From: Ilumatobacter coccineus YM16-304
GTDB taxonomy: Bacteria; Actinomycetota; Acidimicrobiia; Acidimicrobiales; Ilumatobacteraceae
Assembly: GCF_000348785.1 (NCBI RefSeq)
Contig: NC_020520.1
Location: 4,712,001-4,776,000, forward strand
Direction: 5' to 3'
Length of the DNA: 64,000 bases
The position numbers and the translations under genes were made by a program. Of the stretch, positions 1-64,000 are shown in pieces. The stretch's first letter is position 1. Every line of letters starts with the position of its first letter. The notes under the pieces were generated by a model. That model saw only the letters and a program-made list of their open reading frames with translations. It did no database searches and had not been told where the DNA came from.

Positions 1-106
1 CGGCCGGGTCCCTGACCGCACAGTCGCGCAGACCGTAGTCCTGGTCCATTGGTTCCCGAACGATCTCGGCGCCCGCTGATCGTCGATCTGTCCGAGCTCC
101 TTGAGA
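1..106 (-). pseudogene. C-terminal fragment of a VOC (glyoxalase/bleomycin-resistance) family protein, cut by the window edge
   Basis: Read on the minus strand, the first 106 bases give an open frame ending at the edge with EIVREPMDQDYGLRDC followed by AVRDPA. This is the familiar near-C-terminal metal-site region of VOC proteins, which usually continues DPxGN. An in-frame TGA at 107-109 lies immediately upstream, and the region beyond it belongs to the divergent deacylase gene at 192, so there is no room for the missing N-terminal half. Seen: the motif and the stop. Inferred: a truncated or frameshifted remnant. The C-terminal end lies outside the window, so a reading error or a rearrangement junction is also possible. 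Confidence 0.45.
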
Positions 107-191
107 TCAGGAGCCAGTCGAGCACCCGGGGCCGCTGGCAGGGAGAAGGCCCGCCTCTCGGTGATCGAGGGCGACATGGGAAGATGCTGTC

Positions 192-1934
192 ATGGCTGAG
201 TACGACCTGATCGTCCGCAATGGGAGCCTCATCGACGGCACCGGGAGTGAGGCGCGGCCCGCCGATGTCGGGGTGCGCGACGGCATCATCGTCGACGTCG
301 GAACCGTCGACGGTCGCGGCGCGCAGGAGATTAACGCCGACGGCGCGCTGGTCATCCCCGGCATCGTCGACATCCACGCGCACTACGACGGTCAGGCCAC
401 GTGGGAAGAACGCATGCAACCGTCGTCGTGGCACGGCGTCACCACGGTGGTCATGGGCAACTGCGGTGTCGGGTTCGCGCCGGTGCACGACGACGACCAC
501 GACGCCTTGATCGAACTGATGGAAGGCGTCGAAGACATCCCCGGCGCCGCGCTGCACGAAGGTCTGGCGTGGAACTGGAACTCGTTCGGCGAGTTCCTCG
601 ACGCCGTCAACGCCCGCCCGCACGACATCGACGTCGCCGCGCAGGTGCCACACGGCGCCCTGCGCCTCAACGTCATGGGCGAGCGCGGCGCCAACCACGA
701 AGACGCCACGCCGGCCGACATCGGCGCGATGGCCGAGCTGGCGCGCGAGGCGATCGAAGCCGGTGCACTCGGCTTCACCACCAGCCGCACCCGCAACCAC
801 AAGACCTCGACCGGCGCATACACGCCAACGCTCACCGCCGCTCCCGACGAGTTGATCGGCATCGCCGAAGGGGTCGGCGCGGCCGGCACCGGCGTGCTGC
901 AGGTCGTGTCCGACTTCCTCGACGTCGACGACGAGTTCCGCACGCTGCGCACGATGATCGAACGGTCGGGCCGCCCGATGTCGATCTCGGTCGCCCGCAA
1001 CCCGATGCTGCCTGACGCCTTCCGCGGCATCCTCGACCACATCACCGCGGCCAACGCCGACGGACTCACGATGACCGGGCAGGTCGCCGCTCGCGCCGTC
1101 GGGCTGATCCTCGGGCTCGAGTGCACGCTCAACCCGTTCCTCAACAACCCGGTGTTCGCCGAGATCGCCGACCTCCCGCTCGCCGAGAAGGTCGCTGCGC
1201 TGCGCGATCCAGCGTTCCGCGCACGCCTCGTCGACAGCCACCGCATGGCCACGCGCGAGCGCGACAAGCTCGGCGGCGGACTCATCACCAAGTTCGAGTT
1301 GCTGTTCGAGATGAGCGACGACCCCGACTACGAGCCGGCACTCTCCTCGTCACTCGCCGCGCGGGCCGCGGCCTCGGGCACCACGCCCGAAGAACTCACG
1401 ATCGACGTCATGCTCGGCGCCGACGGCGATGGCCGCGGCCTCATCTACATCCCGTTCCTCAACTACGTCGACGGTCGACTCGATGCCGTGCACGAGATGC
1501 TCGTGCACCCGCACACCGTGCCGGGGCTCGGCGACGGCGGCGCTCACGTCGGCACCATCTGCGACGGCAGCTTCCCCACCACGCTCCTCCAGTACTGGGG
1601 CCGCGATCGCGAGACCGACCGCATCGACCTGCCGTTCCTGGTCCAGCGCCACTGCCAGCAGACCGCTCGCACCGTCGGCCTCCTCGACCGCGGTGTGATC
1701 GCCCCCGGCTACCGCGCCGACCTCAACGTGCTCGATCACGCCAACCTCCGACTGCACAAACCGACGATCGCCCACGACCTCCCCGCCGGAGGCCGACGCC
1801 TCCTGCAGCGAGCCGACGGTTGGCTGCACACGATCGTGGCCGGTCACGAGACGTACCGCAGCGGCGAGGCCACCGACGCACTGCCCGGTCGCCTCGTCCG
1901 CGGCGCCAAGCCCGCACCGGCGAGCGTGGCCTGA
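192..1934 (+). CDS. N-acyl-D-amino-acid deacylase (D-aminoacylase), amidohydrolase superfamily
   Basis: This 580-residue cytoplasmic protein has the layout of D-aminoacylases, which hydrolyse N-acyl-D-amino acids to a D-amino acid and a carboxylate at a zinc site. The N-terminal beta-sandwich (RNGSLIDGTGS near residue 10) is followed by the metal-binding H62-A-H64 in the segment IPGIVDIHAHYDG. The family signature MGNCGVGF follows at about residue 90, and a late GDGGAHVG motif near residue 445 supplies the catalytic Asp. The length is somewhat above the usual 480-550 of the family. The ATG at 192 sits behind a weak purine-rich stretch. The stop codon overlaps the start of the next gene (TGATG), so the two are probably translated together. 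The acyl group and amino acid preference cannot be read from sequence. Confidence 0.85.
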   Translation: MAEYDLIVRNGSLIDGTGSEARPADVGVRDGIIVDVGTVDGRGAQEINADGALVIPGIVDIHAHYDGQATWEERMQPSSWHGVTTVVMGNCGVGFAPVHDDDHDALIELMEGVEDIPGAALHEGLAWNWNSFGEFLDAVNARPHDIDVAAQVPHGALRLNVMGERGANHEDATPADIGAMAELAREAIEAGALGFTTSRTRNHKTSTGAYTPTLTAAPDELIGIAEGVGAAGTGVLQVVSDFLDVDDEFRTLRTMIERSGRPMSISVARNPMLPDAFRGILDHITAANADGLTMTGQVAARAVGLILGLECTLNPFLNNPVFAEIADLPLAEKVAALRDPAFRARLVDSHRMATRERDKLGGGLITKFELLFEMSDDPDYEPALSSSLAARAAASGTTPEELTIDVMLGADGDGRGLIYIPFLNYVDGRLDAVHEMLVHPHTVPGLGDGGAHVGTICDGSFPTTLLQYWGRDRETDRIDLPFLVQRHCQQTARTVGLLDRGVIAPGYRADLNVLDHANLRLHKPTIAHDLPAGGRRLLQRADGWLHTIVAGHETYRSGEATDALPGRLVRGAKPAPASVA

Positions 1935-2989
1935 TGACGCAGCCTGGTGACATCCAGCCCGAACCGATGTCACCAGCGTCGGTCGCGCCGCTCGAACCAC
2001 GAGCCGAATGGCGCGCCCGCGACGTGGCCGACCCGGCCGACTGGACGCTGCAGCTCAGCGACGACGAGCTGCGCGAACTCGATCAGGCGCTCGCCCACGC
2101 TCGCACGGTGAGCGACGATGTGCTCGACATCACGGTCGACGACTTCCCGCTCCCCACGCTGCACGCCCGCCTCGAAGCGTTCGCCGCAGAGTTGGTCGAC
2201 GGCCGCGGCTTCGGCCGCATCGGCACGATCGACGTCGACCGCCTCGGACCCGACGACGCGTCGTGGATCTACTGGGGCATCGGCATGCATCTCGGCGATC
2301 CGTGGCCGCAGAACGCCAGAGGCCATCTGCTCGGCGACGTGCGCGACCAAGGCAAGGCCCCCGACGACCCCACCGCTCGCGGCAACGAGATCGGCGGTCA
2401 TCCGCTCACGTTCCACAGCGACGGCTCCGACCTCGTCGGGCTGCTCTGCCTGAACTCGGGGGTGAGCGGCGGCGAGAGCCTCGTCGCCAACGCGTTGTAC
2501 GCCCACAACGAGCTCGTTCGCACGCAGCCCGACCTGGCGGCTGCGCTCTACGAACCGCTGCCCTACGACTTCCGCGGCGAACAAGCCGAGGGCGCTCGGC
2601 CCTACTACTCGGTGCCGACCTTCACCCGCCACGGCGACCGTCTGTTCATTCGCTACATCCGGCCGTTCATCGAAGCCTCACAGCGACACGCCGAGGCACC
2701 TCGCCTCACCGATCTGCAGCGCGCTGCGATGGACGCGTACGACGCGTTGATCTTCGATGCCGACAATCAGGTCGAGATGCTGCTCCATCCCGGTGAGATG
2801 CAGTTCATCAACAACTACCACGTGCTCCACGGACGTCGCCGGTACGTCGACGACCCCGACACCGGAGCGATCAGGTGGCTCAAGCGGTTGTGGTTGGCGA
2901 CCGACGTGCTCGGCCCCGACGATCGTCCCGAGCGCTATCAGCGCACGGGTGCGATGGACCACTGGGGCAAGCAGCGCACCAAGGCCTGA
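1934..2989 (+). CDS. TauD/TfdA-family Fe(II)/2-oxoglutarate dioxygenase
   Basis: This 351-residue protein carries the iron-binding facial triad of the TauD/TfdA family: H161-S-D163 in TFHSDGSD and a distal His near 299 in NNYHVLHGRR, with an Arg-rich C-terminal segment (RRRY, RWLKRLW) expected to hold 2-oxoglutarate. Such enzymes hydroxylate or oxidatively cleave small molecules. The start is the ATG that overlaps the stop of the deacylase gene by one base, so the pair is coupled and may act on one substrate. A paralogue with the same core (HVRDQGK before HTDSSD) lies at 52035-53051 in the catabolic island. The open frame extends upstream through the deacylase gene, but that part is antisense-like shadow, not protein. 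Confidence 0.85.
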   Translation: MTQPGDIQPEPMSPASVAPLEPRAEWRARDVADPADWTLQLSDDELRELDQALAHARTVSDDVLDITVDDFPLPTLHARLEAFAAELVDGRGFGRIGTIDVDRLGPDDASWIYWGIGMHLGDPWPQNARGHLLGDVRDQGKAPDDPTARGNEIGGHPLTFHSDGSDLVGLLCLNSGVSGGESLVANALYAHNELVRTQPDLAAALYEPLPYDFRGEQAEGARPYYSVPTFTRHGDRLFIRYIRPFIEASQRHAEAPRLTDLQRAAMDAYDALIFDADNQVEMLLHPGEMQFINNYHVLHGRRRYVDDPDTGAIRWLKRLWLATDVLGPDDRPERYQRTGAMDHWGKQRTKA

Positions 2990-3004
2990 GCCGGCCGTGA
3001 CGGC

Positions 3005-3652
3005 TCAGCACCAGGCGGGGTTGTAGGTGCCCGCCGGCGCATCCACACCGCGCGGGCGAGCGAACTTCTGCGTCCACCAGGTGCGGTAGCTGTTGGAGGT
3101 CTCGAGGTAGCCGACACCCAACTCGGTGTACGACGGGTTCAAGATGTTGCGGCAGTGTCCGGGGCTCGCCATCCAGGCATCCATGACCTGCTCGGACGAA
3201 CGCTGTCCGGCGGCGACGTTCTCGCCCCACGAACTGAACGCGTAGCCGGCAGCCGTGATCCGGTCACCGGGGCCGGTGCCGTCGGCGGCGAAGTGGTAGA
3301 TGTCGCCGATCGCAGCCTGCTCGGCCGTGTGCTTCTGCGCCGCGTTGTTCAACTTCACTTCGAGTTGCAATCGTTGCAGCCCGCGCGAGGTGCGCTCGTG
3401 GTTGACGAGCGCCAGTATCTCCAGCGCTTGCTCGCTCGACGGAGGAGCCGGCGGGAGCGTCGTGGTGGTCGTCGTCTCGACGGTGCGGGTGACCACACCG
3501 GTACGCGACGCCGGCCGCTGTGCTGCGGCCATCTCGGCCACGCCGACCTCGGGCGTCGCTGCGGACGAGATCGTGAGTGGCGCGACCACCGCGACGGCAG
3601 CGATGGCGGCAGCGACGACATGCCGTTTCGTGCGGGGTGCGTACCTCATCAC
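3005..3652 (-). CDS. Secreted CAP (SCP/PR-1) domain protein
   Basis: This is a 215-residue exported protein. Residues 1-32 form a signal peptide (basic MMRYAPRTKRH then an Ala/Val-rich stretch ending at SSAAT). A Thr-rich linker follows at about 60-70 (TTTTTTLPP). Residues 75-215 form a CAP domain with NHERTSRG, the HF dipeptide of IYHFAADG, GENVAAGQ, and the AWMASPGHCRNILNP helix-loop that brings the family's conserved His close. Bacterial CAP proteins are extracellular with poorly known functions. Two adjacent Met codons could start the protein. It is convergent with the dioxygenase gene, with only 15 bases between the stops. Confidence 0.85.
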   Translation of the reverse strand: MMRYAPRTKRHVVAAAIAAVAVVAPLTISSAATPEVGVAEMAAAQRPASRTGVVTRTVETTTTTTLPPAPPSSEQALEILALVNHERTSRGLQRLQLEVKLNNAAQKHTAEQAAIGDIYHFAADGTGPGDRITAAGYAFSSWGENVAAGQRSSEQVMDAWMASPGHCRNILNPSYTELGVGYLETSNSYRTWWTQKFARPRGVDAPAGTYNPAWC

Positions 3653-3744
3653 AGAGGTTGTCGGCCTCCGCTGGTGGCGACATGACGAACTTTACGGAGT
3701 CGTGAGACTTCCTGGACGTGATCCAGACAAACGACCACCGACCG

Positions 3745-4053
3745 TCACGAGACGAGACGGACAATGGCCGTTGCCGCCGAGGCCAGCACGATCACCACGA
3801 CGAACGGCAGACGCCGCCACAACGCCAGACCGGCGACCGCCAGGCCCACCACCCGGGCGTCGACGACCAACCGCTGGCCGTCGCCGAGCGTCGACACCAG
3901 AGCGAGCGAGGCCAGCAGCGCCGCAGGGAGCAGGTCGACGAGTTGCTGCACCGATGCGGGCAGGCGCCGCGTGCCGAGCACCAGCGGGCCGGCCGACTTG
4001 AGCACATACGTCCCCGCCGTCATCACCAGCAACACGATCGCGGCGTCACTCAT
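3745..4053 (-). CDS. azlD: AzlD-family branched-chain amino acid export subunit
   Basis: This is a 102-residue, very hydrophobic protein with about four predicted membrane segments and the AzlD-type opening VMTAGTYVLKSAGPLVLG. In other bacteria AzlC and AzlD together export branched-chain amino acids or analogues. The reading frame overlaps the end of azlC by 8 bases, which is the usual coupling for this pair. The basic C-terminal tail is short. The product is membrane embedded. Confidence 0.85.
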   Translation of the reverse strand: MSDAAIVLLVMTAGTYVLKSAGPLVLGTRRLPASVQQLVDLLPAALLASLALVSTLGDGQRLVVDARVVGLAVAGLALWRRLPFVVVIVLASAATAIVRLVS

Positions 4054-4801
4054 CGGCCGACGCCCCTTCCGGCACGAACCGCGCGGCGAACACGGCGACC
4101 ATCGAGGCCAGGATCGGAACGCCCGCCGGTGCGATCGGCACCACGACCAGGGCGATGAGCGCCCCGGTGACGGCGACCGCGAGTTGCGGACGCTGTGACA
4201 GGCGCGGCCACAGCAGCGCCAAGAACGCGGCCGGGCCGGCGACGTCGAGACCGAGATCGTCGATGAGGTCCCCGGCTTCGCTGAACACGACGAACCCGAC
4301 GATGGTCGTGAGGTTCCACACCACGAACACGCCGATCCCCGCTGCGAGGTATCCGTAGCGGCGCCAACGCCGCTCGTCCTGTGCCGTGCCGACGGCTGTT
4401 GACTCGTCGATCATCAGCTGCGACATCCACGCCCGCTGCCACCACGCTCCCGCCAGTGCAGGGGCCATGATCACCCCGAACGCGAGCGAGCGCACGTTGA
4501 GCAGCAGCCCGGCGATCGCCGCCGACGCGACCGATCCACCGTCGCCGAGAATCTCGACCGCCGCGAACTGCGAACTGCCACCGAACACCAACACCGAGAA
4601 ACCGATGGCTTCGAGCAGCGTCAGCCCAGCCGTTGCTGCCGCGGCACCGAACACGATGCCGAACGGGGCGACGGCCGCGGTCACCGACGCCGCCTGACGA
4701 TTGATCCGCCGCCGCAATCTCGCCTCGGCACCCGCACGAGACTCGGTCGCCGATCGATCGACAGCCGCTGTCGGATCGTCGGAGCCGCTCACGCCTGGCA
4801 C
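4046..4801 (-). CDS. azlC: AzlC-family branched-chain amino acid export protein
   Basis: This integral membrane protein has the AzlC features AAVAPFGIVFGAAA near the start, GGSSQFAAVEILGDG, and RSLAFGVIMAP, with several hydrophobic helices. I place the start at a GTG (4799-4801), giving 251 residues, because it follows a GAGGAGG ribosome-binding sequence and leaves room for the divergent gene at 4881. The spacing of about 14 bases is long, so the GTG at 4790-4792 is an alternative. A longer frame begins at 4906 but would overlap the neighbouring gene and adds an uncharacteristic Arg/His-rich N-terminus. Together with azlD it forms a two-gene exporter. Confidence 0.8.
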   Translation of the reverse strand: MPGVSGSDDPTAAVDRSATESRAGAEARLRRRINRQAASVTAAVAPFGIVFGAAAATAGLTLLEAIGFSVLVFGGSSQFAAVEILGDGGSVASAAIAGLLLNVRSLAFGVIMAPALAGAWWQRAWMSQLMIDESTAVGTAQDERRWRRYGYLAAGIGVFVVWNLTTIVGFVVFSEAGDLIDDLGLDVAGPAAFLALLWPRLSQRPQLAVAVTGALIALVVVPIAPAGVPILASMVAVFAARFVPEGASADE

Positions 4802-4880
4802 GATACGGCCAGCCACCTCCTCGTGACGATTAAGGTGACGGCACTCGAGTCGGTGACGAGCAACGCGAGGAGGCGGAGAG

Positions 4881-5510
4881 TTGGAGTTCGAGACGGTCGC
4901 GCTCAACCTCGCCTACCTGACGTACGTCGTCGCCAGCCTCATGCCCGGCGGGCTGAAACTGCGCGTCGCATTGATCATCCAGAGCCTGATGTTCATCACG
5001 TGGGCGATCATCAGCGGCACCCCGACCACCATCGTCTGGAACATCCTGTTCTCGTGCGCCAACATCTGGCGGGCGGTCCGCATCGTGCGACGCAACTCGG
5101 TTGCGCTCTCCACCGAGGAGGAGCACATCCGTCGCGAGTTGTTCCCGTCGCTCAGCCGGCGCGACTTCCTCCTGCTGTGGTCGATCGGACGGACCGACTC
5201 CGCGCCGGTGGGCGAACAGTTCTGCGCCGAAGGCGTCGAGATGAAACACCTCGCGCTGCTCATCGACGGCAACGTGCACGTCGAGGCAACCGACGGCGTG
5301 AGCATCGAGCGGCATGCACCGACGTTCATCGGCGAGATGAGCTTCTTCTCCCACGACCCGGCGAGCGCCGACGTCGTCGCGTCGACCCCCGTCCGCTTCC
5401 ACCGCTGGGATCAAGACGACCTCCGCAACATGAGCAAGCTCAACCAGGAGTGCTCGACCGCGTTGCAGATCGCCCTCGGCCGCGACGTCACGATGAAACT
5501 GCGCGTCTGA
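4881..5510 (+). CDS. Membrane protein with a Popeye-like / cyclic-nucleotide-binding-like C-terminal domain
   Basis: This 209-residue protein starts with TTG, directed by a strong GCGAGGAGGCGGAG ribosome-binding sequence just upstream. Residues 1-70 contain two or three hydrophobic segments (LAYLTYVVASLMPGG; VALIIQSLMFITWAII; TTIVWNILFSCANIW). Residues 80-209 resemble a cyclic-nucleotide-binding beta-roll with FIGEMSFF followed by DPASADVVAS. In classical cAMP-binding cassettes an Arg sits where this protein has PASAD, so the phosphate-binding Arg appears to be missing. Membrane helices followed by a CNB-like fold are the layout of Popeye-domain proteins. The role is unknown. It is transcribed divergently from azlCD. 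Confidence 0.7.
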   Translation: MEFETVALNLAYLTYVVASLMPGGLKLRVALIIQSLMFITWAIISGTPTTIVWNILFSCANIWRAVRIVRRNSVALSTEEEHIRRELFPSLSRRDFLLLWSIGRTDSAPVGEQFCAEGVEMKHLALLIDGNVHVEATDGVSIERHAPTFIGEMSFFSHDPASADVVASTPVRFHRWDQDDLRNMSKLNQECSTALQIALGRDVTMKLRV

Positions 5511-5610
5511 CCGGTTCACCACCCGCAGCCCGACCTGCGGAATATCGCCGGGCGTGGAAGGTTGTACTGCTGTTCGGCGCTCTGTGCGTCGCTTCACACG
5601 GAGGACTCCC

Positions 5611-6423
5611 ATGACCCGCATCGCCGCAACCGACATCACCGACCAGCAGCCGACCCGGCGCCGCCCGGCGCCCCTGCTCGCCGCCGTGAGCGTCGTCGCG
5701 CTCGTCGTCGCAGCGTGCGGTGGCGATTCGTCGTCGAGCGGAGCGAGCGACGAGGCGACCGGGCCGACCATTCCGACCGACCCCGCGTCGATCATCGCCG
5801 CCTCCTCCACGGCGATGGGCGACGTGCAGAGCGTCGCCTTCGAACTCGCTCGTGACGGGGCGCCCGTCTACATCGACAGCTTCGAATCGATCTCGCTCAA
5901 CACGGCGACCGGCCAGTTCACCGTGCCGCGCTCGGCGCGAGCCCTCCTCGAAGTGGAGGTGAACGGCTCCCTCACGACCGAACTCGGTGCGATCGCGCTC
6001 GACGACGAGATCTGGCTCTCCAACCCGGTCACCGGCGACTTCGAGACCCTCCCGCCCGGCTACGACATCGACCCGTCGCTCTTCTTCGACCCGGAGAACG
6101 GGTGGAAGCCGCTCATGGCCAACCTCACCGACGTGTCGTTCGTCGGCACCGAGCAGATCGACGGCAACGACCGCTACCACATCACCGGCACGGCACCCGC
6201 CGAGCAGGTGGCGATCATCACCGCCCGACTGGTACGCAACCAGGACGTCGACATCGACTTCTGGATCCAACCGGTGAGCGGGCTCGTCACCCGCGCCGAG
6301 TTCTCGACCGCCACACCCGGCGCCGACGACACCGACGCGATCGACTGGACCCTGCGACTCTTCGACTACGGCGCCGACTTCGACATCTCCCCGCCGGCCA
6401 ACCTCACGGACGGTTCGTCATGA
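5611..6423 (+). CDS. LprG/LppX-family lipoprotein
   Basis: This is a 270-residue exported lipoprotein. The ATG at 5611 follows a clear GGAGG (5600-5604), so the longer upstream frame is rejected. A signal sequence ends in a lipobox VALVVAAC. An acidic/Ser linker follows, and then a domain typical of the LppX_LprAFG family: SAMxDVQSVAFEL, two antiparallel sheets, and the late VDIDFWIQPVSGLVTRAEFS segment. In mycobacteria LprG binds triacylated lipids and works with the MFS exporter P55 (Rv1410c). Here the stop codon overlaps the start of an MFS gene (ATGA), reproducing the lprG-p55 arrangement. Lipid trafficking is therefore likely by homology and context. Confidence 0.82.
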   Translation: MTRIAATDITDQQPTRRRPAPLLAAVSVVALVVAACGGDSSSSGASDEATGPTIPTDPASIIAASSTAMGDVQSVAFELARDGAPVYIDSFESISLNTATGQFTVPRSARALLEVEVNGSLTTELGAIALDDEIWLSNPVTGDFETLPPGYDIDPSLFFDPENGWKPLMANLTDVSFVGTEQIDGNDRYHITGTAPAEQVAIITARLVRNQDVDIDFWIQPVSGLVTRAEFSTATPGADDTDAIDWTLRLFDYGADFDISPPANLTDGSS

Positions 6424-8936
6424 CGATCGACGCGATCAGCACCGACCGACCAGCATCGTCACCTTCGCCCCGGGCGATCCTGTGGGCGGTCGGCTTCAGC
6501 GTGTTCGTCGCGGCCGACGACCTCACCGTGGTGTCGACGATGCTGCGGCCGATCATCGGCGACCTCGGGCTCGTCCTCCCCGACGGCCTCGACGACGCTG
6601 CCTGGATCGTCAACGCCTACCTCATCGCGTTCATCGCGATCATGCCGATCGCCGGTCGGCTCAGCGACGTCATCGGTCGCCGCCGCACCTTCATGCTGGC
6701 GTACGCGATCTTCACCGTCGGCACGATCTGGATTCCGCTCGCCGACTCCCTCGGACCGCTCCTGATCGGACGCGTGCTCACGGCGATCGGCGGCGGTGCC
6801 ATGGTGCCCGTCGCGCTCGCCGTCGTCGGTGACGTCTACCCCGCCGAGAAGCGGGCCAGGGCGCTCGGCACGCTCGGCGCGATCGAAACGCTCGGCTGGG
6901 TCTGGGGTCCGCTGTACGGCGCCATGCTCGTCCGCTTCCTGTCGTGGAGATGGCAGTTCTGGTTGAACGTGCCGCTCGCCATCGGCGGAGCGATCGCCGT
7001 GTGGTGGGCGCTCGCCGACCACGACCGTTCGACCGCTCGCGTGCAGCGTGTCGACTGGCTCGGCGCCGGACTGCTCACCACCGCGCTCGTCTCGCTCAAC
7101 CTCGCCCTGCTCGGCAGCGCCGAAGTGCAGAGCGTCCAGGGCCTCGACGAGCTCACCGGCAACAACTCCACCGACTTCCGCCTCCTGTATCCGCTCGCCC
7201 TCGCGGCGACCGTCGCGTTCGTGTGGCAGCAACGTCGCCTCCGCGCGGCGGGCCGCGATCAACTCATCGACACTCGACTGTTCCGCGGTCGCAACGTGCG
7301 CGTTGCGCTGATCGTCAACTTCCTCGTCGGTGCCGGACTCGTCATCGCCATGGTCGACGTGCCGTTGTTCATCAACGCGGTCGAGATCGACCTCGAACGC
7401 TCGGCGGTCGTCGCCGGGTGGATCCTCTCCGCGCTCACCGCGGCGATGGCGATCGCCTCGTACGTCGGCGGCCGCGTCACCGAACGCACCTGGTACGGCC
7501 CGCCGATCGTGCTCGGCCTCGTGGCCTCCACCCTCGCGTACGGGCTGATGGGCTTCACGTGGGGCGGCGACACGCCGTACCCGCTGCTCGCCGCGCAACT
7601 CGCGCTGCTCGGCGCCGGCATCGGCCTCACCGTGGCACCCACCACCTCGGCCGTCGTCGACCACGCCGATCCCGACGCCCGAGGCGCGGCCGCTGCCGTG
7701 GTGATGGTGGTACGGATGATCGGCCTCAGCGTCGGCCTCTCGGCCCTCACCGCATGGGGACTCGCCCGATTCAACGCGCTGCGCGGCGACCTCGACCTGC
7801 CACCGCTCACCGACCCGGAGTTTCCCGCAGCGCTCGCCGAGGCCACCGAGAACCTCACCGCCCAGTCGATCGCCGACACGTTCCTCGCCAGCGCCGCCGC
7901 CCTCGGCGTCGGCCTCGTCCTCTGCCTCACCCTGCTCCGACGCCGCGCCGCCACGGCGGCGGATCCCACCGACGCCGAACCCACCAACCGTCTCACCAAC
8001 CGTGCCCCCGACCCCGAACAACCCGAAGAGGAGGTCGCCATGACCACCGACGACAACGCCACCAACCCCACCCTCGACAACACGCCCGAAGAGAGCGACG
8101 TGAACGGAGTCGACGACGACCCGATCACCGCCGAGAACCCTCGCATCGACGCGACGCCGCCGATCGGCGACACCGACGAGATGCCCGTCATCGCCATGGC
8201 CGCGTCAGACGGCGCCGTCCCGATCGACGAGCCGATCGACGACGAGCCTCGGCTCAGCAGCGCCGGCTGGATCCACCGCAACCTCGTCGCCGTCATGAGC
8301 GTGTTCGCACTCGCGCTACTCGGCTCGCTCGTCTTGCTGGCGGTGATGTTCACCAAAGCCAACGCCACACAGAACGAACTCGACGACACGCGCGCCGAAC
8401 TCGCCACCACCCGCGACGACATGGAACGCGTCGAGGCCGGCGCAGCGATCTTCGCGTCGCAGGTCAACGGCTTCGTCGAGCAGGTCAACGAACTCGGCCC
8501 GTCGATCGACGACGGGCTCGACCAGGCCGTCACCGGGCTGGAGGACTTCGGGTCGTCGACCATCGACTTCACCGTCAACATCGACGAGAACATCTCGATC
8601 CAGCAGGACTTCGCGATCGACAGGACGATCGCCGTGCCGATCAGCACCTCCATCCCGATCGACGAGGAGTTCGACACGCGCATCACGATCAACGGACCGT
8701 TCGGCGTCGACATCCCCCTCGACATCACCGTGCCGATCGACCTCGACGTGCCGATCGACCTCACCGTCGACATCCCGATCAACGAGACGATCCCGATCGA
8801 CGTCGACGTCCCCGTCCAACTCGACGTGCCGATCTCGGTCGACGTGAAGGGCACCGAACTCGAAGCGCTCACCGCGTCGCTCATCGAAGGGCTCCGCGCC
8901 TTCCAGGCCGGTCTCGGCGGTTTGACCGGCAACTGA
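6420..8936 (+). CDS. MFS (P55/DHA2-like) exporter fused in frame to a single-pass Ile/Asp-repeat protein
   Basis: The 838-codon frame starts at the ATG overlapping the lipoprotein stop. Residues 1-540 form a 14-helix DHA2-type MFS transporter: an early membrane-embedded DD pair (AADDLTVVSTML), GRLSDVIGRRR between helices 2 and 3, and the motif-C-like GWVWGPLYGAML. The partner lipoprotein suggests lipid or drug export, as for mycobacterial P55. No stop separates this from residues 541-838, which hold an acidic stretch, one membrane helix (about 618-645), a short coiled coil (about 650-690) and a repeat of alternating hydrophobic and Asp/Glu residues (IPID, VPIDL, DVPI) at about 715-815. A strong internal ribosome-binding site before codon 541 means the second half may also, or only, be made as a separate protein. 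Confidence 0.75.
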   Translation: MTIDAISTDRPASSPSPRAILWAVGFSVFVAADDLTVVSTMLRPIIGDLGLVLPDGLDDAAWIVNAYLIAFIAIMPIAGRLSDVIGRRRTFMLAYAIFTVGTIWIPLADSLGPLLIGRVLTAIGGGAMVPVALAVVGDVYPAEKRARALGTLGAIETLGWVWGPLYGAMLVRFLSWRWQFWLNVPLAIGGAIAVWWALADHDRSTARVQRVDWLGAGLLTTALVSLNLALLGSAEVQSVQGLDELTGNNSTDFRLLYPLALAATVAFVWQQRRLRAAGRDQLIDTRLFRGRNVRVALIVNFLVGAGLVIAMVDVPLFINAVEIDLERSAVVAGWILSALTAAMAIASYVGGRVTERTWYGPPIVLGLVASTLAYGLMGFTWGGDTPYPLLAAQLALLGAGIGLTVAPTTSAVVDHADPDARGAAAAVVMVVRMIGLSVGLSALTAWGLARFNALRGDLDLPPLTDPEFPAALAEATENLTAQSIADTFLASAAALGVGLVLCLTLLRRRAATAADPTDAEPTNRLTNRAPDPEQPEEEVAMTTDDNATNPTLDNTPEESDVNGVDDDPITAENPRIDATPPIGDTDEMPVIAMAASDGAVPIDEPIDDEPRLSSAGWIHRNLVAVMSVFALALLGSLVLLAVMFTKANATQNELDDTRAELATTRDDMERVEAGAAIFASQVNGFVEQVNELGPSIDDGLDQAVTGLEDFGSSTIDFTVNIDENISIQQDFAIDRTIAVPISTSIPIDEEFDTRITINGPFGVDIPLDITVPIDLDVPIDLTVDIPINETIPIDVDVPVQLDVPISVDVKGTELEALTASLIEGLRAFQAGLGGLTGN
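8026..8042 (+). promoter_or_regulatory. Internal ribosome-binding site and ATG inside the MFS-repeat protein frame
   Basis: AAGAGGAGG (8026-8034) lies five bases before an in-frame ATG at 8040. It is one of the best Shine-Dalgarno matches in the window, placed exactly where MFS homology ends and a new acidic N-terminus (MTTDDNATNP) begins. This suggests a second protein of 298 residues initiated inside the frame, with the MFS stop codon lost or absent. Confidence 0.6.
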
Positions 8937-8961
8937 CCCGACCTCGGTAGGTTCCACGAAC

Positions 8962-9708
8962 GTGAGCGACGAGCAACCAAAGCGAGTGCGGGGCATCGGC
9001 ACCCTCACCGACTCCGAGTCGGGCGCCCGCGTGGTGGCCCGACCGGCGAGCACGTTCAAGGTCCGCCGTCGCGGGCTCTCGCCGAAACGACAAGCGGAGT
9101 TCGACGAGTGGATCGAGAAGTGGAGCGTGCCGATCGACGGCCCGCTGCTCGACTGGAACGACACGTTCGCCAACGCCGACGGCCGTGATCCCGAGCGTGG
9201 TGTCGTGCTCGACATCGGGTTCGGTCACGGCGAGTCGACGATCCAGATGGCACGCGCCCAGCCCGACTACGACGTGCTCGGCGTCGAAGTGCACGATCCC
9301 GGCGTGGTCACCGTCCTCGACGCGATCGAGAACGACCCGCTCCCGCACGTGCGCGTCGTGTACGGCGACGTCATCCAGTTCCTCCATCGCGTCGGCCCCG
9401 AGTCGCTGCGCATCGTCCGCGTGTTCTTCCCCGATCCGTGGAAGAAGCCGCGCCAGCACCACCGCCGGCTCGTCCGCCACGACATGGTCACGGCGCTCAC
9501 CGACCGCCTCGAGATCGGTGGAGAACTCCAACTCGCGACCGACATCGTCGACTACGCCGAGTTGATGCACGAGGTGTGCGAGGCCGAACCGCGGCTCACC
9601 GGCGGCATCGTCGAGCGACCCGACGAGCGGCCGCTCACCCGCTTCGAACAGCGGGGCCTCGACGCCGGTCGCCCCATCACCGACCTCCGCTACCGCCGCA
9701 CCAGCTGA
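8962..9708 (+). CDS. trmB: tRNA (guanine-N7-)-methyltransferase TrmB
   Basis: This 248-residue cytoplasmic enzyme uses SAM to methylate N7 of G46 in the tRNA variable loop. The SAM site is VVLDIGFGHGES (about 82-92), followed by the family-specific FFPDPWKKPRQHHRRLV, where the Asp and Lys residues are catalytic and bind tRNA. The C-terminal TRFEQRG is also typical. A basic N-terminal extension (KVRRRGLSPKRQAE) matches the TrmB pattern. The start is a GTG at 8962. It lies 25 bases after the MFS-repeat gene and may share its transcript. Confidence 0.93.
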   Translation: MSDEQPKRVRGIGTLTDSESGARVVARPASTFKVRRRGLSPKRQAEFDEWIEKWSVPIDGPLLDWNDTFANADGRDPERGVVLDIGFGHGESTIQMARAQPDYDVLGVEVHDPGVVTVLDAIENDPLPHVRVVYGDVIQFLHRVGPESLRIVRVFFPDPWKKPRQHHRRLVRHDMVTALTDRLEIGGELQLATDIVDYAELMHEVCEAEPRLTGGIVERPDERPLTRFEQRGLDAGRPITDLRYRRTS

Positions 9709-9712
9709 CGAC

Positions 9713-9753
9713 CCGCTTGTTTCCCTTGGACCGGGACCAAGGGAAACAAGCGG
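9713..9753. repeat. 37-bp-family palindromic repeat, single unit
   Basis: A 17-base perfect inverted repeat (arms CCGCTTGTTTCCCTTGG and its complement) encloses ACCGGGA. It lies between trmB and the homocysteine methyltransferase gene. The internal layout is TGTTTC, five bases, GACCGGGAC, five bases, GAAACA. The same layout occurs at 17.4, 37.6 and 42.5 kb. It could form a terminator-like hairpin but has no T-tract. Confidence 0.85.
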
Positions 9754-9775
9754 ATTTGTCCGGCAGACTGTTCGG

Positions 9776-10768
9776 ATGACCATCCTGCACGACCTGATCG
9801 ACGAGCGTGGCGTGTTGCTGATCGACGGCGCCATGGGAACCGAGCTGTTCTCGCGCGGTCTCGAGTCGGGCGGGGCTCCCGAACTGTGGAACGTCGAGCA
9901 TCCCGACCGGGTCACCGCGGTCCACACCGACTACATCAACGCCGGCTCCGACATCGTGCTCACCAACTCGTTCGGTGGCACCGGCTTCCGCCTCAAGCTG
10001 CACCAGGCCGACGACCGCGTCCTCGAACTCAACGAGGCCGCCGCCCGCGTGGCTCGCGCTGCGGCCGATGCCGCCGACCGCCGCGTGCTCGTCGCCGGCT
10101 CGATGGGTCCGACCGGCGAACTGCTCGAACCGATGGGTTCGATGACACCCGAAACGTGTGCGGCGGCGTTCGCCGAACAGGCCAAAGGGCTCGACGCCGG
10201 CGGTGCCGACGTGCTGTGGATCGAGACGATGAGTCACCTCGACGAGATCGCCGCCGCCGTCGAAGGCGCCCGATCGGTCAGCAACCTGCCGATCTGCGCA
10301 ACGCTCAGCTACGACACCGCGGGTCGCACGATGATGGGCGTCACCGGCGCCGATGCGGTCACCCGGCTCGCCGAGATCGGCGTCGACGCGGTCGGTGCCA
10401 ACTGCGGCAACAACCTCGCCGACACCGAAGCGGCGCTCGAGGAGATGCGCGCCACCAACGCCGACATCCTCCTCGTGAGCAAGGCCAACGCCGGCATGCC
10501 CCAGTGGGTCGGTGCCGAACTGCACTACAGCGGCTCCCCCGAGGTGATGGCCGCCCACGCCGTCCGCCAGCGGGAGGCCGGCATCCAGATCATCGGCGCA
10601 TGCTGCGGCAGTTCACCGGAGCACCTCGCGATGATGCGCAAGGTGCTCGACGGCGAGATCGAGGTCCCCGACGTCGAGGTCGAGGTGGCGGCGGTCCGCC
10701 AGGTCGCCAAGCCTCGCGAACGCCGCGGCGGCCGCCGCAAGCCCGGCCCCGCCGGCGCTTCCTACTGA
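9776..10768 (+). CDS. Homocysteine S-methyltransferase family protein
   Basis: This 330-residue protein has a pterin-like barrel of the homocysteine methyltransferase family (MetH N-terminal, BHMT, MmuM). The segment LIDGAMGTELFSRGL opens the barrel. Zinc ligands are C210 in GANCGNN and C276-C277 in GACCGSSPEH. These enzymes move a methyl group from betaine, S-methylmethionine or another donor to homocysteine to make methionine. The donor cannot be told here, and no MetH cobalamin domains follow. The C-terminal 25 residues are basic (RERRGGRRKPG) and probably disordered. It stands alone between a repeat and a convergent regulator gene. Confidence 0.85.
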   Translation: MTILHDLIDERGVLLIDGAMGTELFSRGLESGGAPELWNVEHPDRVTAVHTDYINAGSDIVLTNSFGGTGFRLKLHQADDRVLELNEAAARVARAAADAADRRVLVAGSMGPTGELLEPMGSMTPETCAAAFAEQAKGLDAGGADVLWIETMSHLDEIAAAVEGARSVSNLPICATLSYDTAGRTMMGVTGADAVTRLAEIGVDAVGANCGNNLADTEAALEEMRATNADILLVSKANAGMPQWVGAELHYSGSPEVMAAHAVRQREAGIQIIGACCGSSPEHLAMMRKVLDGEIEVPDVEVEVAAVRQVAKPRERRGGRRKPGPAGASY

Positions 10769-10802
10769 CAGCCGCACACGCCGACCCGGCGGCGCGCAAC
10801 CA

Positions 10803-11246
10803 TCAGGCGTCGGCAGCGCGCGTCTCGAAGCGGCCATCGGTGAGCGGCAGGCCGGTCTCCTCGTCGACGAAGACGGGGGTGACCCGTCGGCCGGTCGTGC
10901 GATCGACGGTGACGACGAGCGGCTCGCCCATGTCTCCCCACTCGTCGCCCCACGCCATCAGCGTGAGCAGCACGGGGCCGAGCGCACGCCCCTTCCGGGT
11001 GAGGCGATAGTCGTAGCGCGGAGGATGCGGCTGATACTCGACTCGCTCGACGATGCCGTTGCCGACGAGTTGGGTGAGGCGAGCGGTGAGCGTGTTGCGG
11101 GCGATGCCGAGACTCTCCTGCAGGTCGTCGAATCGCGCGATCCCACGAAACAGGTCGCGGACCACCAGCAACGTCCACGGGTCGCCGACCACGTCGAGGG
11201 TGCGGGCGACCGAGCAGTTCATGTCGGCGAAGCTCTTGCGGCGCAT
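10803..11246 (-). CDS. HxlR-family winged-helix transcriptional regulator
   Basis: This 147-residue DNA-binding protein has the HxlR pattern: an early Cys (MNCSVARTLDVVGDPWTLLVVRDLF), a recognition-helix region FDDLQESLGIARNTLTARLTQL and a wing RYDYRLTRKGRALGPVL. It follows the MFS gene with nine bases between stop and start, so the two are probably one operon and the regulator probably controls the exporter. A short inverted-repeat-like stretch in the promoter at 12693-12718 is a candidate binding site. The C-terminal 45 residues (VDRTTGRRVTPVFVD) are an extension seen in some members. Confidence 0.9.
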   Translation of the reverse strand: MRRKSFADMNCSVARTLDVVGDPWTLLVVRDLFRGIARFDDLQESLGIARNTLTARLTQLVGNGIVERVEYQPHPPRYDYRLTRKGRALGPVLLTLMAWGDEWGDMGEPLVVTVDRTTGRRVTPVFVDEETGLPLTDGRFETRAADA

Positions 11247-11255
11247 GAGACGAGG

Positions 11256-12692
11256 CTAGGTCGACGCACCGGCGGGTGCGGCCGTGTGCGGCTCGACGAC
11301 CGGTCGGGTTCGCAGCGGTAGCGAGACGAGGGTGGTGGCGAGCCCGCCGATGATGATCACCAGCCAGATCCGATCGAATCCGGCGAGGGCGGCGGCGAGC
11401 GACGCGGGGGTGCCGAGCATCGCGACGGTGAGCGCCACGCCGAGGGTGCCACCGAACTGCCGGATTGCCTGCAGCACCGCTCCGCCGACACCGATACGAG
11501 TGGGCGGAAGGGCCTGCGCCACGACGCTGGAGAGTTGTGGGAGGCACAAGGCGACGCCGATTCCGGTGAGCAGCATCGACGGCAGATAGTCGACGACGTA
11601 GTCGACATCGTCGCTCAGGAACACATACCGGTAGAGGCCGCCCGATGCGTAGAACAATCCGCCGGCGACGAGGAGCGGTCGCTGCCCGATCCGACCGGCG
11701 AGCGAACCGGCGCGCGGTGCGATGATCGCCACGAGCGCCGGTCCGGGGGCCACGCCGAAGCCGGCAGCGAGAATCGACCAGCCCCACACCTCGGTGAGGA
11801 AGAGGATCGATCCGAGGAACATCGCGGAGAAGGCGGTGCCGAACGCGAGCCCCGCGAGGTTTCCCCATCGAAAGTTGCCGATGCCGAACAGTTCGAGATC
11901 GAGGGCAGGCGCCACCGTGTGCCGCTGATGCACGATGAAGACGGCGAGCGTGGCCAGACCGATCGCGAGGACGATCATCGTGCGCTGGTCGAGCCAGCCG
12001 AAACGGTCGGTCTCGACCACGCCGTAGGAGAGGATTGCGGCCGCTCCGGCGACGAGTGCGACACCGACGAACGACGGGATGCGAGTGGTCGGGTCGCTCG
12101 ATTCGGCGAGCACCCGCCGCCCGGCGACGATCGTGAACACACCGATCGGGAGGTTGATGAAGAACGCCCACCGCCAGCCGAGCGCTTCGACGACGCCGGC
12201 GCCGAGCGTCGGTCCCAGCGCTCCCGCCACCGCGCCCGCAGCGCCCCAGATCGCGACCGCCCTCGGAAGCTGCTCCCGCGGGAACGCCGCCATCACGAGG
12301 GCGAGCGACGACGGAATGAGCATCGCCGCACCGACCGCCTGGGCGAGTCGAAACGTGTTGAGCAACTCGACGTTTGGCGCGAGGCCACACAGCATCGACG
12401 TCGCCGTGAACACGCCAGATCCGATCAAGAAGACCTTGCGGTGCCCGAGCCGATCGGCGACCTTGCCTGCCGGAACCAACAGTGCGGCGAACACGATCGT
12501 GTAGCCGTTGAGCACCCACGACAACTCGGTGGTGCCGGCGCCTGTGAACGTGCTCGCGATGTCGGGGAAGGCCACGTAGAGGATGGTCGTGTCGAGGAAG
12601 GTCGCAAGGGTGGCGAGCGCCGACACGAGCAGCGTCCGACGGGCACGGCGGATGCTTGCAGCAGTCGGTTCATCGACGGTCTGAGAGGTCAT
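11256..12692 (-). CDS. MFS drug-type exporter (DHA2, EmrB/QacA-like)
   Basis: This 478-residue membrane protein has 12-14 predicted helices and DHA2 signatures: TFLDTTILYVAFPDIAS in helix 1, GKVADRLGHRKVF between helices 2 and 3, and GALGPTLGAGVVEALGWRWAF (motif C-like, around helix 5). Such proteins export drugs or small hydrophobic compounds using the proton gradient. It is the first gene of a two-gene operon with the HxlR regulator downstream. It is divergent from a thioesterase-like gene with only 26 bases between start codons. Confidence 0.88.
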   Translation of the reverse strand: MTSQTVDEPTAASIRRARRTLLVSALATLATFLDTTILYVAFPDIASTFTGAGTTELSWVLNGYTIVFAALLVPAGKVADRLGHRKVFLIGSGVFTATSMLCGLAPNVELLNTFRLAQAVGAAMLIPSSLALVMAAFPREQLPRAVAIWGAAGAVAGALGPTLGAGVVEALGWRWAFFINLPIGVFTIVAGRRVLAESSDPTTRIPSFVGVALVAGAAAILSYGVVETDRFGWLDQRTMIVLAIGLATLAVFIVHQRHTVAPALDLELFGIGNFRWGNLAGLAFGTAFSAMFLGSILFLTEVWGWSILAAGFGVAPGPALVAIIAPRAGSLAGRIGQRPLLVAGGLFYASGGLYRYVFLSDDVDYVVDYLPSMLLTGIGVALCLPQLSSVVAQALPPTRIGVGGAVLQAIRQFGGTLGVALTVAMLGTPASLAAALAGFDRIWLVIIIGGLATTLVSLPLRTRPVVEPHTAAPAGAST

Positions 12693-12718
12693 GTGGACAC
12701 ATTGACACAGTCAGTCTT
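12693..12718. promoter_or_regulatory. Divergent promoter between the MFS exporter and thioesterase-like genes
   Basis: The 26 bases contain TGTGGACACATTGACACAG, in which TGTG and ACACA elements repeat in both orientations around TTGACA. The spacing suits an operator that overlaps both promoters. The nearest candidate regulator is the HxlR protein encoded downstream of the exporter. This is inference from position only. Confidence 0.35.
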
Positions 12719-13549
12719 ATGATGCAACTCATGATGTTCGACACGCCCCGATCCGCCGCCACTCGCCCGTCTCGTCTGTCGACGCCGCAGGACGCCGTCG
12801 CCGACATCGCCGGGCCTGCGGAGGTGTCACCGGCGCTGCACGGCTTCGGCGGGCTCCACGGCGGGATCGGACTCGCGCTCGCGCTGCGAGCGGTACTCGA
12901 TTCCGGTCTCGACGAGACGCAGGTCCGCAGCATTCAGGCTCGGTTCTCCCGAGCGGTGCGTGACGAGGTGGCGGTGACGGTCGATGCTCCCGACCACGAC
13001 CGGACGATCGCGACCGCCCACGCCACGCTGACCAGCCGAGGCACGCAGTGCGTGTCCATGTCGGCGCTGTTCGGGCGGTCGAAGGTCGCCCTCCGCGACG
13101 TCACGCCACCGATGCCCGCGTACGCGGCGCCGACCGAGTGCGACGAGTTCGCCATGCCGATCGAGTTCGTCCCGTTCGGCGCGTTCATCGAGATCCGTCC
13201 GACGACCGCTGAGCGCCCCTACGCCGGCGGCGACGACGCTCACCTGGCGGCGTGGATCCGACTCCGTGACGATCCAGCACCCGTCGACCTGGCGCGACTC
13301 GTCATCCTGCTCGACGCGCTCGCACCGTCAGCGGCGGCCACGATGACCGACCTGGTCGCGTTTCCGACCGTCGAGTTGTCGATTCGTCCCGCGCCCGGCG
13401 TCCACACGACGACGTCGCCGTGGATGCTGCTCGACACGCGCTCGACCGTCTCCGCCGACGGATGGGTCGACGAATCCCTCAGCGCATGGGCCCCCGACGG
13501 CACCTTCCTCGCCAGCGCGTCACAGATCCGCCTCGCCAACTCGCTCTGA
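12719..13549 (+). CDS. Thioesterase family protein (double-hotdog, TesB-like)
   Basis: This protein is about 276 residues and is predicted to fold as two hotdog domains like acyl-CoA thioesterases. Supporting features are FGGLHGGIGLALALRAV near residue 45 (the long hotdog helix), RSIQARFSRAVRDEVAV, and the C-terminal STVSADGWVDESLSAWAPDGTFLASASQIRLA, which is the second hotdog strand set. No Shine-Dalgarno precedes any of the four clustered ATG codons (12719, 12722, 12731, 12734), so the start is uncertain and the mRNA may be leaderless. It is divergent from the MFS/HxlR operon. The substrate is unknown. Confidence 0.7.
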   Translation: MMQLMMFDTPRSAATRPSRLSTPQDAVADIAGPAEVSPALHGFGGLHGGIGLALALRAVLDSGLDETQVRSIQARFSRAVRDEVAVTVDAPDHDRTIATAHATLTSRGTQCVSMSALFGRSKVALRDVTPPMPAYAAPTECDEFAMPIEFVPFGAFIEIRPTTAERPYAGGDDAHLAAWIRLRDDPAPVDLARLVILLDALAPSAAATMTDLVAFPTVELSIRPAPGVHTTTSPWMLLDTRSTVSADGWVDESLSAWAPDGTFLASASQIRLANSL

Positions 13550-13568
13550 CGATCGCTGCGACCCGCCC

Positions 13569-13595
13569 GTCATTCTGTGTCTGACACCATTTGAC
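13569..13595. repeat. GTGTC-TGACAC palindrome family, degenerate copy overlapping a gene end
   Basis: GTCATTCTGTGTC followed by TGACACCATTTGAC is an imperfect palindrome related to copies at 15204, 27403 and 45778. It lies at a convergent gene junction and includes the stop codon and last codons (about QMVSDTE) of the minus-strand hypothetical protein. It may serve as a two-way terminator. Confidence 0.7.
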
Positions 13596-14088
13596 CCGGA
13601 GGTCCGGGAGCGAGGGCGTTCGGGTCGGTGCAGGGGCGCAGCTCGAAGTCGACGGCGCCGTCGAGTTCGATTCGGATGAGCAGACCGTCGACCGTCGCCT
13701 CCCCGATCCAGCGAGATGACCCGGCGGTCCGGACCCCGGTGAACGTGGTCGGTCGCCCCGACACCGAGATGTCGCGATCGTCGCTCTCGACGGTGATCGA
13801 GTACGGCAGTTCGATCTTGCTCTGGTCGAGCACGCGCCGGCCGAGCAGATCATGGACGAGCATCGAGCGGCGTACGTTCGGATCGCCGTGTGAGGGCGTG
13901 GCGATGGTGTCGACCGACAGATCCGCCCCGTCGCGCCGTGCGTCCATGGCGAGGTGTCCGGTCGCCTCCGGTGGCCCACCGAATCCGCTCGGCCAGATGC
14001 CGTCGATCGTGTCGCCGACCGGCTCGTACGGCACAAACGCGGCAGCACGGGCCGCGGCACGCCACCGGTTCCCATAGTCGTCGCTCAT
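13570..14088 (-). CDS. Hypothetical protein
   Basis: I do not recognise this 172-residue protein. The ATG at 14088 follows a good GGGAGG ribosome-binding sequence and is preferred to an in-frame ATG at 14127. It has no signal peptide or membrane helix. The N-terminus is Ala-rich (RWRAAARAAAFVPYEPVGD). The middle is mainly beta-strand-like with many Asp and Arg residues (YSITVESDDRDISVSGRP). Two Trp-containing segments (IDGIWPSGFGG, SRWIGEATVDG) are present. Its last seven codons are formed by a palindromic repeat element. It may be a small beta-sandwich protein, but no function can be assigned. Confidence 0.6.
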   Translation of the reverse strand: MSDDYGNRWRAAARAAAFVPYEPVGDTIDGIWPSGFGGPPEATGHLAMDARRDGADLSVDTIATPSHGDPNVRRSMLVHDLLGRRVLDQSKIELPYSITVESDDRDISVSGRPTTFTGVRTAGSSRWIGEATVDGLLIRIELDGAVDFELRPCTDPNALAPGPPGQMVSDTE

Positions 14089-14102
14089 GCGGCCATCCTC
14101 CC

Positions 14103-14174
14103 ACGCGACGACATCTGCCCAGTCCAAAAATCACCCTCACGCGACGATTTTCGCCCAGGCCAAAAATCACCCTC
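14103..14174. repeat. Two tandem 36-bp repeats with conserved GCGACGA and GCCCAG blocks
   Basis: Copies at 14103-14138 and 14139-14174 share ACGCGACGA, then GCCCAG(T/G)CCAAAAATCACCCTC. The second can pair ATTTT with AAAAT across GCCCAGGCC. A related copy lies at 15168-15199. Two copies occupy the upstream region of the minus-strand hypothetical gene starting at 14088; the third is upstream of the SDR gene starting at 15133. Confidence 0.75.
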
Positions 14175-14194
14175 GGGAGGCGTCGCCTATGGCG

Positions 14195-15133
14195 TCAGTT
14201 GGCAGCGAGGGCGGCGGCGACGTCGATCTCGAGGCCGGTCTCGGCTTCACCGACCCGCCACAGCGCATCGATCGCAGACTCGGTGCCGGGGCGGACCAAC
14301 GGTTTGCGCACGGGCGGGCCGTTGGTCGCGAACAGCGGTCCGTAGAAACCGGCGCCGGGCGCATCAGGGTCGGTCGCGGCCCGGAGTTGGCTGAGCGCGC
14401 CACGGTCGGTCGACATGCCGATCGTCTCGACGAGCTTCACCGACATCGACCCCAGCAATCCGGCACCACCGTGCGAGTGGGTCGTCGTCTGCAGGTCGGA
14501 GTTCGTCAGGCCGGGTTGCGCCGAGAGCGCCTTCGCATCGACGCCGGCCGCATCGAACTGCTGTTGGAGACCGACCGCGAGATGGCGCATCGCGAGTTTC
14601 GTCTGGCCGTACATCCGCCACTCGTCGAACTTCTCGCGCATGTGCGGATCGTCCGGGTCGATGGCCGTGCCCGTGTGCTGCGCCGTGCTCGACAGCGTCA
14701 CGACCCGAGCTCCCGGCGTCGTGACCAGCATCGGGAGGAGGTGGGAGATGAGCGCCCAGTGGCCGAGCACGTTGATCCCCATCTGCGTGTCGAAGCCGTC
14801 CTCCGTCGTGCCCTGGGGCATGGCCATGACGCCGGCGTTGCACATCAACACGTCGATGCGGTCGTGCGCTGCGGCGATCTGTTCGGCGGCCGACGCGACG
14901 GAGGCCAGCGAGCCCAGATCCAGCTCGACGATCTCGAGCGACGCGTCCGGGTGGGCGGCGAGGATCTCGTCTCGCGCATCGACGGCCTTCGCCTGGTTGC
15001 GGGCAGCCATCACGATGCGGGCGCCCTTGCCGGCCATGGCCTTGGCCGAAGCGAGCCCGAGCCCACCGTTGGCCCCCGTGATCACCACCGTCTTGCCGTG
15101 CAGGTCAGGGATGTCGCGTGCGGACCAGAACAT
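14195..15133 (-). CDS. Short-chain dehydrogenase/reductase (retinol-dehydrogenase-like)
   Basis: This 312-residue cytoplasmic SDR binds NAD(P) at VVITGANGGLGLASAKAM (about 13-30), with NAGVMAMP in the NAG position, a catalytic Ser in TLSSTAQHTG and the Tyr-Lys pair in YGQTKLAM (about 185-189). The AARNQAKA after beta-2 contains an Arg, compatible with NADP preference. The length and WSARDIPDLHGKTV start match the group annotated as retinol-dehydrogenase-like or oxidoreductases of unknown substrate. It stands alone; the start ATG lies below a copy of the 36-bp repeat. Confidence 0.85.
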   Translation of the reverse strand: MFWSARDIPDLHGKTVVITGANGGLGLASAKAMAGKGARIVMAARNQAKAVDARDEILAAHPDASLEIVELDLGSLASVASAAEQIAAAHDRIDVLMCNAGVMAMPQGTTEDGFDTQMGINVLGHWALISHLLPMLVTTPGARVVTLSSTAQHTGTAIDPDDPHMREKFDEWRMYGQTKLAMRHLAVGLQQQFDAAGVDAKALSAQPGLTNSDLQTTTHSHGGAGLLGSMSVKLVETIGMSTDRGALSQLRAATDPDAPGAGFYGPLFATNGPPVRKPLVRPGTESAIDALWRVGEAETGLEIDVAAALAAN

Positions 15134-15167
15134 GGCGTCAATCTATGGCACGCCCACACACCCCCGC

Positions 15168-15199
15168 TCGCGACGAAACTCGCCCAGTCCAGAGTTCAC
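15168..15199. repeat. Third copy of the GCGACGA/GCCCAG repeat
   Basis: TCGCGACGAAACTCGCCCAG continues as TCCAGAGTTCACC. Compared with the copy at 14139, both variable five-base blocks differ, yet they stay complementary (AACTC with GAGTT). This argues that the hairpin, not the primary sequence, is what is kept. Confidence 0.6.
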
Positions 15200-15203
15200 C
15201 GCT

Positions 15204-15232
15204 CGTCAATCGGTGTCTGACACCGGATGACG
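15204..15232. repeat. GTGTC-TGACAC palindrome, good copy after purK
   Basis: CGTCAATCGGTGTC, a single T, then GACACCGGATGACG gives a palindrome with 14-base arms and one mismatch. It ends one base before the purK stop codon on the minus strand, so it is placed as a terminator. Other members are at 13569, 27403 and 45778. Confidence 0.8.
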
Positions 15233-15233
15233 G

Positions 15234-16436
15234 TCAGTGGGCGGCGGCGGTGCGGAGGGCCAGCGCCTTGCGAGCGGCAAGGTCGGGGGTCGGCGCGCTG
15301 ACCGTGATGTGGCCCATCTTGCGGGCGCGCCGCGGCTCGGTCTTGCCGTAGAGGTGGAGCGTTGCCGCAGGCTCGTCGAGCACGACGGCCCAGTCGGGTT
15401 CGACCGCGATGTCGGACGGCTCGTCGAACCACATGTCGCCGAGCACGTTGACCATGGCCGCAGCGGGCGCGGTCATCGACGAGTCGCCCAGGCCCAACCC
15501 GCACACCGCTCGGATCTGCTGCTCGAACTGGCTCGTGACGCTGACGTCGAGCGTCCAGTGACCCGAGTTGTGCGGACGCGGCGCGATCTCGTTGACCAGG
15601 ATCGTGTCGGCACCCGACTCGTCGCCCACCACGAACATCTCGACCGCGAGCACGCCGACGTAGTCGAGCGCGTCGGCGAGCGCCATCGCCAGACCGACCG
15701 CTCGATCAGCCAGGACCGGGTCGATCCGGGCCGGCACGATCGACACGTCGAGAATGCCGTCGACGTGGACGTTCTCGGCCACCGGCCACGTGTCGACACG
15801 ACCGTCGGAGGTGCGCGCCACCAACACGCTCACCTCACATCGCAGGTCGAGCAACTCCTCGACGACACACACGACCCCACCGAGCTCGGCCCATGCGGCG
15901 AGCGCCTCGGCGCGACCGGTGACGCGCCGCTGTCCTTTGCCGTCGTACCCGAGGCGTGCGGTCTTGACGATCGCACCACCATCGGCCACCTCGTCCAACA
16001 CGTCGTCGGCGATCGGGATCGCGTCGTCGAGTACGACGTGGCGCCCGACCGGAAATCCGTTGTCGAGCAGGAACTCCTTCTCGGCGACGCGGTCCTGTGC
16101 GATGCCCACACTCGACGGACGCGGCGCCACCTGCGTCGAACCTGCCAGCGTCGCGAGCGCGGCGGCGGGCGGGTTCTCGAACTCGGTGGTGATCACATCG
16201 CAGTCGATCGTGAGGCGACGCAACGATGCCGGGTCGTCGTACGCGGCGACGAGATGGTCGTTGGCGACCACGCCCGATGGCGCCGACGGGTCGGGATCGA
16301 GGACGAGCGTGCGATACCCCATCGCGTTGGCCGCCATCAGCGCGTACTTGCCCAACTGACCGCCACCGAGCATCCCGATCGTGGCGGGCGGAGCGATCGG
16401 ACCGCGCAACGGCACCGTCGCGGCGTCGTTCGTCAT
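15234..16436 (-). CDS. purK: 5-(carboxyamino)imidazole ribonucleotide synthase PurK
   Basis: This 400-residue ATP-grasp enzyme makes N5-CAIR from AIR, ATP and bicarbonate in de novo purine synthesis. The N-terminal IGMLGGGQLGKYALMAANAM is the PurK dinucleotide-like start. The ATP-grasp core has AIVKTARLGYDGKGQ, and the metal-binding region NEIAPRPHNSGHWTLD is almost diagnostic. The C-terminal HLYGKTEPRRARKMGHI is also typical. purE precedes it on the same strand with a 55-base gap, so they are probably one operon. A palindromic repeat follows the stop. Confidence 0.95.
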   Translation of the reverse strand: MTNDAATVPLRGPIAPPATIGMLGGGQLGKYALMAANAMGYRTLVLDPDPSAPSGVVANDHLVAAYDDPASLRRLTIDCDVITTEFENPPAAALATLAGSTQVAPRPSSVGIAQDRVAEKEFLLDNGFPVGRHVVLDDAIPIADDVLDEVADGGAIVKTARLGYDGKGQRRVTGRAEALAAWAELGGVVCVVEELLDLRCEVSVLVARTSDGRVDTWPVAENVHVDGILDVSIVPARIDPVLADRAVGLAMALADALDYVGVLAVEMFVVGDESGADTILVNEIAPRPHNSGHWTLDVSVTSQFEQQIRAVCGLGLGDSSMTAPAAAMVNVLGDMWFDEPSDIAVEPDWAVVLDEPAATLHLYGKTEPRRARKMGHITVSAPTPDLAARKALALRTAAAH

Positions 16437-16491
16437 CGGTGGTCTCCCGGCGTCACGGCGTGCTCCAGCATCGTGCGGTGCATCTCGATCG

Positions 16492-16992
16492 TCAGTCGGC
16501 GGGAGGCAGCGTGGACGACGCGGCGATGTCGCGGATCTCGGTGCGGTAGTCGATCAGCGCCTGGTGCAGACGATCGTCGTCGGCGGCGAGCAACGCGACG
16601 GCGAAGAGCGCCGCGTTGGTGGCACCGGCTTCGCCGATCGCGAACGTCGCCGTCGGGATGCCGCCGGGCATCTGCACGATCGAGTACAGCGAGTCCTGCC
16701 CCGACAGGTGCTTCGACGCGACCGGCACGCCCAGCACGGGCACCACGGTCTTCGCGGCGAGCATGCCGGGCAGGTGAGCTGCGCCCCCGGCTCCGGCGAT
16801 GATCGCCCGCAGGCCTCGGCCGCGTGCCGCCTCGGCGTAGGCGAACATCTCGTCGGGCATCCGATGGGCGCTCACCACTTCGGCTTCGTGCGGCACGCCG
16901 AACCGTTCGAGGATGCCGACAGCTCTCGACATGGTCGGCCAGTCGCTCGACGAACCCATCACGACACCGACGATCGGTTGCAGATCACTCAC
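16492..16992 (-). CDS. purE: N5-carboxyaminoimidazole ribonucleotide mutase PurE
   Basis: This is a 166-residue class I PurE, which rearranges N5-CAIR to CAIR. Signatures are [11 protein letters not shown] (residues 10-20), [10 protein letters not shown] with the catalytic His, and [18 protein letters not shown], followed by [20 protein letters not shown]. The length is usual. The ATG at 16992 is the first gene of the purEK pair. Confidence 0.95.
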
Positions 16993-17031
16993 CCTGCGAT
17001 CATACGGCGGCGGCCGCGGACGGCCCGATCG

Positions 17032-17286
17032 TCAGGTGACGGTGGCCGCGGCGACGGCCACATCGCGCGACACGTCGGCCGGCGAGGTGGTGCCGCCGAG
17101 CGTCGAGCGGATGTCGCCGAAGAAGTAGAAGATCGCCGCGAGGACCAACAGGAACACGACGACGGCGAGCACCCACTCCATCGTCGGCGACAGGAACGAC
17201 CGCCCGCTCCGAGCCTCGTTGCGCGACGCGGTGGCGCGTCCTTTCGGCGCGGTGCGTGCGGATCCGGACTTCGATCGCGAGGCCAT
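17032..17286 (-). CDS. Small membrane protein with a basic cytoplasmic N-terminus
   Basis: This is an 84-residue protein. I choose ATG 17286 over an upstream Met at 17322 because the extra twelve residues are His/Arg-rich and overlap the promoter region. Residues 1-32 are strongly basic and Ser-rich. Residues 36-56 are one membrane helix (WVLAVVVFLLVLAAIFYFF). Residues 57-84 are polar with many Thr and Val. Small actinobacterial proteins of this shape are common; I cannot assign a function. It sits 39 bases downstream of the purE start on the same strand and is followed by purE, so it may be co-transcribed. Confidence 0.6.
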   Translation of the reverse strand: MASRSKSGSARTAPKGRATASRNEARSGRSFLSPTMEWVLAVVVFLLVLAAIFYFFGDIRSTLGGTTSPADVSRDVAVAAATVT

Positions 17287-17356
17287 CCGACCATTTAAGC
17301 CGTGGGCGCCTCGGTGCGCCACGTTCTTTCGCGATCGTTCGGACCCGTGTCTCGTT

Positions 17357-17433
17357 CGGTTGTTTCTTTTCGACCCGGTCCAAAGGAAACAAGCGGTTGT
17401 TTCTTTTCGACCGGGACCGGGGGAAACAAGCGG
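17357..17433. repeat. 37-bp-family palindromic repeat, two tandem units
   Basis: Two units start at TGTTTC 17361 and 17398, exactly 37 bases apart. The first has core GACCCGGTC with flanking five-mers TTTTC and CAAAG; the second has GACCGGGAC with TTTTC and CGGGG. They fill the divergent gap between the small membrane protein and an SDR gene and end 16 bases before the SDR ATG, so they cannot simply be terminators. Confidence 0.85.
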
Positions 17434-17449
17434 GGGCTAAGTTCGGTCG

Positions 17450-18217
17450 ATGGCTCCGCTCGAACTGTCTGGCCGCGTGGCGTTGGTGACCGGAGTGTCG
17501 CGGCGGGTCGGCATCGCCGCTGCCGTCGCCCGTCGGCTCCACGATGCCGGGGCCACCGTGGTCGCCACCGGCTGGTCGCCACACGACGACGAGATGCCCT
17601 GGGGCGGGTCGGAGCCACCAGACGTCGGCGTGCCGGTGCTCAGCCACGATCTGGAGGACCCCGACACGCCGCGGCGGCTCGTCGACGAGGTGATCGACGC
17701 ACACGGGCGACTCGACATCGTCGCCGCGGTGCACGCCCGCAGTTCGTCGGCGTCGCTCGCCGACGTCACCGCCACCGAACTCGATCGCGCGTGGGCGGTC
17801 AACGTCCGATCGATCGTCCTCCTCGCTCAGCGGTTCGCCGAGGTCCACCAACCCGCGCCGACCGACGCTCCACCGCTCGGACGGCTCGTCTGGTTCACCA
17901 GCGGGCAGCACCTCGGCCCGATGGACGGCGAGATCGCCTACGCGGTCACCAAAGGGGCGCTGCACCAGATGACCGCGTCGCTCGACCACGCGCTGGCGCC
18001 GAGTCGCATCATCGCCAACTGCATCAACCCGGGCCCGGTCGACACCGGTTACGCCGACGCAGAACTCCACGAGAGCGTGGCGTCACGGTTCCCCGACGGC
18101 CGTTGGGGCTCGCCCGACGACATCGCCGACGTGGTCGAGTTCGTCGTCGGCGACCGCGGCGCGTGGATCCGCGGACAAGTGATCGACGCCGAAGGCGGCT
18201 TCGACCGGCACGCCTGA
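17450..18217 (+). CDS. Short-chain dehydrogenase/reductase (3-oxoacyl-ACP-reductase-like)
   Basis: This 255-residue SDR has an atypical cofactor loop VALVTGVSRRVGIAAAVAR (about 9-27) in place of the usual TGxxxGIG. The catalytic Ser is in WFTSGQHLG, and the Tyr-Lys pair is in YAVTKGAL (about 164-168). CINPGPVDTG and the C-terminal IRGQVIDAEGGF are typical of FabG-like SDRs. Normal NAG is replaced by AVHARSSS, so the protein may have altered chemistry. The ATG directly follows a tandem repeat element, and no clear ribosome-binding site is visible. Substrate unknown. Confidence 0.82.
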   Translation: MAPLELSGRVALVTGVSRRVGIAAAVARRLHDAGATVVATGWSPHDDEMPWGGSEPPDVGVPVLSHDLEDPDTPRRLVDEVIDAHGRLDIVAAVHARSSSASLADVTATELDRAWAVNVRSIVLLAQRFAEVHQPAPTDAPPLGRLVWFTSGQHLGPMDGEIAYAVTKGALHQMTASLDHALAPSRIIANCINPGPVDTGYADAELHESVASRFPDGRWGSPDDIADVVEFVVGDRGAWIRGQVIDAEGGFDRHA

Positions 18218-18236
18218 GTCCGGCACGCCGGAACCG

Positions 18237-18932
18237 TCACGGCGTGTCGGAGCGCTTGACCTTCTTGCGGAGCTCGGCGACGGCGACTCGTTCACCAGGG
18301 GTGATGCCCGAATCGGCGAGGCGATGATCACAGGCCGTCTCGACGAACGCGTCGAAGTTCGGGACTCGACGGAAGCGCTTGAACGCTTCGGCGAACACCC
18401 GTTGACCGATCTGATCGCGCGGTCCGCTCGTTTCGAACGTGGCGATCTCGACGTAGGTGATCGCCGCGTCGAAGGCCGCCGGTCCACCGCCGGCGTTGGT
18501 CCAGTCGATCACGATCGGTCCGTGCCGTTTGGAGAGCATGACGTTCATCGGATGCAGGTCGAGGTGCAACACGCTGAGACGGCGAGCCGGGTCGACCGAC
18601 GGCCCCAGCATCCAGTCGGGTGCCGGGATCTTCGCGAGGTCGCGTTGCAGCTTGGCGAGCAGACGCGCATGCCACACAACCTTCCACGGCGCGGCCTCGA
18701 GCGAGGCGAGCATGGTCGTGCCGTCGACGTGGTCCATGACGATGTCGGCTCCGCTCGCCTCGTGGACGGTCGGTACCGGATAGCCGCGTTCGGCGACGTA
18801 GGCCATGATCCGCGCCTCGTGCTCGACGTCGCCGTGGGTGCCTCGGTAGCGACGCAGCACCTTGCCATCACCCACGTCGAAGACGTCGGCAGCACGCCCC
18901 GCTGCGATCAGCGGGCCCGGTTCGTCAGCCAT
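18237..18932 (-). CDS. APH-type phosphotransferase (aminoglycoside/choline kinase fold)
   Basis: This 231-residue protein has the kinase-like fold of the APH family. Signs are the ATP-binding strand IAAGRAADVFDVGDGKVLRRY, a conserved EHEARIMAYV helix, the catalytic loop VLHLDLHPMNVMLS (HxDxxxxN) and the metal-binding VIDWTNAGGG. It probably phosphorylates a small hydroxylated molecule or a protein; the target is unknown. ATG 18932 is chosen; the frame is open for 31 more codons but these are Arg/Cys-rich and lack homology. The C-terminal segment PGERVAVAELRKKVKRS is basic. It is divergent from the DUF3052 gene. Confidence 0.82.
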   Translation of the reverse strand: MADEPGPLIAAGRAADVFDVGDGKVLRRYRGTHGDVEHEARIMAYVAERGYPVPTVHEASGADIVMDHVDGTTMLASLEAAPWKVVWHARLLAKLQRDLAKIPAPDWMLGPSVDPARRLSVLHLDLHPMNVMLSKRHGPIVIDWTNAGGGPAAFDAAITYVEIATFETSGPRDQIGQRVFAEAFKRFRRVPNFDAFVETACDHRLADSGITPGERVAVAELRKKVKRSDTP

Positions 18933-18964
18933 GCGTCGACCGTACAACGTGGCAACATCGGAGC

Positions 18965-19372
18965 ATGCCAGCCGGATACTCGGGCACGCCGCTCGCCAAG
19001 AAGCTCGGAATCGGACCCGGAACACATGTTGCGATCATCGACGAGCCCGACGGGTTCCGCGACCTGCTCGCACCGGTCCCGGACGACGTGACGTTCACGA
19101 CCAACCTTCGCGGTAAGGCCGATGTCGTCGTGTTCTTCACCACGTCGCGCGCCGCATTCCAGCGACGCATCGACTCCCTCGGCCGCACGATCTTCCCCGA
19201 AGGCGGGTTGTGGATCGCGTGGCCGAAGCGAGCATCGAAGGTGCCGACCGACATGACCGAAGACGTCGTCCGCGAGGTGGCCTTGCCGCTCGGCCTCGTC
19301 GACAACAAGGTCTGCGCGATCAGCGAGGTCTGGTCAGGGCTGCGCATCGTGTGGCGCAAAGAGCGCCGCTGA
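18965..19372 (+). CDS. DUF3052 domain protein
   Basis: This 135-residue protein matches the actinobacterial DUF3052 family in its opening AGYSGTPLAKKLGIGPGT, the central DVVVFFTTSRAAF and the LWIAWPKRASKVPTDMTED core, ending in LVDNKVCAISEVWSGLRIV. The function is unknown. The fold is predicted as a small alpha/beta domain. The start ATG follows GGAGC (18960-18964), which is very close. The stop is eleven bases before the convergent MMPL stop. Confidence 0.88.
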   Translation: MPAGYSGTPLAKKLGIGPGTHVAIIDEPDGFRDLLAPVPDDVTFTTNLRGKADVVVFFTTSRAAFQRRIDSLGRTIFPEGGLWIAWPKRASKVPTDMTEDVVREVALPLGLVDNKVCAISEVWSGLRIVWRKERR

Positions 19373-19382
19373 CACGCGCCGG

Positions 19383-21815
19383 TCAGCTCGTCGAAGCCGG
19401 CTCGACGTCGCGGCTGGCGCCGTCAGCGTCCCGGCTCGCGCCGGCGGCATCATGGCTTCCGCCTTCGACGTTGAGGGTCGGCAGCACCTTGTCGAGCCAC
19501 TTCGGGAGCCACCAGTTCTTCTCGCCGAGCAGCTCCATCGTGGCCGGCACGAGCAGCATGCGGACGAGCGTCGCGTCGAGGAACACCGCCGACGCCAAGC
19601 CGAGGCCGAACATCTTGATGACGCGCTGGTCTTCGAGCACGAAGCTGCCGAACACCACGACCATGATCGCCGCCGCCGCGGTGATGACGCGGGCCGTGGC
19701 GGCCAGGCCGTCGGCCACGGAGTTCGCAGCGTCGCCGGTCTTGTCGTACTCCTCCTTCACCCGCGAGAGCAGGAAGACCTCGTAGTCCATCGAGAGTCCG
19801 AACACGATCGCGAAGAGCATCATCGGGAGGAACGGTTCGATCGGCCCGTTGCCGGTGCCGAGCAACTCGACGCCCCAGCCCCACTGGAAGACCGCCACGA
19901 CGAGGCCGTAGGCGCCGCCGATCGACAGCAGGTTCATGATGACGGCCTTGAGCGGCACGAGCACCGAGCGGAACACCATCATCAAGAGCAGGAACGAGAG
20001 CGACAGCACGGCGACGAAGAAGATCGGCAGCCGCTTGGCGAGGTACGAGCTGAAGTCGACGCTCGACGCGACCGAACCGGTCACCAAGACCTCCACGTCG
20101 GTACCCGCGGTCGCTGCCGGGAGCACGTCGTCGCGGAGGATCTCGACGAGATCGGAGGTCGCTTCCTCCTGCGGACCGGTCGTCGGCACGACGCGGATGA
20201 GGACCGCCTCCTGGCTCTCGGACGGAATCGGGCCGAGCGCCTGCGAGATGCCCGGCGTCTCGTTGAGACGGGCAACGACGCCGACGATCGTCTCGATCTG
20301 CGACGGGTCGGTGACCTCGGCGACGAGCAGGAGCGGACCGTTGCTGCCGGGACCGAAACCTTCGGCGAGCAGTTCGTACGCCTGACGGGTGGTGGTGTCT
20401 TCGGCGAAGGTGCTCTCGTCGCCGAAGCCGAGGCGGAGGCCGAGCACCGGCACGCTGATGAGCAGCAGGAAGGCGGTGACGCCCAGCGCCATCGGCCACG
20501 GCCGCTTCTGGACGAACCGGCTCCAGCGATACGACCACGTGTCGCGCAGGTCCTTCTCAGCTCGCGGCGGCAGTGCCTCGCGCAACCCCGGGACGACGAA
20601 CGAGAGCAGCAGCGTGGCCACGAGCACGACCGCACCGAGCGCACCCATGAGCGGTACGCCGATGCCGATGCCGAGCAGCGCGAACGATGCCCCGCCGGCC
20701 ATGATCAGGCCGCGCCAACGCGTCGTTTCGACCCGTGGTCCGGCGAAGCCGATGAGCGCCGGCAGCAACGTGACCGACGCGGCCATGGTGATGGTGACGG
20801 TGACGGCTGCGCCGGTGGCGAGCCCCGTGATGAACGCCAAGCCCATGATGTACATGCCGAGCAACGAGATCACGACGGTCGCTCCGGCGAACGCCACGGC
20901 GCGACCCGCGGTGTCGATCGCGGTGACCACAGCCGTGCGGTAATCGAGTCCGGCGCGCGTGCCCTCTCGATATCGAGTGACGATGAACAGGGCGTAGTCG
21001 ATGCCGACGCCGAGGCCGATCATCGCGCCCAGAGAGGTCGCGAAGTCGGGGATCGACAAGACGTTGGTGAGCAACTGGATGGTGCCGATGCCGATACCCA
21101 CGCCGACGAACGCCACGCCGATCGGCAGGCCCATGGCGAGCACCGAGCCGAAGGCCAGGATCAAGATGACGATCGCGAAGGCGACGCCGATCAGTTCGGA
21201 TTCGGGCGGCTCGAACTCCGAGAGCGCAGCACCACCGATCTCGACGTTGAGCCCCTCGACCTCGATCTCCTCGACCGACCGCTCGATCTCACGACCGATC
21301 TCACTCGCTCGTATCTCGTCGGTGTCGTCGGTGAACGCCAGCGTCGCGTAGGCGATGGTGCCGTCTTCCGAGACGAGGCCCTGCTGCACACCGAGCGGCG
21401 AGTACGGGCTGGTGACGGTGACCTCGTCGAACGCATCGATCTCGGCGAACAGCTCGCTCATGGCGGTAGCGATCTCGTCGTCGGCGATACCGGCGTCGCT
21501 CTCGAACACGATCGAACCCGACAGGAAACTGCCGGCGCTGCCGAAGTTGTCCTGCAGGATCTCGAAGCCGCGCGCCGACTCGGAGTCGGGGCTCTCGAAC
21601 GACGATTCCGACGAGGCGCCGATCGCCCCGACGGCGCCGAACGTGATGAAGAAGATGGCCAGCCAGGCGATGAGGACGCGACCGCGTCGGTCGTACGCCA
21701 CGCCACCGAGACGTGCCCACGCCGACGGACTCGAGCTGTCACCACCGTCGCCGGGTCGGCCGGCCGAGGCTCGCGCTGCGTCGTCGGGACGGTCCAACGT
21801 GGACATGCTGTTCAT
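19383..21815 (-). CDS. MMPL-family (RND superfamily) membrane transporter
   Basis: This 810-residue protein has the MmpL layout: helix 1 near residues 45-65 (VLIAWLAIFFITFGAVGAIG), a large periplasmic domain, helices 2-6 with IGLGVGIDYALFIVTRYRE, a second periplasmic domain, and helices 8-12 with FGLSMDYEVFLLSRVKEEY. The GxxxDY motif occurs in both halves, as in MMPL lipid exporters that use the proton gradient. The substrate may be a lipid or glycolipid. The acyl-CoA synthetase gene lies next upstream on the same strand, which fits a lipid role but is weak evidence. The C-terminal tail is Asp/Ala/Ser-rich and disordered. Confidence 0.9.
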   Translation of the reverse strand: MNSMSTLDRPDDAARASAGRPGDGGDSSSPSAWARLGGVAYDRRGRVLIAWLAIFFITFGAVGAIGASSESSFESPDSESARGFEILQDNFGSAGSFLSGSIVFESDAGIADDEIATAMSELFAEIDAFDEVTVTSPYSPLGVQQGLVSEDGTIAYATLAFTDDTDEIRASEIGREIERSVEEIEVEGLNVEIGGAALSEFEPPESELIGVAFAIVILILAFGSVLAMGLPIGVAFVGVGIGIGTIQLLTNVLSIPDFATSLGAMIGLGVGIDYALFIVTRYREGTRAGLDYRTAVVTAIDTAGRAVAFAGATVVISLLGMYIMGLAFITGLATGAAVTVTITMAASVTLLPALIGFAGPRVETTRWRGLIMAGGASFALLGIGIGVPLMGALGAVVLVATLLLSFVVPGLREALPPRAEKDLRDTWSYRWSRFVQKRPWPMALGVTAFLLLISVPVLGLRLGFGDESTFAEDTTTRQAYELLAEGFGPGSNGPLLLVAEVTDPSQIETIVGVVARLNETPGISQALGPIPSESQEAVLIRVVPTTGPQEEATSDLVEILRDDVLPAATAGTDVEVLVTGSVASSVDFSSYLAKRLPIFFVAVLSLSFLLLMMVFRSVLVPLKAVIMNLLSIGGAYGLVVAVFQWGWGVELLGTGNGPIEPFLPMMLFAIVFGLSMDYEVFLLSRVKEEYDKTGDAANSVADGLAATARVITAAAAIMVVVFGSFVLEDQRVIKMFGLGLASAVFLDATLVRMLLVPATMELLGEKNWWLPKWLDKVLPTLNVEGGSHDAAGASRDADGASRDVEPASTS

Positions 21816-21863
21816 AGGTCGACAGTCTGGCCGACGCGAACCGACTTACTCCTCGCCGATTTC

Positions 21864-21893
21864 GAACCGTGTCGAACCGTGTCGAACCGTGTC
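21864..21893. repeat. Three direct copies of GAACCGTGTC
   Basis: A 10-base unit is repeated three times without gaps between the MMPL and acyl-CoA synthetase genes. It could be slippage-prone filler or a tandem binding site; the placement about 50 bases upstream of the MMPL start makes a regulatory role possible. Confidence 0.6.
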
Positions 21894-21951
21894 AGCCGGT
21901 CGACGACCGGCTCGGGGAGGTCCGCGCCCGACGAGACCCGAGTCGGAAGCC

Positions 21952-23514
21952 TCAGACGTTGCCCGCCGCGGCGTCCCAGAACGGTTTGCGCAGATCGCGT
22001 TTGAGCACCTTGCCGCTCCCCGTCTTCGGCAGTTCGTCCATCCAGCCGAACGACCGCGGGATCTTGTAGCTCGCCAGATGCTCGCGAGCGAACGCCGTGA
22101 CCGCCGCGTCGTCGAGACTCGAACCATCGTGCTTCACGATGATCGCGTGCACCGTCTCGCCCCAGTCCTCGCTCGGGATCCCGAACACCGCGGCTTCGTA
22201 GATCTCGGGGTGCGCTTCGAGCGCCGCTTCGATCTCGGCGGGATAGATGTTCATCCCACCGGAGATGATCATGTCCTTCTTGCGATCGCAGATGTAGAGG
22301 AAGCCTTCGTCGTCGCGATACGCGATGTCGCCGACGGTCTGGAAACCGTCGCGATGGTCTTCTTCGAACTTGTCGTGCTGCTTGTAGTAGTCGGAGAACA
22401 CCGACGCCGATCGCACGAACACCTCCCCGGTGGCCTCCGGCCCGGTGTCGGTGACGATGTTGCCGGCGTCGTCGTAGAGACGGATCTCGACCATCGGCGC
22501 TTCCTTGCCACACGACCCCGGCTTGCGCAGCTGGTCTTCCGGGCGCAGCACCGTGTTAACGCCCAGCTCGGTGGAGCCGTACACCTCGAAGAGCGATTCG
22601 GGCGGCAGCTTGGTGACGTAGAGCTGCTTGAGCGCATAGCTCCACGGAGCTGCGTTTGCGATCATCACCCGCATCGACGAGGTGTCGTACTGCGCGAACA
22701 CGTCGTCGGGAAGGTTGCAGATCATGCGAATCGGCGTGGGCGCGGAGAACGTGGTGGTCGCCTTGTAGGTGGTGAGCAGCCGGAGCCAGTCGACCGGGTC
22801 GAACTTGCGCTGCAGCACGATCGTCTGCCCCATCGCCAGTCCGATCGCCATGAAGCCACCCGGTCCCGAGTGATACAGCGGGCCGGTGGTGAGGTAGACG
22901 TCGTCGGGCGAGTAGCCGATGTGTTGGAGGAGCGCCGCGCCCTGCTGAGGGTCACGGGTCGTGCGACGCAACGCACCCTTCGGCTTGCCCGTGGTGCCAG
23001 ACGTGTAGATCATCGTCGTGCTGTTGTCGGTGCCGTCACCCTCGACGGCGTAGGTCTCGGTGCTCGCCGCGGCAACGAGCCGGTCGACGGCGATCATCCC
23101 GTCCGGAGCCTCACCGTCGAACACGAGGATGTGCTCGACCTTGGGCAGATCGCTCCGGATCCGTTCGAACAGCGGGGCGTAGTCGGCGTCGACGTACACC
23201 ACGGTGGCGTCGCAGTGGTCGACGACGTATGCGGCCTCCTCGTCGGAGAGTCGATAGTTGAGCGGCACGGCCGTGGCCCCGACCTTGCGCGCGGCGTTGA
23301 TCATCTCGACGAGCCCCATCGAGTTCTGGCCGCACCACACCACCTTGCTGCCCGTCTCGACGCCGTGCGCGGTGATGACGTGCGCCAGTTGGTTGGCACG
23401 ATCCTCGAGCTCGGCGTAGGTGCAGATGCGGACGTCGCCGTTGGCTCGGTCGTCGATCACCGCCGTCTTGTCGGGTTGGTTCGCAGCGTGCCCCGTGAGC
23501 AGATCCATACTCAT
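21952..23514 (-). CDS. Acyl-CoA synthetase (AMP-dependent ligase, FadD-like)
   Basis: This 520-residue enzyme activates a carboxylic acid to acyl-AMP and then acyl-CoA. It has the P-loop-like MIYTSGTTGKPKGALRR, YGSTELGVN, the GFLYICDRKKDMIISGG hinge and the C-terminal catalytic Lys in PKTGSGKVLKRDLRKP. The order and length are normal for FadD/medium-chain ligases. ATG 23514 is chosen; the frame is open upstream, but the added residues are not family-like. The acid it uses cannot be told. It is followed on the same strand by the MMPL gene after about 136 bases. Confidence 0.9.
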   Translation of the reverse strand: MSMDLLTGHAANQPDKTAVIDDRANGDVRICTYAELEDRANQLAHVITAHGVETGSKVVWCGQNSMGLVEMINAARKVGATAVPLNYRLSDEEAAYVVDHCDATVVYVDADYAPLFERIRSDLPKVEHILVFDGEAPDGMIAVDRLVAAASTETYAVEGDGTDNSTTMIYTSGTTGKPKGALRRTTRDPQQGAALLQHIGYSPDDVYLTTGPLYHSGPGGFMAIGLAMGQTIVLQRKFDPVDWLRLLTTYKATTTFSAPTPIRMICNLPDDVFAQYDTSSMRVMIANAAPWSYALKQLYVTKLPPESLFEVYGSTELGVNTVLRPEDQLRKPGSCGKEAPMVEIRLYDDAGNIVTDTGPEATGEVFVRSASVFSDYYKQHDKFEEDHRDGFQTVGDIAYRDDEGFLYICDRKKDMIISGGMNIYPAEIEAALEAHPEIYEAAVFGIPSEDWGETVHAIIVKHDGSSLDDAAVTAFAREHLASYKIPRSFGWMDELPKTGSGKVLKRDLRKPFWDAAAGNV

Positions 23515-23601
23515 TGCGTAGCAGTCACCGACGACCCCGTCGTGCACGAAGCGCGCGCTCGGCTGCACGCTCGCTCGGTGCTGGCGCGCTCGCGTTGGCC
23601 G

Positions 23602-24969
23602 TCAGGCCGCCGCGACGATGGCCGCGACCGCGCGGTCGACGTCATCGGCGGTGGTGCTGGTGTCGGAAACGCTGATCCGCATCGCTCGCCGACCGTGCCA
23701 GGTGGTGCCGCCCATCCACGCGTCGCCGCTGGCTTGCACCTTCGCGATGACCGCGTCGGTGTGGTCGTCGTCGCCGAAGGCGACCAGCACCTGGTTGAGG
23801 ACCGGCGGAACCAACACGTCGATGCCGGCGTCGCCGAGCAGGTCGGCGAAGCGCTCGGCGTGGCGGCAGCATCGCTCGACCGCCTGGGCGACACCGTCGC
23901 GACCGAGCGTGGCGAGGATGGCCCACACCGGAATCGCACGCGCGCCCTGCGACATCTGCAGGCTGAGGTTCATCGGTGCTCGCCCACCCGTTCCCGCCGC
24001 GTAGGCCGCGTCCATCCGCATCGATTGCGACAGGGCGTCGGGATCGGCGACGATCGCCACGCCGCAGTCGTAGGGCGTGTTGAGCCACTTGTGGCCGTCG
24101 GTCGCCCACGAATCAGCGCGTGCGATTCCTTCGAGCTGGTCGCGCCGCTCGGGTGCCGCGTTGGCCCACAGCCCGAACGCGCCGTCGACGTGCACCCACG
24201 TCCGCGTCGCGTCGAGCTGGTCGATGATGTCGGCGAACGGGTCGCTGTACCCGGTGTTGACGTTGCCCGCTTGGAGCAGCACGAGTGTGGGGCCGGTCGT
24301 GGTCGGCACGGCATCGGCGCGGGCTCGTCCGTACCGGTCGGTCGGGATCGGAACGACCGACCCGGAGCCGAGGCCGGCGAGTCGGAGCGCCTTGATCGCC
24401 GACGAGTGGATCTCCTCGGAGGCAACCACCGTGAGCGGCGGAGCGCCGATGAGCCCGTCGGCTGCGGTGTCCCATCCCGCCTCGCGGAGCAGGGTGTCGC
24501 GGGCGGTGATGATCGAGGTGAGGTTGGCGATCGACGCGCCGGCACAGAACGTCGCGATCGAACGCGACGGCAGTCCGAGGAGGTCGACCATCCACTCGGC
24601 AGCGAGCGCGTCGAGGTGTGCTGCGATCGGCGACATGACGGGGAGTGCGGTGTTCTGGTCCCACGCTCCGGCGAGCACCGAGGCGGCGAGGCCGACGGGT
24701 TCGACCCCGCCGGTGACGAAACCGAAGTAGCGCCCACCCGTGTTGCTCACCGTCGCCGCACTGCCGATCTCGTCGAGCATCGCGATCACGTTCTGCGCGT
24801 CGAGCGGTCGGTCGAGCGTGGCGTTGAACGTGATCGAACCGAGCCGATCGAGCGCTTCGGCGGTGGGCACGACGGGTCGGTCTCGCTCGACCGACACGAA
24901 GTCCGCGGCGCGTCGCGCCGCCTCCATCAACAGGTCGGCTTTCGATTCAGCTCCGGTGACCCATGCCAT
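23602..24969 (-). CDS. PLP-dependent group II decarboxylase family protein
   Basis: This 455-residue enzyme belongs to the aromatic-L-amino-acid/glutamate decarboxylase fold. Features are GRYFGFVTGGVEPVGLAA, ATFCAGASIANLTSI, the PLP-stacking VHVDGAFGLWA and the Schiff-base Lys in WATDGHKWLNTPYDCG (about residue 290). Members decarboxylate amino acids or, less often, act as lyases or aldehyde synthases. GGRAPMNLSLQMSQGARAIPVW is typical. ATG 24969 fits family length; ATG 24987 is possible, and the rest of the long open frame upstream is shadow of other genes. Substrate not determined. Confidence 0.88.
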   Translation of the reverse strand: MAWVTGAESKADLLMEAARRAADFVSVERDRPVVPTAEALDRLGSITFNATLDRPLDAQNVIAMLDEIGSAATVSNTGGRYFGFVTGGVEPVGLAASVLAGAWDQNTALPVMSPIAAHLDALAAEWMVDLLGLPSRSIATFCAGASIANLTSIITARDTLLREAGWDTAADGLIGAPPLTVVASEEIHSSAIKALRLAGLGSGSVVPIPTDRYGRARADAVPTTTGPTLVLLQAGNVNTGYSDPFADIIDQLDATRTWVHVDGAFGLWANAAPERRDQLEGIARADSWATDGHKWLNTPYDCGVAIVADPDALSQSMRMDAAYAAGTGGRAPMNLSLQMSQGARAIPVWAILATLGRDGVAQAVERCCRHAERFADLLGDAGIDVLVPPVLNQVLVAFGDDDHTDAVIAKVQASGDAWMGGTTWHGRRAMRISVSDTSTTADDVDRAVAAIVAAA

Positions 24970-25056
24970 GACGCCAGTCTGACGCATCGGCCTCGATACG
25001 CACAGCGTCTCGAAACACTCAGCGTCTCGACGTGGGCGGCGTGGCATCGTTGTCGC

Positions 25057-25386
25057 ATGGCTGCGTTCGCCGAGACTCCCGATCCGCCGTACTACGCGGT
25101 GATCTTCACGCGGCTCGCGTCGACCGACGCTGCTGGGTACGCGGAGGCTGCCGATCGCATGGTCGAGCTCGCCGCGCGGCAACCGGGTTTCCTCGGCGTG
25201 GAGTCGACATCCGACGACGTCGGCGTCGGCATCACCGTGTCGTACTGGGAAACGGAAGACGCCATCGCCGCGTGGAAGTCCGACGTCGAGCACACCGCTA
25301 CCCGCGACACCGGTCGCGCCCGCTGGTACGACGGCTACGAACTCCGCGTCGCCAGAGTCGAACGCGCCTACAACTGGCGCCGCTGA
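25057..25386 (+). CDS. Antibiotic-biosynthesis-monooxygenase (ABM) domain protein
   Basis: This 109-residue, single-domain protein has YYAVIFTRL, RMVELAARQPGFLGVES and ITVSYWETEDAIAAWKSDVEH, the pattern of the dimeric alpha/beta-barrel ABM family. These small enzymes oxidise quinol-like or haem-related substrates, or only bind them; a His in the last helix region (VEHTATRD) is present. It starts at ATG 25057, divergent from the decarboxylase gene. Function cannot be narrowed further. Confidence 0.82.
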   Translation: MAAFAETPDPPYYAVIFTRLASTDAAGYAEAADRMVELAARQPGFLGVESTSDDVGVGITVSYWETEDAIAAWKSDVEHTATRDTGRARWYDGYELRVARVERAYNWRR

Positions 25387-25419
25387 CGCCGCCGCCGCGA
25401 TCTCCCCGCGCCACCACCC

Positions 25420-25529
25420 GGTTTTGCCCCGGCAATCCGTCACCCATGACCGATTCAAGGGGCAAAGCCCTGCCTCCTCGGTTTTGCCCCTGACAAGCGT
25501 CACGGATGACGGATCTGAGGGGCAGAACC
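25420..25529. repeat. Two 50-bp palindromic repeats at exact 60-bp spacing
   Basis: Units at 25420-25469 and 25480-25529 begin GGTTTTGCCCC and end GGGGCA(A/G)A(G/A)CC. Each has an inner palindrome CGTCAC, two bases, ATGAC at the same offset. The pair lies between the convergent ABM and MOSC genes, so a two-way terminator role fits, but the doubled exact spacing suggests a mobile or amplified element. Confidence 0.75.
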
Positions 25530-25562
25530 TGCTTGGGGCGGGCTGGTGGTCGGTGCTCTTGG

Positions 25563-26312
25563 TCAGGTGGGGCTGACGGGGCTGATGGTGACCGGGTCGC
25601 CGGTGGTGATGGAGCCCGGGCGGAGGACCGAGGCGTACCAGCGGCTCTGGCCGGGATGGAGCGAATGGTCGATCAGGCTGATGTCGCCGCCGGTGAACCA
25701 CTGGGCGTTCTTCGAGCACGGCACCGCCGGCGCGGAGAGCTGACAACGCACCTCGCCGATGTCGACGATCGTGCCGCCGCGCAGTGTCGACCAGTCGACA
25801 CCGGAGATGGTGATGTTCTCGCCGGCGGCGCCGGGCGTGATCGGGTGGCCCGCGGCGGCGAGCGCATCGATCACCTCGGAACTCCACAGGCACAACGCCT
25901 GCCACGGGCGACCGTGGTGGACACGGGTGTGCTGCACGTCGCCGTCGACGCCGCGACGTCCGATCGCCGCCGCGTCGACGGCCAGCTTGGGGACGCCACC
26001 ACCGGAGCGGCTGATCTGAGCGATCGTTCCGCGCTGTAGCGACACCGCATCACCCGCAGCACGGCGCACGTCGGCGATCGAGCACAGGCCGTGCATCAGG
26101 TGATGAACCTTGTCGAACAGGTCGTCGGCGGCGGCGATCGCCTTGAGGTCGTCGAGTCGACGCGCCTGCAGCTTTCGGTCGAGATGACCGGTCGCATCGA
26201 CCGACCAGAGGTTCAACATGTCGTCGGCATGGAGCAGGGTCCGCTGCGCGTCCTGTTCGTTCCACTCGGCTCGCTCGAACCCGCAACGATCACACACCTC
26301 GACACCGATCAT
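25563..26312 (-). CDS. MOSC-domain protein with an N-terminal CxxC/DinB-like segment
   Basis: This protein has 249 residues. Residues 105-249 form a MOSC domain: GGVPKLAVDAAAIGRRGVDGD, HGRPWQALCLWSSEVIDAL, GAAGENITISGVDW and the conserved Cys in APAVPCSKNAQWF, which in MOSC proteins carries sulfur or binds a molybdenum-cofactor-like group. Residues 1-100 are different: a C7-x-x-C10 pair (EVCDRCGFERAEW) followed by a helical segment with DDLFDKVHHLMHGLCSIADVRR, reminiscent of DinB-like thiol-dependent metalloenzymes. Seen: two segments and the Cys. Inferred: metal- and thiol-related chemistry. Confidence 0.75.
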   Translation of the reverse strand: MIGVEVCDRCGFERAEWNEQDAQRTLLHADDMLNLWSVDATGHLDRKLQARRLDDLKAIAAADDLFDKVHHLMHGLCSIADVRRAAGDAVSLQRGTIAQISRSGGGVPKLAVDAAAIGRRGVDGDVQHTRVHHGRPWQALCLWSSEVIDALAAAGHPITPGAAGENITISGVDWSTLRGGTIVDIGEVRCQLSAPAVPCSKNAQWFTGGDISLIDHSLHPGQSRWYASVLRPGSITTGDPVTISPVSPT

Positions 26313-26355
26313 TCTGCGGACACTAGACCTCCCCGCCGACCCCCGTGTCCGAGCA

Positions 26356-26394
26356 AAGTTGATTACATCGCTCCGGGAGCGATGTAATCAACTT
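26356..26394. repeat. Perfect 39-bp palindrome
   Basis: AAGTTGATTACATCGCTCC, one G, then GGAGCGATGTAATCAACTT forms 19-base perfect arms. It lies in the divergent gap between the MOSC and hydroxyacid dehydrogenase genes. A half-copy with the same first 25 bases lies at 39919-39943. It is AT-richer than the surroundings. Confidence 0.85.
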
Positions 26395-26425
26395 CGGATC
26401 GGTGGGTGGCTGGCATGCTGAGTCG

Positions 26426-27373
26426 ATGAAGCCGCTGGTGCCGTTCGTTCGCAACGTCGAGTGGGAACCGCACGACGAACTCGTCGAGCAGTTGCGCGCG
26501 GCGATGCCCGAGATCGACGTCGTCGTGCACGCCGACATTCCGTCCGAGCGGCTCGGCGAGGCGACCGTCGCGGTGGTCGACGGACCCAGCGCCGAACAAC
26601 TGTCGTCGCTGTCGAACCTGCGCTTCGTCCAGAGCACGTGGGCCGGTGTCGAAGCGATTCTTCCCGCCGTTCCGGAGGGTGTCGCCGTGGCGCGCATGGT
26701 CGACCCGCAGCTCGCGCTCACCATGGCCGAGGCCGTGCTCGCGTGGACGCTGTACCTGCATCGCGACATGCCGCGCTATGCGCGACAGCAGACGGCGCGG
26801 GAGTGGATCGAACAGCCGCCGGTGCGAGCGAGCAGCCGCCGAGTCAGCGTGCTCGGACTCGGAGCGCTCGGCACCGTTGCCGCGACGACGCTCCGCGATC
26901 AACGGTTCGACGTGGCCGGATGGTCACGCTCGCCGAAGCTCGTCGACGGCGTCGAGTGCCACCACGGCACCGACGGTTTCACCGCCGTGCTCGAGCGCTC
27001 CGACATCGTGATCAACCTTCTGCCGCACACGGCGGCAACCGTCGGCCTCCTGGGCACGGACGCGTTCGCGTCGATGCGACCGGGTTCGTCGATCGTGAAC
27101 TTCGGACGCGGGCCGACGATCGACGACGACGCGCTGCTCGCCGCGCTCGACTCCGGGCACCTCGATCACGCGGTGCTCGACGTGTTCGACGTGGAGCCGC
27201 TTCCGGAGTCGCATCGCTTCTGGTCGCATCCGTCGGTCACCGTGCTTCCGCACATCTCGGGGCCGACGAGCACCGACACCGCCGCGATCATCGCGGCCGA
27301 CAACATCCGTCGCTTCCTCGCCGACGGCACGATGCCGAGCGACGCAATGGTCGACCGCGAGCGCGGCTACTGA
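26426..27373 (+). CDS. D-2-hydroxyacid dehydrogenase (GhrA-like)
   Basis: This 315-residue NAD(P)-dependent enzyme reduces 2-oxoacids. It has the nucleotide-binding VSVLGLGALGTVAATTL (about 137-153), the WSRSPK turn with an Arg for NADP, NLLPHTAATVGLLG, the catalytic Arg in VNFGRGPTIDDDAL, the Glu in DVFDVEPLPE and His in LPHISGPT. The segment LRFVQSTWAGVEAIL in the substrate domain is characteristic of the glyoxylate/hydroxypyruvate reductase A subgroup. ATG 26426 is used. It stands between two repeat elements. Confidence 0.88.
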   Translation: MKPLVPFVRNVEWEPHDELVEQLRAAMPEIDVVVHADIPSERLGEATVAVVDGPSAEQLSSLSNLRFVQSTWAGVEAILPAVPEGVAVARMVDPQLALTMAEAVLAWTLYLHRDMPRYARQQTAREWIEQPPVRASSRRVSVLGLGALGTVAATTLRDQRFDVAGWSRSPKLVDGVECHHGTDGFTAVLERSDIVINLLPHTAATVGLLGTDAFASMRPGSSIVNFGRGPTIDDDALLAALDSGHLDHAVLDVFDVEPLPESHRFWSHPSVTVLPHISGPTSTDTAAIIAADNIRRFLADGTMPSDAMVDRERGY

Positions 27374-27385
27374 TCGAGTTGCCGC

Positions 27386-27433
27386 TGCGTCAAACGGTGT
27401 CTGCGTCAAACGGTGTCAGACACCGGATGACGC
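27386..27433. repeat. GTGTC-TGACAC palindrome with a 16-bp tandem duplication
   Basis: TGCGTCAAACGGTGTC occurs twice in direct succession (27386-27401, 27402-27417). The second copy continues into AGACACCGGATGACGC to make the full palindrome (27403-27433). It lies after the stop of the dehydrogenase gene and before the convergent lipoprotein stop. The extra half-unit shows recent slippage or insertion. Confidence 0.8.
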
Positions 27434-27447
27434 AGACGCTTGGTGAG

Positions 27448-27960
27448 TCAGGCGTCGGCGGCGGCGACCGAACGGCCGTCGAGACCCTCGTCGAGCGCGA
27501 CGTTGAGCGTGTGCTGAACATCGCCGGCCACGCACGACTTCGACATGGCGTCCTCGGTGATGCCGACCACGAGGGAGACGACGACCTCGTCGCCCGACGC
27601 GGTGGCGGTCGCCGTGGCCGCGAGGCAGTTGGCGTCACCGGAGGTGAACTGCACCATCAACTGCTCGGGGTACGACTCGGCGATCGCGATGTCGTCGATC
27701 GGGTGGGGCTTCGGATCGACGATCGTTCCACCGATGTTGGCCGTGCCGATCACGTCACCCTCGACGGCGGGCTCGTCGGTGGGCTCGTCAGCCGGTGAGT
27801 CGTCTGCGGGTTCATCGGCCGGTTCATCGGCGGGTTGTTCGGCCGGGGCAGGGGTGGGCAGTTCGTCGCCGGCATCGTCGGAGCCGCAGGCCGCGAGGCC
27901 CAGCGACCCGACCGCGAGGAGGGCGACGAGTGAACGTGTGTGGAGTCGCGTGGTGATCAT
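27448..27960 (-). CDS. Lipoprotein with a Glu/Pro/Ala/Asp-repeat linker
   Basis: This is a 170-residue exported lipoprotein. Residues 1-25 are a signal peptide ending in the lipobox LGLAAC. Residues 30-67 are a low-complexity linker of PADEPADE repeats that should span the cell wall. Residues 70-170 form a small beta-rich domain with two Cys (DANCLAATATA and SKSCVAGDV), perhaps a disulfide. No family was recognised. No clear ribosome-binding site is seen before the ATG. Confidence 0.75.
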   Translation of the reverse strand: MITTRLHTRSLVALLAVGSLGLAACGSDDAGDELPTPAPAEQPADEPADEPADDSPADEPTDEPAVEGDVIGTANIGGTIVDPKPHPIDDIAIAESYPEQLMVQFTSGDANCLAATATATASGDEVVVSLVVGITEDAMSKSCVAGDVQHTLNVALDEGLDGRSVAAADA

Positions 27961-28037
27961 GGAGGTTGGACGTCGCCGACCCCATGACCGGTTCCCGAAA
28001 ATGTGTCGCGGCGCGAATTCGTCGGATCGGCGGCGAC

Positions 28038-29570
28038 TCAGGCGTTGACCGGCGTCGCGGCGGCGACCGGCGTGCTGAACTCCATGACCCCGTCGTCGAC
28101 GTCGACATCGGGCCCGAGCAAGACCTTGCGGTCATACTTGTAGCTCTGCGACGCGGTCCACGGGTCACGGTCGCTCTGCTTCGGATACGAGTTGATGTTC
28201 CGCTGCATGTACCCGGCCGGGAAGTCGTCGACGTACGGCCGGCGCGGCATGTCGGGGTCGGTCACGACCGGCACCGCGCGAGTGGAGCCGTTCTCGGTCA
28301 TCTTGTTGAGCAGACGACAGATGTAGTGGGCGATCAGGTCGGCCCGGAGCGTCCACGACGCGTTGATGTAGCCGAAGGTCGTGCCGAGGTTCGGCACGCC
28401 GGAGTACATGAACCCCTTGTAGGTGAACGTGTCGGCCAGGTCGATCTGCTCGCCGTCGACGTTCGGGGTGACGCCGCCGAGCGCGAGGAGTTCGAGGCCG
28501 GTCGCCGTGACGATGATGTCGGCGTCGAGGTGATCACCGCTCACCAACCGGATCCCGGTCTCGGTGAACGTGTCGATGTGATCGGTCACCACCGTGGCGT
28601 TGCCCGCCTTGATCGCTTCGAAGATGTCGGCGTCGGGTGAGAGACAGAGGCGCTGATCCCACGGGTTGTACGACGGGGCGAAGTGCGGGTCCATCGGGAA
28701 CTCGTCGCCGAGGGCCTTCTTGATCTCCTTGTTGATCGCCGCTTTGACCTTCTCGGGGTTCTTGCGTGACTGGTTGTAGATCATCTCGGTGCGCGCCGAG
28801 TTGAGCTTGCGGATCGCCTTGTACGCGACCGTCTCGGGGAGCACTTTGCGGAGTCCGGAGACGATCGGGTTCTTGTTGGGCGCGGGGAAGATCCAGGTCG
28901 GCGAACGCTGCAGCATCGTGACGTGTGCGCCCTGCTCGGCCAGCGACGGGAGCAGCGTGACCGCCGTTGCGCCCGAGCCGATGATGACGATCTTCTTGCC
29001 CTCGAGGTCGGCGCGCGACTGCAGGTCGTCGGGCCACTGCTGAGGATGTTCGATGCGGCCCCGGAAGTCGTCCTCGCCGGGGAAGTCGGGGCGGTGCGGG
29101 TTGGTGTACGAGTAGTAGCCACTGCACATCTGCAGCCAGTTGCAGGTGATCGTCGAGGTCTCGCCGGTCGAGGTTCCGTCGCCGTCGAGATGGTCGAGGG
29201 TCGCCGTCCAGGTCGACGTGTCGGAGTCCCACGATGCGCCGATCACCTTGCGAGCGAACGAGATGTGGCGCATCACGTCGTACTCCTCGGCGGTCTCGGT
29301 GACGTACGCCTTGATCGACGGACCGTCGGCGATCGAGAGGTCGCTCTTCCACGGCTTGAAGTCGTAGCCGAGCGTGTACATGTCGGAGTCGGAACGGATG
29401 CCCGGGTACTTGAAGAGGTCCCAGGTGCCGCCGAGGTCGTGGCGCGCCTCGACGATGGCGTAGGTCTTGCCCGGGCACTCTCGCGTCAGATGACACGCCA
29501 TTCCGATGCCGGAGAGCCCCGCTCCGACGATCAGAACGTCGACATGCTGTAACACTGTTCCATTCCCCAT
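28038..29570 (-). CDS. Flavin-containing / Baeyer-Villiger-type monooxygenase
   Basis: This 510-residue cytoplasmic enzyme has an FAD site VDVLIVGAGLSGIGMACHL (about 11-29), an NADPH site KIVIIGSGATAVTLLPSL (about 185-202) and, between them, FRGRIEHPQQW, which fits the FxGxxxHxxxW fingerprint of flavin monooxygenases. A second signature, DIIVTATGLELLALGG, matches the ATG-containing motif. The WDLFKYPGIRSDSDMYTLGYDF segment is typical of actinobacterial BVMO-like proteins. It probably inserts oxygen next to a ketone or at N/S of a small molecule. ATG 29570 is chosen over the longer frame. Confidence 0.9.
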   Translation of the reverse strand: MGNGTVLQHVDVLIVGAGLSGIGMACHLTRECPGKTYAIVEARHDLGGTWDLFKYPGIRSDSDMYTLGYDFKPWKSDLSIADGPSIKAYVTETAEEYDVMRHISFARKVIGASWDSDTSTWTATLDHLDGDGTSTGETSTITCNWLQMCSGYYSYTNPHRPDFPGEDDFRGRIEHPQQWPDDLQSRADLEGKKIVIIGSGATAVTLLPSLAEQGAHVTMLQRSPTWIFPAPNKNPIVSGLRKVLPETVAYKAIRKLNSARTEMIYNQSRKNPEKVKAAINKEIKKALGDEFPMDPHFAPSYNPWDQRLCLSPDADIFEAIKAGNATVVTDHIDTFTETGIRLVSGDHLDADIIVTATGLELLALGGVTPNVDGEQIDLADTFTYKGFMYSGVPNLGTTFGYINASWTLRADLIAHYICRLLNKMTENGSTRAVPVVTDPDMPRRPYVDDFPAGYMQRNINSYPKQSDRDPWTASQSYKYDRKVLLGPDVDVDDGVMEFSTPVAAATPVNA

Positions 29571-29667
29571 GTGTCGACGGTACCCCGTTCGAGGGTGCCG
29601 AGGCGAAGAGGCGTCGAGCGTCGACGTGCCGGTCGATGTTCCGAGCCGCCTCACCAGGAGGGTCGCG

Positions 29668-30864
29668 ATGTGTCACGATCGGGACATGAGGACGCGAATC
29701 GTGGCAGTGGTGCTCGTCGCCTCGGCGGGCATCGCAACGGGGTGCAGCAGCTACGGATCGGAGTCGTTCGATCCGGTCGACCCTGCCGACTATGCCGCCG
29801 ACCCCGCCGACAACTGGCAGGTGTGCCCGCTCCCCGACCTCCTCGCGCAGTCGTCGCACCTCCTCGACGTGACGATCACGGCCACCACCACGATCGAGAT
29901 GGAGACGGGGCCCGTCTACGGGTTCGCTCGCCGTGATCGCGCACCAGCGCCCGTGATCGCCGACCTGACCGACGTGCAGATCGACGACGTGCTGTTCGGT
30001 CGAGACGATGATCCTCGCGTCGGTGTCTTCCCCTCGTTCGACGCGTCGTCGACCCTCCGACTCATCAGCCGACGCAACGGTGGTGCCGTGGTCGAGCTGG
30101 CCGACGAGAGCGACGGCGACGTCGTGGGCCAACGAGTGATCGTCGGCACCGGCCAATACCGCGTGGGGACGGTCGAGGAATGGCCGATCCATCTGATGTT
30201 CCACCTCGACGACGCGGGCGCGATCAGCTTCGTCGGGCCGTGCGCGAGCGAGTTCGACCGGCAACTGGAGTCGATCGTCACCAACATGTATCCCGACCTC
30301 GCAGACGGCTCCGAACTCGATCAGGTGATCGCGATCATGGATGCTGCGCTCGACACCGATGTGGGTGGCAACCACCTCCACTTCGCTCGCCCGGCGACCG
30401 CTCGCCAGATCGGTGACGGGCTGATGCCGTCGATGATCGCCCCGACGTTGCAGCGCATCCATGTCGTGGTGGTGCCGTCACGCGCGATCGACGGCGGATT
30501 CGGCATCCAATCGCCCGCCGGCAACGGCAGTGAGTTCTTCGCCACGCTCGACAGCCCCGAGCCCTACACCTCGGGGGCGTTGGTGTCGACGAGCGGTCCG
30601 GTCGCACTGGCGATCAGCCGCCACGACATGTCACGCATCGCCGACCCGCTCGACGGTGCGTTCACCGGCAGCCTCGACGGCGTCGAAGCGCTCCGCATCG
30701 ACCTCGATGCCGACACGATGACGACGGTGATCACACCGATCGCGCTCGACGAGATCCCGCCGCTCGTGCCGTTCACCGAGCCCGCCGACAGCCTCCGTCA
30801 CTGGCTCGGCATTCCGATCGTGTCCACGCCCGGCACCGCCACGATCGACTGGGTCCCCGCCTGA
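29668..30864 (+). CDS. Large lipoprotein of unknown function
   Basis: This 398-residue protein starts at ATG 29668, six bases after AGGAGGG; an internal ATG at 29686 also exists. The signal peptide (MRTRIVAVVLVASAGIATG) ends in the lipobox IATGC. The mature part is rich in Asp and beta-strand patterns, with single Cys residues at VCPLPD and GPCASEF. I recognise no family. It contains GIQSPAGNGSEFF and HDMSRIADPLDGA segments that may be loops of a beta-propeller-like or sandwich fold. It is divergent from the flavin monooxygenase gene and convergent with tag. Confidence 0.65.
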   Translation: MCHDRDMRTRIVAVVLVASAGIATGCSSYGSESFDPVDPADYAADPADNWQVCPLPDLLAQSSHLLDVTITATTTIEMETGPVYGFARRDRAPAPVIADLTDVQIDDVLFGRDDDPRVGVFPSFDASSTLRLISRRNGGAVVELADESDGDVVGQRVIVGTGQYRVGTVEEWPIHLMFHLDDAGAISFVGPCASEFDRQLESIVTNMYPDLADGSELDQVIAIMDAALDTDVGGNHLHFARPATARQIGDGLMPSMIAPTLQRIHVVVVPSRAIDGGFGIQSPAGNGSEFFATLDSPEPYTSGALVSTSGPVALAISRHDMSRIADPLDGAFTGSLDGVEALRIDLDADTMTTVITPIALDEIPPLVPFTEPADSLRHWLGIPIVSTPGTATIDWVPA

Positions 30865-30869
30865 CCGGA

Positions 30870-30892
30870 CGGTTTGTCTCTGAGACAAACCG
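30870..30892. terminator. Bidirectional hairpin between convergent genes
   Basis: CGGTTTGTCTC, one T, GAGACAAACCG gives 11-base perfect arms with a one-base centre. It lies five bases after the lipoprotein stop and five before the tag stop. There is no T-tract, as is common in GC-rich actinobacteria. Confidence 0.65.
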
Positions 30893-30897
30893 GGCGG

Positions 30898-31494
30898 TCA
30901 GCGGTTGGCGAGAAAGGTGACCCGTTCGGCTTCGCAGGCGTCGTGGACGAAGCAGTCGGGTTCATGGTCGTTGGTGAGACCTTCCGACTGCATGAACGCG
31001 TACGCCGTGGTGGGGCCGAAGAACTTCCAGCCGCGCCGCTTCAGTTCCTTGGCGAGCGCTGCCGACTGCGGCGTGGTGGCCGGGATGCCGCCCTCGTCGG
31101 TGCGATCGGGTTCGGTCACCGCCCAACTCCAGATCCAGTCGACCAGTGACCCCTCCGCCTCGATCAACTCGATCGCACGTTGTGCGTTGTTGATGGTCGC
31201 TTCGATCTTGCCGCGATGACGGATGATGCCCGCGTCGCCGAGCAATCGCTCGACATCCGGCTCGCCGAACCGGGCCACCCGCTCGATGTCGAAATCGGCG
31301 AACGCCGCGCGGAAGTTCTCACGCTTGCGCAGAATTGTGATCCACGACAGTCCCGACTGGAACCCTTCGAGACAGATCTTCTCGAACAGGAGGTCGGCGT
31401 CGGTGGTGGGTCGGCCCCATTCGGCGTCGTGGTACTCGAGGTAGAGCGCATCGCCGGTCGGCCAGCCGCAACGGCGCGGTTCGGCGCCGCTCAC
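30898..31494 (-). CDS. tag: DNA-3-methyladenine glycosylase I (Tag)
   Basis: This 198-residue DNA repair enzyme removes 3-methyladenine. Zinc ligands expected for Tag are C9 (RRCGW), H22 (EYHDAEWG), and HEPDC near the C-terminus (HxxxC). Family motifs FEKICLEGFQSGLSWITIL, and GWKFFGPTTAYAFMQSEG are intact. It starts with GTG, which overlaps the tesB stop codon by four bases (GTGA), so tesB and tag are translated as a coupled pair. Confidence 0.95.
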   Translation of the reverse strand: MSGAEPRRCGWPTGDALYLEYHDAEWGRPTTDADLLFEKICLEGFQSGLSWITILRKRENFRAAFADFDIERVARFGEPDVERLLGDAGIIRHRGKIEATINNAQRAIELIEAEGSLVDWIWSWAVTEPDRTDEGGIPATTPQSAALAKELKRRGWKFFGPTTAYAFMQSEGLTNDHEPDCFVHDACEAERVTFLANR

Positions 31495-32327
31495 GCTTCG
31501 GGCGCCTTCTCGTCACGCCGACGACGCAGCAGCACCTCCTGGGTGAACGAGGCCGCGTGCACACCGGCCTCGGTGATCGCGTCGCCACTCACGAGGCCGC
31601 GTCCTCCCGACAGACCGTGCGACTTGAGGTCGAACCAGTGCCACTCGTCGGCGCGACTCGGTCGGTGGAACCAGAGGGAGTGATCGAGGCTGGCTCCGAT
31701 GAACTTGAAGCGATCGGACGGGTCGTTGGTGAAGTCGGGATGCAGCGACCGCCCGGCTCGCGACGGGGCCGCGTCGGACATGAACGCGAGGCCGCACAGG
31801 TGCAGATCGGGGTCGTCGCCCAGTTCGGTGTCGAGGCGGATCCAGTACCCGAGGCGGGTGTCGGACGCGTCGGCCGACTTGCGTTCGAGCAGTGAACCCC
31901 ACGAGTAGTCGAGCAACGACGGGTCGGTCGGACCCGGCAGCGTGTCGGGAATCGAGTTGGCCTGCACGTCGGCTTCGTCTTCAGCGACCTGGAACGACAC
32001 CGACAGGTTCAAGATGGCACCGGCCGACTGCCGAGCCACCACCTGGCGCGTGCAGAACGAACGGCCGTCACGCAGCCGTTCGACCTCGAAGCGGATCGGC
32101 TCGTCGGGAGATCCGGGCCGGATGAAGTAGGAGTGCAGCGAGTGGGCTCGGCGCTCGGTGTCGACCGTGTGGATCGCCGCGCGCAGCGCCTGGGCAACCA
32201 CCTGACCGCCGAACAACCGCTGACCCCACGGGTAGCAAGCGACGATGCCGACGTAGGTGTCGGGGCCGTGCGGCTCGAGGTGCATGAGGTCGCGAAAGTC
32301 GACGTCGCGGATCTTCGGTGCGGTCAT
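31491..32327 (-). CDS. tesB: Acyl-CoA thioesterase II (TesB)
   Basis: This 278-residue double-hotdog thioesterase cleaves acyl-CoA. Signs are YPWGQRLFGGQVVAQALRAA (first hotdog helix), SLHSYFIRPGSPDEPIRFEVERLRDGRSF (split here for length), SLDHSLWFHRP with the catalytic Asp in ASLDHSLW, and GRGLVSGDAITEAG near the end with the Thr/Gln pair region. The length is usual for bacterial TesB (about 285). Its start codon overlaps, on the opposite strand, an ATG of the divergent MBL gene. It is the first gene of a tesB-tag pair. Confidence 0.92.
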   Translation of the reverse strand: MTAPKIRDVDFRDLMHLEPHGPDTYVGIVACYPWGQRLFGGQVVAQALRAAIHTVDTERRAHSLHSYFIRPGSPDEPIRFEVERLRDGRSFCTRQVVARQSAGAILNLSVSFQVAEDEADVQANSIPDTLPGPTDPSLLDYSWGSLLERKSADASDTRLGYWIRLDTELGDDPDLHLCGLAFMSDAAPSRAGRSLHPDFTNDPSDRFKFIGASLDHSLWFHRPSRADEWHWFDLKSHGLSGGRGLVSGDAITEAGVHAASFTQEVLLRRRRDEKAPEA

Positions 32328-32343
32328 GCACTGTGTCTACCCG

Positions 32344-33684
32344 ATGGACATCGGCGGTCGGAACGAGCACTACCTTCGCGACATGGACGACCTGCTCGAA
32401 CTCTCGGCCGCGATCATCGAAAGTGGTGACGTCGACAAACCGTTCAATCGCATCACCAACGAACTCACCGAGGTGGCCGACGGCCTCGCGGTGGTCGAGT
32501 CGTTCAGCCACAGCGTCGTGGTCGACTCGGGTGACGGGTTGGTGGCCTTCGACGCATCGCACGTCAACACGGGCGCCGCGGTCGTGGAGGCGATCGGTGG
32601 GTGGCGCAGCGACCCGGTCCGCCAGTTGATCTACACCCACGGTCACGCCGACCACGTCGGCGGGTCGGTCCACTTCGATGCGGCGTACGGCGACATGAAC
32701 GTGGTCGGCCACGAGAACGTCGAGCAGCGTTTCGATCGCTATCGCGACACCAACGCCTGGAACGTGCTCATCAACGCTCGCCAGTTCGGCGGTGTCCGCG
32801 GCGACTTCGAGATGGGCGACGCCGACGAACCCGACTTCATCCCGAAGCACACCCTCGCGCCCACCCACGTCGTCGGCGATCACGACACGATCGAGATCGG
32901 CGACCGGACGATCGAACTGCACCACGCGCGTGGCGAGACCGACGATCACCTGTGGGGATGGATGCCGAACGAGAAGTGGTTGTTCGCCGGTGACTTCGTG
33001 ATCTGGAACTTCCCCAACGCCGGCAATCCGCAGAAGGTGCAGCGCTATCCGATCGAGTGGGCCGCCGCGCTGCGCGACATGGCCTCGCGTCGACCGGAGA
33101 TCCTGCTTCCCGCGCACGGCTTGCCGGTCGGAGGCGCCGACCGCATCGAGGAGATGCTCACCACGATCGCGTCGACGCTCGAGAAACTGGCGAGCGATGT
33201 CATCACGATGATGAACGCCGGGGAGGTGCTCGACACGATCATCCACTCGGTGCGCGTCGACCCGGCGATGCTCGCCAAGCCGTACCTGCGGCCGCTGTAC
33301 GACGAGCCCGAGTTCGTCATCCGCAACATCTGGCGCCAGTTCGGTGGCTGGTGGGATGGCGCCCCGAGCCGGTTGAAGCCGTCGCCCGATGCCGCCCTCG
33401 CCGCCGAGATCGCACACCTGGCGGGCGGCGCGCACCGTCTCGCTCAGCGAGCGTCGGAACTCGCCGATGAGAGTGACTTCCGGATGGCGTCACACCTGGC
33501 CGATCTGGCGGCGTGGGCCGCGCCCGACGACCGAAGTGTGCATGGCACGCGAGCCGAGGTCTACCGAGCGCGTCGACAGGCCGAGACCTCGCTCATGGCC
33601 AAAGGCATCTTCGCCGGAGCGATGCGCGAGTCGGCGGCGGTGGCCGACGAGGCGGACGGAGAGTCGCCCACGCAACGACAGTGA
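32344..33684 (+). CDS. MBL-fold hydrolase (alkylsulfatase-like)
   Basis: This protein has about 446 residues. The metallo-beta-lactamase domain shows THGHADHVGG (the HxHxDH zinc motif near residue 101), a further ligand in LHHARGETDDHLWGWM, and LFAGDFVIWNF with the bridging Asp. LLPAHGLPVGG contains the last His. The C-terminal helical part (MASHLADLAAWAAPDD to ARRQAETSLMAKGIF) resembles the dimerisation domain of the SdsA/alkylsulfatase group, so sulfate ester or similar hydrolysis is possible. The start is uncertain: ATG 32326, 32344 or 32383; none has a good ribosome-binding sequence. I choose 32344. Confidence 0.8.
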   Translation: MDIGGRNEHYLRDMDDLLELSAAIIESGDVDKPFNRITNELTEVADGLAVVESFSHSVVVDSGDGLVAFDASHVNTGAAVVEAIGGWRSDPVRQLIYTHGHADHVGGSVHFDAAYGDMNVVGHENVEQRFDRYRDTNAWNVLINARQFGGVRGDFEMGDADEPDFIPKHTLAPTHVVGDHDTIEIGDRTIELHHARGETDDHLWGWMPNEKWLFAGDFVIWNFPNAGNPQKVQRYPIEWAAALRDMASRRPEILLPAHGLPVGGADRIEEMLTTIASTLEKLASDVITMMNAGEVLDTIIHSVRVDPAMLAKPYLRPLYDEPEFVIRNIWRQFGGWWDGAPSRLKPSPDAALAAEIAHLAGGAHRLAQRASELADESDFRMASHLADLAAWAAPDDRSVHGTRAEVYRARRQAETSLMAKGIFAGAMRESAAVADEADGESPTQRQ

Positions 33685-33823
33685 GTGTCACTGCAGTGTT
33701 TGGCTCGAAGCGTTTTACCTGGTAGCGCGCCTGCGACCATCCGCGAGTCGGCTCCCGAACGAAAACTACAGTTTGGCAGGTCGTCTGCCGACGACAGTAC
33801 GACACTTCACACGGGAGCAATCA

Positions 33824-36622
33824 GTGGGCACACTTCACAATCATTCAGACGACCCTGCGCGCACGGGGATCCAACGTCTTCGCGACGGCCTGACCACTTC
33901 GGCCGCACTCGGAGCGACGATCACCGTCGTCGCCGGCGCGGTGCTGGTCAACGGACAACCGGTCGGCGCCGACCCGGTCGGTGGACCGACCGAGGTCACG
34001 TCGCTCGACGACGAGATCAACGGTGATGCGACCACGTCGCTTCGCGAAGCGCTGGCGAACGCGGAAGGCAACGCAGGGCCCGACACCATCACGTTCGCCC
34101 CGGCGCTCTTCGCTGGGGGTCCGGCGGTCATCGAGATCGGATCGACACTGCGCACCTTTGCGCACGACGTCACGATCACCGGTCCGGGCGCCGACCAACT
34201 CACGGTCCGAGCCGTCGACGAGAGCGAGGAAGGCGAGGACGTCACCGCGTTCTACTTCTACGGCGACGTCGCCGTGTCGATCTCGAACATCTCGATCGAG
34301 GCCACGGGGAGCGGCATCGAGGCGTACGGCTACTACGACGGCTCGATGATCGAGTCGGTCACGCTGAGCGGCGTCGACATCGAGGCCCGCCGAGAAGCGG
34401 TGTCGATCTCGACGGTGTCGGGCGATGTCACGATCACCGACTCGACGCTGACCAACAGCGAAGGCGGCAATGGCCCCATCGCGGCCATCTACAACGCCTA
34501 CGGCAACGTGGCGCTGACCGACGTCGACATCACCGAGGCCGAGGCCCCCATCGTCGGCGACGGGTTCGCACCGTTCGCCGAGCCTCGACTCGGCCTCATC
34601 GTCGAACGGGCTGCGTCGATCGACCTCACCCGAGTCACGACCGACACGTCCTACGACGGCGTGTTGCTCCGCTGGGTGGACGGCGACGTCGAGGTCTCCG
34701 ACAGTGAGGTCACCTCCGACACCGGCGGCCTCGCGATCAGCTACGCCGGCGACGTCGACCTGACCGACAGCACGGTCACGAAGCTGTCCGACGGCATGTA
34801 TGTGGGACGGTCGTTCGGTCCGCGCCGCAGCGCCGCAGTCAGCATCGCCGGTGCCGGCGACATCGACATCGACACCGTCAGCATCGACGGTGGTGGCGTC
34901 CAGGCGCACTACTCCTCGTCGCTCGACATCACCAGCAGCACGATCTCCGATTCGTCGACCGGTGCGATCCACTCGGTCGGGGTCCCCCTCCACCTGAGCG
35001 ACTCGACGATCAGCAACAACGTCGCTCTGTACGGCACTGCGCTCATCGAAGCCGGCGGCGACGGGCGCCGCTTCCCATGCCTCGACCTCTGCCTCGATGG
35101 TGCCGCCGCCGACGCCCCAGGCCTCGACGGGCCAGGCGACTACGACTCCGTCACCATCATCAACACCACGATCAGCGACAACGACATCCACGAGGACAGC
35201 ACCATCATCCGCAGCTTCGAGCGCTACTCCGGCGACTTCCTCGATTCCGCCGACGAGCCCTACACCCTGAGTGGAGTCCAGCTCCTGCACTCGACGATCG
35301 CCGGCAACGCCGTGGCCGACGAGTTCCCGTACGGCCCGCCGCCGCTCGAGGAACCCGCCCCGGCAGTGGTGGAAGCCTCGTCGGTCGTCATCGACCACTC
35401 GATCGTCACCGACAACGACGGGATGACCCTGATCGACCCCGACGCCGGCTTGCGGCTCGCCGACGCATCAGGTCTCGGTGACGCAGCCAGCCTCGACGGC
35501 GGTCTGTCGCCGATCACCGCCAGCCACTCGATCCTGCCGGCGGCGTACGGACCCGTCGAGGGCACGAACGTCTTCGCCGACGATCCCGGCCTCGGCCGAC
35601 TGACCGACAACGGCGGTCCGACCGAGACCATGCTGCCCGACCTCGATTCGCCGGCCGTCGACGCCGGCGCTGCCGGGGTCGTGATCTCGATCGATCAGCG
35701 CGGCGAGGACCGTCCGTCGGGCGAGGCCAGTGACATCGGATCGGTCGAGCGTCAGGCATCGTCGATCTCGATCAGCGCCGATCCGGCAACGGTCGCCGAA
35801 TCCGACGGAACCGTCACGCTCACGGTGACGCGCACCGGTGACGGCGAAGGCGATGCGTCGGTCCGTGTCTCGACCGCCGACGGAACGGCGACCGCCGGCG
35901 ACGACTACACGGCGCTCGACCAGGTCGTCGTGCTGCCGGCCGGACAGGCCACCACCACGGTCGACCTGCTGATCGCCAGCGACGACGACGTCGAACCCGA
36001 CGAGACGCTCACGGTCACCATGTCGGAGGCCGACAACGTCACCATCGACGTGGCCAGCGTCGAGGTGACGATCACCGACTCGACGACACCGACCACCACC
36101 ACACCCACGACCGTGCCGACCTCGTCCACGCCCACCACGACGCCGAGCACGACGGTGCCCGACGCCACCACGACCACGACGACCACGCCGCTGCAGATCA
36201 ACGGCGACAACCCGCCGCCGGTCGCCGGTGGCTCGGAGAGCTCGTTCACGGTGATCATCGAACAGGGCGACGACGAAGAGGTCGGCGTCAGCGCCAAGTC
36301 GAGCAACCCTGGGCTCCTCGAGGTCGTCTCGGTCCAGCGGAGCGGCCAGGGCAACGCCTTCACACGCGGATCGGCTGAGCTCACCGAAGTGCAGTACGAG
36401 GTGCGAGTCCGGGCGGCCGCCGGCGGCTCGGGAACGGCGACGGTCACGGTGACCGCCGTCGGTGAGTCGGGCACGGTCACGCAGGACTTCGAGGTCGTGG
36501 TCAGCTCGCAGACGCTGCCGGCCACCGGTTCCGACACCACGCAACGCACCGGTCTGATCGGCGCACTGCTGCTCGGCTTCGGCTTCGTCACCAGCCTGTT
36601 CAGCCGACGCCGTCGAGCCTGA
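33824..36622 (+). CDS. LPATG-anchored beta-helix/Calx-beta surface protein
   Basis: This 932-residue exported protein starts at GTG 33824, behind ACGGGAG. Residues 1-52 include a signal sequence (TSAALGATITVVAGAVLV). TSLREALANAEGN and DTITFAPALF mark the start of a right-handed parallel beta-helix that runs to about residue 640, with many Asp/Thr/Ser-rich coils (DVTITDSTLTNS, SDSTISNN). A Calx-beta domain follows (about 645-755: TVAESDGTVTLTVTRTGDG, DDVEPDETLTVTM), then a Thr/Pro linker (about 758-787), a last beta-sandwich and an LPATG sorting signal at residues 898-902 (36515-36529), with a hydrophobic helix and RRRRA tail. Expected to be wall-anchored by a sortase and perhaps to bind polysaccharide or other cells. 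Confidence 0.85.
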   Translation: MGTLHNHSDDPARTGIQRLRDGLTTSAALGATITVVAGAVLVNGQPVGADPVGGPTEVTSLDDEINGDATTSLREALANAEGNAGPDTITFAPALFAGGPAVIEIGSTLRTFAHDVTITGPGADQLTVRAVDESEEGEDVTAFYFYGDVAVSISNISIEATGSGIEAYGYYDGSMIESVTLSGVDIEARREAVSISTVSGDVTITDSTLTNSEGGNGPIAAIYNAYGNVALTDVDITEAEAPIVGDGFAPFAEPRLGLIVERAASIDLTRVTTDTSYDGVLLRWVDGDVEVSDSEVTSDTGGLAISYAGDVDLTDSTVTKLSDGMYVGRSFGPRRSAAVSIAGAGDIDIDTVSIDGGGVQAHYSSSLDITSSTISDSSTGAIHSVGVPLHLSDSTISNNVALYGTALIEAGGDGRRFPCLDLCLDGAAADAPGLDGPGDYDSVTIINTTISDNDIHEDSTIIRSFERYSGDFLDSADEPYTLSGVQLLHSTIAGNAVADEFPYGPPPLEEPAPAVVEASSVVIDHSIVTDNDGMTLIDPDAGLRLADASGLGDAASLDGGLSPITASHSILPAAYGPVEGTNVFADDPGLGRLTDNGGPTETMLPDLDSPAVDAGAAGVVISIDQRGEDRPSGEASDIGSVERQASSISISADPATVAESDGTVTLTVTRTGDGEGDASVRVSTADGTATAGDDYTALDQVVVLPAGQATTTVDLLIASDDDVEPDETLTVTMSEADNVTIDVASVEVTITDSTTPTTTTPTTVPTSSTPTTTPSTTVPDATTTTTTTPLQINGDNPPPVAGGSESSFTVIIEQGDDEEVGVSAKSSNPGLLEVVSVQRSGQGNAFTRGSAELTEVQYEVRVRAAAGGSGTATVTVTAVGESGTVTQDFEVVVSSQTLPATGSDTTQRTGLIGALLLGFGFVTSLFSRRRRA

Positions 36623-36643
36623 CGTCGACACGAACCGACGAGC

Positions 36644-36687
36644 AACGGCGGAGCCGGCGCGGGTGATCCTGCGTCGGCTCCGCCGTT
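36644..36687 (+). terminator. Strong GC hairpin after the surface-protein gene
   Basis: AACGGCGGAGCCG and CGGCTCCGCCGTT are perfect 13-base arms around an 18-base loop that can pair further (CGC/GCG, GG/CC). It starts 22 bases after the surface-protein stop and faces the convergent ureohydrolase gene. Confidence 0.75.
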
Positions 36688-36720
36688 GTGCGTTGTGAGC
36701 GTTGTGAGCGTCGTCGAGCG

Positions 36721-37551
36721 TCAGCGCCGGGCGAGCATCGCCCCGGCGATCTCCTTGACCAGCTTGGCGCCGACCATCGCGGTCATGGCGACCAGGTCGC
36801 GCGACGGGTTCAGTTCGACGACGTCGGCGCCGACGAGCGGGCCGGGCAGCGCGTCGATCACGTCGAGCACCTCGCGGAACGTGAGTCCACCCGGCTCGTG
36901 GTGTGACACTCCCGGAGCGACCGACGGATCGAGACCGTCGAGGTCGACCGACAGGTAGATCGGCCCGGCGAGCGACGCCGCGTCGAAGCGATCGAGCTCG
37001 CGAGGGGTGAGCATCGTGACGTTCCAGCGCTCGCCCTGCTCGCGTTGGTGCGGCGTTGCCGTTCGGATCCCGAGTTGAATCAGCGACGTCATGCACCCGG
37101 CTTCGAGCGATCGGGCGAACGGTGATGCGTGGCTCAGCGGGTTGCCGTCGAGGTCGTCGTAGATGTCGGGGTGCGCGTCGATGTGGACCACCGTCAACGC
37201 GCCGCCCTCGACGTTGTACACGTCGCGGAACGCGCGCAGGATCGGGAACGTGATCGAGTGATCGCCGCCGATCGTGATCACCTGGCGGCCGGCTGCGAGT
37301 TGCTCGGCGACGGCCGCCGTGATCCGGTCGGCATCGTCGGTCGAACCGCGCTCGTTCGCCACCGGCAGGTCCCCGAGATCGTCGAGCTGCGGCACGACCT
37401 CGACCGAAGCCTCGGTGGCGTGATTGCCCGACCCCGAGTGCATCGCGGCGCGGATCGCTGCGGGCCCGGCTGCCGCTCCCAGGAGGTGCGACGAGTTGGC
37501 GTCGAGCGGGACGCCGAGCAGCGAGATCGGGACATCATCGGAAGCACGCAC
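36721..37551 (-). CDS. Agmatinase/arginase-family ureohydrolase
   Basis: This 276-residue manganese enzyme keeps all metal motifs of the ureohydrolase family: GGDHSITFP, DAHPDIYDD, and SVDLDGLDPSVAPG. LGVPLDANSSHLLGAAAGP at the N-terminus is the loop that closes the active site. The family includes agmatinase, arginase, formimidoylglutamase and guanidinobutyrase; VSHHEPGGLTFREVL resembles arginase/agmatinase types and does not decide. The GTG at 37551 is chosen because the longer frame (to 37617) is translated from a palindromic repeat. It may feed urea and putrescine or GABA routes. Confidence 0.87.
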   Translation of the reverse strand: MRASDDVPISLLGVPLDANSSHLLGAAAGPAAIRAAMHSGSGNHATEASVEVVPQLDDLGDLPVANERGSTDDADRITAAVAEQLAAGRQVITIGGDHSITFPILRAFRDVYNVEGGALTVVHIDAHPDIYDDLDGNPLSHASPFARSLEAGCMTSLIQLGIRTATPHQREQGERWNVTMLTPRELDRFDAASLAGPIYLSVDLDGLDPSVAPGVSHHEPGGLTFREVLDVIDALPGPLVGADVVELNPSRDLVAMTAMVGAKLVKEIAGAMLARR

Positions 37552-37580
37552 CCCACGAGTCTGCCCCGCCGTCGCTCGAC

Positions 37581-37658
37581 CCGCTTGTTTCCCTTGGACC
37601 GGGACCGAAGGAAACAAGCGGATGTTTCCTTTGGACCGGGACCAAGGGAAACAAGCGG
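37581..37658. repeat. 37-bp-family palindromic repeat, two tandem units
   Basis: TGTTTC blocks at 37586 and 37623 are exactly 37 bases apart. Five-mers are CCTTG/CGAAG in the first unit and CTTTG/CAAGG in the second, around GACCGGGAC. The pair fills the divergent gap between the ureohydrolase and HNH-like genes and ends about 19 bases before the latter start. Confidence 0.85.
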
Positions 37659-37676
37659 GTCGGTACCGTGGCGAGC

Positions 37677-38138
37677 ATGGGCCGCCTCGACGACATCGGT
37701 GAACAAGACGGTTGGCGCTGCTGGCTCTGCGACGAACCGGTCGACGCCGACCGGTCGGTCAACGACGACCGCGGGCCGAGCGTCGACAGTCGCATGACCG
37801 ACCGCAAAGCCAAGTCGAAGGGCAAGAAGAAGGGTGCGGCCGAGTTGACCGAACGGCTCGCGCACCGCTCGTGCAACACCGGCAAGGGCAACGTCGACGC
37901 GGTCGTCCCGTGGGCCGAGCACCTCTTCGTCGTCGATCCGTCGCCGATCATTCCCAGCGTCGAGCGCTTGGCGAACAAGGGAGGTCGCGAGGTGATGGCG
38001 CGCTGTCCGACGCGCAGCGACGCGCAGGAGGCTGCCGACTGGTTGATCGATCGGATCTCGCGGCTCGAACCCAGCCTCGACGTGCGCTCCGACATCGACG
38101 AGGGCGGCGGTCAGTTCCTCGTCGCGCTCCGCGCCTGA
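37677..38138 (+). CDS. Small HNH-like zinc-binding protein
   Basis: This 153-residue protein has a CxxC pair (WRCWLCDEPVD, about 14-17) and a later HRSCNTGKGN, which together resemble the zinc-knuckle and catalytic stretch of HNH nucleases. Between them is a Lys-rich, probably flexible stretch (DRKAKSKGKKKGAAEL). The usual second Asn/His of HNH is not obvious, so nuclease activity is uncertain. Residues 85-153 form a separate alpha/beta segment (VERLANKGGREVMARCP). ATG 37677 is chosen over GTG 37668. The gene begins right after a tandem repeat. Confidence 0.65.
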   Translation: MGRLDDIGEQDGWRCWLCDEPVDADRSVNDDRGPSVDSRMTDRKAKSKGKKKGAAELTERLAHRSCNTGKGNVDAVVPWAEHLFVVDPSPIIPSVERLANKGGREVMARCPTRSDAQEAADWLIDRISRLEPSLDVRSDIDEGGGQFLVALRA

Positions 38139-38156
38139 CTGCGGCGCCCTGACGCG

Positions 38157-38483
38157 TCAGGCCTTCTTGACGAATGCGGCTCTGATCAGCAGTTGGCGAC
38201 CGTCGACGCGGGCCTCGATCTCGTGGTCGCCGGGGACGAGTCGGATCGACTTGATCTTCGTGCCGACCTTGATGCCGCCGGCCTTGCCGTCGGTCTTGAG
38301 GTCCTTGATGATCGACACGGCATCGCCGTCGGCGAGCAGGTTGCCGTTGGCGTCGCGAATGTCGTCGAGCCCGTCGTCGGGAGCGGCGAGCCACTCGTGT
38401 CCGCAGGTGGCGCACTCGTAGCCGTCGGCGGCGAGCAGCGGGTCGGGCATCGTGCAGATCGGACAATTCGGCAGGTCGGCCAT
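38157..38483 (-). CDS. PhnA-domain (YjdM) zinc-ribbon protein
   Basis: This 108-residue protein has an N-terminal zinc ribbon (NCPIC and CATCGHEW) and the C-terminal PhnA/YjdM core DANGNLLADGDAVSIIKDLK and GGIKVGTKIKSIRLV. Despite its name in the Pfam family, it is not an established phosphonoacetate hydrolase; YjdM function is unclear. Full length, no operon partners. It is convergent with the HNH-like gene. Confidence 0.9.
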   Translation of the reverse strand: MADLPNCPICTMPDPLLAADGYECATCGHEWLAAPDDGLDDIRDANGNLLADGDAVSIIKDLKTDGKAGGIKVGTKIKSIRLVPGDHEIEARVDGRQLLIRAAFVKKA

Positions 38484-38557
38484 GTCGACGTTCTATCGTC
38501 CGCGCTGCGCATCGCCCCTGATGAGGACACCTGGGAAGTCACGGGTAGTTTCGGCTC

Positions 38558-39916
38558 ATGCGGATCATCCGAGGCACGGTCGTCACGATGAACCCCGGTC
38601 GGGAGATCATCGACAACGGTGCGGTGCTGATCGACGGCACCGAGATCGCTGCGGTCGGCCGCTTCGACGAGGTGCGCGCCGCATCGCCCGATGCCAAGGT
38701 GAGCGGCAGCACGTCCGATCTCGTCGCGCCCGGCTACATCAACGGCCATCAGCATCTCACTGGCGACCGGCTCATCCAGTCGTCGATTCCCGACGACCTG
38801 CCACCTGGCGAGTCGATCTTCACCTGGGTCGTGCCCATCCACGCCGAGCACACCGGTGACGACGACGAGTTGTCGGCCACGCTCACGCTGGCCGAGTCGC
38901 TCACCAACGGCATCACCACGACGTTCGAGGCCGGCACGGTCGCGCATCCCGATCGCATCGCCCGAGCCGCGGAGAAAGTCGGCGCGCGCCTCACGATCGG
39001 CACGTGGGGATGGGACATCGAAGAGGGTCCGTTCGTCGGATCGGTCGACGAGGTCGTCGACCGCCAGCGACGGATGCTCGACCTGCCGACCGGGCCGCTC
39101 GTGTCGGGCTGGGTGAGCCTGGTCGGCCACGATCTGATGTCGGACGAATTGGTCGTCGCCGCCACCGAGTTGGCCCGCTCACGGCAGGTGGGGATGACGT
39201 TCCACCTCTCCCCCAGCACCAGCGACACCGAGAGCTACCTGGCTCGCACCGGTCGGGCACCGGTCGTGCATCTCGATTCGCTCGGGGTGCTCGGTTCACA
39301 CCTCGCGATCGCTCACGGCGTCCACCTCGACGACGACGAGGTCGCCCTGCTCGTCGGCAGCCGCACCGGCGTCATCTCGTGCCCGTGGGCGTACCTCCGA
39401 CTCGGGCAGGGTCTGGCTCGCGAGTTCCGCCATCTCGATCTGTGGCGCGACGGCGGACGTCTCGCGCTCGGCTGCGACTCCGAGAACGCCGGCGACATGG
39501 TCGACGGGCTCCGCGCCGCCGCGTTGTTCGCCGGCATGGCCAAAGAACGCGACCTCGACCCGACGGTGTTCGGCGCCCACGACGCGCTCGAACTCCTCAC
39601 GATCCGCGGCGCCGAAGCGCTGGGTGTCGACGACCGCGTCGGGTCGATCGAGGTCGGCAAGCAGGCCGACCTCGTCGTGCACGACCGGTCACGCCTCGAG
39701 TGGATTCCGCAGAGCCCCGACCCGGTGTTGCAGCTGGTGTGGGGCTCCGACGGTCGGTCGGTGCGCGACGTGTACGTGGCCGGCGAACAGGTCGTGGCCG
39801 ACAAGCAGATCACCGCCATCGACGTGCACGCGCTCACCGACGACGCGGTCGCCGCGGGCGCCGCCCTGCGCACCCGCGCGGGCATCGACGACGTCAGCCG
39901 CTGGCCCAAGATCTGA
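38558..39916 (+). CDS. Amidohydrolase (TRZ/ATZ/deaminase type), paralogue 1
   Basis: This 452-residue metal-dependent hydrolase has APGYINGHQHLTG with HQH (about residues 65-67), a third His in TFHLSPSTSD, AIAHGVHLDDDEV, and the catalytic Asp in LALGCDSENAGD, followed by GSIEVGKQADLVVHD. These enzymes deaminate or dechlorinate N-heterocycles and related compounds. It is very close to the gene at 48267 (shared TWGWDIEEGPF/VWGWDIEEGPF and CPWAYLRLGQG) and less close to the gene at 39961. Substrate unknown. It starts at ATG 38558, divergent from phnA, and ends at a half-copy of a 39-bp palindrome. Confidence 0.87.
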   Translation: MRIIRGTVVTMNPGREIIDNGAVLIDGTEIAAVGRFDEVRAASPDAKVSGSTSDLVAPGYINGHQHLTGDRLIQSSIPDDLPPGESIFTWVVPIHAEHTGDDDELSATLTLAESLTNGITTTFEAGTVAHPDRIARAAEKVGARLTIGTWGWDIEEGPFVGSVDEVVDRQRRMLDLPTGPLVSGWVSLVGHDLMSDELVVAATELARSRQVGMTFHLSPSTSDTESYLARTGRAPVVHLDSLGVLGSHLAIAHGVHLDDDEVALLVGSRTGVISCPWAYLRLGQGLAREFRHLDLWRDGGRLALGCDSENAGDMVDGLRAAALFAGMAKERDLDPTVFGAHDALELLTIRGAEALGVDDRVGSIEVGKQADLVVHDRSRLEWIPQSPDPVLQLVWGSDGRSVRDVYVAGEQVVADKQITAIDVHALTDDAVAAGAALRTRAGIDDVSRWPKI

Positions 39917-39918
39917 CC

Positions 39919-39943
39919 AAGTTGATTACATCGCTCCGGGAGC
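39919..39943. repeat. Half-copy of the 39-bp palindrome
   Basis: The sequence matches the first 25 bases of the element at 26356 (AAGTTGATTACATCGCTCC then GGGAGC) and then diverges, so the second arm is lost or eroded. It lies at a convergent junction between two amidohydrolase genes, three bases after a stop. Confidence 0.75.
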
Positions 39944-39960
39944 CGCGTAACCAGGCTGGC

Positions 39961-41346
39961 TCAGAGGACGGGCCATTTGGCTTTGTCGGGGAGGCCTGAG
40001 CGGGCGGTGATCGCTTCGCCGGCGCGCTGGCAGCGGTCGTAGAAGGTGCCTTCGTCGATCGTGGTCATCTGACCGGCCTCGACGACCTTGACGCCGTCGA
40101 CGAACACGGTGTGCACGCCGCGTCCGTCGGCCGACCAGACGAGTTGGTTGGCCACGTTGAGGAGCGGACGCCACTCGGGACGGTCGGTGTCGTGCAGCAC
40201 GATGTCGGCGCGCTTGCCGACTTCGAGCGAGCCGATCGTGTCCTGCATCCGCATCGTCTTGGCACCGCCGAGGGTGGCCATCTCGTAGGCCATCTCGGCG
40301 GGGAACATCTGCGGGTCCTGACGAGCATCTTTGAACAGCCCGGCGACGAGATAGGTCGCCCGCATCAGGTCGGAGTAGTTCGACGCGTTGTTGCCGTCGG
40401 TGCCGATGCTGACGTTGACGCCGGCTTTGACCATCTCGGGCATCTTGCCGATCTGGGTGACGCCGTAGCTGACCTTGAGCGCGGTGGTCGGACAGTGCGC
40501 GACCGACACGCCGGCCTCGGCCATGATCGCGAGTTCCTGGTCGTCGACCTGGACGCAGTGGGTGATGGCGACGTCGTCGCGAAGGATGCCCAGTTCGGCG
40601 AGGTGAATCATCGGGCGGTGACCGAACTCGGCGACGAAAGCTTCGGGGTCGAGCTTGGCGGGCGACATGTGGAAGCTCATGCCGGTGCCGTGCTCGTCGG
40701 CGAGTTCGCGCGCCGCCTTCCACAGCGGGTCGGAGGCGGTGGTGTGGCCGACGAGGATCGACCAGGTGCCGAGGCGTCCGTCGGCGACCGACGCGTGGTC
40801 GACCAGTTGTTGCTGCAGCATGTCGATCGCCGCATCGGTGTTCTGCTTGTAGACGTCGGGTTCGGGCGGGAGGTCCCAGACCCAGTTGCCGACACGTCCG
40901 CGAATGCCGACCTCGACGAGGCCGTCGATCACGTCGTCGAGGAACCGGATCGTGCCGGCTTCGAGGAACGTGGTGGTGCCCGACTTGAGCATCTCGACCG
41001 CGGCGAGCTGCGCTGACAGGCGCTCCTCTTCGGCGGTGAACACCGAGTAGAGCGGGCAGAGCCACATGAACACGTTCTCTTCGAACGGGGTGTCGTCGGG
41101 GACGTAGCCGCGGGTGAGCGGTTCGCCTGTGATGTGGATGTGCGTGTTGACCATGCCCGGCGTGACGACGAATCGGTCGCTGCCGACGGTCTGCTTCGGG
41201 GCGTAGATGGCTTCGAGGTCGCTCTGCTTGCCGACGTCGACGATCTCGTTGCCGCGCACGGCGACCGCGCCGTGGCGGATGACGTCACGCGTCGGGTTCA
41301 TCGTGACGACGTGGCTTCCGACGATGAGGGTGTCGATCTCGATCAT
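39961..41346 (-). CDS. Amidohydrolase (TRZ/ATZ/deaminase type), paralogue 2
   Basis: This 461-residue protein has the metal motif TPGMVNTHIHITGEP (HIH about 68-70), SFHMSPAKLD, AITHCVQVDDQEL, and the Asp in VSIGTDGNNASN, then GSLEVGKRADIVLHD. The Asn/Asp pattern of the last motif is closer to classical TRZ/ATZ and S-adenosylhomocysteine-deaminase-like enzymes than its two paralogues in the window. ATG 41346 follows AGGAG at good spacing; the longer frame is rejected. The methyltransferase gene lies upstream on the same strand with 73 bases between, so the two may be one operon. Confidence 0.88.
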   Translation of the reverse strand: MIEIDTLIVGSHVVTMNPTRDVIRHGAVAVRGNEIVDVGKQSDLEAIYAPKQTVGSDRFVVTPGMVNTHIHITGEPLTRGYVPDDTPFEENVFMWLCPLYSVFTAEEERLSAQLAAVEMLKSGTTTFLEAGTIRFLDDVIDGLVEVGIRGRVGNWVWDLPPEPDVYKQNTDAAIDMLQQQLVDHASVADGRLGTWSILVGHTTASDPLWKAARELADEHGTGMSFHMSPAKLDPEAFVAEFGHRPMIHLAELGILRDDVAITHCVQVDDQELAIMAEAGVSVAHCPTTALKVSYGVTQIGKMPEMVKAGVNVSIGTDGNNASNYSDLMRATYLVAGLFKDARQDPQMFPAEMAYEMATLGGAKTMRMQDTIGSLEVGKRADIVLHDTDRPEWRPLLNVANQLVWSADGRGVHTVFVDGVKVVEAGQMTTIDEGTFYDRCQRAGEAITARSGLPDKAKWPVL

Positions 41347-41419
41347 GAAACGGTGCTCCTGGGTGCTGGGCGTGAAGGTCGGCAGGCGGGTCGTCGGGAC
41401 GAGCGCGCAGCGGGGCTGG

Positions 41420-42448
41420 TCATCGTGGTCTGCTCGCAACGAAGCTCTGCTGGAATCCGATGGGCTCGACGAGCCGCAGGTCGATGAATCCGGCGTCGCG
41501 GAGCCACTCGGAGAACTCCTGATGCGTGAAGCAGAAGCCCTTCTCGGTGCTCGCCATCATCGTGGTGCCCATGATCACGGCGTGTGGGTTGAACTTGCGT
41601 TCGATGTCGGTGAAGTAGTCGGCGAGGACGAGGCGGCCTTCGGGTTTGAGCGCTTCGAAGGCGCGCTCGATCAGGTGGCGGGCACCGTCGGCGCCTTCGG
41701 TGCGACACACGTGGCCGAGCACGACGATGTCGTAGTGGCCGGCCTCGATGTCGATCGTGTGGAAGTCGCCCGGCCGGAACTCGCAGCGATCGGCCACGCC
41801 GTGTTCGGCGGTCTTGGCCTGGGCGACGTCGATCACGCCGGGGAGGTCGTTGACGACCGCTGATCCGTCGGGGCATCCGTTGAGCATCGCGATCGACCAG
41901 GGGGCGCCACCGGCGCCGAGATCGAGGATCTTCGGTGCGCGCATCGCCGAGTACCTGATCTTCAGATCCGCGCGGGTCGCGCAGCGGAACATCGTGGTGA
42001 ACGTTCCTTCGACGAGCGGCACGTAGAAGCCGACAGGATCGTCTTCGATCGGCGTGGCCGGGCGACCGCTGCGGACCGTGTCGGCGAGTTGCGTCCAGTT
42101 CTCGTGCGGTCCGGGCGCCATCGGGATGAGCCCCGCCATCGACGCCGGGCCGTCGGACACCAGGTAGCGCTTGGCGGCGTCGTTGAGTTCGTAGACGTCG
42201 GTGAACTGGTCGAGCAAGTCGAGTGCGACCACGCCGTCGAGGAGCGATCGGACGTGGTCGACCGGTGCGTCGAGCGCGTCGGCGATCACGTCGACGGTCG
42301 ACGGACCGAGACGCTGCATCGTGTCGAACACGTCGAGTTCGAGCGCGGCGAGGAGGATGTAATAGCGGCCGAGCCCTTCGATCGCCGCCCACACCGGCGC
42401 GGCCGGCGGCGGTTTGTAGTCGGTCCAGGGGCGGCCGACGTGGGCCAT
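41420..42448 (-). CDS. SAM-dependent methyltransferase (O-methyltransferase fold with dimerisation domain)
   Basis: This protein has 342 residues. Residues 15-110 resemble the winged-helix dimerisation domain of plant-type and polyketide O-methyltransferases (LELDVFDTMQRLGPSTVDVIADAL). Residues 160-342 form a Rossmann methyltransferase: KILDLGAGGAPWSIAML binds SAM, then DLPGVIDVAQ, FRPGDFHTIDI, and the LKPEGRLVLADYF strand. The acceptor may be a phenolic or other small molecule. ATG 42448 is preceded by a purine-rich GAAGAAG; a GTG about 50 bases upstream is also possible. A triple 37-bp repeat lies between it and the zinc-type dehydrogenase gene. Confidence 0.83.
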   Translation of the reverse strand: MAHVGRPWTDYKPPPAAPVWAAIEGLGRYYILLAALELDVFDTMQRLGPSTVDVIADALDAPVDHVRSLLDGVVALDLLDQFTDVYELNDAAKRYLVSDGPASMAGLIPMAPGPHENWTQLADTVRSGRPATPIEDDPVGFYVPLVEGTFTTMFRCATRADLKIRYSAMRAPKILDLGAGGAPWSIAMLNGCPDGSAVVNDLPGVIDVAQAKTAEHGVADRCEFRPGDFHTIDIEAGHYDIVVLGHVCRTEGADGARHLIERAFEALKPEGRLVLADYFTDIERKFNPHAVIMGTTMMASTEKGFCFTHQEFSEWLRDAGFIDLRLVEPIGFQQSFVASRPR

Positions 42449-42516
42449 CGTGTGGGTCTTCTTCAGCTCCGGGTACGGAGCGTCGCGAGGCTCGAACACG
42501 ATCAGACGCTCGGCCC

Positions 42517-42627
42517 GGTTGTTTCCCTCGGACCGGGACGGCGAGAAACATCCGCTTGTTTCCCTTGGACCGGGACGGCGAGAAACATCCGCTTGTTTCC
42601 CTTGGACCGGGACGAAAAGAAACATCT
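42517..42627. repeat. 37-bp-family palindromic repeat, three tandem units
   Basis: TGTTTC blocks at 42521, 42558 and 42595 give exact 37-base periods. Left five-mers are CCTCG, CCTTG, CCTTG; right five-mers GGCGA, GGCGA, GAAAA; the core GACCGGGAC is invariant. The array lies between two same-strand genes, just beyond the dehydrogenase stop. Confidence 0.85.
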
Positions 42628-42635
42628 CATGACGG

Positions 42636-43670
42636 TCACGGGGTGAGGATGATCTTGCCGAAGAAGTCGCTCTGCAGCATCTTGTCTTGCGCCGCACCGG
42701 CATCGGCCAGCGCAAAGGTCGAGTCGATGACGACCTCGAAGTCGCCATTGCAGAAGGTGTCCCACACGGGGCCGAACTCCTCCGGGCGATACGGGTCGGA
42801 GCCCATGATCTTGATGCCCGAGTGGAACAGGTGGCCGAGCGACGGGATCGTGGCCTCGTCGCCCGACGAGTTGCCGCAGTTGACGAGTCGGCCGTGGATG
42901 GCGAGCGCGAAGAGCGACGGGCCGAACAGGGCGGTGCCGACGTGGTCGAAGACCATGTCGACGCCGACGCCCTCGGTGACCTCGCGGGCGAATGCGGTGA
43001 TGTCGGTGGTGCGGTTGTTGGCGACGTGATCGGCGCCGAGGGCGAGCGCCCGTTCACACTTCTCGTCGGTGCCGGCGGTGGCGAGCACCGTGGCGCCGGC
43101 GTTCTTGGCGAGCTGGATGCCGGCGGTCGACACGCCCGATCCGGCGGCGTGGATCATCACGGTTTCACCGGCGACGAGGTTGCCGACGTCGAAGAGCGCG
43201 TGGGCGGCGGTGAGGTAGACGGTCGGGAAGGTCGAGGCGTGGGCGAACGACATCGAGTCGGGAATCGCGTAGACGTGCGAGGCCGGCACGAGGCACTTCT
43301 CGGCGTAGCCACCGTCGACCGTGCTGCCGATCACGCCCAGGTCGCCGTAGAGGTCGCCGCGTCCGGCGAGCTTGGAGTTGTCGGCGACGCCGGCGAGTGA
43401 CGGGTCGGCCACGACACGGTCGCCCACCTTCACGCCGGTCACCGCGTCACCGACGGCCGAGACGGTGCCTGCGACGTCCATCCCCGCGATGTGCGGGTAC
43501 GTGAAGCCGGGCATCTGGAACCAGCCGTTGCGCTGGACGACGTCGAGTCGGTTGAGCGAGGTGGCGGCGACGTCGATCACCACATCGCCCGGGCCGGGCT
43601 CGGGATCGGCGACATCGACGTACTCGAAGACCTCGGGGCCTCCGGGCTCGTTGTACAACATGGCTTTCAT
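42636..43670 (-). CDS. Zinc-type alcohol dehydrogenase family protein (quinone-oxidoreductase-like MDR)
   Basis: This 344-residue medium-chain reductase has an N-terminal GroES-like domain (AMLYNEPGGPEVFEYVDV, FTYPHIAGMDVAGTV) and a Rossmann domain (VMIHAAGSGVSTAGIQLAKN, about 140-160). The zinc-ligand Cys/His of true alcohol dehydrogenases are absent, which fits the NADPH:quinone oxidoreductase subgroup. Its upstream region (43671-43786) is shared with a divergent VOC gene and holds a putative operator. Ribosome-binding AAGGGG precedes ATG 43670. Reduction of an enone or quinone intermediate is likely; the substrate is unknown. Confidence 0.88.
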   Translation of the reverse strand: MKAMLYNEPGGPEVFEYVDVADPEPGPGDVVIDVAATSLNRLDVVQRNGWFQMPGFTYPHIAGMDVAGTVSAVGDAVTGVKVGDRVVADPSLAGVADNSKLAGRGDLYGDLGVIGSTVDGGYAEKCLVPASHVYAIPDSMSFAHASTFPTVYLTAAHALFDVGNLVAGETVMIHAAGSGVSTAGIQLAKNAGATVLATAGTDEKCERALALGADHVANNRTTDITAFAREVTEGVGVDMVFDHVGTALFGPSLFALAIHGRLVNCGNSSGDEATIPSLGHLFHSGIKIMGSDPYRPEEFGPVWDTFCNGDFEVVIDSTFALADAGAAQDKMLQSDFFGKIILTP

Positions 43671-43712
43671 CGGCGTTCCCCTTGCTCTGGCATCGACTCG
43701 TTGTCACACTCT

Positions 43713-43732
43713 ATGGTAAGACCATCAGTCCA
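43713..43732. promoter_or_regulatory. Putative operator, site A (GntR/FadR-like inverted repeat)
   Basis: ATGGTAAGACCATCAGTCCA contains the palindrome ATGGT-AAG-ACCAT, matching the TGGTnnnACCA form of FadR-subfamily GntR operators, and an ACCATCAGTCCA half shared with sites at 51524 and 58034. It lies between divergent dehydrogenase and VOC genes, 54 bases before the VOC start. TTGTCA at 43701 could be a -35 element. Confidence 0.6.
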
Positions 43733-43786
43733 AACCGATTCTTGCTCACGCTAGTTTGACGGTCTCAACTCGCTCAAGGGGGCACC

Positions 43787-44314
43787 ATGTCGTATCCAAA
43801 CACGCTCGTCTTCGTCGATTTCGCATCTGACGACGTCAACGCTGCACGCAAGTTCTACTCCGAGGTCTTCAACTGGGAGGTCGAGGACCGCATCGCCGAC
43901 ACGTTCGCTCGGATCGTGCCCGGCCAGAACCAGAAGATCGACGACGGCACGCAGGGCCCCAACGGCAACCTGCACATGGGCATCTCCAACGCCGCCGACT
44001 ACCGCCCTCGTCCGCCGAGCGCTCCGAAGGAGCCGACCAACCTCAACCCGGGTGGCCGCGGCACGCGCGCCTGGATCCTGGTGAGCGACGACGACTCGTT
44101 CGAGCGCATCCTCGACACGGCCGTCAGCCTCGGCGCGACCGAGCTGTGGCGTGACCACTTCTGGACGGAGTTCGGTGGCGCCAACGCCTCGTTCGTCGAC
44201 CCGTGGGGCAACCAGATCATGCTCTGGGCCCACCTCGACGGCGTGGAAGTCGACGAAGAGACGCACGAAGTCATCGGTGACGCAGCCCTGCCCGACGGCT
44301 GGACCATCGAATAG
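43787..44314 (+). CDS. VOC family protein
   Basis: This 175-residue protein has a VOC fold: FVDFASDDVNAARKFYSEVF at the start, and the second half AWILVSDDDSFERILDTAVSLGATELW and GGANASFVDPWGNQIMLW. VOC proteins include dioxygenases, lyases and resistance proteins. The final 25 residues (VDEETHEVIGDAALPDGW) are an extra tail. AAGGGGG precedes the ATG. Its promoter carries the putative operator of site A, so it may share control with the catabolic island. A strong hairpin follows the gene. Confidence 0.83.
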   Translation: MSYPNTLVFVDFASDDVNAARKFYSEVFNWEVEDRIADTFARIVPGQNQKIDDGTQGPNGNLHMGISNAADYRPRPPSAPKEPTNLNPGGRGTRAWILVSDDDSFERILDTAVSLGATELWRDHFWTEFGGANASFVDPWGNQIMLWAHLDGVEVDEETHEVIGDAALPDGWTIE

Positions 44315-44346
44315 ATCTCGCGGGAGGGACTTCCCCGAGACATCGC

Positions 44347-44387
44347 TGCCCTCGCCCGGCCACGACCATGCGGCCAGGGCGAGGGCA
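44347..44387 (+). terminator. GC-rich hairpin after the VOC gene
   Basis: TGCCCTCGCCCGGCC and GGCCAGGGCGAGGGCA pair over 15 bases with one bulged A around a 10-base loop. It begins 33 bases after the stop of the VOC gene and may also serve the convergent MmcQ-like gene. Confidence 0.75.
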
Positions 44388-44427
44388 CCGATTGCCCGAC
44401 TGCTGGTCGAGCCTCCGCCCGAGCGGT

Positions 44428-44826
44428 TCAGTCGGCGCGCTGCTGAGCGAGGTAGCCCTGAGCCAGCGGTTCGGGGGCACAGGCCAACCAGGCGTCGATG
44501 ATCGCTTCGGCGAGCACGCCTGAGTCGACCACGTCGAGTTGGATCAGGATCGCCGGGTAGTCGGCGAAGTGCGAGATGGTGAACACGCCGTCGTTCCCGG
44601 CGTCGAGCGCTGCTGCCTTGTCGTCGAGGCCGTCGACGGCGAGCGCCAGAATCGGGCCCTGCGGCACCGGGTCGTCGCCGAATCGCTTGATGTCGGCCTT
44701 CGAGAACGGCCGCTCCCAGGCGAACCCCGTGCCGTCGACGAACCAGGTCGGCCGGCCGTACCGAGTGCCCTCGACGACCTCCGGCAGCACCGTGATCAGA
44801 TCGATCGCGTCGTCGAGCGTGGCCAC
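44428..44826 (-). CDS. MmcQ/YjbR-family protein
   Basis: This 132-residue protein matches the MmcQ/YjbR group, a small double-wing-like fold of unknown function: LPEVVEGTRYGRPTWFVDGTGFAW, a central GVFTISHFADYPAILI and the C-terminal DAWLACAPEPLAQGYL. There is no signal or membrane segment. It stands alone after the terminator of the VOC gene. Confidence 0.82.
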   Translation of the reverse strand: MATLDDAIDLITVLPEVVEGTRYGRPTWFVDGTGFAWERPFSKADIKRFGDDPVPQGPILALAVDGLDDKAAALDAGNDGVFTISHFADYPAILIQLDVVDSGVLAEAIIDAWLACAPEPLAQGYLAQQRAD

Positions 44827-44924
44827 ACACCCACGCTAGTTCGCACGAACGAGCCCGCCCGTCGCGTCGGCTTTCCGAGAATCCGACCATCTCGTCGACG
44901 CCGTCGTCACTACGTTGATCCGCA

Positions 44925-45010
44925 TGGCGACGCGGGTTCTGAACACCGCGGTGGGTCGGCCTGCGACCCACCGGGACGAGCGCGACCGCACGAGCGAGCC
45001 ATCGCCATGA
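44925..45010 (+). other. Short upstream ORF with hairpin leading into the sulfotransferase gene
   Basis: An ATG at 44925 opens 28 codons (MATRVLNTAVGRPATHRD then ERDRTSEPSP) ending in TGA that overlaps the sulfotransferase ATG (ATGA). Inside it, GGTGGGTCG (44950-44958) and CGACCCACC (44964-44972) form a perfect 9-bp stem with a 5-base loop. This may be a leader peptide with attenuation or simply a coupled start. The coding claim is weak: no good ribosome-binding sequence was seen. Confidence 0.35.
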
Positions 45011-45771
45011 CGACCGCTCCGACCTCGGGCTATCTGCTGTGCGCGTCTCCACGAAGTGGATCGACACTGCTCTGCGACCTGCTGACGCGCAGCGGGGTCG
45101 CTGGGGCCCCGGCCTCGTACTTCCGGCCTGAGTCGATCCCCGTCTACGCCGACGACTGGGGCAGCGACGGCGGGCGCGCCGGATGGGGCAACTCCTATCT
45201 CGAGGCGGTGCGCGTCCACGGCACGGGCGACACCGCCCGCTTCGGGATGCGAATCATGTGGACCGACATGCCGCCGTTCCTGCAGCGACTCGCCGACGTC
45301 GAACCCGGCGGAGGCAACGACCGCGAGCGACTGCATTCGGCCCTCGGGGTGGAACGGTTCGTGCATCTCTCGCGGCACGACAAGGTGGCCCAGGCCGTCT
45401 CGCTCGTGATCGCGGCACAGACCGGCCTCTGGCATCGACATGCCGACGGAACCGTTCGCGAGGGTCACGAACCGGCTCGGCGACCTCGCTACGACTTCGA
45501 CCTGATCGCCGACGCGCTGGCGATGCTCGTGGGGGAAGAGCGAGGCTGGCTGCGATGGTTCTCGACGCAGTCGATCGTGCCGTTCAGCCTCACCTATGAG
45601 GCGTTGTCGTCCGACCCGTCGGGAAGCACCCGAGCCGTGCTCGACCATGTCGGGGCGAGCCCCGTCGACCTGCCCGACGTGACCGCCGCCGGGACGGCGA
45701 AGGTGGGCACGCTCGTGAACACCGAGTGGGCGAAACGATTCGAATCCGAACGCCACGCACGTGACAGGTAG
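45007..45771 (+). CDS. Stf0-family sulfotransferase
   Basis: This 254-residue enzyme transfers sulfate from PAPS. The 5'-phosphosulfate loop is LCASPRSGSTLLCDLL (about 11-26). YFRPESIPVYADDWG, FGMRIMW and the FVHLSRHDKVAQAVSLVIA 3'-phosphate region follow the Stf0 (trehalose 2-sulfotransferase) pattern. Actinobacterial Stf0 proteins make sulfated trehalose or other sulfolipid precursors. Full length for the family (about 240-270). No partner genes of sulfolipid synthesis are adjacent. A palindromic repeat follows the stop. Confidence 0.87.
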   Translation: MTTAPTSGYLLCASPRSGSTLLCDLLTRSGVAGAPASYFRPESIPVYADDWGSDGGRAGWGNSYLEAVRVHGTGDTARFGMRIMWTDMPPFLQRLADVEPGGGNDRERLHSALGVERFVHLSRHDKVAQAVSLVIAAQTGLWHRHADGTVREGHEPARRPRYDFDLIADALAMLVGEERGWLRWFSTQSIVPFSLTYEALSSDPSGSTRAVLDHVGASPVDLPDVTAAGTAKVGTLVNTEWAKRFESERHARDR

Positions 45772-45777
45772 CGCCCC

Positions 45778-45806
45778 CGTCATCCGGTGTCAGACACCGA
45801 ATGACG
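45778..45806. repeat. GTGTC-AGACAC palindrome after the sulfotransferase gene
   Basis: CGTCATCCGGTGTC, A, GACACCGAATGACG gives 14-base arms with one mismatch. It starts seven bases after the stop. Same family as 13569, 15204 and 27403; the centre base alternates between A and T among copies. Confidence 0.8.
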
Positions 45807-45876
45807 CAGGATCAGCGCGTCGATCGTGGTGTTGTCGTGACGAACATTTGTTCGATTCAACGTTGTTTGAGCTGGG

Positions 45877-47121
45877 GTGACCGCGTATGATGTGTTCATG
45901 GTCGCTGCAGATCTCTCTCCACGTGGGGTGGTCGAGGGGCTGGCGGCTGCGGTCGATTCTGTGGCGCGACTCGAACTCGATGAGGTCGCCGCGGGAGAGG
46001 CCCCCGGCACATTGATCGAGTTGGCGCGGCTCGCTGATCGGTTGAACGGCGAGATCGCACGCGTCGCCGATCACGTCGCGTCGGGCGCCGAGTGGCGGGA
46101 GTCCGGGGCCACGTCGGCCGCCGCGTTCTTGTCGAAGGCGACCGGCATGGCGTGGGGCCGAGCTCGCGACACGATCGGCTTGGGATCGGCGATGGCCGAG
46201 TGCCCGGCGCTCGACGATGCGGTACGAGCCGGCCGACTCAGCCCGGCTGCGGCGCTGAAGGTCGTGCCGGCCCTCGACGATGACGGGTTCGGCGACGTCG
46301 CGGAGGAGTTGATCGCCGAACTGGTCGGCATGACGCCCACTCGCGCCGAGCAACACGTCGAGGTCTGGCGTGCTGTCGTCGACCCGATAGACGACACCGA
46401 ACGGCGGCGCCGAGCCGAGGACGGCCGCTGCTTGTCGTTCCGCCCGGCGGGCGACGGCATGACCCACATCAGCGGTGTCGTCCCCAACCGGATCGCACAG
46501 TCGCTGCGTCGATCGCTGAAACACCTCGCCGATCAGCAACGCACCGATCAGAGCGACCGGACGACACAGCAACGACGCGTCGACGCGCTCGGCGACCTGA
46601 TGTCGGCGTTCGAACGCGGCGAGGTCACCGGCGGACGCAACCTGCCTCGAATCATCGCCACCATGACGGTCGATGACCTCGAGTCACGCTCGGGCGTCGC
46701 CACCGGCAGCTTCGGCGAGACGCTCACATCGTCGGAGATCGACCGGTTGTGCTGCGACGCGGTGATCCACCGCTACGTCGCCGACCAAGACGGCGCCGTC
46801 CTGAACTTCGGGCGTGGCCGTCGCACCGCGTCACCGCAACAGTTCTTGGCGCTCACCGCCCGCGACGGCGGGTGCCGGCATCCCGGTTGTGACCGGCCAC
46901 CTGAGTGGTGCGAAGCCCATCACCTTCGAGAATTCGCGGCCCGTGGCGGGCTCACCGATGTCGACGAGATGGTGCTGCTGTGCCATCACCATCACCACGC
47001 CCTCCACGACCATGCCTGGACCCTCTCGGGCACATCGACCCACCTCGTGTTCACCTCACCTGGCGGCAACCGACTCCACTCCGTCCTTCAAGGCGGGCGG
47101 AAGCAACGGAGCGCCGCCTGA
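45877..47121 (+). CDS. DUF222/HNH endonuclease-domain protein (13E12-repeat type)
   Basis: This 414-residue protein has an N-terminal DUF222 domain (ELDEVAAGEAPGTLIELARL, then WRESGATSAAAFLSKATGMAW) and a C-terminal HNH nuclease: GGCRHPGCDRPPEWCEAHHLREF and VLLCHHHHHALHDH. These proteins are highly repeated in actinobacterial genomes and often lie near mobile regions; the role is not settled. GTG 45877 is used, with ATG 45898 as an alternative. The 35 bases before it are AT-richer than the surroundings (TTTGTTCGATTCAACG), a likely promoter. Confidence 0.9.
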   Translation: MTAYDVFMVAADLSPRGVVEGLAAAVDSVARLELDEVAAGEAPGTLIELARLADRLNGEIARVADHVASGAEWRESGATSAAAFLSKATGMAWGRARDTIGLGSAMAECPALDDAVRAGRLSPAAALKVVPALDDDGFGDVAEELIAELVGMTPTRAEQHVEVWRAVVDPIDDTERRRRAEDGRCLSFRPAGDGMTHISGVVPNRIAQSLRRSLKHLADQQRTDQSDRTTQQRRVDALGDLMSAFERGEVTGGRNLPRIIATMTVDDLESRSGVATGSFGETLTSSEIDRLCCDAVIHRYVADQDGAVLNFGRGRRTASPQQFLALTARDGGCRHPGCDRPPEWCEAHHLREFAARGGLTDVDEMVLLCHHHHHALHDHAWTLSGTSTHLVFTSPGGNRLHSVLQGGRKQRSAA

Positions 47122-47233
47122 CCACAGCGCTCTCCCCCGACGCGTCACGACGAACGACAACGTTCCACTCACGACGCGCCGAACCGACGGCTCCTTGACA
47201 ACCGACGACCCGGCCGGCCGGCCCAGGCTCGAC

Positions 47234-48250
47234 TCAGCGACGGCGCTGTTCGGCGGCGAGACCGGGTGACACCCAGCCGACGTCGGCCGGGTTGATGGTG
47301 GTGCCGGGGGCGACGACGGTGTCGATCGCGTCGAGCACATCGTCGTCGAGCACGACGTCGGCGGCGCCGAGTAGATCGGCCAACTGTTCTTCGGTGCGAG
47401 GCCCGATGAGCGCGCAGGTCACGCCGGGATGCTGCACGACGAAGGCCAATGCCATGTGCGTGAGCGGAAGCCCGGCGTCGTCGGCGATCTGCTGGAGCGC
47501 TTCGACGGCGGTGAACTTCGCCTCGTTGCTCCCGTCGAAGTGGTCGGGGTTCGTGTCGGCACGACTGCCCGCCGGCGCCGCCTGATCGCGCCGATACTTG
47601 CCGGTCAGCCAACCGCCCGAGAGCGGACTCCACACCAGCGTGCCCATGCCGTGGCGTCGTACGGCGGGCAGCACCTCACGCTCGATGCCGCGACACAAGA
47701 TCGAGTACGGCGGCTGCTCGGTGTGCGGGCCGACCGCCCCACGGCGACTCGCCGCCCACTGTGCTTCGACGATCTCGTCGGCCGGAAAGGTCGACGTCCC
47801 CCACGCACGGATCTTGCCGGCGCGCACCAGGTCGGTCAGCGCGTCGACGGTCTCGTCGATAGCGGTGTCGGGATCGGGGCGATGCACTTGGTACAGGTCG
47901 ATGTGGTCCACACCGAGACGACGGAGGCTGTCGTCGATGGCGGTCATGATCCAACGACGGCTGTTGCCCCGTCGGTTCGGATCGTCGTGATCGCCGACCG
48001 GATGGTGGAACTTCGTGCACAGCACCACGTCGTCACGACGGCCTGCGATCGCAGCGCCGACGATCGTCTCGTTCTCGCCGGCGCCGTACACGTCGGCCGT
48101 GTCGACGAGGTTCACCCCACCGTCGATCGCCTGGTTGATGATGCGGTGGCACGCCGCCATGTCGGTGTTGCCCCAGGCGCCGAGCACCATGGTGCCGAGG
48201 CCGAAGCGACTGACGTGCATTCCTGTTCGTCCGAGTGGGCGATGTTCCAT
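47234..48250 (-). CDS. Aldo/keto reductase
   Basis: This 338-residue barrel enzyme reduces aldehydes or ketones with NADPH. The catalytic tetrad is visible as Asp in NLVDTADVYGAGENE (with Tyr), Lys in VVLCTKFHHPVG and His in DLYQVHRPDPDT. PYSILCRGIEREVLP and GTLVWSPLSGGWLTGKY are typical of the AKR11/12/YajO-type proteins. ATG 48250 follows AGGAGACCTC. It is the fourth and last gene of the operon that starts with the MR/enolase gene, 16 bases after the amidohydrolase stop. Confidence 0.9.
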   Translation of the reverse strand: MEHRPLGRTGMHVSRFGLGTMVLGAWGNTDMAACHRIINQAIDGGVNLVDTADVYGAGENETIVGAAIAGRRDDVVLCTKFHHPVGDHDDPNRRGNSRRWIMTAIDDSLRRLGVDHIDLYQVHRPDPDTAIDETVDALTDLVRAGKIRAWGTSTFPADEIVEAQWAASRRGAVGPHTEQPPYSILCRGIEREVLPAVRRHGMGTLVWSPLSGGWLTGKYRRDQAAPAGSRADTNPDHFDGSNEAKFTAVEALQQIADDAGLPLTHMALAFVVQHPGVTCALIGPRTEEQLADLLGAADVVLDDDVLDAIDTVVAPGTTINPADVGWVSPGLAAEQRRR

Positions 48251-48266
48251 GAGGTCTCCTGTCGTG

Positions 48267-49664
48267 TCAGCGGGCGTCGTGGTGTGGCCAGCGATGCGGT
48301 GCGGTGATGCCCGCACGGGCGAGCAGCGAGTCGTGTTGCTGCTGCGCCTGTTCGTACAGCGCCGGTTCGTCGACGGTGACGCAACGGCTGTTCTCCACCA
48401 CCATCCGGCCGTCGACCATCACGTCGCGGACGCTCCGGCCGTCGGTGCCCCACACGAGTTCGAGGCCGGGGTCGCGGCGCGGCATCCAGGCGGTGGTCGA
48501 GGTGTCGTGCACCACGATGTCGGCCTGCTTGCCGACTTCGAGCGATCCGATGCGATCGTCCATGCCGATGGCCTTGGCGCCACCGATCGTCGCCATCTCG
48601 AACGCGTCGTGCGCGCCGAACGACATCGTGTCGAGTTGCGCGTCGCGGGCGATGCCGGCAGCCACGGCCGCGGTACGCAGGATGTCGGTGCTGTCGCCGG
48701 CGTTGGCGGCGTCGCAGCCGAGCGCAACGCGGCCGCCGCGTCGAGCGATCTCGCCGTGTCGACCGTGACCGCACACGCCTTGTCCGAGGCGCAGGTACGC
48801 CCACGGGCAGTAGGCGAGCGCGGTGTCGGTGCTGAGCAGCACGTCGATCTCGTCGTCGTCGAGCCACACGCCGTGTGCGATGAGCAGGTGCGGGCCGAGC
48901 ACGCCGAGGTCGTTCAGGTGCACGAGTGGGCGGCGGCCGGTGCGCGCCAGGTACTGCTCGGGGTCGGACGACGTGGGCGACATGTGCATCGTCATCCCGG
49001 TGCCGACGCTGCGCGCCAGATCGGAGGCGCCGGCGAGGAGTTCGTCCGACGCCAGGTTGTGTCCGACGAGGGTGACCCAGCCTTCGATCAACCCGCCCGA
49101 CGGATACTGCGACACGACGTGGCGCTGTCGGTCGAGCACCTCGGCGGCAGGCGCGGCGAAGGGGCCTTCTTCGATGTCCCAACCCCACACGCCGACCGTG
49201 GCACGGATGCCCACTGCGTCGAGCCCGACCGCCACGCGGTCGACGTCGGCGATGGTGCCGGCTTCGACCACGGTGGTGATGCCGTTGCGGACGCAGTCGA
49301 CCGCGGCGACCGTGGCCGACACCTCGTCGTCGTCGGGGCTGTGGGCGCCGTGCAGCGGCACACTCCACTCGAAGATCGATGCACCCGCCGGAAGCAGATC
49401 GGGGATGCAGCCGCGCACCAATGGTCCACCGGTGAGGTGGTGGTGTGCGTTGACCAGGCCGGGCGTGACGATGCAGCCCGTGGCGTCGATCGTCGAGGTG
49501 ATCGTGTCGGCGTGCGCCGCTTCGAGTTCGGAGGTCGATCCGACCGCGATGATGCGATCGGCTTCGACCACGACCGACCCGCCGACGAGCACGTCGCGCT
49601 GCGGGTTCATCGTGACGACATCGCCACCTCGGATGAGGGTGCGGCCGATGCTGGCGGAGCTCAC
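48267..49664 (-). CDS. Amidohydrolase (TRZ/ATZ/deaminase type), paralogue 3
   Basis: This 465-residue enzyme has TPGLVNAHHHLTGGP (HHH about 71-73), MHMSPTSSDPEQYL, IAHGVWLDDDEID, VALGCDAANAGDS with the catalytic Asp, and GSLEVGKQADIVVHD. The GTG at 49664 overlaps the stop of the HD-domain gene (GTGA), so the pair is coupled. It is most like the gene at 38558. Its operon position between a putative oxygenase and a reductase suggests that it cleaves or deaminates an intermediate of a degradation route. Confidence 0.88.
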   Translation of the reverse strand: MSSASIGRTLIRGGDVVTMNPQRDVLVGGSVVVEADRIIAVGSTSELEAAHADTITSTIDATGCIVTPGLVNAHHHLTGGPLVRGCIPDLLPAGASIFEWSVPLHGAHSPDDDEVSATVAAVDCVRNGITTVVEAGTIADVDRVAVGLDAVGIRATVGVWGWDIEEGPFAAPAAEVLDRQRHVVSQYPSGGLIEGWVTLVGHNLASDELLAGASDLARSVGTGMTMHMSPTSSDPEQYLARTGRRPLVHLNDLGVLGPHLLIAHGVWLDDDEIDVLLSTDTALAYCPWAYLRLGQGVCGHGRHGEIARRGGRVALGCDAANAGDSTDILRTAAVAAGIARDAQLDTMSFGAHDAFEMATIGGAKAIGMDDRIGSLEVGKQADIVVHDTSTTAWMPRRDPGLELVWGTDGRSVRDVMVDGRMVVENSRCVTVDEPALYEQAQQQHDSLLARAGITAPHRWPHHDAR

Positions 49665-50254
49665 CCGCGGCGCGGCGGAGCGGAGAAGATCTCGCGCACC
49701 ATCGGCTCGAAGTGCTCGAGCGGGAACGTGTCGTAGTCGGGATCGAACGCCTCTTGATCCCAGACGTCGACGAACTCTTCGGCCGCCTCGTAGAACTCGT
49801 GACCGACGTGCTTGCGGCGCATCTCGGGGTCGAGCCCGATGCGGCCGTAGTAGTGGCGGCCTTGGAAGTCCTGGTGGTACTTGACGATCCAGTACGCCTT
49901 CTCGCTGACCCACGGGCGGATCATCTCGGCACCGACGGCCGGGTGGTTGGCGTTGCTGAGGATCTTGCCGATGTCGTGGCACAGCGCGGTGACGATCATC
50001 TCGGTGTCGGCGCCGGCGCGTTCGGCACGGGTGGCCGTCTGCAACGAGTGCTCGAGCTGGTTGACCGCGAAGCCCTGGACGTAGCCCTCGAGCGTGCGCA
50101 ACATCGAGAGGATGCGGTCGGGGACCTTCGTCAGGTCTTCGTCGAGGTGACCTTCGATGTAGGTCATGTAGTCGGCGCTGAAGTCGGCCATCGCCGTGCC
50201 GATCTCGCCGTCGTATTCGGCGGGATTGTCGGTGGTGTTCTCCGTGGTGGTCAT
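49661..50254 (-). CDS. HD-domain protein, candidate PhnZ/MIOX-like mixed-valence diiron oxygenase
   Basis: This 197-residue cytoplasmic protein has the six-ligand pattern H69, H93-D94, H104, H127 and D163 or D166. VNQLEHSLQTATRAE around H69 is the segment that in PhnZ-type oxygenases includes the Gln-Leu-Glu-His ligand region, and LCHDIGKI is the HD pair 24 residues later, the same spacing as in PhnZ. Two-iron HD oxygenases cleave C-P or C-C bonds, whereas ordinary HD proteins are phosphohydrolases. Seen: motifs and spacing. Inferred: oxygenase rather than nucleotidase. It lies between MR/enolase and amidohydrolase genes. Confidence 0.7.
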   Translation of the reverse strand: MTTTENTTDNPAEYDGEIGTAMADFSADYMTYIEGHLDEDLTKVPDRILSMLRTLEGYVQGFAVNQLEHSLQTATRAERAGADTEMIVTALCHDIGKILSNANHPAVGAEMIRPWVSEKAYWIVKYHQDFQGRHYYGRIGLDPEMRRKHVGHEFYEAAEEFVDVWDQEAFDPDYDTFPLEHFEPMVREIFSAPPRRG

Positions 50255-50314
50255 CTGCTTGCTCCCTAGTGGTAGAAGGTGTGCTGTTTGGGTGTCACGT
50301 TCTGGATGTCGCGT

Positions 50315-51481
50315 TCAGCGGTCGCCGACGAAGCGGTCGGGCAGGCCACCCGTGGTGCCCGCGGCGCGGGCGCCAGGCGCTTCGTACGGATGAGCGGCGA
50401 CGGCGGCTTCGTCGAGATCGACGCCGAGGCCGGGGCCATCGGGAATGGCGAGATGGCCGTCGGTGATGGCGGAGAGCCCGAGGTCGGCACCGGTGCCGAA
50501 GGTCTTCCACACCGGCAGCAGCGTCGGCGGAAATTCGATGGCGCGGATCGCCGACACCGTGGCGGCGAGGTGCAGGTTCGCCGCGAGCGAGATCGGGCCG
50601 GCACACACGTGCGGCACGACACGCACGCCGAACGACGCGGCGCTGGCTGCCATGTCTCGCGCTGCGCTCAGGCCGCCGGCGGTCGACGCATCGGGCTGCA
50701 GGATGTTGAGTCGACCCCGGCGCATTGACTCGATGGCCTCGTCGTTGCCGAACAGGTGCTCGCCGTAGGCGATGGCCACCGGTGACCGGCGCACGAGTTC
50801 TTCGATGCCTGCGTGGGCGCCCTGCGGCAGCGGCTCTTCGAGCCAGCGCACGTCGAGGTCGGCGAGCGCGTGCGCGAGTTCGAGCGCGGTCGACAGCGTG
50901 TAGGTCTCACTGCCGTCGACCATCATCTCGATGCCGTCGCCGAGCAGCGCCTTGAGTTCGGTCATGGTGGCGATGTCGTCGCGCCACTCGGGACCGGTGC
51001 GAACCTTCACCATCCGCACACCCGCCTCGAGGAACGGCCGCAGCTTCTCGGCGTGGAACGCCGCCGGCCCTTCTTCGAGGAAGCCCGACGAGGCATAGAC
51101 CTCGATCGAGTCGCGGACTCGGCCGATCTGCGAACTCACGGAGCGACCATTCGACTTGGCGAGGAGGTCCCACATGGCGATCTCGAGTGCACTGCGAGCC
51201 TGCGGGCCGACCCACTGGTCGCCGAGTCGACGACGGGTGAACAGCCGCATCCGATCGGCGAGTGGACCGACCGCCTCGAGTTCTTCACCGATCAGCAGCG
51301 GGGCGAGCACGTCGTCGATCACGGTGGCCAACACCGATGCGTACGAGCAGCCGTAGCTGTCGCAGGCTTCGCCGTAGCCGACGAGTCCGTTGTCGCCTTC
51401 GACGCGCACGAAGAGGAACGACATCCGTTCGCGGTCGGTGCCGAACGTGACCGGAAGTGCGGTGATGGCGTGAATACGAAT
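50315..51481 (-). CDS. Mandelate racemase/muconate-lactonising (enolase superfamily) enzyme
   Basis: This protein is about 388 residues. The enolase-superfamily barrel has Lys in MVKVRTGPEW (KxR rather than KxK), metal ligands Asp in MMVDGSETY, Glu in WLEEPLPQ and Glu in IAYGEHLFG, the Asp in LQPDASTAGG and His in VVPHVCAGPI. These enzymes abstract a proton next to a carboxylate, giving racemisation or dehydration. The first residues match the family when translation begins with ATT (51479-51481): RIHAITALPVTFG. AGGGGGG lies seven bases upstream. The alternative is GTG 51520, which is next to the operator. It is the first gene of a four-gene operon. Confidence 0.85.
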   Translation of the reverse strand: MRIHAITALPVTFGTDRERMSFLFVRVEGDNGLVGYGEACDSYGCSYASVLATVIDDVLAPLLIGEELEAVGPLADRMRLFTRRRLGDQWVGPQARSALEIAMWDLLAKSNGRSVSSQIGRVRDSIEVYASSGFLEEGPAAFHAEKLRPFLEAGVRMVKVRTGPEWRDDIATMTELKALLGDGIEMMVDGSETYTLSTALELAHALADLDVRWLEEPLPQGAHAGIEELVRRSPVAIAYGEHLFGNDEAIESMRRGRLNILQPDASTAGGLSAARDMAASAASFGVRVVPHVCAGPISLAANLHLAATVSAIRAIEFPPTLLPVWKTFGTGADLGLSAITDGHLAIPDGPGLGVDLDEAAVAAHPYEAPGARAAGTTGGLPDRFVGDR

Positions 51482-51495
51482 GACGGTTCCCCCCT
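51479..51495 (-). promoter_or_regulatory. Ribosome-binding site pointing to an ATT start codon
   Basis: On the minus strand AGGGGGG (51489-51495) is seven bases before ATT (51479-51481). No ATG or GTG is in the right place in this frame; the next GTG is 39 bases further upstream and has no comparable ribosome-binding sequence. ATT is a rare but known start codon. Confidence 0.55.
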
Positions 51496-51523
51496 GAGTT
51501 GCTGGTGAGCCTGAACTCACCCC

Positions 51524-51542
51524 TGGACTGATGGTCAGACCA
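51524..51542. promoter_or_regulatory. Putative operator, site B
   Basis: TGGACTGA-TGG-TCAGACCA, an inverted repeat with one mismatch, lies between the divergent MR/enolase operon and a VOC gene. It nearly equals site C at 58034 and shares one half with site A at 43713. On the minus strand TACTAT sits six bases upstream of the repeat as a -10 candidate; TATAGT faces the VOC gene on the plus strand. Confidence 0.65.
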
Positions 51543-51560
51543 ATCTCTATAGTAGGCGAC

Positions 51561-52016
51561 ATGAACCGACCACCGCAATCACTTCTCACCCACATCGCGC
51601 TGCCGGTGCGTGACCTCGCCGCCACGCTCGCGTTCTACGAGAAGTACACGACGCTGGTCAACATCCACGAGCGTCACGACCCCGAGACCGACCTCCGCAC
51701 GGCGTGGCTCGCGAACGAGTCCGACGTGGCCGACTCCGAGGTGGCCCGGTTCGTCATCGTGCTCATCGAAGGCAAACTGCCCACCGCCATCACCGGCGAC
51801 ATCAAGGAGGAGTACGGCTTCCTCACCTCGATCAGCCACCTCGGCATCTCGTGCAACACCCGCGAAGAGGTCGACGAGATCGCGGCCATGGCCAAGGAGG
51901 AGGGCAACCTGCTGCTCGGGCCGATGTACCGCAACGAAGTGGTCGGCTACATCTGCATCGTCACCGACCCCGACGGCAACAACATCGAGTTCTCCGTCGA
52001 ACAAGTCCTCGGCTGA
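51561..52016 (+). CDS. VOC family protein (glyoxalase-like)
   Basis: This 151-residue protein has HIALPVRDLAATLAFYEKYT at the start and YICIVTDPDGNNIEFSVEQV at the end, both standard VOC elements; the metal-type residues His in the first strand and Glu in IEFS are present. ATG 51561 is chosen because the alternative at 51531 falls inside the operator. The gene is divergent from the MR/enolase operon and convergent with the TauD gene, with 18 bases between stops. It may isomerise or cleave a pathway intermediate. Confidence 0.85.
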   Translation: MNRPPQSLLTHIALPVRDLAATLAFYEKYTTLVNIHERHDPETDLRTAWLANESDVADSEVARFVIVLIEGKLPTAITGDIKEEYGFLTSISHLGISCNTREEVDEIAAMAKEEGNLLLGPMYRNEVVGYICIVTDPDGNNIEFSVEQVLG

Positions 52017-52034
52017 CGCGAGCGTCACGTTCGG

Positions 52035-53051
52035 TCAGGTCGCGATCGAGCGCGACACGAAGCCGACGTCGCGGAACACACCGGGCAACCCGATGTCGTC
52101 GCGGTACACCAGCCACATCCGCAGCAGTTCGCGTCTGCGGCTCGGCTCGGGCCAGTCGACGTACTCGGTGCGGGCGTGCATGATCTTCGTGTTGTCGAGG
52201 AACTGGATGTCGCCCGGCTGGAAGTTCATGTCGAGCGCCATGCCGGGTGACCTGGTCACCTCGTCGAACAGGTCGAGCACGGCCACCTGATCGGTGGTGA
52301 GCGGCGCGACGTCGGGCGATTCGATCGGTGCGAGTTCGGTGTACTTGCGGCCGTACCGGGTGAACAGTGAGCCACCCGTGGCGAGTGCACAGATCGGCGT
52401 GTGGGTGACGCTGCCGTCGACCGGGTTGACGATCGGCCACGGCTCGTGCAGCAGCGCGGCGAGGTCGGGGCGGCGACGGACGATCTCGTCGTGCACCGCC
52501 GTCGACGACACGATCGTGCTGGTGCCACCTTCCATCGCCGGCCGCAAGCAGTAGAGCGCCACCACGTCCGACGAGTCGGTGTGGTAGTCGAGATCCGCGT
52601 TGGTCTCGTAGGCCCGCACGCCGAACTCGTCGAAGCTCTTGCCCTGGTCGCGGACGTGGATCAACACGTCGCGCGCGGCGTTCTGATGCAGCGGAGCGCC
52701 GACGTGCACACCGATCATCCAGGCGAGCACCTGGTGTTCGACGTCGTCGAGGTCGGCGACCGGCAAGCCGCGGACGAGCGCGAATCCTCGGCCGTCGACC
52801 AGCGCGGCGCGGATGCCTGCGGCGAGTTCGGCGACCGGGGCGAGGTCGACATCGGCTCGACCGATGTCGGGCAGACCTCGCTCGCCGTCACGGATCGACG
52901 CGGCGAGGCCACGTGCGTGCTCGATCACGAGATCGACGTCGTCGAGACGATGGATCCAGTCGTGGTCGGCAGCGATCTGCTCGCCGACCCAGGCCGCGGC
53001 ACCGCCCACCACCTCGGGAGGACGAGGTGAGGGCGGCCGGGGTGAGGTCAC
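52035..53051 (-). CDS. TauD/TfdA-family Fe(II)/2-oxoglutarate dioxygenase, second paralogue
   Basis: This 338-residue enzyme has the facial triad HTDSSD (LDYHTDSSDVV, about 185-190) and the distal His in FLDNTKIMHARTEY, with RRRELLRMWLVY near the end for 2-oxoglutarate. It shares the HVRDQGK stretch with the paralogue at 1934. The GTG at 53051 is eight bases after the permease stop, so it is the last gene of the BMP transporter operon. This suggests that the imported compound is the substrate, or a precursor of it. Confidence 0.88.
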   Translation of the reverse strand: MTSPRPPSPRPPEVVGGAAAWVGEQIAADHDWIHRLDDVDLVIEHARGLAASIRDGERGLPDIGRADVDLAPVAELAAGIRAALVDGRGFALVRGLPVADLDDVEHQVLAWMIGVHVGAPLHQNAARDVLIHVRDQGKSFDEFGVRAYETNADLDYHTDSSDVVALYCLRPAMEGGTSTIVSSTAVHDEIVRRRPDLAALLHEPWPIVNPVDGSVTHTPICALATGGSLFTRYGRKYTELAPIESPDVAPLTTDQVAVLDLFDEVTRSPGMALDMNFQPGDIQFLDNTKIMHARTEYVDWPEPSRRRELLRMWLVYRDDIGLPGVFRDVGFVSRSIAT

Positions 53052-53059
53052 GGCTCCTG

Positions 53060-54004
53060 CTACTTGAGGCCGCGTACGAAGGGTTGTGCCAGCGCAGCGG
53101 GTGCACGCACTCGGCTGGCGAAGAGCGTCATCGCCAACACCGTGACCAGGAACGGCAGGGAGGCCAGCAGGTCGCCGCTCAACTCGTGGCCGAGTGCCGG
53201 CAGCGACAGGCGGAACGAGAGCACGATGCCGAACAGCAGGCACCCGGCGAGCGTGCCGCGCAGCGTCCAGCCACCGAAGATCACCGTGGCCAGCGCGATG
53301 AAGCCGCGCCCGCCGACGAGTGAGTCTTCGAACTGTCCGACCGCGGCGAGCATGAGGTAGGCACCGCCGATGCCCGACGTGCAACCGACCACGTAGATGC
53401 CCTGACGGCGACGCTTGTTGACGTCGATGCCCGACACGTCGGCGGCCTGCGGGTCTTCGCCGCTCGCCCGGAGCTCGAGGCCCCAGCGGGTGCGGTACAC
53501 ACTCCACCAGCACAGCAGACCGACCGGCAGGATCAGGTAGAAGATCCACGACCGGTCGAACAACGCTTCGCCGACGAGTGGGATGTCGGCCAGCAGCGGG
53601 ATCCGCTGCGAGCCGGCGCGATGACCGCCCGGGTCGATCTCGGAGTCGAGGAAGCTCGCCAGTCCCAACACCAGGATGTTCAGCGTCAAGCCGACCACGA
53701 ACTGGTTCGCGGTGAGCCGGTGACTCATGTTCGCCTGGATCAGCGACACGCCGACGCCGGCGAGTGCCGCCATCGCCACCGCCGCGATCTCGTTGGAGGT
53801 GATCTCGTAGCCGACCGCGGCGGCGAAGGCGCCGCTCAGCAGCATGCCTTCGACCGAGATGTTCAAGGTGCCCGACCGCTCGGCCACCCATTCGCCCGTT
53901 GCCCCGAACGCGAGGAACACCGCGAACGTCAACGCGTTGATGTACGCGGTCTCCGACGAGATGACGTCGACGACTGCACTGAAGAAATCGCCCATGTCAG
54001 ACAC
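53060..54004 (-). CDS. ABC transporter permease (NupQ/YufQ-like)
   Basis: This 314-residue membrane protein is of the BPD_transp_2 family used with BMP-type binding proteins. It has about eight helices and the EAA-like TGEWVAERSGTLNISVEGMLL, ANQFVVGLTLNILVLG, and a cytoplasmic RASGEDPQAADVSGIDV loop that contacts the ATPase. Its start overlaps the preceding permease stop by eight bases. Second membrane subunit of an importer for nucleosides or similar small polar molecules. Confidence 0.9.
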   Translation of the reverse strand: MSDMGDFFSAVVDVISSETAYINALTFAVFLAFGATGEWVAERSGTLNISVEGMLLSGAFAAAVGYEITSNEIAAVAMAALAGVGVSLIQANMSHRLTANQFVVGLTLNILVLGLASFLDSEIDPGGHRAGSQRIPLLADIPLVGEALFDRSWIFYLILPVGLLCWWSVYRTRWGLELRASGEDPQAADVSGIDVNKRRRQGIYVVGCTSGIGGAYLMLAAVGQFEDSLVGGRGFIALATVIFGGWTLRGTLAGCLLFGIVLSFRLSLPALGHELSGDLLASLPFLVTVLAMTLFASRVRAPAALAQPFVRGLK

Positions 54005-55187
54005 GACCTCTCGCGACGGCCAACGCGCGTCGTCGGTTGCGAAGGAAGATCAGCGCCGGTGGGATCAGCAGGGCGAGCACGAGGAGCCCCTCGACCACGT
54101 TGGTGATACGCCGTTCGACGCCGGTGGCGGCCACGAAACCCGACCCCGACCGGAGTCCGGCGAAGACGATCGCAGCACCGATGGCGGCCACCGCCTTCTG
54201 TCGAGCGACGAGCGCGACGAGCAGCCCGGTCCAGCCGATGTTGGCCGGGAAGCCGGGGACGAGGGTGTAGTTGCCGAAGTCTCCGCCGGCCAGCATCGCC
54301 GCGCCCGCGAGCCCGGCGAACCCGCCTGACACGAGCAGTGCGGTGCCGCCGTAGCGAGCCTCGCCGGCACCGGCACGGCGAGCCGTGCGTGGGTTGGCGC
54401 CGAGCATCCGCAGGCGGAAACCGAACACGGTGCGAGCCAGGAACACGGCCATGCCGATGGCGAGCAGCACGGCGAGGAACGCCGAGATCGGGAACTCGTT
54501 GCCGAACCACGTGACGCGCGGGATGCGGCGATCGTCGGCGAGTTGCTCACTGACCTGCTGACGGTTGGCGCGACCTTCGGCCGGAGCGAGCAACAGCGAC
54601 TGGTTCTTGAGGCCGTAGCCGACGAGTTGCGCGCCGATGGTGACGAGCAGCAAGGTGGTCAGCACTTCGGGAACCTTGCGCCAGTAGCGCAGGAGCGCGG
54701 CGATCCCGGCCCAGGCCGCACCACCGATCGCACCGGCGACGAGCGCCGCCACGATCACGATCGGGCCCGGCCCGGCGAGTTCGACGCCCACGTAGGTGGC
54801 GGCCGCCGCACCGATGAACACCTGGCCCTCCTGGCCGATGTTGACCAGGCCGGCGGTCGAGCTCACGATCGTGCCGAGTGCGACGATGAGCAGTGGGATG
54901 GCAACGCCGATCGTCGTGCCGATGCGGCCGGGTTTGCGGATGCTGCCGTCGAGGAGTGCGTTGAACACCTCGCTCCACGAGCCTCCGGTCGACTCGACGA
55001 GTACCGCCGAGATGAGCAACGCACAGAACACCGAGATGACGTACAGCGTCACGATCTCGATGCCGGCGCGACTCCGGTCGGCGAACCTGGCACTCGCCAG
55101 GTCGGTGGCACCGGGGCCTTGTGCGTCGCCGCTGGCTTCGGCGACGGCGTCGTCGACGCTCGCGGCGTCGGGCGCGATGTCGGTCAT
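53997..55187 (-). CDS. ABC transporter permease (NupP/YufP-like)
   Basis: This 396-residue protein has a long acidic/Ala-rich N-terminal tail (about 1-40), then around ten helices. SSTAGLVNIGQEGQVFIGAA and the coupling segment RMLGANPRTARRAGAGEARYGG are characteristic of the first permease of BMP-type transporters. It overlaps both neighbours (four bases with the ATPase gene, eight with the second permease gene). Integral membrane protein, importer. Confidence 0.9.
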   Translation of the reverse strand: MTDIAPDAASVDDAVAEASGDAQGPGATDLASARFADRSRAGIEIVTLYVISVFCALLISAVLVESTGGSWSEVFNALLDGSIRKPGRIGTTIGVAIPLLIVALGTIVSSTAGLVNIGQEGQVFIGAAAATYVGVELAGPGPIVIVAALVAGAIGGAAWAGIAALLRYWRKVPEVLTTLLLVTIGAQLVGYGLKNQSLLLAPAEGRANRQQVSEQLADDRRIPRVTWFGNEFPISAFLAVLLAIGMAVFLARTVFGFRLRMLGANPRTARRAGAGEARYGGTALLVSGGFAGLAGAAMLAGGDFGNYTLVPGFPANIGWTGLLVALVARQKAVAAIGAAIVFAGLRSGSGFVAATGVERRITNVVEGLLVLALLIPPALIFLRNRRRALAVARGRV

Positions 55188-56767
55188 ACCTGTTGCCCTC
55201 CAATGAGTCGACCCAGACGCTCGATGTCGACGTCGTCGCGTCGCATCTCGCCGATGATCCGGCCTTCGTGCATCACGACGATGCGGTGCGCGAGGTCGAG
55301 GATCTCTTCGAGCTCACTCGAGATGAGCAGCACGGCGAGACCCGACTCGGCCGCTCGGCGGATGCGATCGGTCATGTACTCGATGGCGCCGACGTCGAGG
55401 CCGTGCGTCGGTTGTGCGGCGACGAGCACCTTCGGATCCTGCGCGAGCTCGCGTGCGAGCACCACCCGCTGCTGGTTGCCACCGCTCAGCGACCACATGG
55501 GTGCGTCGGGCCCGGTACACGAGATGCCGAACTCCTCGATGAGCTGCTCGGCGCGCTTCCTCGCCTCGTGCGGACGGATGAGACCGGCGGTCGACACGCG
55601 CGACGGGTCGACCAGGTACATGTTCTCGGCGACCGTCATGCCGAGCACGACGCCGGAGTCGTGACGATCTTCGGGGATCACGCCGATCCCGGCACGAGCC
55701 ATCGCGCCGGGCGTGCCGACCGGGACCATCTCGTCGCCGACCTGGACGGTGCCACGGTCGGGGTTGATGAGGCTCGACAGCACGTCGCCGAGGTGGCGTT
55801 GCCCGTTGCCTTCGACGCCGGCGACGCCGAGCACTTCGCCGGCTCGCACTTGGAGGCTCAGGCCGTCGAGCAGCTTTCGTCCGTCGCGGCTCGTCATGGT
55901 GAGGTCGTCGACGCGCAGCACGCACTCGGCGTGCTCGACGTCGACATCGGCGATCTCGGTGCCGGCGAGATCGGTGTCGACCACGCCCAGCGCGACTCGT
56001 TCGGAGCGCAGCGCGACCTCGCGTCCGACCATGGCGTTGGCCAACGACGACGCGTCGGCGTCGGCGATGCTCATGCGTTCGACCACACGCCCCTGACGCA
56101 TGATGGTGACGTCATCGGTGGCCTGCAGGATCTCGTCGAGCTTGTGGCTGACGAGCGCAACCGCGCGACCCTCACGGGCGATCACGTCACGCAGCGACGA
56201 GAACAGCTGCTCGGATTCTTCCGGCGTGAGCACCGACGTGGGTTCGTCGAAGATCAGGATCGCCGGGTCGCGTCGGAGACACTTGATGATCTCGACACGT
56301 TGACGGAGACCTGCGGGCAGGTCGCCGACGATGGCGTCGGGGTCGATCGCGAGCCCGTAGTGCTCGCTCAGTTCCCCGACGCGGCGACGAACGGCGGGTG
56401 GGTCGAGTCGACCCACGTCGCCGAGCGCCACGTTCTCCCAGACGGTGAGTGGCTCGACCAGGCTGAAGTGCTGGTGCACCATGGCGACCCCGCGACGCGC
56501 TGCGTCGATGGGGTCGGTGATCTGGCACCGCTCGCCGTCGATCGTGATGAGACCGGCATCGGGAATCGTCAACCCGATCATGATCTTCATCAACGTCGAC
56601 TTGCCGGCGCCGTTCTCACCGAGCACACCATGGATTCGCCCGCGCGACAAGGTCAGGTCGACCTCGTCACACGCGACCACGGAGCCGTATCGCTTCGTGA
56701 TCCCTTCGAGTTTCACTGCGGGAGCCGAGTCGACCGACTCGGCTCCCGCCACGCCACCACCGTTCAT
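55184..56767 (-). CDS. ABC transporter ATP-binding protein with two ATPase domains (NupO/YufO-like)
   Basis: This 527-residue protein has two nucleotide-binding domains. The first has Walker A VLGENGAGKSTLMKIM, the LPAGLRQRVEIIKCL signature region and Walker B ILIFDEPTSVL. The second has GVAGVEGNGQRHLGD in place of a full Walker A (degenerate, as in this family) and MWSLSGGNQQRVVLARELA with LVAAQPTHGLDVGA, a degenerate Walker B. This matches the sugar/nucleoside importer ATPases. It powers the two downstream permeases. Acidic residues at the start and its RBS overlap suggest tight operon translation. Confidence 0.92.
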   Translation of the reverse strand: MNGGGVAGAESVDSAPAVKLEGITKRYGSVVACDEVDLTLSRGRIHGVLGENGAGKSTLMKIMIGLTIPDAGLITIDGERCQITDPIDAARRGVAMVHQHFSLVEPLTVWENVALGDVGRLDPPAVRRRVGELSEHYGLAIDPDAIVGDLPAGLRQRVEIIKCLRRDPAILIFDEPTSVLTPEESEQLFSSLRDVIAREGRAVALVSHKLDEILQATDDVTIMRQGRVVERMSIADADASSLANAMVGREVALRSERVALGVVDTDLAGTEIADVDVEHAECVLRVDDLTMTSRDGRKLLDGLSLQVRAGEVLGVAGVEGNGQRHLGDVLSSLINPDRGTVQVGDEMVPVGTPGAMARAGIGVIPEDRHDSGVVLGMTVAENMYLVDPSRVSTAGLIRPHEARKRAEQLIEEFGISCTGPDAPMWSLSGGNQQRVVLARELAQDPKVLVAAQPTHGLDVGAIEYMTDRIRRAAESGLAVLLISSELEEILDLAHRIVVMHEGRIIGEMRRDDVDIERLGRLIGGQQV

Positions 56768-56775
56768 GAAGTCGC

Positions 56776-58011
56776 TCAGCTTCCGCCGAACGCCTCGCCT
56801 GCGATACGACCGAATTCGCCGTCGAGTTCGCCACTGGCGATGGTCTCGTAGATGGCATCCATCTCGGCCTGCTGTTCGGCCGTTGCGTCACAGATGACCG
56901 CACCGTTGATCGACGGGTCGCCGCCCGGCGAGTAGACGATGATGTCGCCTTCCGAGGCGGAGCCGTCGATGATCTGCGGGAAGATCTCACGGACGTAGTC
57001 GCCACCGTCGAAGCGCACGGCGATGTCCCACGAGAGGTCACCTTCACGGGTGCAGACGTCGGAGGCGCCGGCCGACAGCACGATCTGTCCACCTTCGTTG
57101 GCGAGCTGCACCAGCGGCTCGTGTGCGCCGCCGAGGTACGGGTAGATCGCGGTCGAGCCTTCGGCGACAGCGTTCTCGTACGCCGCGGTGGCGTTCTGGA
57201 CGTTGTCGAAGTCGAACGGGAAGTCACCCGACTGGATGTACGTGAACTGGAGGTTCTCGTCGATCGAGTGGAGTCCGAGTTCGAACGAGAGGTAGTGCTG
57301 GATCTCGAAGCCGAGGTCACAACAACCGATCATCGTCACCGCGGTGCCGCCGCTGTCGCGCAGGGCGATACCGGTGGCGGCGCCTGCGGTGTAGGCGATG
57401 GCTGCGCCGTTGTCCTGGCTCTGGAGGTAGAACTCGCTCTCCGGGAACCCGGCGCCGCAGTTGCAGTACCAGAAGATGTCGGAGTACTGCTCGGCGAGGT
57501 CGGCCATCGGTTCGGCGATCTCGCTGGCGCCGACGATCAGGATGTCGACGGGCTGCTGCGCGAGGTTGTCGAGTTCGGTCGCGGCGTCGGCCGACTGGAT
57601 GTTGTCGACGACGATGACCTCACCGAAACCGTTCTCGGCGGAGAACGACTCTGCAGCATCGACGACGGCCTGGTAGTAGGCGCCGTCGTCACGCGGGCCC
57701 GCAGCGGCGATGCCGATGCGAACTTCGCCGTCACCGTTGGCGTCGAAGTCGGCGATGACGTCGCCACTCTCGGCCGGTTCTTCGGTCTCTTCCTCGGCCG
57801 GTGCCTCGGTTTCTTCCTCGGCCGGAGCTTCGGTTTCTTCCTCGGCCGGTGCCTCGGTCTCCTCTTCGGCCGGTGCTTCGGCTTCGGTGGTCGCCGGCTC
57901 TGCTTCCGGCTCGTCGTCGCTACCGCATGCGGAGGCGATCAACGTCAGCGCAGCGAGTGCTCCGACCGCCCGGGTGACCGTTGACGGTCGCTTGGATGAT
58001 GTGTTGAGCAT
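56776..58011 (-). CDS. BMP-family substrate-binding lipoprotein
   Basis: This is a 411-residue exported lipoprotein. Signal peptide and lipobox LIASAC occupy residues 1-29. A linker of four near-perfect EAPAEEET units follows (24-bp DNA repeats, about 57780-57880). The rest is a two-lobed periplasmic-binding-type domain of the BMP/Med family (VRIGIAAAGPRDDGAYYQAV). It has unusually many Cys: YCNCGAGF, IGCCDLGF, DVCTREGD and AVICDATA. Related BMP proteins bind nucleosides or other polar molecules; the Cys could form disulfides or hold a metal. ATG 58011 follows AGGGGAAGGAA. It is the first gene of the importer operon, with an operator 22 bases upstream. Confidence 0.87.
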   Translation of the reverse strand: MLNTSSKRPSTVTRAVGALAALTLIASACGSDDEPEAEPATTEAEAPAEEETEAPAEEETEAPAEEETEAPAEEETEEPAESGDVIADFDANGDGEVRIGIAAAGPRDDGAYYQAVVDAAESFSAENGFGEVIVVDNIQSADAATELDNLAQQPVDILIVGASEIAEPMADLAEQYSDIFWYCNCGAGFPESEFYLQSQDNGAAIAYTAGAATGIALRDSGGTAVTMIGCCDLGFEIQHYLSFELGLHSIDENLQFTYIQSGDFPFDFDNVQNATAAYENAVAEGSTAIYPYLGGAHEPLVQLANEGGQIVLSAGASDVCTREGDLSWDIAVRFDGGDYVREIFPQIIDGSASEGDIIVYSPGGDPSINGAVICDATAEQQAEMDAIYETIASGELDGEFGRIAGEAFGGS

Positions 58012-58033
58012 GTGCTCGGTTCCTTCCCCTAGG

Positions 58034-58052
58034 TGGACTGATGGTCAGTCCA
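58034..58052. promoter_or_regulatory. Putative operator, site C
   Basis: TGGACTGA-TGG-TCAGTCCA has perfect 8-base arms around TGG. It lies 22 bases upstream of the BMP start. On the minus strand TACTAT eight bases upstream of the repeat is a -10 candidate, so a bound protein would cover the transcription start. This is the most symmetric of the three sites. Confidence 0.7.
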
Positions 58053-58089
58053 TTTATTGAATAGTAGACATCGCTTCGTTTCGACGGTG

Positions 58090-59289
58090 TTACGCGCGAG
58101 CGTCAGGTGTGCTGCCACCGCGGTAACGCTGGACGAGCCATCGATTGAACTGGATGTGGCTTTCTTCCTGCCACGAGTACCGCCCACGGGGAGCGAACCG
58201 CGACCGCAGGCCCTGTTGCACCTTGGTGGTGGCGTCTTGGTCTTGCTGGACAAAGACCTGCACACCGGCGTCCGACAGCAGCATCTTCTGCTCGAAGAGC
58301 GGATCGTCGAGCGCCGACGGATGGAAGATGTAGCCGATCTCGATGTCGATCGTCTCGGGTCCGGTCGGACGCACGAGGAAGAAGAAGCACTGATCGGGTG
58401 CGGTGCCGAAACAGAGCGTCGGCGGCATGAGCGCGAACGTCGAGCGGGTGCGCTCCTCGTCGGTGAGGTCGGGGAACACGTCCATGATCACGCGATGCGT
58501 GGCGTTGAAGCCGCCGTCGATGTGCGTGTAGCCACCGGTCCGGAAGATCACGTTGGAGTCGTCGCTCCACGGCACCGGGAACTCCGACATGTTCGACGGG
58601 CAGAAGTCCTGGACGAACTGATGGAGACGGTTGGCGTGATAGCCGTCGTTGAAGTTCTCGAACATCACCTTCCAGTTCCACGGCATGTTCTCCAAGGTGA
58701 ACGTGCCGGGACAGATGGCGTTCTCGAGGTCGTAGTTGGCGAGGAACGGGGTGTAGCGCTCGAGGGTGGGTGCGAGCGGTGCTGCGTCGGCGTCGAAGTT
58801 GACGAAGACGAAGCCCTGCCACTCCTCCACGCGGAGTTGCGGCAGGCCGAAGTCGGCCTTGTCGAACGCTTCGGTGCGCTCCATCGCCGGCGCGCCGAGG
58901 AGGCGACCGTCGAGTCCGTAGTTCCAGTGGTGGTACGGGCACTTGAAGGTGGTGTTGTTGCCTTCGCCTTCGCACACCTGCATCGCGCGGTGCTGACAGA
59001 CGGCCGACATCGCGCAGACCTTGCCCTCCTTGTTGCGGGCGATGATCAGCGGTTCGTCGACGATCGTGACGGTGAACCAGTCGCCGACGTTCGGGATGCG
59101 CTCGGCGCGACCGACGCAGAGCCACTCCTTCATGAACAGCGCCTCGGTCTCGAACGCGAGCACGTCGGGCGACGTGTACAGCTCGGGCGGAAGCGTCGAC
59201 GCCGTCGACACGTCATCGATCGACGCGTCGAGACTCGCCAACAGTTCGTCGCTCAAGTTGGTCCCGTTCGTACTGGTCGTCATGCTCAC
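58090..59289 (-). CDS. Rieske [2Fe-2S] oxygenase, alpha-subunit type
   Basis: This 399-residue enzyme has a Rieske cluster with CQH (AVCQHRAMQVCEG) and CPYHHWNYGLDG, and a catalytic non-heme iron centre indicated by ENFNDGYHANRLHQFV, which contains the two His ligands. The Asp bridge (ENFND) is present. Rieske oxygenases hydroxylate or demethylate small molecules and need a reductase, which is not in this window. The start overlaps the ligase stop (ATGA). It is the last gene of the hydantoinase-ligase-oxygenase transcript. Confidence 0.92.
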   Translation of the reverse strand: MSMTTSTNGTNLSDELLASLDASIDDVSTASTLPPELYTSPDVLAFETEALFMKEWLCVGRAERIPNVGDWFTVTIVDEPLIIARNKEGKVCAMSAVCQHRAMQVCEGEGNNTTFKCPYHHWNYGLDGRLLGAPAMERTEAFDKADFGLPQLRVEEWQGFVFVNFDADAAPLAPTLERYTPFLANYDLENAICPGTFTLENMPWNWKVMFENFNDGYHANRLHQFVQDFCPSNMSEFPVPWSDDSNVIFRTGGYTHIDGGFNATHRVIMDVFPDLTDEERTRSTFALMPPTLCFGTAPDQCFFFLVRPTGPETIDIEIGYIFHPSALDDPLFEQKMLLSDAGVQVFVQQDQDATTKVQQGLRSRFAPRGRYSWQEESHIQFNRWLVQRYRGGSTPDARA

Positions 59290-60803
59290 GACACCTCTTC
59301 TTTCAGTAGGAATTTGCGGATCTTGCCGACGCTCGTGCGCGGCAACTCGTCGAGCAGCGTGATGTCACGCGGCTGCTTGGCCTTGCCCAGACGTGCGCTG
59401 CACCAGTCGAGCAGTTCGTCGACCGTCGGCGGCGACGCCGGGTCGTTGGCGACCACGAAGGCGACGGGCACTTCGTCACGCACCGGGTCGGGGGCTCCGA
59501 CCACCGAGGCTTCGAGCACGCCGGGGTGTGCGGTGAGCACCGCTTCGACCTCGACCGTCGACACGTTCTCGCCGGCGACCTTGAGCACGTCGGAACGGCG
59601 ACCGTCGAAGAAGAACCGGCCGTCGGCATCGACCGAGGCGCGATCGCCGGTGCGGAACCAGGCGCCGCGAAAGCTGGCGGCCGTGGTGTCGGGATCGTCG
59701 AGGTACTCGGTGAACAACGTGGTGCCGGGTGTGCCGCGCACGACGATCTCGCCCACCTCGCCCACGGGCACCGAGTGACCGTTCGCGTCGTGGATCTCGA
59801 CCTCGCAACCCGCCGTGACGAACCCCATCGAATCGGGGCGAGGATCATCGGCTCGGTCGGTCAGCACAGCGGGAATCGTCTCGGTCATGCCGTACAACTG
59901 TCGTGGTCGACAACCGAACCAGTCGGTCACCGTGGCGTACTGCTCGTCGGAGATGTTCTGAGCAAACCAGCAGTGACGCAATTCGACACCCTCGACCCGT
60001 TCACCGCGAGCGAGGATCATCCGCAACGGTGCGGCGAAGAGGCTCGCGCACGTGGCGCCGTGTCGTGCGGCCTGCGGGAGGAATCCGCTCGCCGAGAACG
60101 TGTGCATCAGGGCGACCGACGCCCCGGCCCAGATCGCCGAAGCGAACGAGTAGTACTGCGCGTTCGCGTGGAACATCGGCAACACGACGATGTGGCGATC
60201 GGCGGTGGTGAGCTCGGCGGCTTCGGCCATGGTCTTGCCGGCGAACGCGTAGTTGGCCTGCGAGATGACGACGCCCTTCGGCCGTCCGGTCGTACCGCTG
60301 GTGAACATGATCGCGGCGGTGTCGATGAGCGCCGGCGTCGGCCAGTCGGTGAACGCCTCGTCGGGCAACCAGGCGAACTCGGCGTCGGCTTCGTCGGTCT
60401 CGATGACCGCGATGTCGCCGGCGGCGGGTCGATACGCATCGAGCCGGTCGCGGGAAGCGAAACCGACGACCGGCTCGGTGCGTTCGATGTGATCCTCGAA
60501 CTCCGCGGTGCGACCCATCGGGTCGGACGGCACGATCCGACCGCCGAGGCGCACGGTGGCGATCCACGCCGCGATGAACGTCGGCGAGTTGGTGAGCGCC
60601 AGGTGCACGGTGGCGCCAGGGCCGACCCCGTGGTTCGCCAATGCGGTCGCCATGCGTGCGACGACACGGTCGAACGCGCCGTAGGTCCAGTCGGTGACCG
60701 CACCGTCGGGTGCTTCGAAGGTGAGGAACGGGCTGTCGGAGCGCGCGACGACGGCGTCGGCCCAGCGTTGGGCGAACGTCGTTGCGTCGGGCCACTCCGA
60801 CAT
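59286..60803 (-). CDS. AMP-dependent acyl-CoA/CoA ligase
   Basis: This 505-residue adenylating enzyme has AIMFTSGTTGRPKGVVISQ (P-loop), YGMTETIPAVL, ADGRFFFDGRRSDVLKVAGENVS (split motif with GRRSD) and the C-terminal Lys in PRTSVGKIRKFLL. HIVVLPMFHANAQYYSF is the substrate-pocket segment. The order is normal for class I ligases that make CoA thioesters of aromatic or small carboxylic acids; CaiC-like members activate carnitine and related betaines, and this similarity is only an impression. It lies three bases after the hydantoinase B stop. Confidence 0.88.
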   Translation of the reverse strand: MSEWPDATTFAQRWADAVVARSDSPFLTFEAPDGAVTDWTYGAFDRVVARMATALANHGVGPGATVHLALTNSPTFIAAWIATVRLGGRIVPSDPMGRTAEFEDHIERTEPVVGFASRDRLDAYRPAAGDIAVIETDEADAEFAWLPDEAFTDWPTPALIDTAAIMFTSGTTGRPKGVVISQANYAFAGKTMAEAAELTTADRHIVVLPMFHANAQYYSFASAIWAGASVALMHTFSASGFLPQAARHGATCASLFAAPLRMILARGERVEGVELRHCWFAQNISDEQYATVTDWFGCRPRQLYGMTETIPAVLTDRADDPRPDSMGFVTAGCEVEIHDANGHSVPVGEVGEIVVRGTPGTTLFTEYLDDPDTTAASFRGAWFRTGDRASVDADGRFFFDGRRSDVLKVAGENVSTVEVEAVLTAHPGVLEASVVGAPDPVRDEVPVAFVVANDPASPPTVDELLDWCSARLGKAKQPRDITLLDELPRTSVGKIRKFLLKEEVS

Positions 60804-60806
60804 GAC

Positions 60807-62393
60807 TTACTCCGCCGCTCCGTAGCCGCCGCCGCCCGGCAGCTCGAGGCGGATGACGTCGTCGCCGGTGAGGCTGATTCGAGCTTGTGTCTCGACCTGC
60901 TCACCGTTGACGAGGAAGCTGCCGGTTGCGCCGGGTTCGCCGCCGAACACGCCGAGCGGTGCTTCGGCCAACCGGCTGGTGACGGCGTTGAGCTGCCACG
61001 GGCGTTCGGTGTCGACCGAGAACTCGATCGCCTGGCCGAGGCCGCCGGTCTGGGCACCAGCGCCGCCCGACCCGGGTCGGAGCGACTTCTCGCGGAACCG
61101 GATCGGTGCCGATGCCTCGACCACTTCGATCGGCACCGCCGACACGCCGGTCGGGTACGAGCAGGCGTTGAGTCCGGGCTTGGTCGCACGGGCACCGACG
61201 CCGCCGGCGTAGGTGAACATGGCGGTGATGAACGGACTGCCGTCGGGGTGGTTGCCGTTGACCTGCATGGTCCACACCGCGCCCGAACCTTCGGCCATGG
61301 CCGCTTCGGGACGAACCTGCGCGAGTGCCTTGAGCAGTGCGTTGGGGAGGAACATGCCGACGACGTGACGGGCGGTGCCGGGCTGCGGCGACACGGCGTT
61401 GACGATCGAACCCTCGGGAGCCTTGACCTTGATCGGGCCGAGGCTGCCGTGGTTGTTCGGGATGTCGGGGTTGAGCACCGAGCGGACCGTGAACGTGGTG
61501 TACGCGTGGGTGTAGTTCATCACCACGTTGATGCCCCACGGCGAGGCCTCGGAGGTGCCCTCGTAGTCGACGGTGATCTCACCGGCGTCGCTGTCGACGG
61601 TGAGCGCACACACGATGTCGATCTTCGCGCCGTCGGCGAGGTCGAGCACCGCGCTCGCCTCGTACGTGCCGCTCGGCAGCGCACGGATGCTGTCACGCGT
61701 GGCCTGCTCCGACCGGTCGATGATCTCGTCGGCGAGCCCTTCGATGTCGTCGAGTCCGTGCGCTTCGCACAGCGTGTTGAGTCGCTGTGCGCCGATCTCG
61801 CCCGACGCCATCTGTGCGTGGAGGTCGCCCGCCATGTGGTCGGGTTGGCGCACGTTGGAGAGGATGAACTTCCAGACGTCGTCGTTGCGTTCGCCCTGCT
61901 TCATCAGCTTGCAGATCGGGATCCACAGGCCCTCTTCGAACACGTCACGGCCGCCGGCACCGATGCCGTAGCCGCCGACGTCGGTGTGGTGGATGGTGGA
62001 GCCGAACAGCGCGATGATCTTGCCGTTGCGCCACGCCGGGACGAGCACGGTGACGTCGAGCAACTGGCCGGCGGTCTTGTACGGATCGTTGGTGATCAGC
62101 ACGTCGCCCTGTTCGAGCGTGTCGATCGGGTACTCCTCGAGCATCTTCGCGGCGCCGATGGCGAGCGAGTTGATGTGCCCGGGCGTGCCGGTGACCGCTT
62201 GCGCGACCATGCGGCCGCGGCGGTCGAAGACCGCGTTGGCGAGGTCGCCCGCTTCACGCACGATCGGCGAGAACGCCGAACGCTGCAGGGCACGGGCCTG
62301 CTCGTTGACCGTGGAGATCAACGACTGCCAGAGGATCTCGAGTTCGATCGGGTCGAACCCGTCGGCGGTGGGCCGTTCTTCGGTGATGGTCAT
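60807..62393 (-). CDS. Hydantoinase B / oxoprolinase family protein (HyuB-like)
   Basis: This 528-residue subunit has DPIELEILWQSLISTVNEQA (N-terminal signature), REAGDLANAVFDRRG, DVLITNDPYKTAGQLLDVTV, GSTIHHTDVGG, and the C-terminal VELPGGGGYG-like ending (RLELPGGGGYGAAE). HyuA and HyuB together form ATP-dependent hydantoinases, 5-oxoprolinases or acetophenone/acetone carboxylases. Both are full-type partners here. It begins 25 bases after the HyuA stop. Confidence 0.93.
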   Translation of the reverse strand: MTITEERPTADGFDPIELEILWQSLISTVNEQARALQRSAFSPIVREAGDLANAVFDRRGRMVAQAVTGTPGHINSLAIGAAKMLEEYPIDTLEQGDVLITNDPYKTAGQLLDVTVLVPAWRNGKIIALFGSTIHHTDVGGYGIGAGGRDVFEEGLWIPICKLMKQGERNDDVWKFILSNVRQPDHMAGDLHAQMASGEIGAQRLNTLCEAHGLDDIEGLADEIIDRSEQATRDSIRALPSGTYEASAVLDLADGAKIDIVCALTVDSDAGEITVDYEGTSEASPWGINVVMNYTHAYTTFTVRSVLNPDIPNNHGSLGPIKVKAPEGSIVNAVSPQPGTARHVVGMFLPNALLKALAQVRPEAAMAEGSGAVWTMQVNGNHPDGSPFITAMFTYAGGVGARATKPGLNACSYPTGVSAVPIEVVEASAPIRFREKSLRPGSGGAGAQTGGLGQAIEFSVDTERPWQLNAVTSRLAEAPLGVFGGEPGATGSFLVNGEQVETQARISLTGDDVIRLELPGGGGYGAAE

Positions 62394-62418
62394 GCTTCGC
62401 TCCTCACGCTCTCTTGCT

Positions 62419-64000
62419 TCAGGCCGTTTGCCGGGTGGCGATCAGGCTGCCGTCGGCAGCGACTTCGACGTTCCATCCGGGGCGGATGACCGACGTGGTC
62501 TCTCGTTCTTCGACCACGGCCGGACCGGTGAACGTCGCACCGGCGCCGAGTGTGGTCCGGTCGTAGACGGGTGCGTCGACCGCGGCGACGCCGCGGGCGA
62601 ACACCATCGGCCGCGTGCTCTTGGGCGTCACGTCGCCGACGTGTGCGGCGATCGAGTCGTCGGGTTCGACCATCGTGGTGGTGGCCGACACCGACAGGCG
62701 CCAGGTGATCGCCTCGACGGCGACGTCGGGGATGGTCATGCCGTAGATGCGGCGGTACTCGGCTTCGAAGGCCGCGGTGACTTCCTCCGCCGACGACGGC
62801 CAGGTCTCACCTTCGCCGACCCAGATGGTGATCTCGTTGCCTTGGCCCGCGTAGCGAGCGTCGACGCCGTAGCGGAACACGATCTCGTCGTCGGGCACAC
62901 CCGCGGCGCGAAGCACACGGCGACCCTCGTTGCGGAGATCGTCGAGCAGGGCGTCGCGCTCGGCGTCTTCGACCTTGCCGATGAGGCGGGGCATCGACCG
63001 GGCGAGGTCGATGCGGACCGGCGACACGAGCGTGCCGAACGCCGACAACACCGATGCGTTGACCGGGAAGATGACCTGGTTCGCTTCGAGCAGTTCGGCC
63101 ACGCCACAGGCGTGGACCGGGCCGGCACCGCCGAATGCGATGAGCGGGATACCGCGCAGGTCGACGCCCATCTCGACGCCGTGCATGCTCGCCGCGGCGG
63201 CCATGTTCTGGTTGACGACTTCGTGGATGCCGGCGGCGGTGTCGAGCATCTCGAGCCCGAGCCCGTCGGCGACGGTCTGCGCTGCGCCTTCGGCGAGCGA
63301 ACGATCGAGCGGCATGTCGCCACCGAGGAACGCCGCCGGGTCGAGCAGACCGAGGATCACGTCGGAGTCGGTGACGGCCGGAACCGTGCCGCCCTGTCCG
63401 TAGCTGGCGGGGCCGGGGGCGGCGCCTGCCGACTCGGGTCCGACCTTGAGCAGACCGAACTGGTCGACGCGGGCGAGGCTGCCACCGCCGGCGCCGATCT
63501 CGACGAGGTCGACCGACGGCACCGAGACCGGAAAGCCTGACCCCTTCTTGAAGCGGTAGGCGCGAGCGACTTCGAACGTGTTGGTGAGTTCGGGTTCGCC
63601 GTGCTCGATCAGGCAGGCCTTGGCGGTGGTGCCGCCCATGTCGAAGCACAGCAGGCGGTCGATGCCGAGGCGGTTGGCGAACCAACTCCCGGCGAGCGCA
63701 CCGGCGGCCGGGCCCGACTCGACGAGGCGGATCGGGCCGCTCGCCGCGTCGTCGGCCGACACGACGCCACCGTTCGAGAGCATCATCAGCACCGAGCCGC
63801 CGAAGCCTTCGGAGGCGAGCCACTTCTGCAGTTCGTCGAGGTAGGGGCCGATCACGGGCATGGTCGCCGCGTTGCAGGCGGTGGTGATCATGCGCGGGTA
63901 CTCGCGGATCTGCGGCGAGATCTCGGCCGAGATGCACACCGGCACGCCGAGCGCCGTGCGCAGGTGCGTGGCGATCTTCTGTTCGTTCGCCGAGTTGACG
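62419..64000 (-). CDS. Hydantoinase A / oxoprolinase family protein (HyuA-like), 5' part beyond the window
   Basis: The visible C-terminal 526 codons run off the right edge without a stop; the upstream reading continues NSANEQKIATHLRTALGVPV before CISAEISPQIREYPR, so an apparent start at 63945 is internal. Seen: LLCFDMGGTTAKACLIEHG (nucleotide-binding acetate-kinase-like motif), GAGGGSLARVDQFG and FRYGVDARYAGQGNE. This is the larger ATPase-type subunit that phosphorylates the amide or carbonyl of the substrate; it works with HyuB next to it. About the first 150-180 residues are missing. Confidence 0.92.
   Translation of the reverse strand, partial: VNSANEQKIATHLRTALGVPVCISAEISPQIREYPRMITTACNAATMPVIGPYLDELQKWLASEGFGGSVLMMLSNGGVVSADDAASGPIRLVESGPAAGALAGSWFANRLGIDRLLCFDMGGTTAKACLIEHGEPELTNTFEVARAYRFKKGSGFPVSVPSVDLVEIGAGGGSLARVDQFGLLKVGPESAGAAPGPASYGQGGTVPAVTDSDVILGLLDPAAFLGGDMPLDRSLAEGAAQTVADGLGLEMLDTAAGIHEVVNQNMAAAASMHGVEMGVDLRGIPLIAFGGAGPVHACGVAELLEANQVIFPVNASVLSAFGTLVSPVRIDLARSMPRLIGKVEDAERDALLDDLRNEGRRVLRAAGVPDDEIVFRYGVDARYAGQGNEITIWVGEGETWPSSAEEVTAAFEAEYRRIYGMTIPDVAVEAITWRLSVSATTTMVEPDDSIAAHVGDVTPKSTRPMVFARGVAAVDAPVYDRTTLGAGATFTGPAVVEERETTSVIRPGWNVEVAADGSLIATRQTA

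Follow-up and report, generated by a model that had tools for sequence, protein, structure and literature searches.

The closest described relatives of the locus reported here are the LprG–Rv1410 systems of mycobacteria (P27–P55; MHAS2168), in which a lipoprotein gene is followed by one for a DHA2-type transporter of the major facilitator superfamily (MFS). The accessible text of a study of the Rv1410 transporter names LprG as its partner, describes TM11 and TM12 of Rv1410 homologues as extended into the periplasm, and leaves open whether LprG passes triacylglyceride to further periplasmic proteins (PMC10576003). For the adaptor EmrA, the available portion of a structural report gives a coiled coil of 127 Å (PMC4158417). 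In another respect, the accessible parts of work on SctQ/HrcQ and Cas11b describe genes that yield a whole protein and, through an internal start, its C-terminal piece (PMC4295842, PMC8553256, PMC11899642).

The window analyzed in this study is a 64,000-nucleotide stretch (positions 4,712,001 to 4,776,000) of the genome of Ilumatobacter coccineus YM16-304, which consists of one contig of 4,830,181 bases. A frame from ATG 6420 to position 8936 encodes 838 residues, comprising an MFS domain, a disordered linker, and a C-terminal part (hereafter the tail). An earlier note on this DNA had set residues 541 to 838 of the frame apart, and these do match window positions 8040 to 8936, a tail of 298 amino acids in an uninterrupted frame. 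The start that it gave, 8026, takes in the Shine-Dalgarno (SD)-like GAGGAGG at 8028 to 8034, and the tail proper runs from the internal ATG at 8040. The stop codon of the upstream lipoprotein gene and the start ATG of the MFS frame overlap by 4 nt. The acidic linker between the MFS and the tail is expected to be cytoplasmic.

Table 1 Features of the lipoprotein–MFS–tail locus, in window positions
Feature	Positions	Strand	Basis
LppX_LprAFG-type lipoprotein (LprG-like)	5554..6423	+	Pfam PF07161 E 1.1e-24; PDB relative LprG 3mh8 E 1.3e-5
DHA2-type MFS exporter part	6420..7982	+	Pfam MFS_1 1.2e-45 (residues 26-439); 14 long helices, AlphaFold2
Disordered acidic linker, residues 514-614 of fusion	7959..8261	+	pLDDT <50 over 522-616
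Shine-Dalgarno-like GAGGAGG before internal start	8028..8034	+	duplex energy -12.5
Internal ATG, proposed start of free tail	8040..8042	+	start codon kept at junctions
Tail protein, 298 aa, undescribed family	8040..8936	+	homologues, alignment A2
Single membrane helix, tail ~82-104	8283..8351	+	hydropathy; within predicted helix 77-171
Helical stalk, tail ~105-171, with RVEAGAALFASQ-like block	8352..8552	+	AlphaFold2 models; conservation
Beta strand 1 of predicted hairpin, tail 174-218	8559..8693	+	both AlphaFold2 models; alternation
Predicted hairpin turn GPFGV	8694..8708	+	model; sole site of single-residue indels
Beta strand 2 of predicted hairpin, tail 224-268	8709..8843	+	both AlphaFold2 models; alternation
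Predicted C-terminal helix, tail 273-295	8856..8924	+	AlphaFold2 tail model
Putative methyltransferase gene, downstream of MFS-tail frame	8962-9708		PF02390

The earlier note placed the tail with an LprG-like neighbor and a lipid-type MFS, and both assignments hold: a PF07161 lipoprotein is encoded directly upstream, and the closest solved MFS structure in the PDB is 8pnl, annotated as a putative triacylglyceride transporter (E 3.7e-49; next, EfpA at 7.5e-23), which we take to be the structure of MHAS2168. The predicted helices TM11 (residues 418–455, 38 residues) and TM12 (468–513, 46 residues) are extended, with a loop between them. The N-domain Asp–Arg pair corresponding to D35–R118 of MHAS2168 is kept as D34 and R118 in all 22 MFS rows. 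At the ion lock (E157–R426 of MHAS2168), R432 is likewise invariant over the 22 rows. Opposite the Glu stands T157 in all 22, and a carboxylate stands one column early, with position 156 being E in 15 rows and D in 7. Judged by its sequence, the exporter most resembles the Rv1410-type triacylglyceride transporter of mycobacteria. Four matches to the neutral-lipid synthase WS/DGAT were found in the window genome at E≤1e-10. The enzyme occurs in 15 of the 16 tail-bearing genomes versus 194 of 296 in the class, and because it is common throughout the class, it is compatible with a neutral-lipid substrate without singling one out. According to a published study, every Ilumatobacter genome analyzed there carries WS/DGAT genes (PMC10351704).

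The earlier note described the tail as fused to the MFS frame or hidden inside it. Both probably apply. In 25 distinct loci in which the MFS and the tail were both visible (L036, a copy of L018, was excluded), the two share one open frame in 19 and are separate genes in 6; in G027, the MFS stop and the tail start overlap as GTGA. A start codon is present at the junction of every fused locus (19/19, all ATG) and every separate one (6/6, three ATG and three GTG). The mean SD duplex energy was -8.1 for fused junctions (n = 19) and -7.4 for separate ones (n = 6), against -2.9 for control in-frame codons (p 4e-11), a comparison somewhat favorable to the junction starts, which had been chosen by eye ahead of the SD test. 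When fused junctions were compared with 234 other in-frame ATGs, the energies were -8.3 (n = 17, omitting L031 and L045) and -2.5, respectively (p 3e-10). At the window locus, none of 479 control in-frame codons matched the energy of -12.5. Single loci can be unremarkable, with control codons doing as well in 21% (L014), 18% (L039), and 14% (L015) of cases. On the tail tree (29 rows, with L026 unassigned and L031 and L045 outside the tree), the loci tend to group by state, fused or separate, and at least two changes of state are seen. Since separate loci exist and the fused junctions keep an SD start, the frame probably yields two products, the fusion and the tail by itself, and ATG 8040 is, by its sequence context, likely to be used as a start.

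No known family had been recognized for the tail in the earlier note, and our library searches gave the same picture, with no convincing sequence match in Pfam, NCBIfam, PHROGs, or the PDB. Pfam and NCBIfam at E≤1 returned only scattered sub-cut-off matches to the tail, and Pfam over its 29 homologues returned just TarH, in 2 of the 29 (best 0.004). PHROGs had no match for three tail proteins. The best PDB match by sequence (0.014) lay over the membrane and stalk part, and the repeat region alone had none at E≤1. Membership of a known family was rejected, all library matches being weak.

The tail was found in 16 of 296 genomes sampled from the class, with an almost gapless repeat, in 6 of 10 members of the genus (host genome included), and at 18 loci in a collection of genome contigs. 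These samples overlap (G001, G002, G003, G007, G009, and G282 recur among L014–L031), and the contig collection was scanned with two stalk patterns, through which alone other phyla were covered. The named tail-bearing relatives are Ilumatobacter, including I. nonamiensis, and other Acidimicrobiia. In a sample of 396 genomes from the phylum, a profile of the full tail found two matches, both from class members already counted. A profile of the repeat alone found five, namely the same two and three weak ones (3e-5 to 0.004): an antisense DG-repeat frame in G569, an Ala/Lys/Val-Pro repeat in G019, and a frame in G469 that adjoins a domain we presume to be PE-like. All three are unconvincing over 396 genomes. 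Two further matches, in G010 (E 0.007) and G023 (5e-4, an E/V repeat), were dropped as weak. A mobile or viral origin found no support: a tblastn search of plasmids with the tail gave no match, and none of 116 pattern matches for the tail in viral contigs was confirmed. For the whole tail, omega (dN/dS) was 0.29 and 0.44 in two pairs, but the synonymous distance varies between segments, and the conclusions do not chiefly rest on these values. That the tail is a real conserved family with a nearly fixed repeat length is virtually certain.

In the earlier note, the tail begins with an acidic stretch, followed by a single membrane helix, a coiled coil, and about 100 residues of hydrophobic/acidic alternation. 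Residues 1–76 are indeed acidic (20 D/E versus 2 K/R), and a single hydrophobic window (Kyte–Doolittle 2.7) begins at residue 82. The presumed coiled coil is predicted as part of one unbroken helix, residues 77–171, which includes the membrane span. The alternation, of hydrophobic and polar residues, is strict across 95 residues (174–268; hereafter the ribbon). Its score of 76 was reached by none of 20,000 shuffles (mean 10.6, maximum 36). Over 29 rows, V/I/L/M/F/Y/W occupies 73% of odd positions in strand 1 and 92% in strand 2, compared with 8% and 5% of even positions. The ribbon-coding DNA shows an 18-nt period. In the window protein, 9 of 9 strand prolines are at even, polar-face positions. 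Conserved polar residues are also present on the hydrophobic face, namely, E183, R195, T203, E209, T213, and E249, among which R195 is found in 26 of the 28 rows that are not gapped at its position, E249 in 27 of 28, and T213 in all 29. The longest conserved block of the family is RVEAGAALFASQ-like and lies in the stalk.

For this region, where the earlier note anticipated a long regular beta structure, the prediction is a hairpin whose two strands have 45 residues each, and the positions of the indels agree with it. An AlphaFold2 model of the tail, based on an alignment of 29 tails (mean pLDDT 79, pTM 0.36), contains a helix at 77–171, strands at 174–218 and 224–268, and a helix at 273–295, and its first 75 residues are disordered; pLDDT was 79–95 in the strand blocks and 86–97 in the stalk. 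A model of the full-length protein placed identical tail elements at matching positions with lower confidence (mostly 58–63 in the ribbon and 43–88 in the stalk). Because the strand limits are symmetric (174 + 268 = 218 + 224), the strands would pair antiparallel. No ribbon insertion was found in 29 rows, and a one-residue deletion falls exactly at the turn (223) in 8 of 29, of which 7 are close relatives on the tree. In L026 (I. nonamiensis), 20 residues are missing on each side of the turn, so that the strands stay equal, with the exact position ambiguous in this draft contig owing to the repeat. Positions 195 and 249 would be near each other across the predicted ribbon, and L019, the sole row with E at 195, is also the sole row with Q at 249. 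Indels at the turn or paired, together with the 195/249 co-change, support the hairpin from outside the model, and a two-stranded hairpin is very likely.

The repeat could also have been poorly conserved low-complexity sequence with no predicted fold, an outcome that the earlier note had named as contrary to its proposal. Instead, the homologues are conserved and a fold is predicted, and the marks of low complexity (variable copy number and poor conservation) are absent from the 29 rows, which contain no repeat insertions. Structural searches gave a best Foldseek E of 0.16 against the PDB, a best value of 0.014 in the viral library, and a best VIA Z of 5.7 (range 2–6). The VIA matches mostly cover tail residues 151–298, and the top one is a different kind of protein. 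Such matches are too weak to name a fold, and the absence of a match is no proof of a new one. A position of the ribbon on the outer face, as suggested in the earlier note, appears likely. In 27 of 29 rows, the net charge before the membrane helix is no lower than the net charge behind it (with ties in 4 of these rows, the window tail among them), and L037 and L041 show the opposite. Because a 14-helix MFS should end inside and the charge pattern is as described, the tail helix probably has its N terminus inside and its C terminus outside.

We then considered the company that the tail keeps. The order LprG–MFS–tail on one strand was found at 17 of 18 loci in the contig collection, the 18th beginning at a contig end. 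In the class sample, 43 of 296 genomes have PF07161 and 12 have both it and the tail (Fisher p 2e-8, ignoring relatedness; the PF07161 match of G103 is weak, 4e-5). G293 and G295 each carry the tail on one contig and an LprG–MFS pair on another. In the genus, three members without this MFS at E≤1e-80 (G004, G006, and G008) are likewise without the tail. In G005, a genome that is 69% complete, the MFS is matched in part and the tail is not found. At E≤1e-50, this MFS is absent from 5 of the 16 tail-bearing class genomes (G099, G103, G168, G197, and G270), of which four are also without PF07161; the tail can therefore exist without the exporter. In three of the tail genomes without the MFS (L050–L052), a lone tail has a pirin gene on one side and an ABC exporter, one gene removed, on the other, as judged by Pfam for L050 and by eye for the other two. 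Conversely, nine LprG–MFS pairs of the same class have no adjacent tail (L072, L074–L076, L078, L079, and L081–L083; L071 and L073, at contig ends, L077, with a run of N, and L080 were left out of the count). Two of them, L072 and L083, are more divergent. A class-wide search found no tail elsewhere in any of the nine genomes; the pair therefore does not depend on it. Taken together, a functional link between the tail and the exporter is quite probable.

From these observations, we propose a working model in which an LprG/Rv1410-like lipid exporter of Acidimicrobiia has the tail as a third, accessory component. One frame would give rise to the MFS–tail fusion and to a free tail from ATG 8040. 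The membrane helix is predicted to have its N terminus inside, followed outside by a stalk helix of 67 residues (~10 nm) and an antiparallel ribbon of 45 residues per strand (~15 nm) that is hydrophobic on one face and polar on the other, and then by the C-terminal helix; both lengths are arithmetic on residue counts. Fusion and free tail may co-assemble through their stalks, so that part of the stalks would carry the exporter. In the least certain steps, the hydrophobic face might, downstream of the MFS, shield a neutral lipid (triacylglyceride, for example) or hand it on, and the ribbon might act with or after LprG across the aqueous cell wall space. The account as a whole is tentative, and contact of the hydrophobic face with lipid is possible, if rather doubtful. 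A bolder reading, which we consider unlikely, is that of a proton-driven MFS lipid exporter with its own lipid path, in which the stalks raise the amphipathic ribbons, fused and free, off the membrane and the ribbons form a hydrophobic track along which neutral lipid moves from the exporter and LprG across the wall. If true, this would be bridge-type lipid transport built on a two-stranded hairpin, and it would answer, in these bacteria, the question of what takes lipid beyond LprG.

A ribbon that is hydrophobic on one side must pack on something, whether a second ribbon, the stalk, LprG, or lipid. Packing among its own copies would be the simplest, since the face needs a partner surface, and on this basis the tail could be a structural tether, an oligomer of stalks and ribbons with the hydrophobic faces in a closed core, which sets the exporter's site or distance within the envelope and makes no contact with lipid. 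The conserved polar residues E183, R195, T203, E209, T213, and E249 would be more at home in a specific packed core than on a surface along which lipid slides, and the presence of the tail without the exporter also fits, whereas the company of a lipid-type MFS and LprG at most loci would be left unexplained. We regard such a tether as a possibility to be held with reserve, and rank it a close second. The lipid path is placed first because the tail accompanies a lipid-type exporter and a lipoprotein.

Tails beside unrelated genes (pirin and a CAP-domain protein) in other families of the class suggest that the tail might even be an envelope protein in its own right that merely sits in the same operon, with the free form doing the work and the fusion being an incidental read-through of a lost stop. 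The strong start site retained in fused loci and the 6 of 25 loci with separate genes point the same way. However, the two are in frame in 19 of 25 loci, with states that cluster on the tree and have switched at least twice, and a useless fusion would presumably gain a stop codon easily; the co-occurrence of the tail with LprG–MFS on other contigs in G293 and G295 also speaks against independence, which we consider improbable. The prolines and the structural matches bear on a last alternative, in which hairpins arranged in a ring would make up a large beta barrel like those of pore stems or the SpoIIIAG or FliF rings. Barrel-, ring-, or tube-building hairpins are frequent among the weak matches from Foldseek (best E 0.16) and VIA, but none of the matches is significant. 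By standard hairpin geometry, the nine strand prolines, all on the polar face, would block lateral strand pairing at the ribbon edges. We regard a barrel as very unlikely. We thus retain the accessory component with a lipid path as the preferred, still provisional, reading.

Compared with known systems, the locus resembles LprG–Rv1410 in its order of lipoprotein and DHA2 MFS, in having 8pnl as the closest structure, in the extended TM11 and TM12, and, as in MHAS2168, in the conserved D34/R118 and R432. It differs in the stalk-and-ribbon tail, fused or translated next, for which 8pnl has no room because its chain comprises 543 residues and the match extends to 511. The tail would be an added component of an LprG–Rv1410-like exporter, and one described nowhere in the literature searched; a search of titles and the beginnings of abstracts, with subscription papers outside its scope, found no description of the tail protein. 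It is a candidate for a further periplasmic protein tied to the LprG–MFS pair, often by direct fusion, and its hosts are environmental bacteria open to unrestricted study. A predicted hairpin with 45 residues per strand and strict hydrophobic and polar faces is an unusual, testable shape, and the shortening by 20 + 20 residues in L026 provides a natural length variant.

In outline, a single-pass anchor and a long helical stalk beside a 14-helix DHA2 MFS pump are also features of EmrA-type adaptors. EmrA/HlyD adaptors contain a helical hairpin plus lipoyl and beta-barrel domains. By contrast, the tail model consists of a helix, a two-stranded hairpin, and a helix and shows none of these three adaptor elements, and Pfam gave no adaptor-family match for the tail at E≤1 or for the 29 homologues at 0.01. 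The tail is comparable to EmrA adaptors in its proposed role and in where it sits, but neither its sequence nor its predicted fold resembles theirs. As for the gene itself, a frame that is fused yet restartable would offer a clean case of a fusion and a free subunit made from a single frame. Unlike the pieces of SctQ/HrcQ and Cas11b, the piece made from the putative internal start in the window is predicted to be a membrane-anchored, outward part of a transporter.

Free-standing tail genes in other families of the class lie beside genes unrelated to the LprG-MFS pair. In three loci of one genus (L050–L052), the order was a divergent pirin gene, the free-standing tail gene, a DUF6982 gene and an ABC exporter; the neighbours were identified by Pfam in L050 and judged by eye in L051 and L052. 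At a further locus, L053, the start of a gene for a CAP-domain protein overlaps the 3' end of the free-standing tail gene by 4 nt, which suggests that the two are translationally coupled and that the tail has a partner other than the exporter here. In the window, the Popeye-domain protein encoded beside the lipoprotein gene matched POPDC1-3 (E 2e-9), cNMP_binding (1.5e-9) and Imp-YgjV (2.7e-4) in Pfam.

The Ilumatobacter nonamiensis tail (L026, 66-782) lacks 20 residues on either side of the turn of the ribbon, the predicted hairpin, with the reading frame kept. This is a natural length variant unless the repeat collapsed in the draft contig. At a contig end in another locus (L031, 6001-6546), the tail frame gives way to its own inverted copy, probably an assembly fold-back. 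A weak ribbon-only match in another family of the phylum (L096, genome G469; E 0.004, insignificant across 396 genomes) was not convincing; its frame adjoins what we take to be PE-like domain sequence.

In two genus pairs, synonymous differences were rarer in the ribbon (window 8559-8843; pS 0.34-0.35) than in the predicted helical stalk or N-terminal part (0.44-0.65), perhaps through codon bias of the repeat. Opposite the tail run long antisense frames, which appear to be a side effect of codons rich in GC and in palindromes (GTCGAC, CGATCG).

Features of the window and of loci with free-standing tails
Feature	Position	Strand	Basis or remark
Bacterial Popeye-domain protein gene	window 4881-5510	+	Pfam matches; immediately 5' of lipoprotein gene
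Antisense frame, 573 aa	window 7259-8980	-	spans tail
Antisense frame, 299 aa	window 8316-9215	-	overlies tail
Free-standing tail, pirin, DUF6982 and ABC exporter genes	L050 134-4290; likewise L051, L052		Pfam (L050 only)
Free-standing tail gene and CAP-domain protein gene	L053 1799-3051
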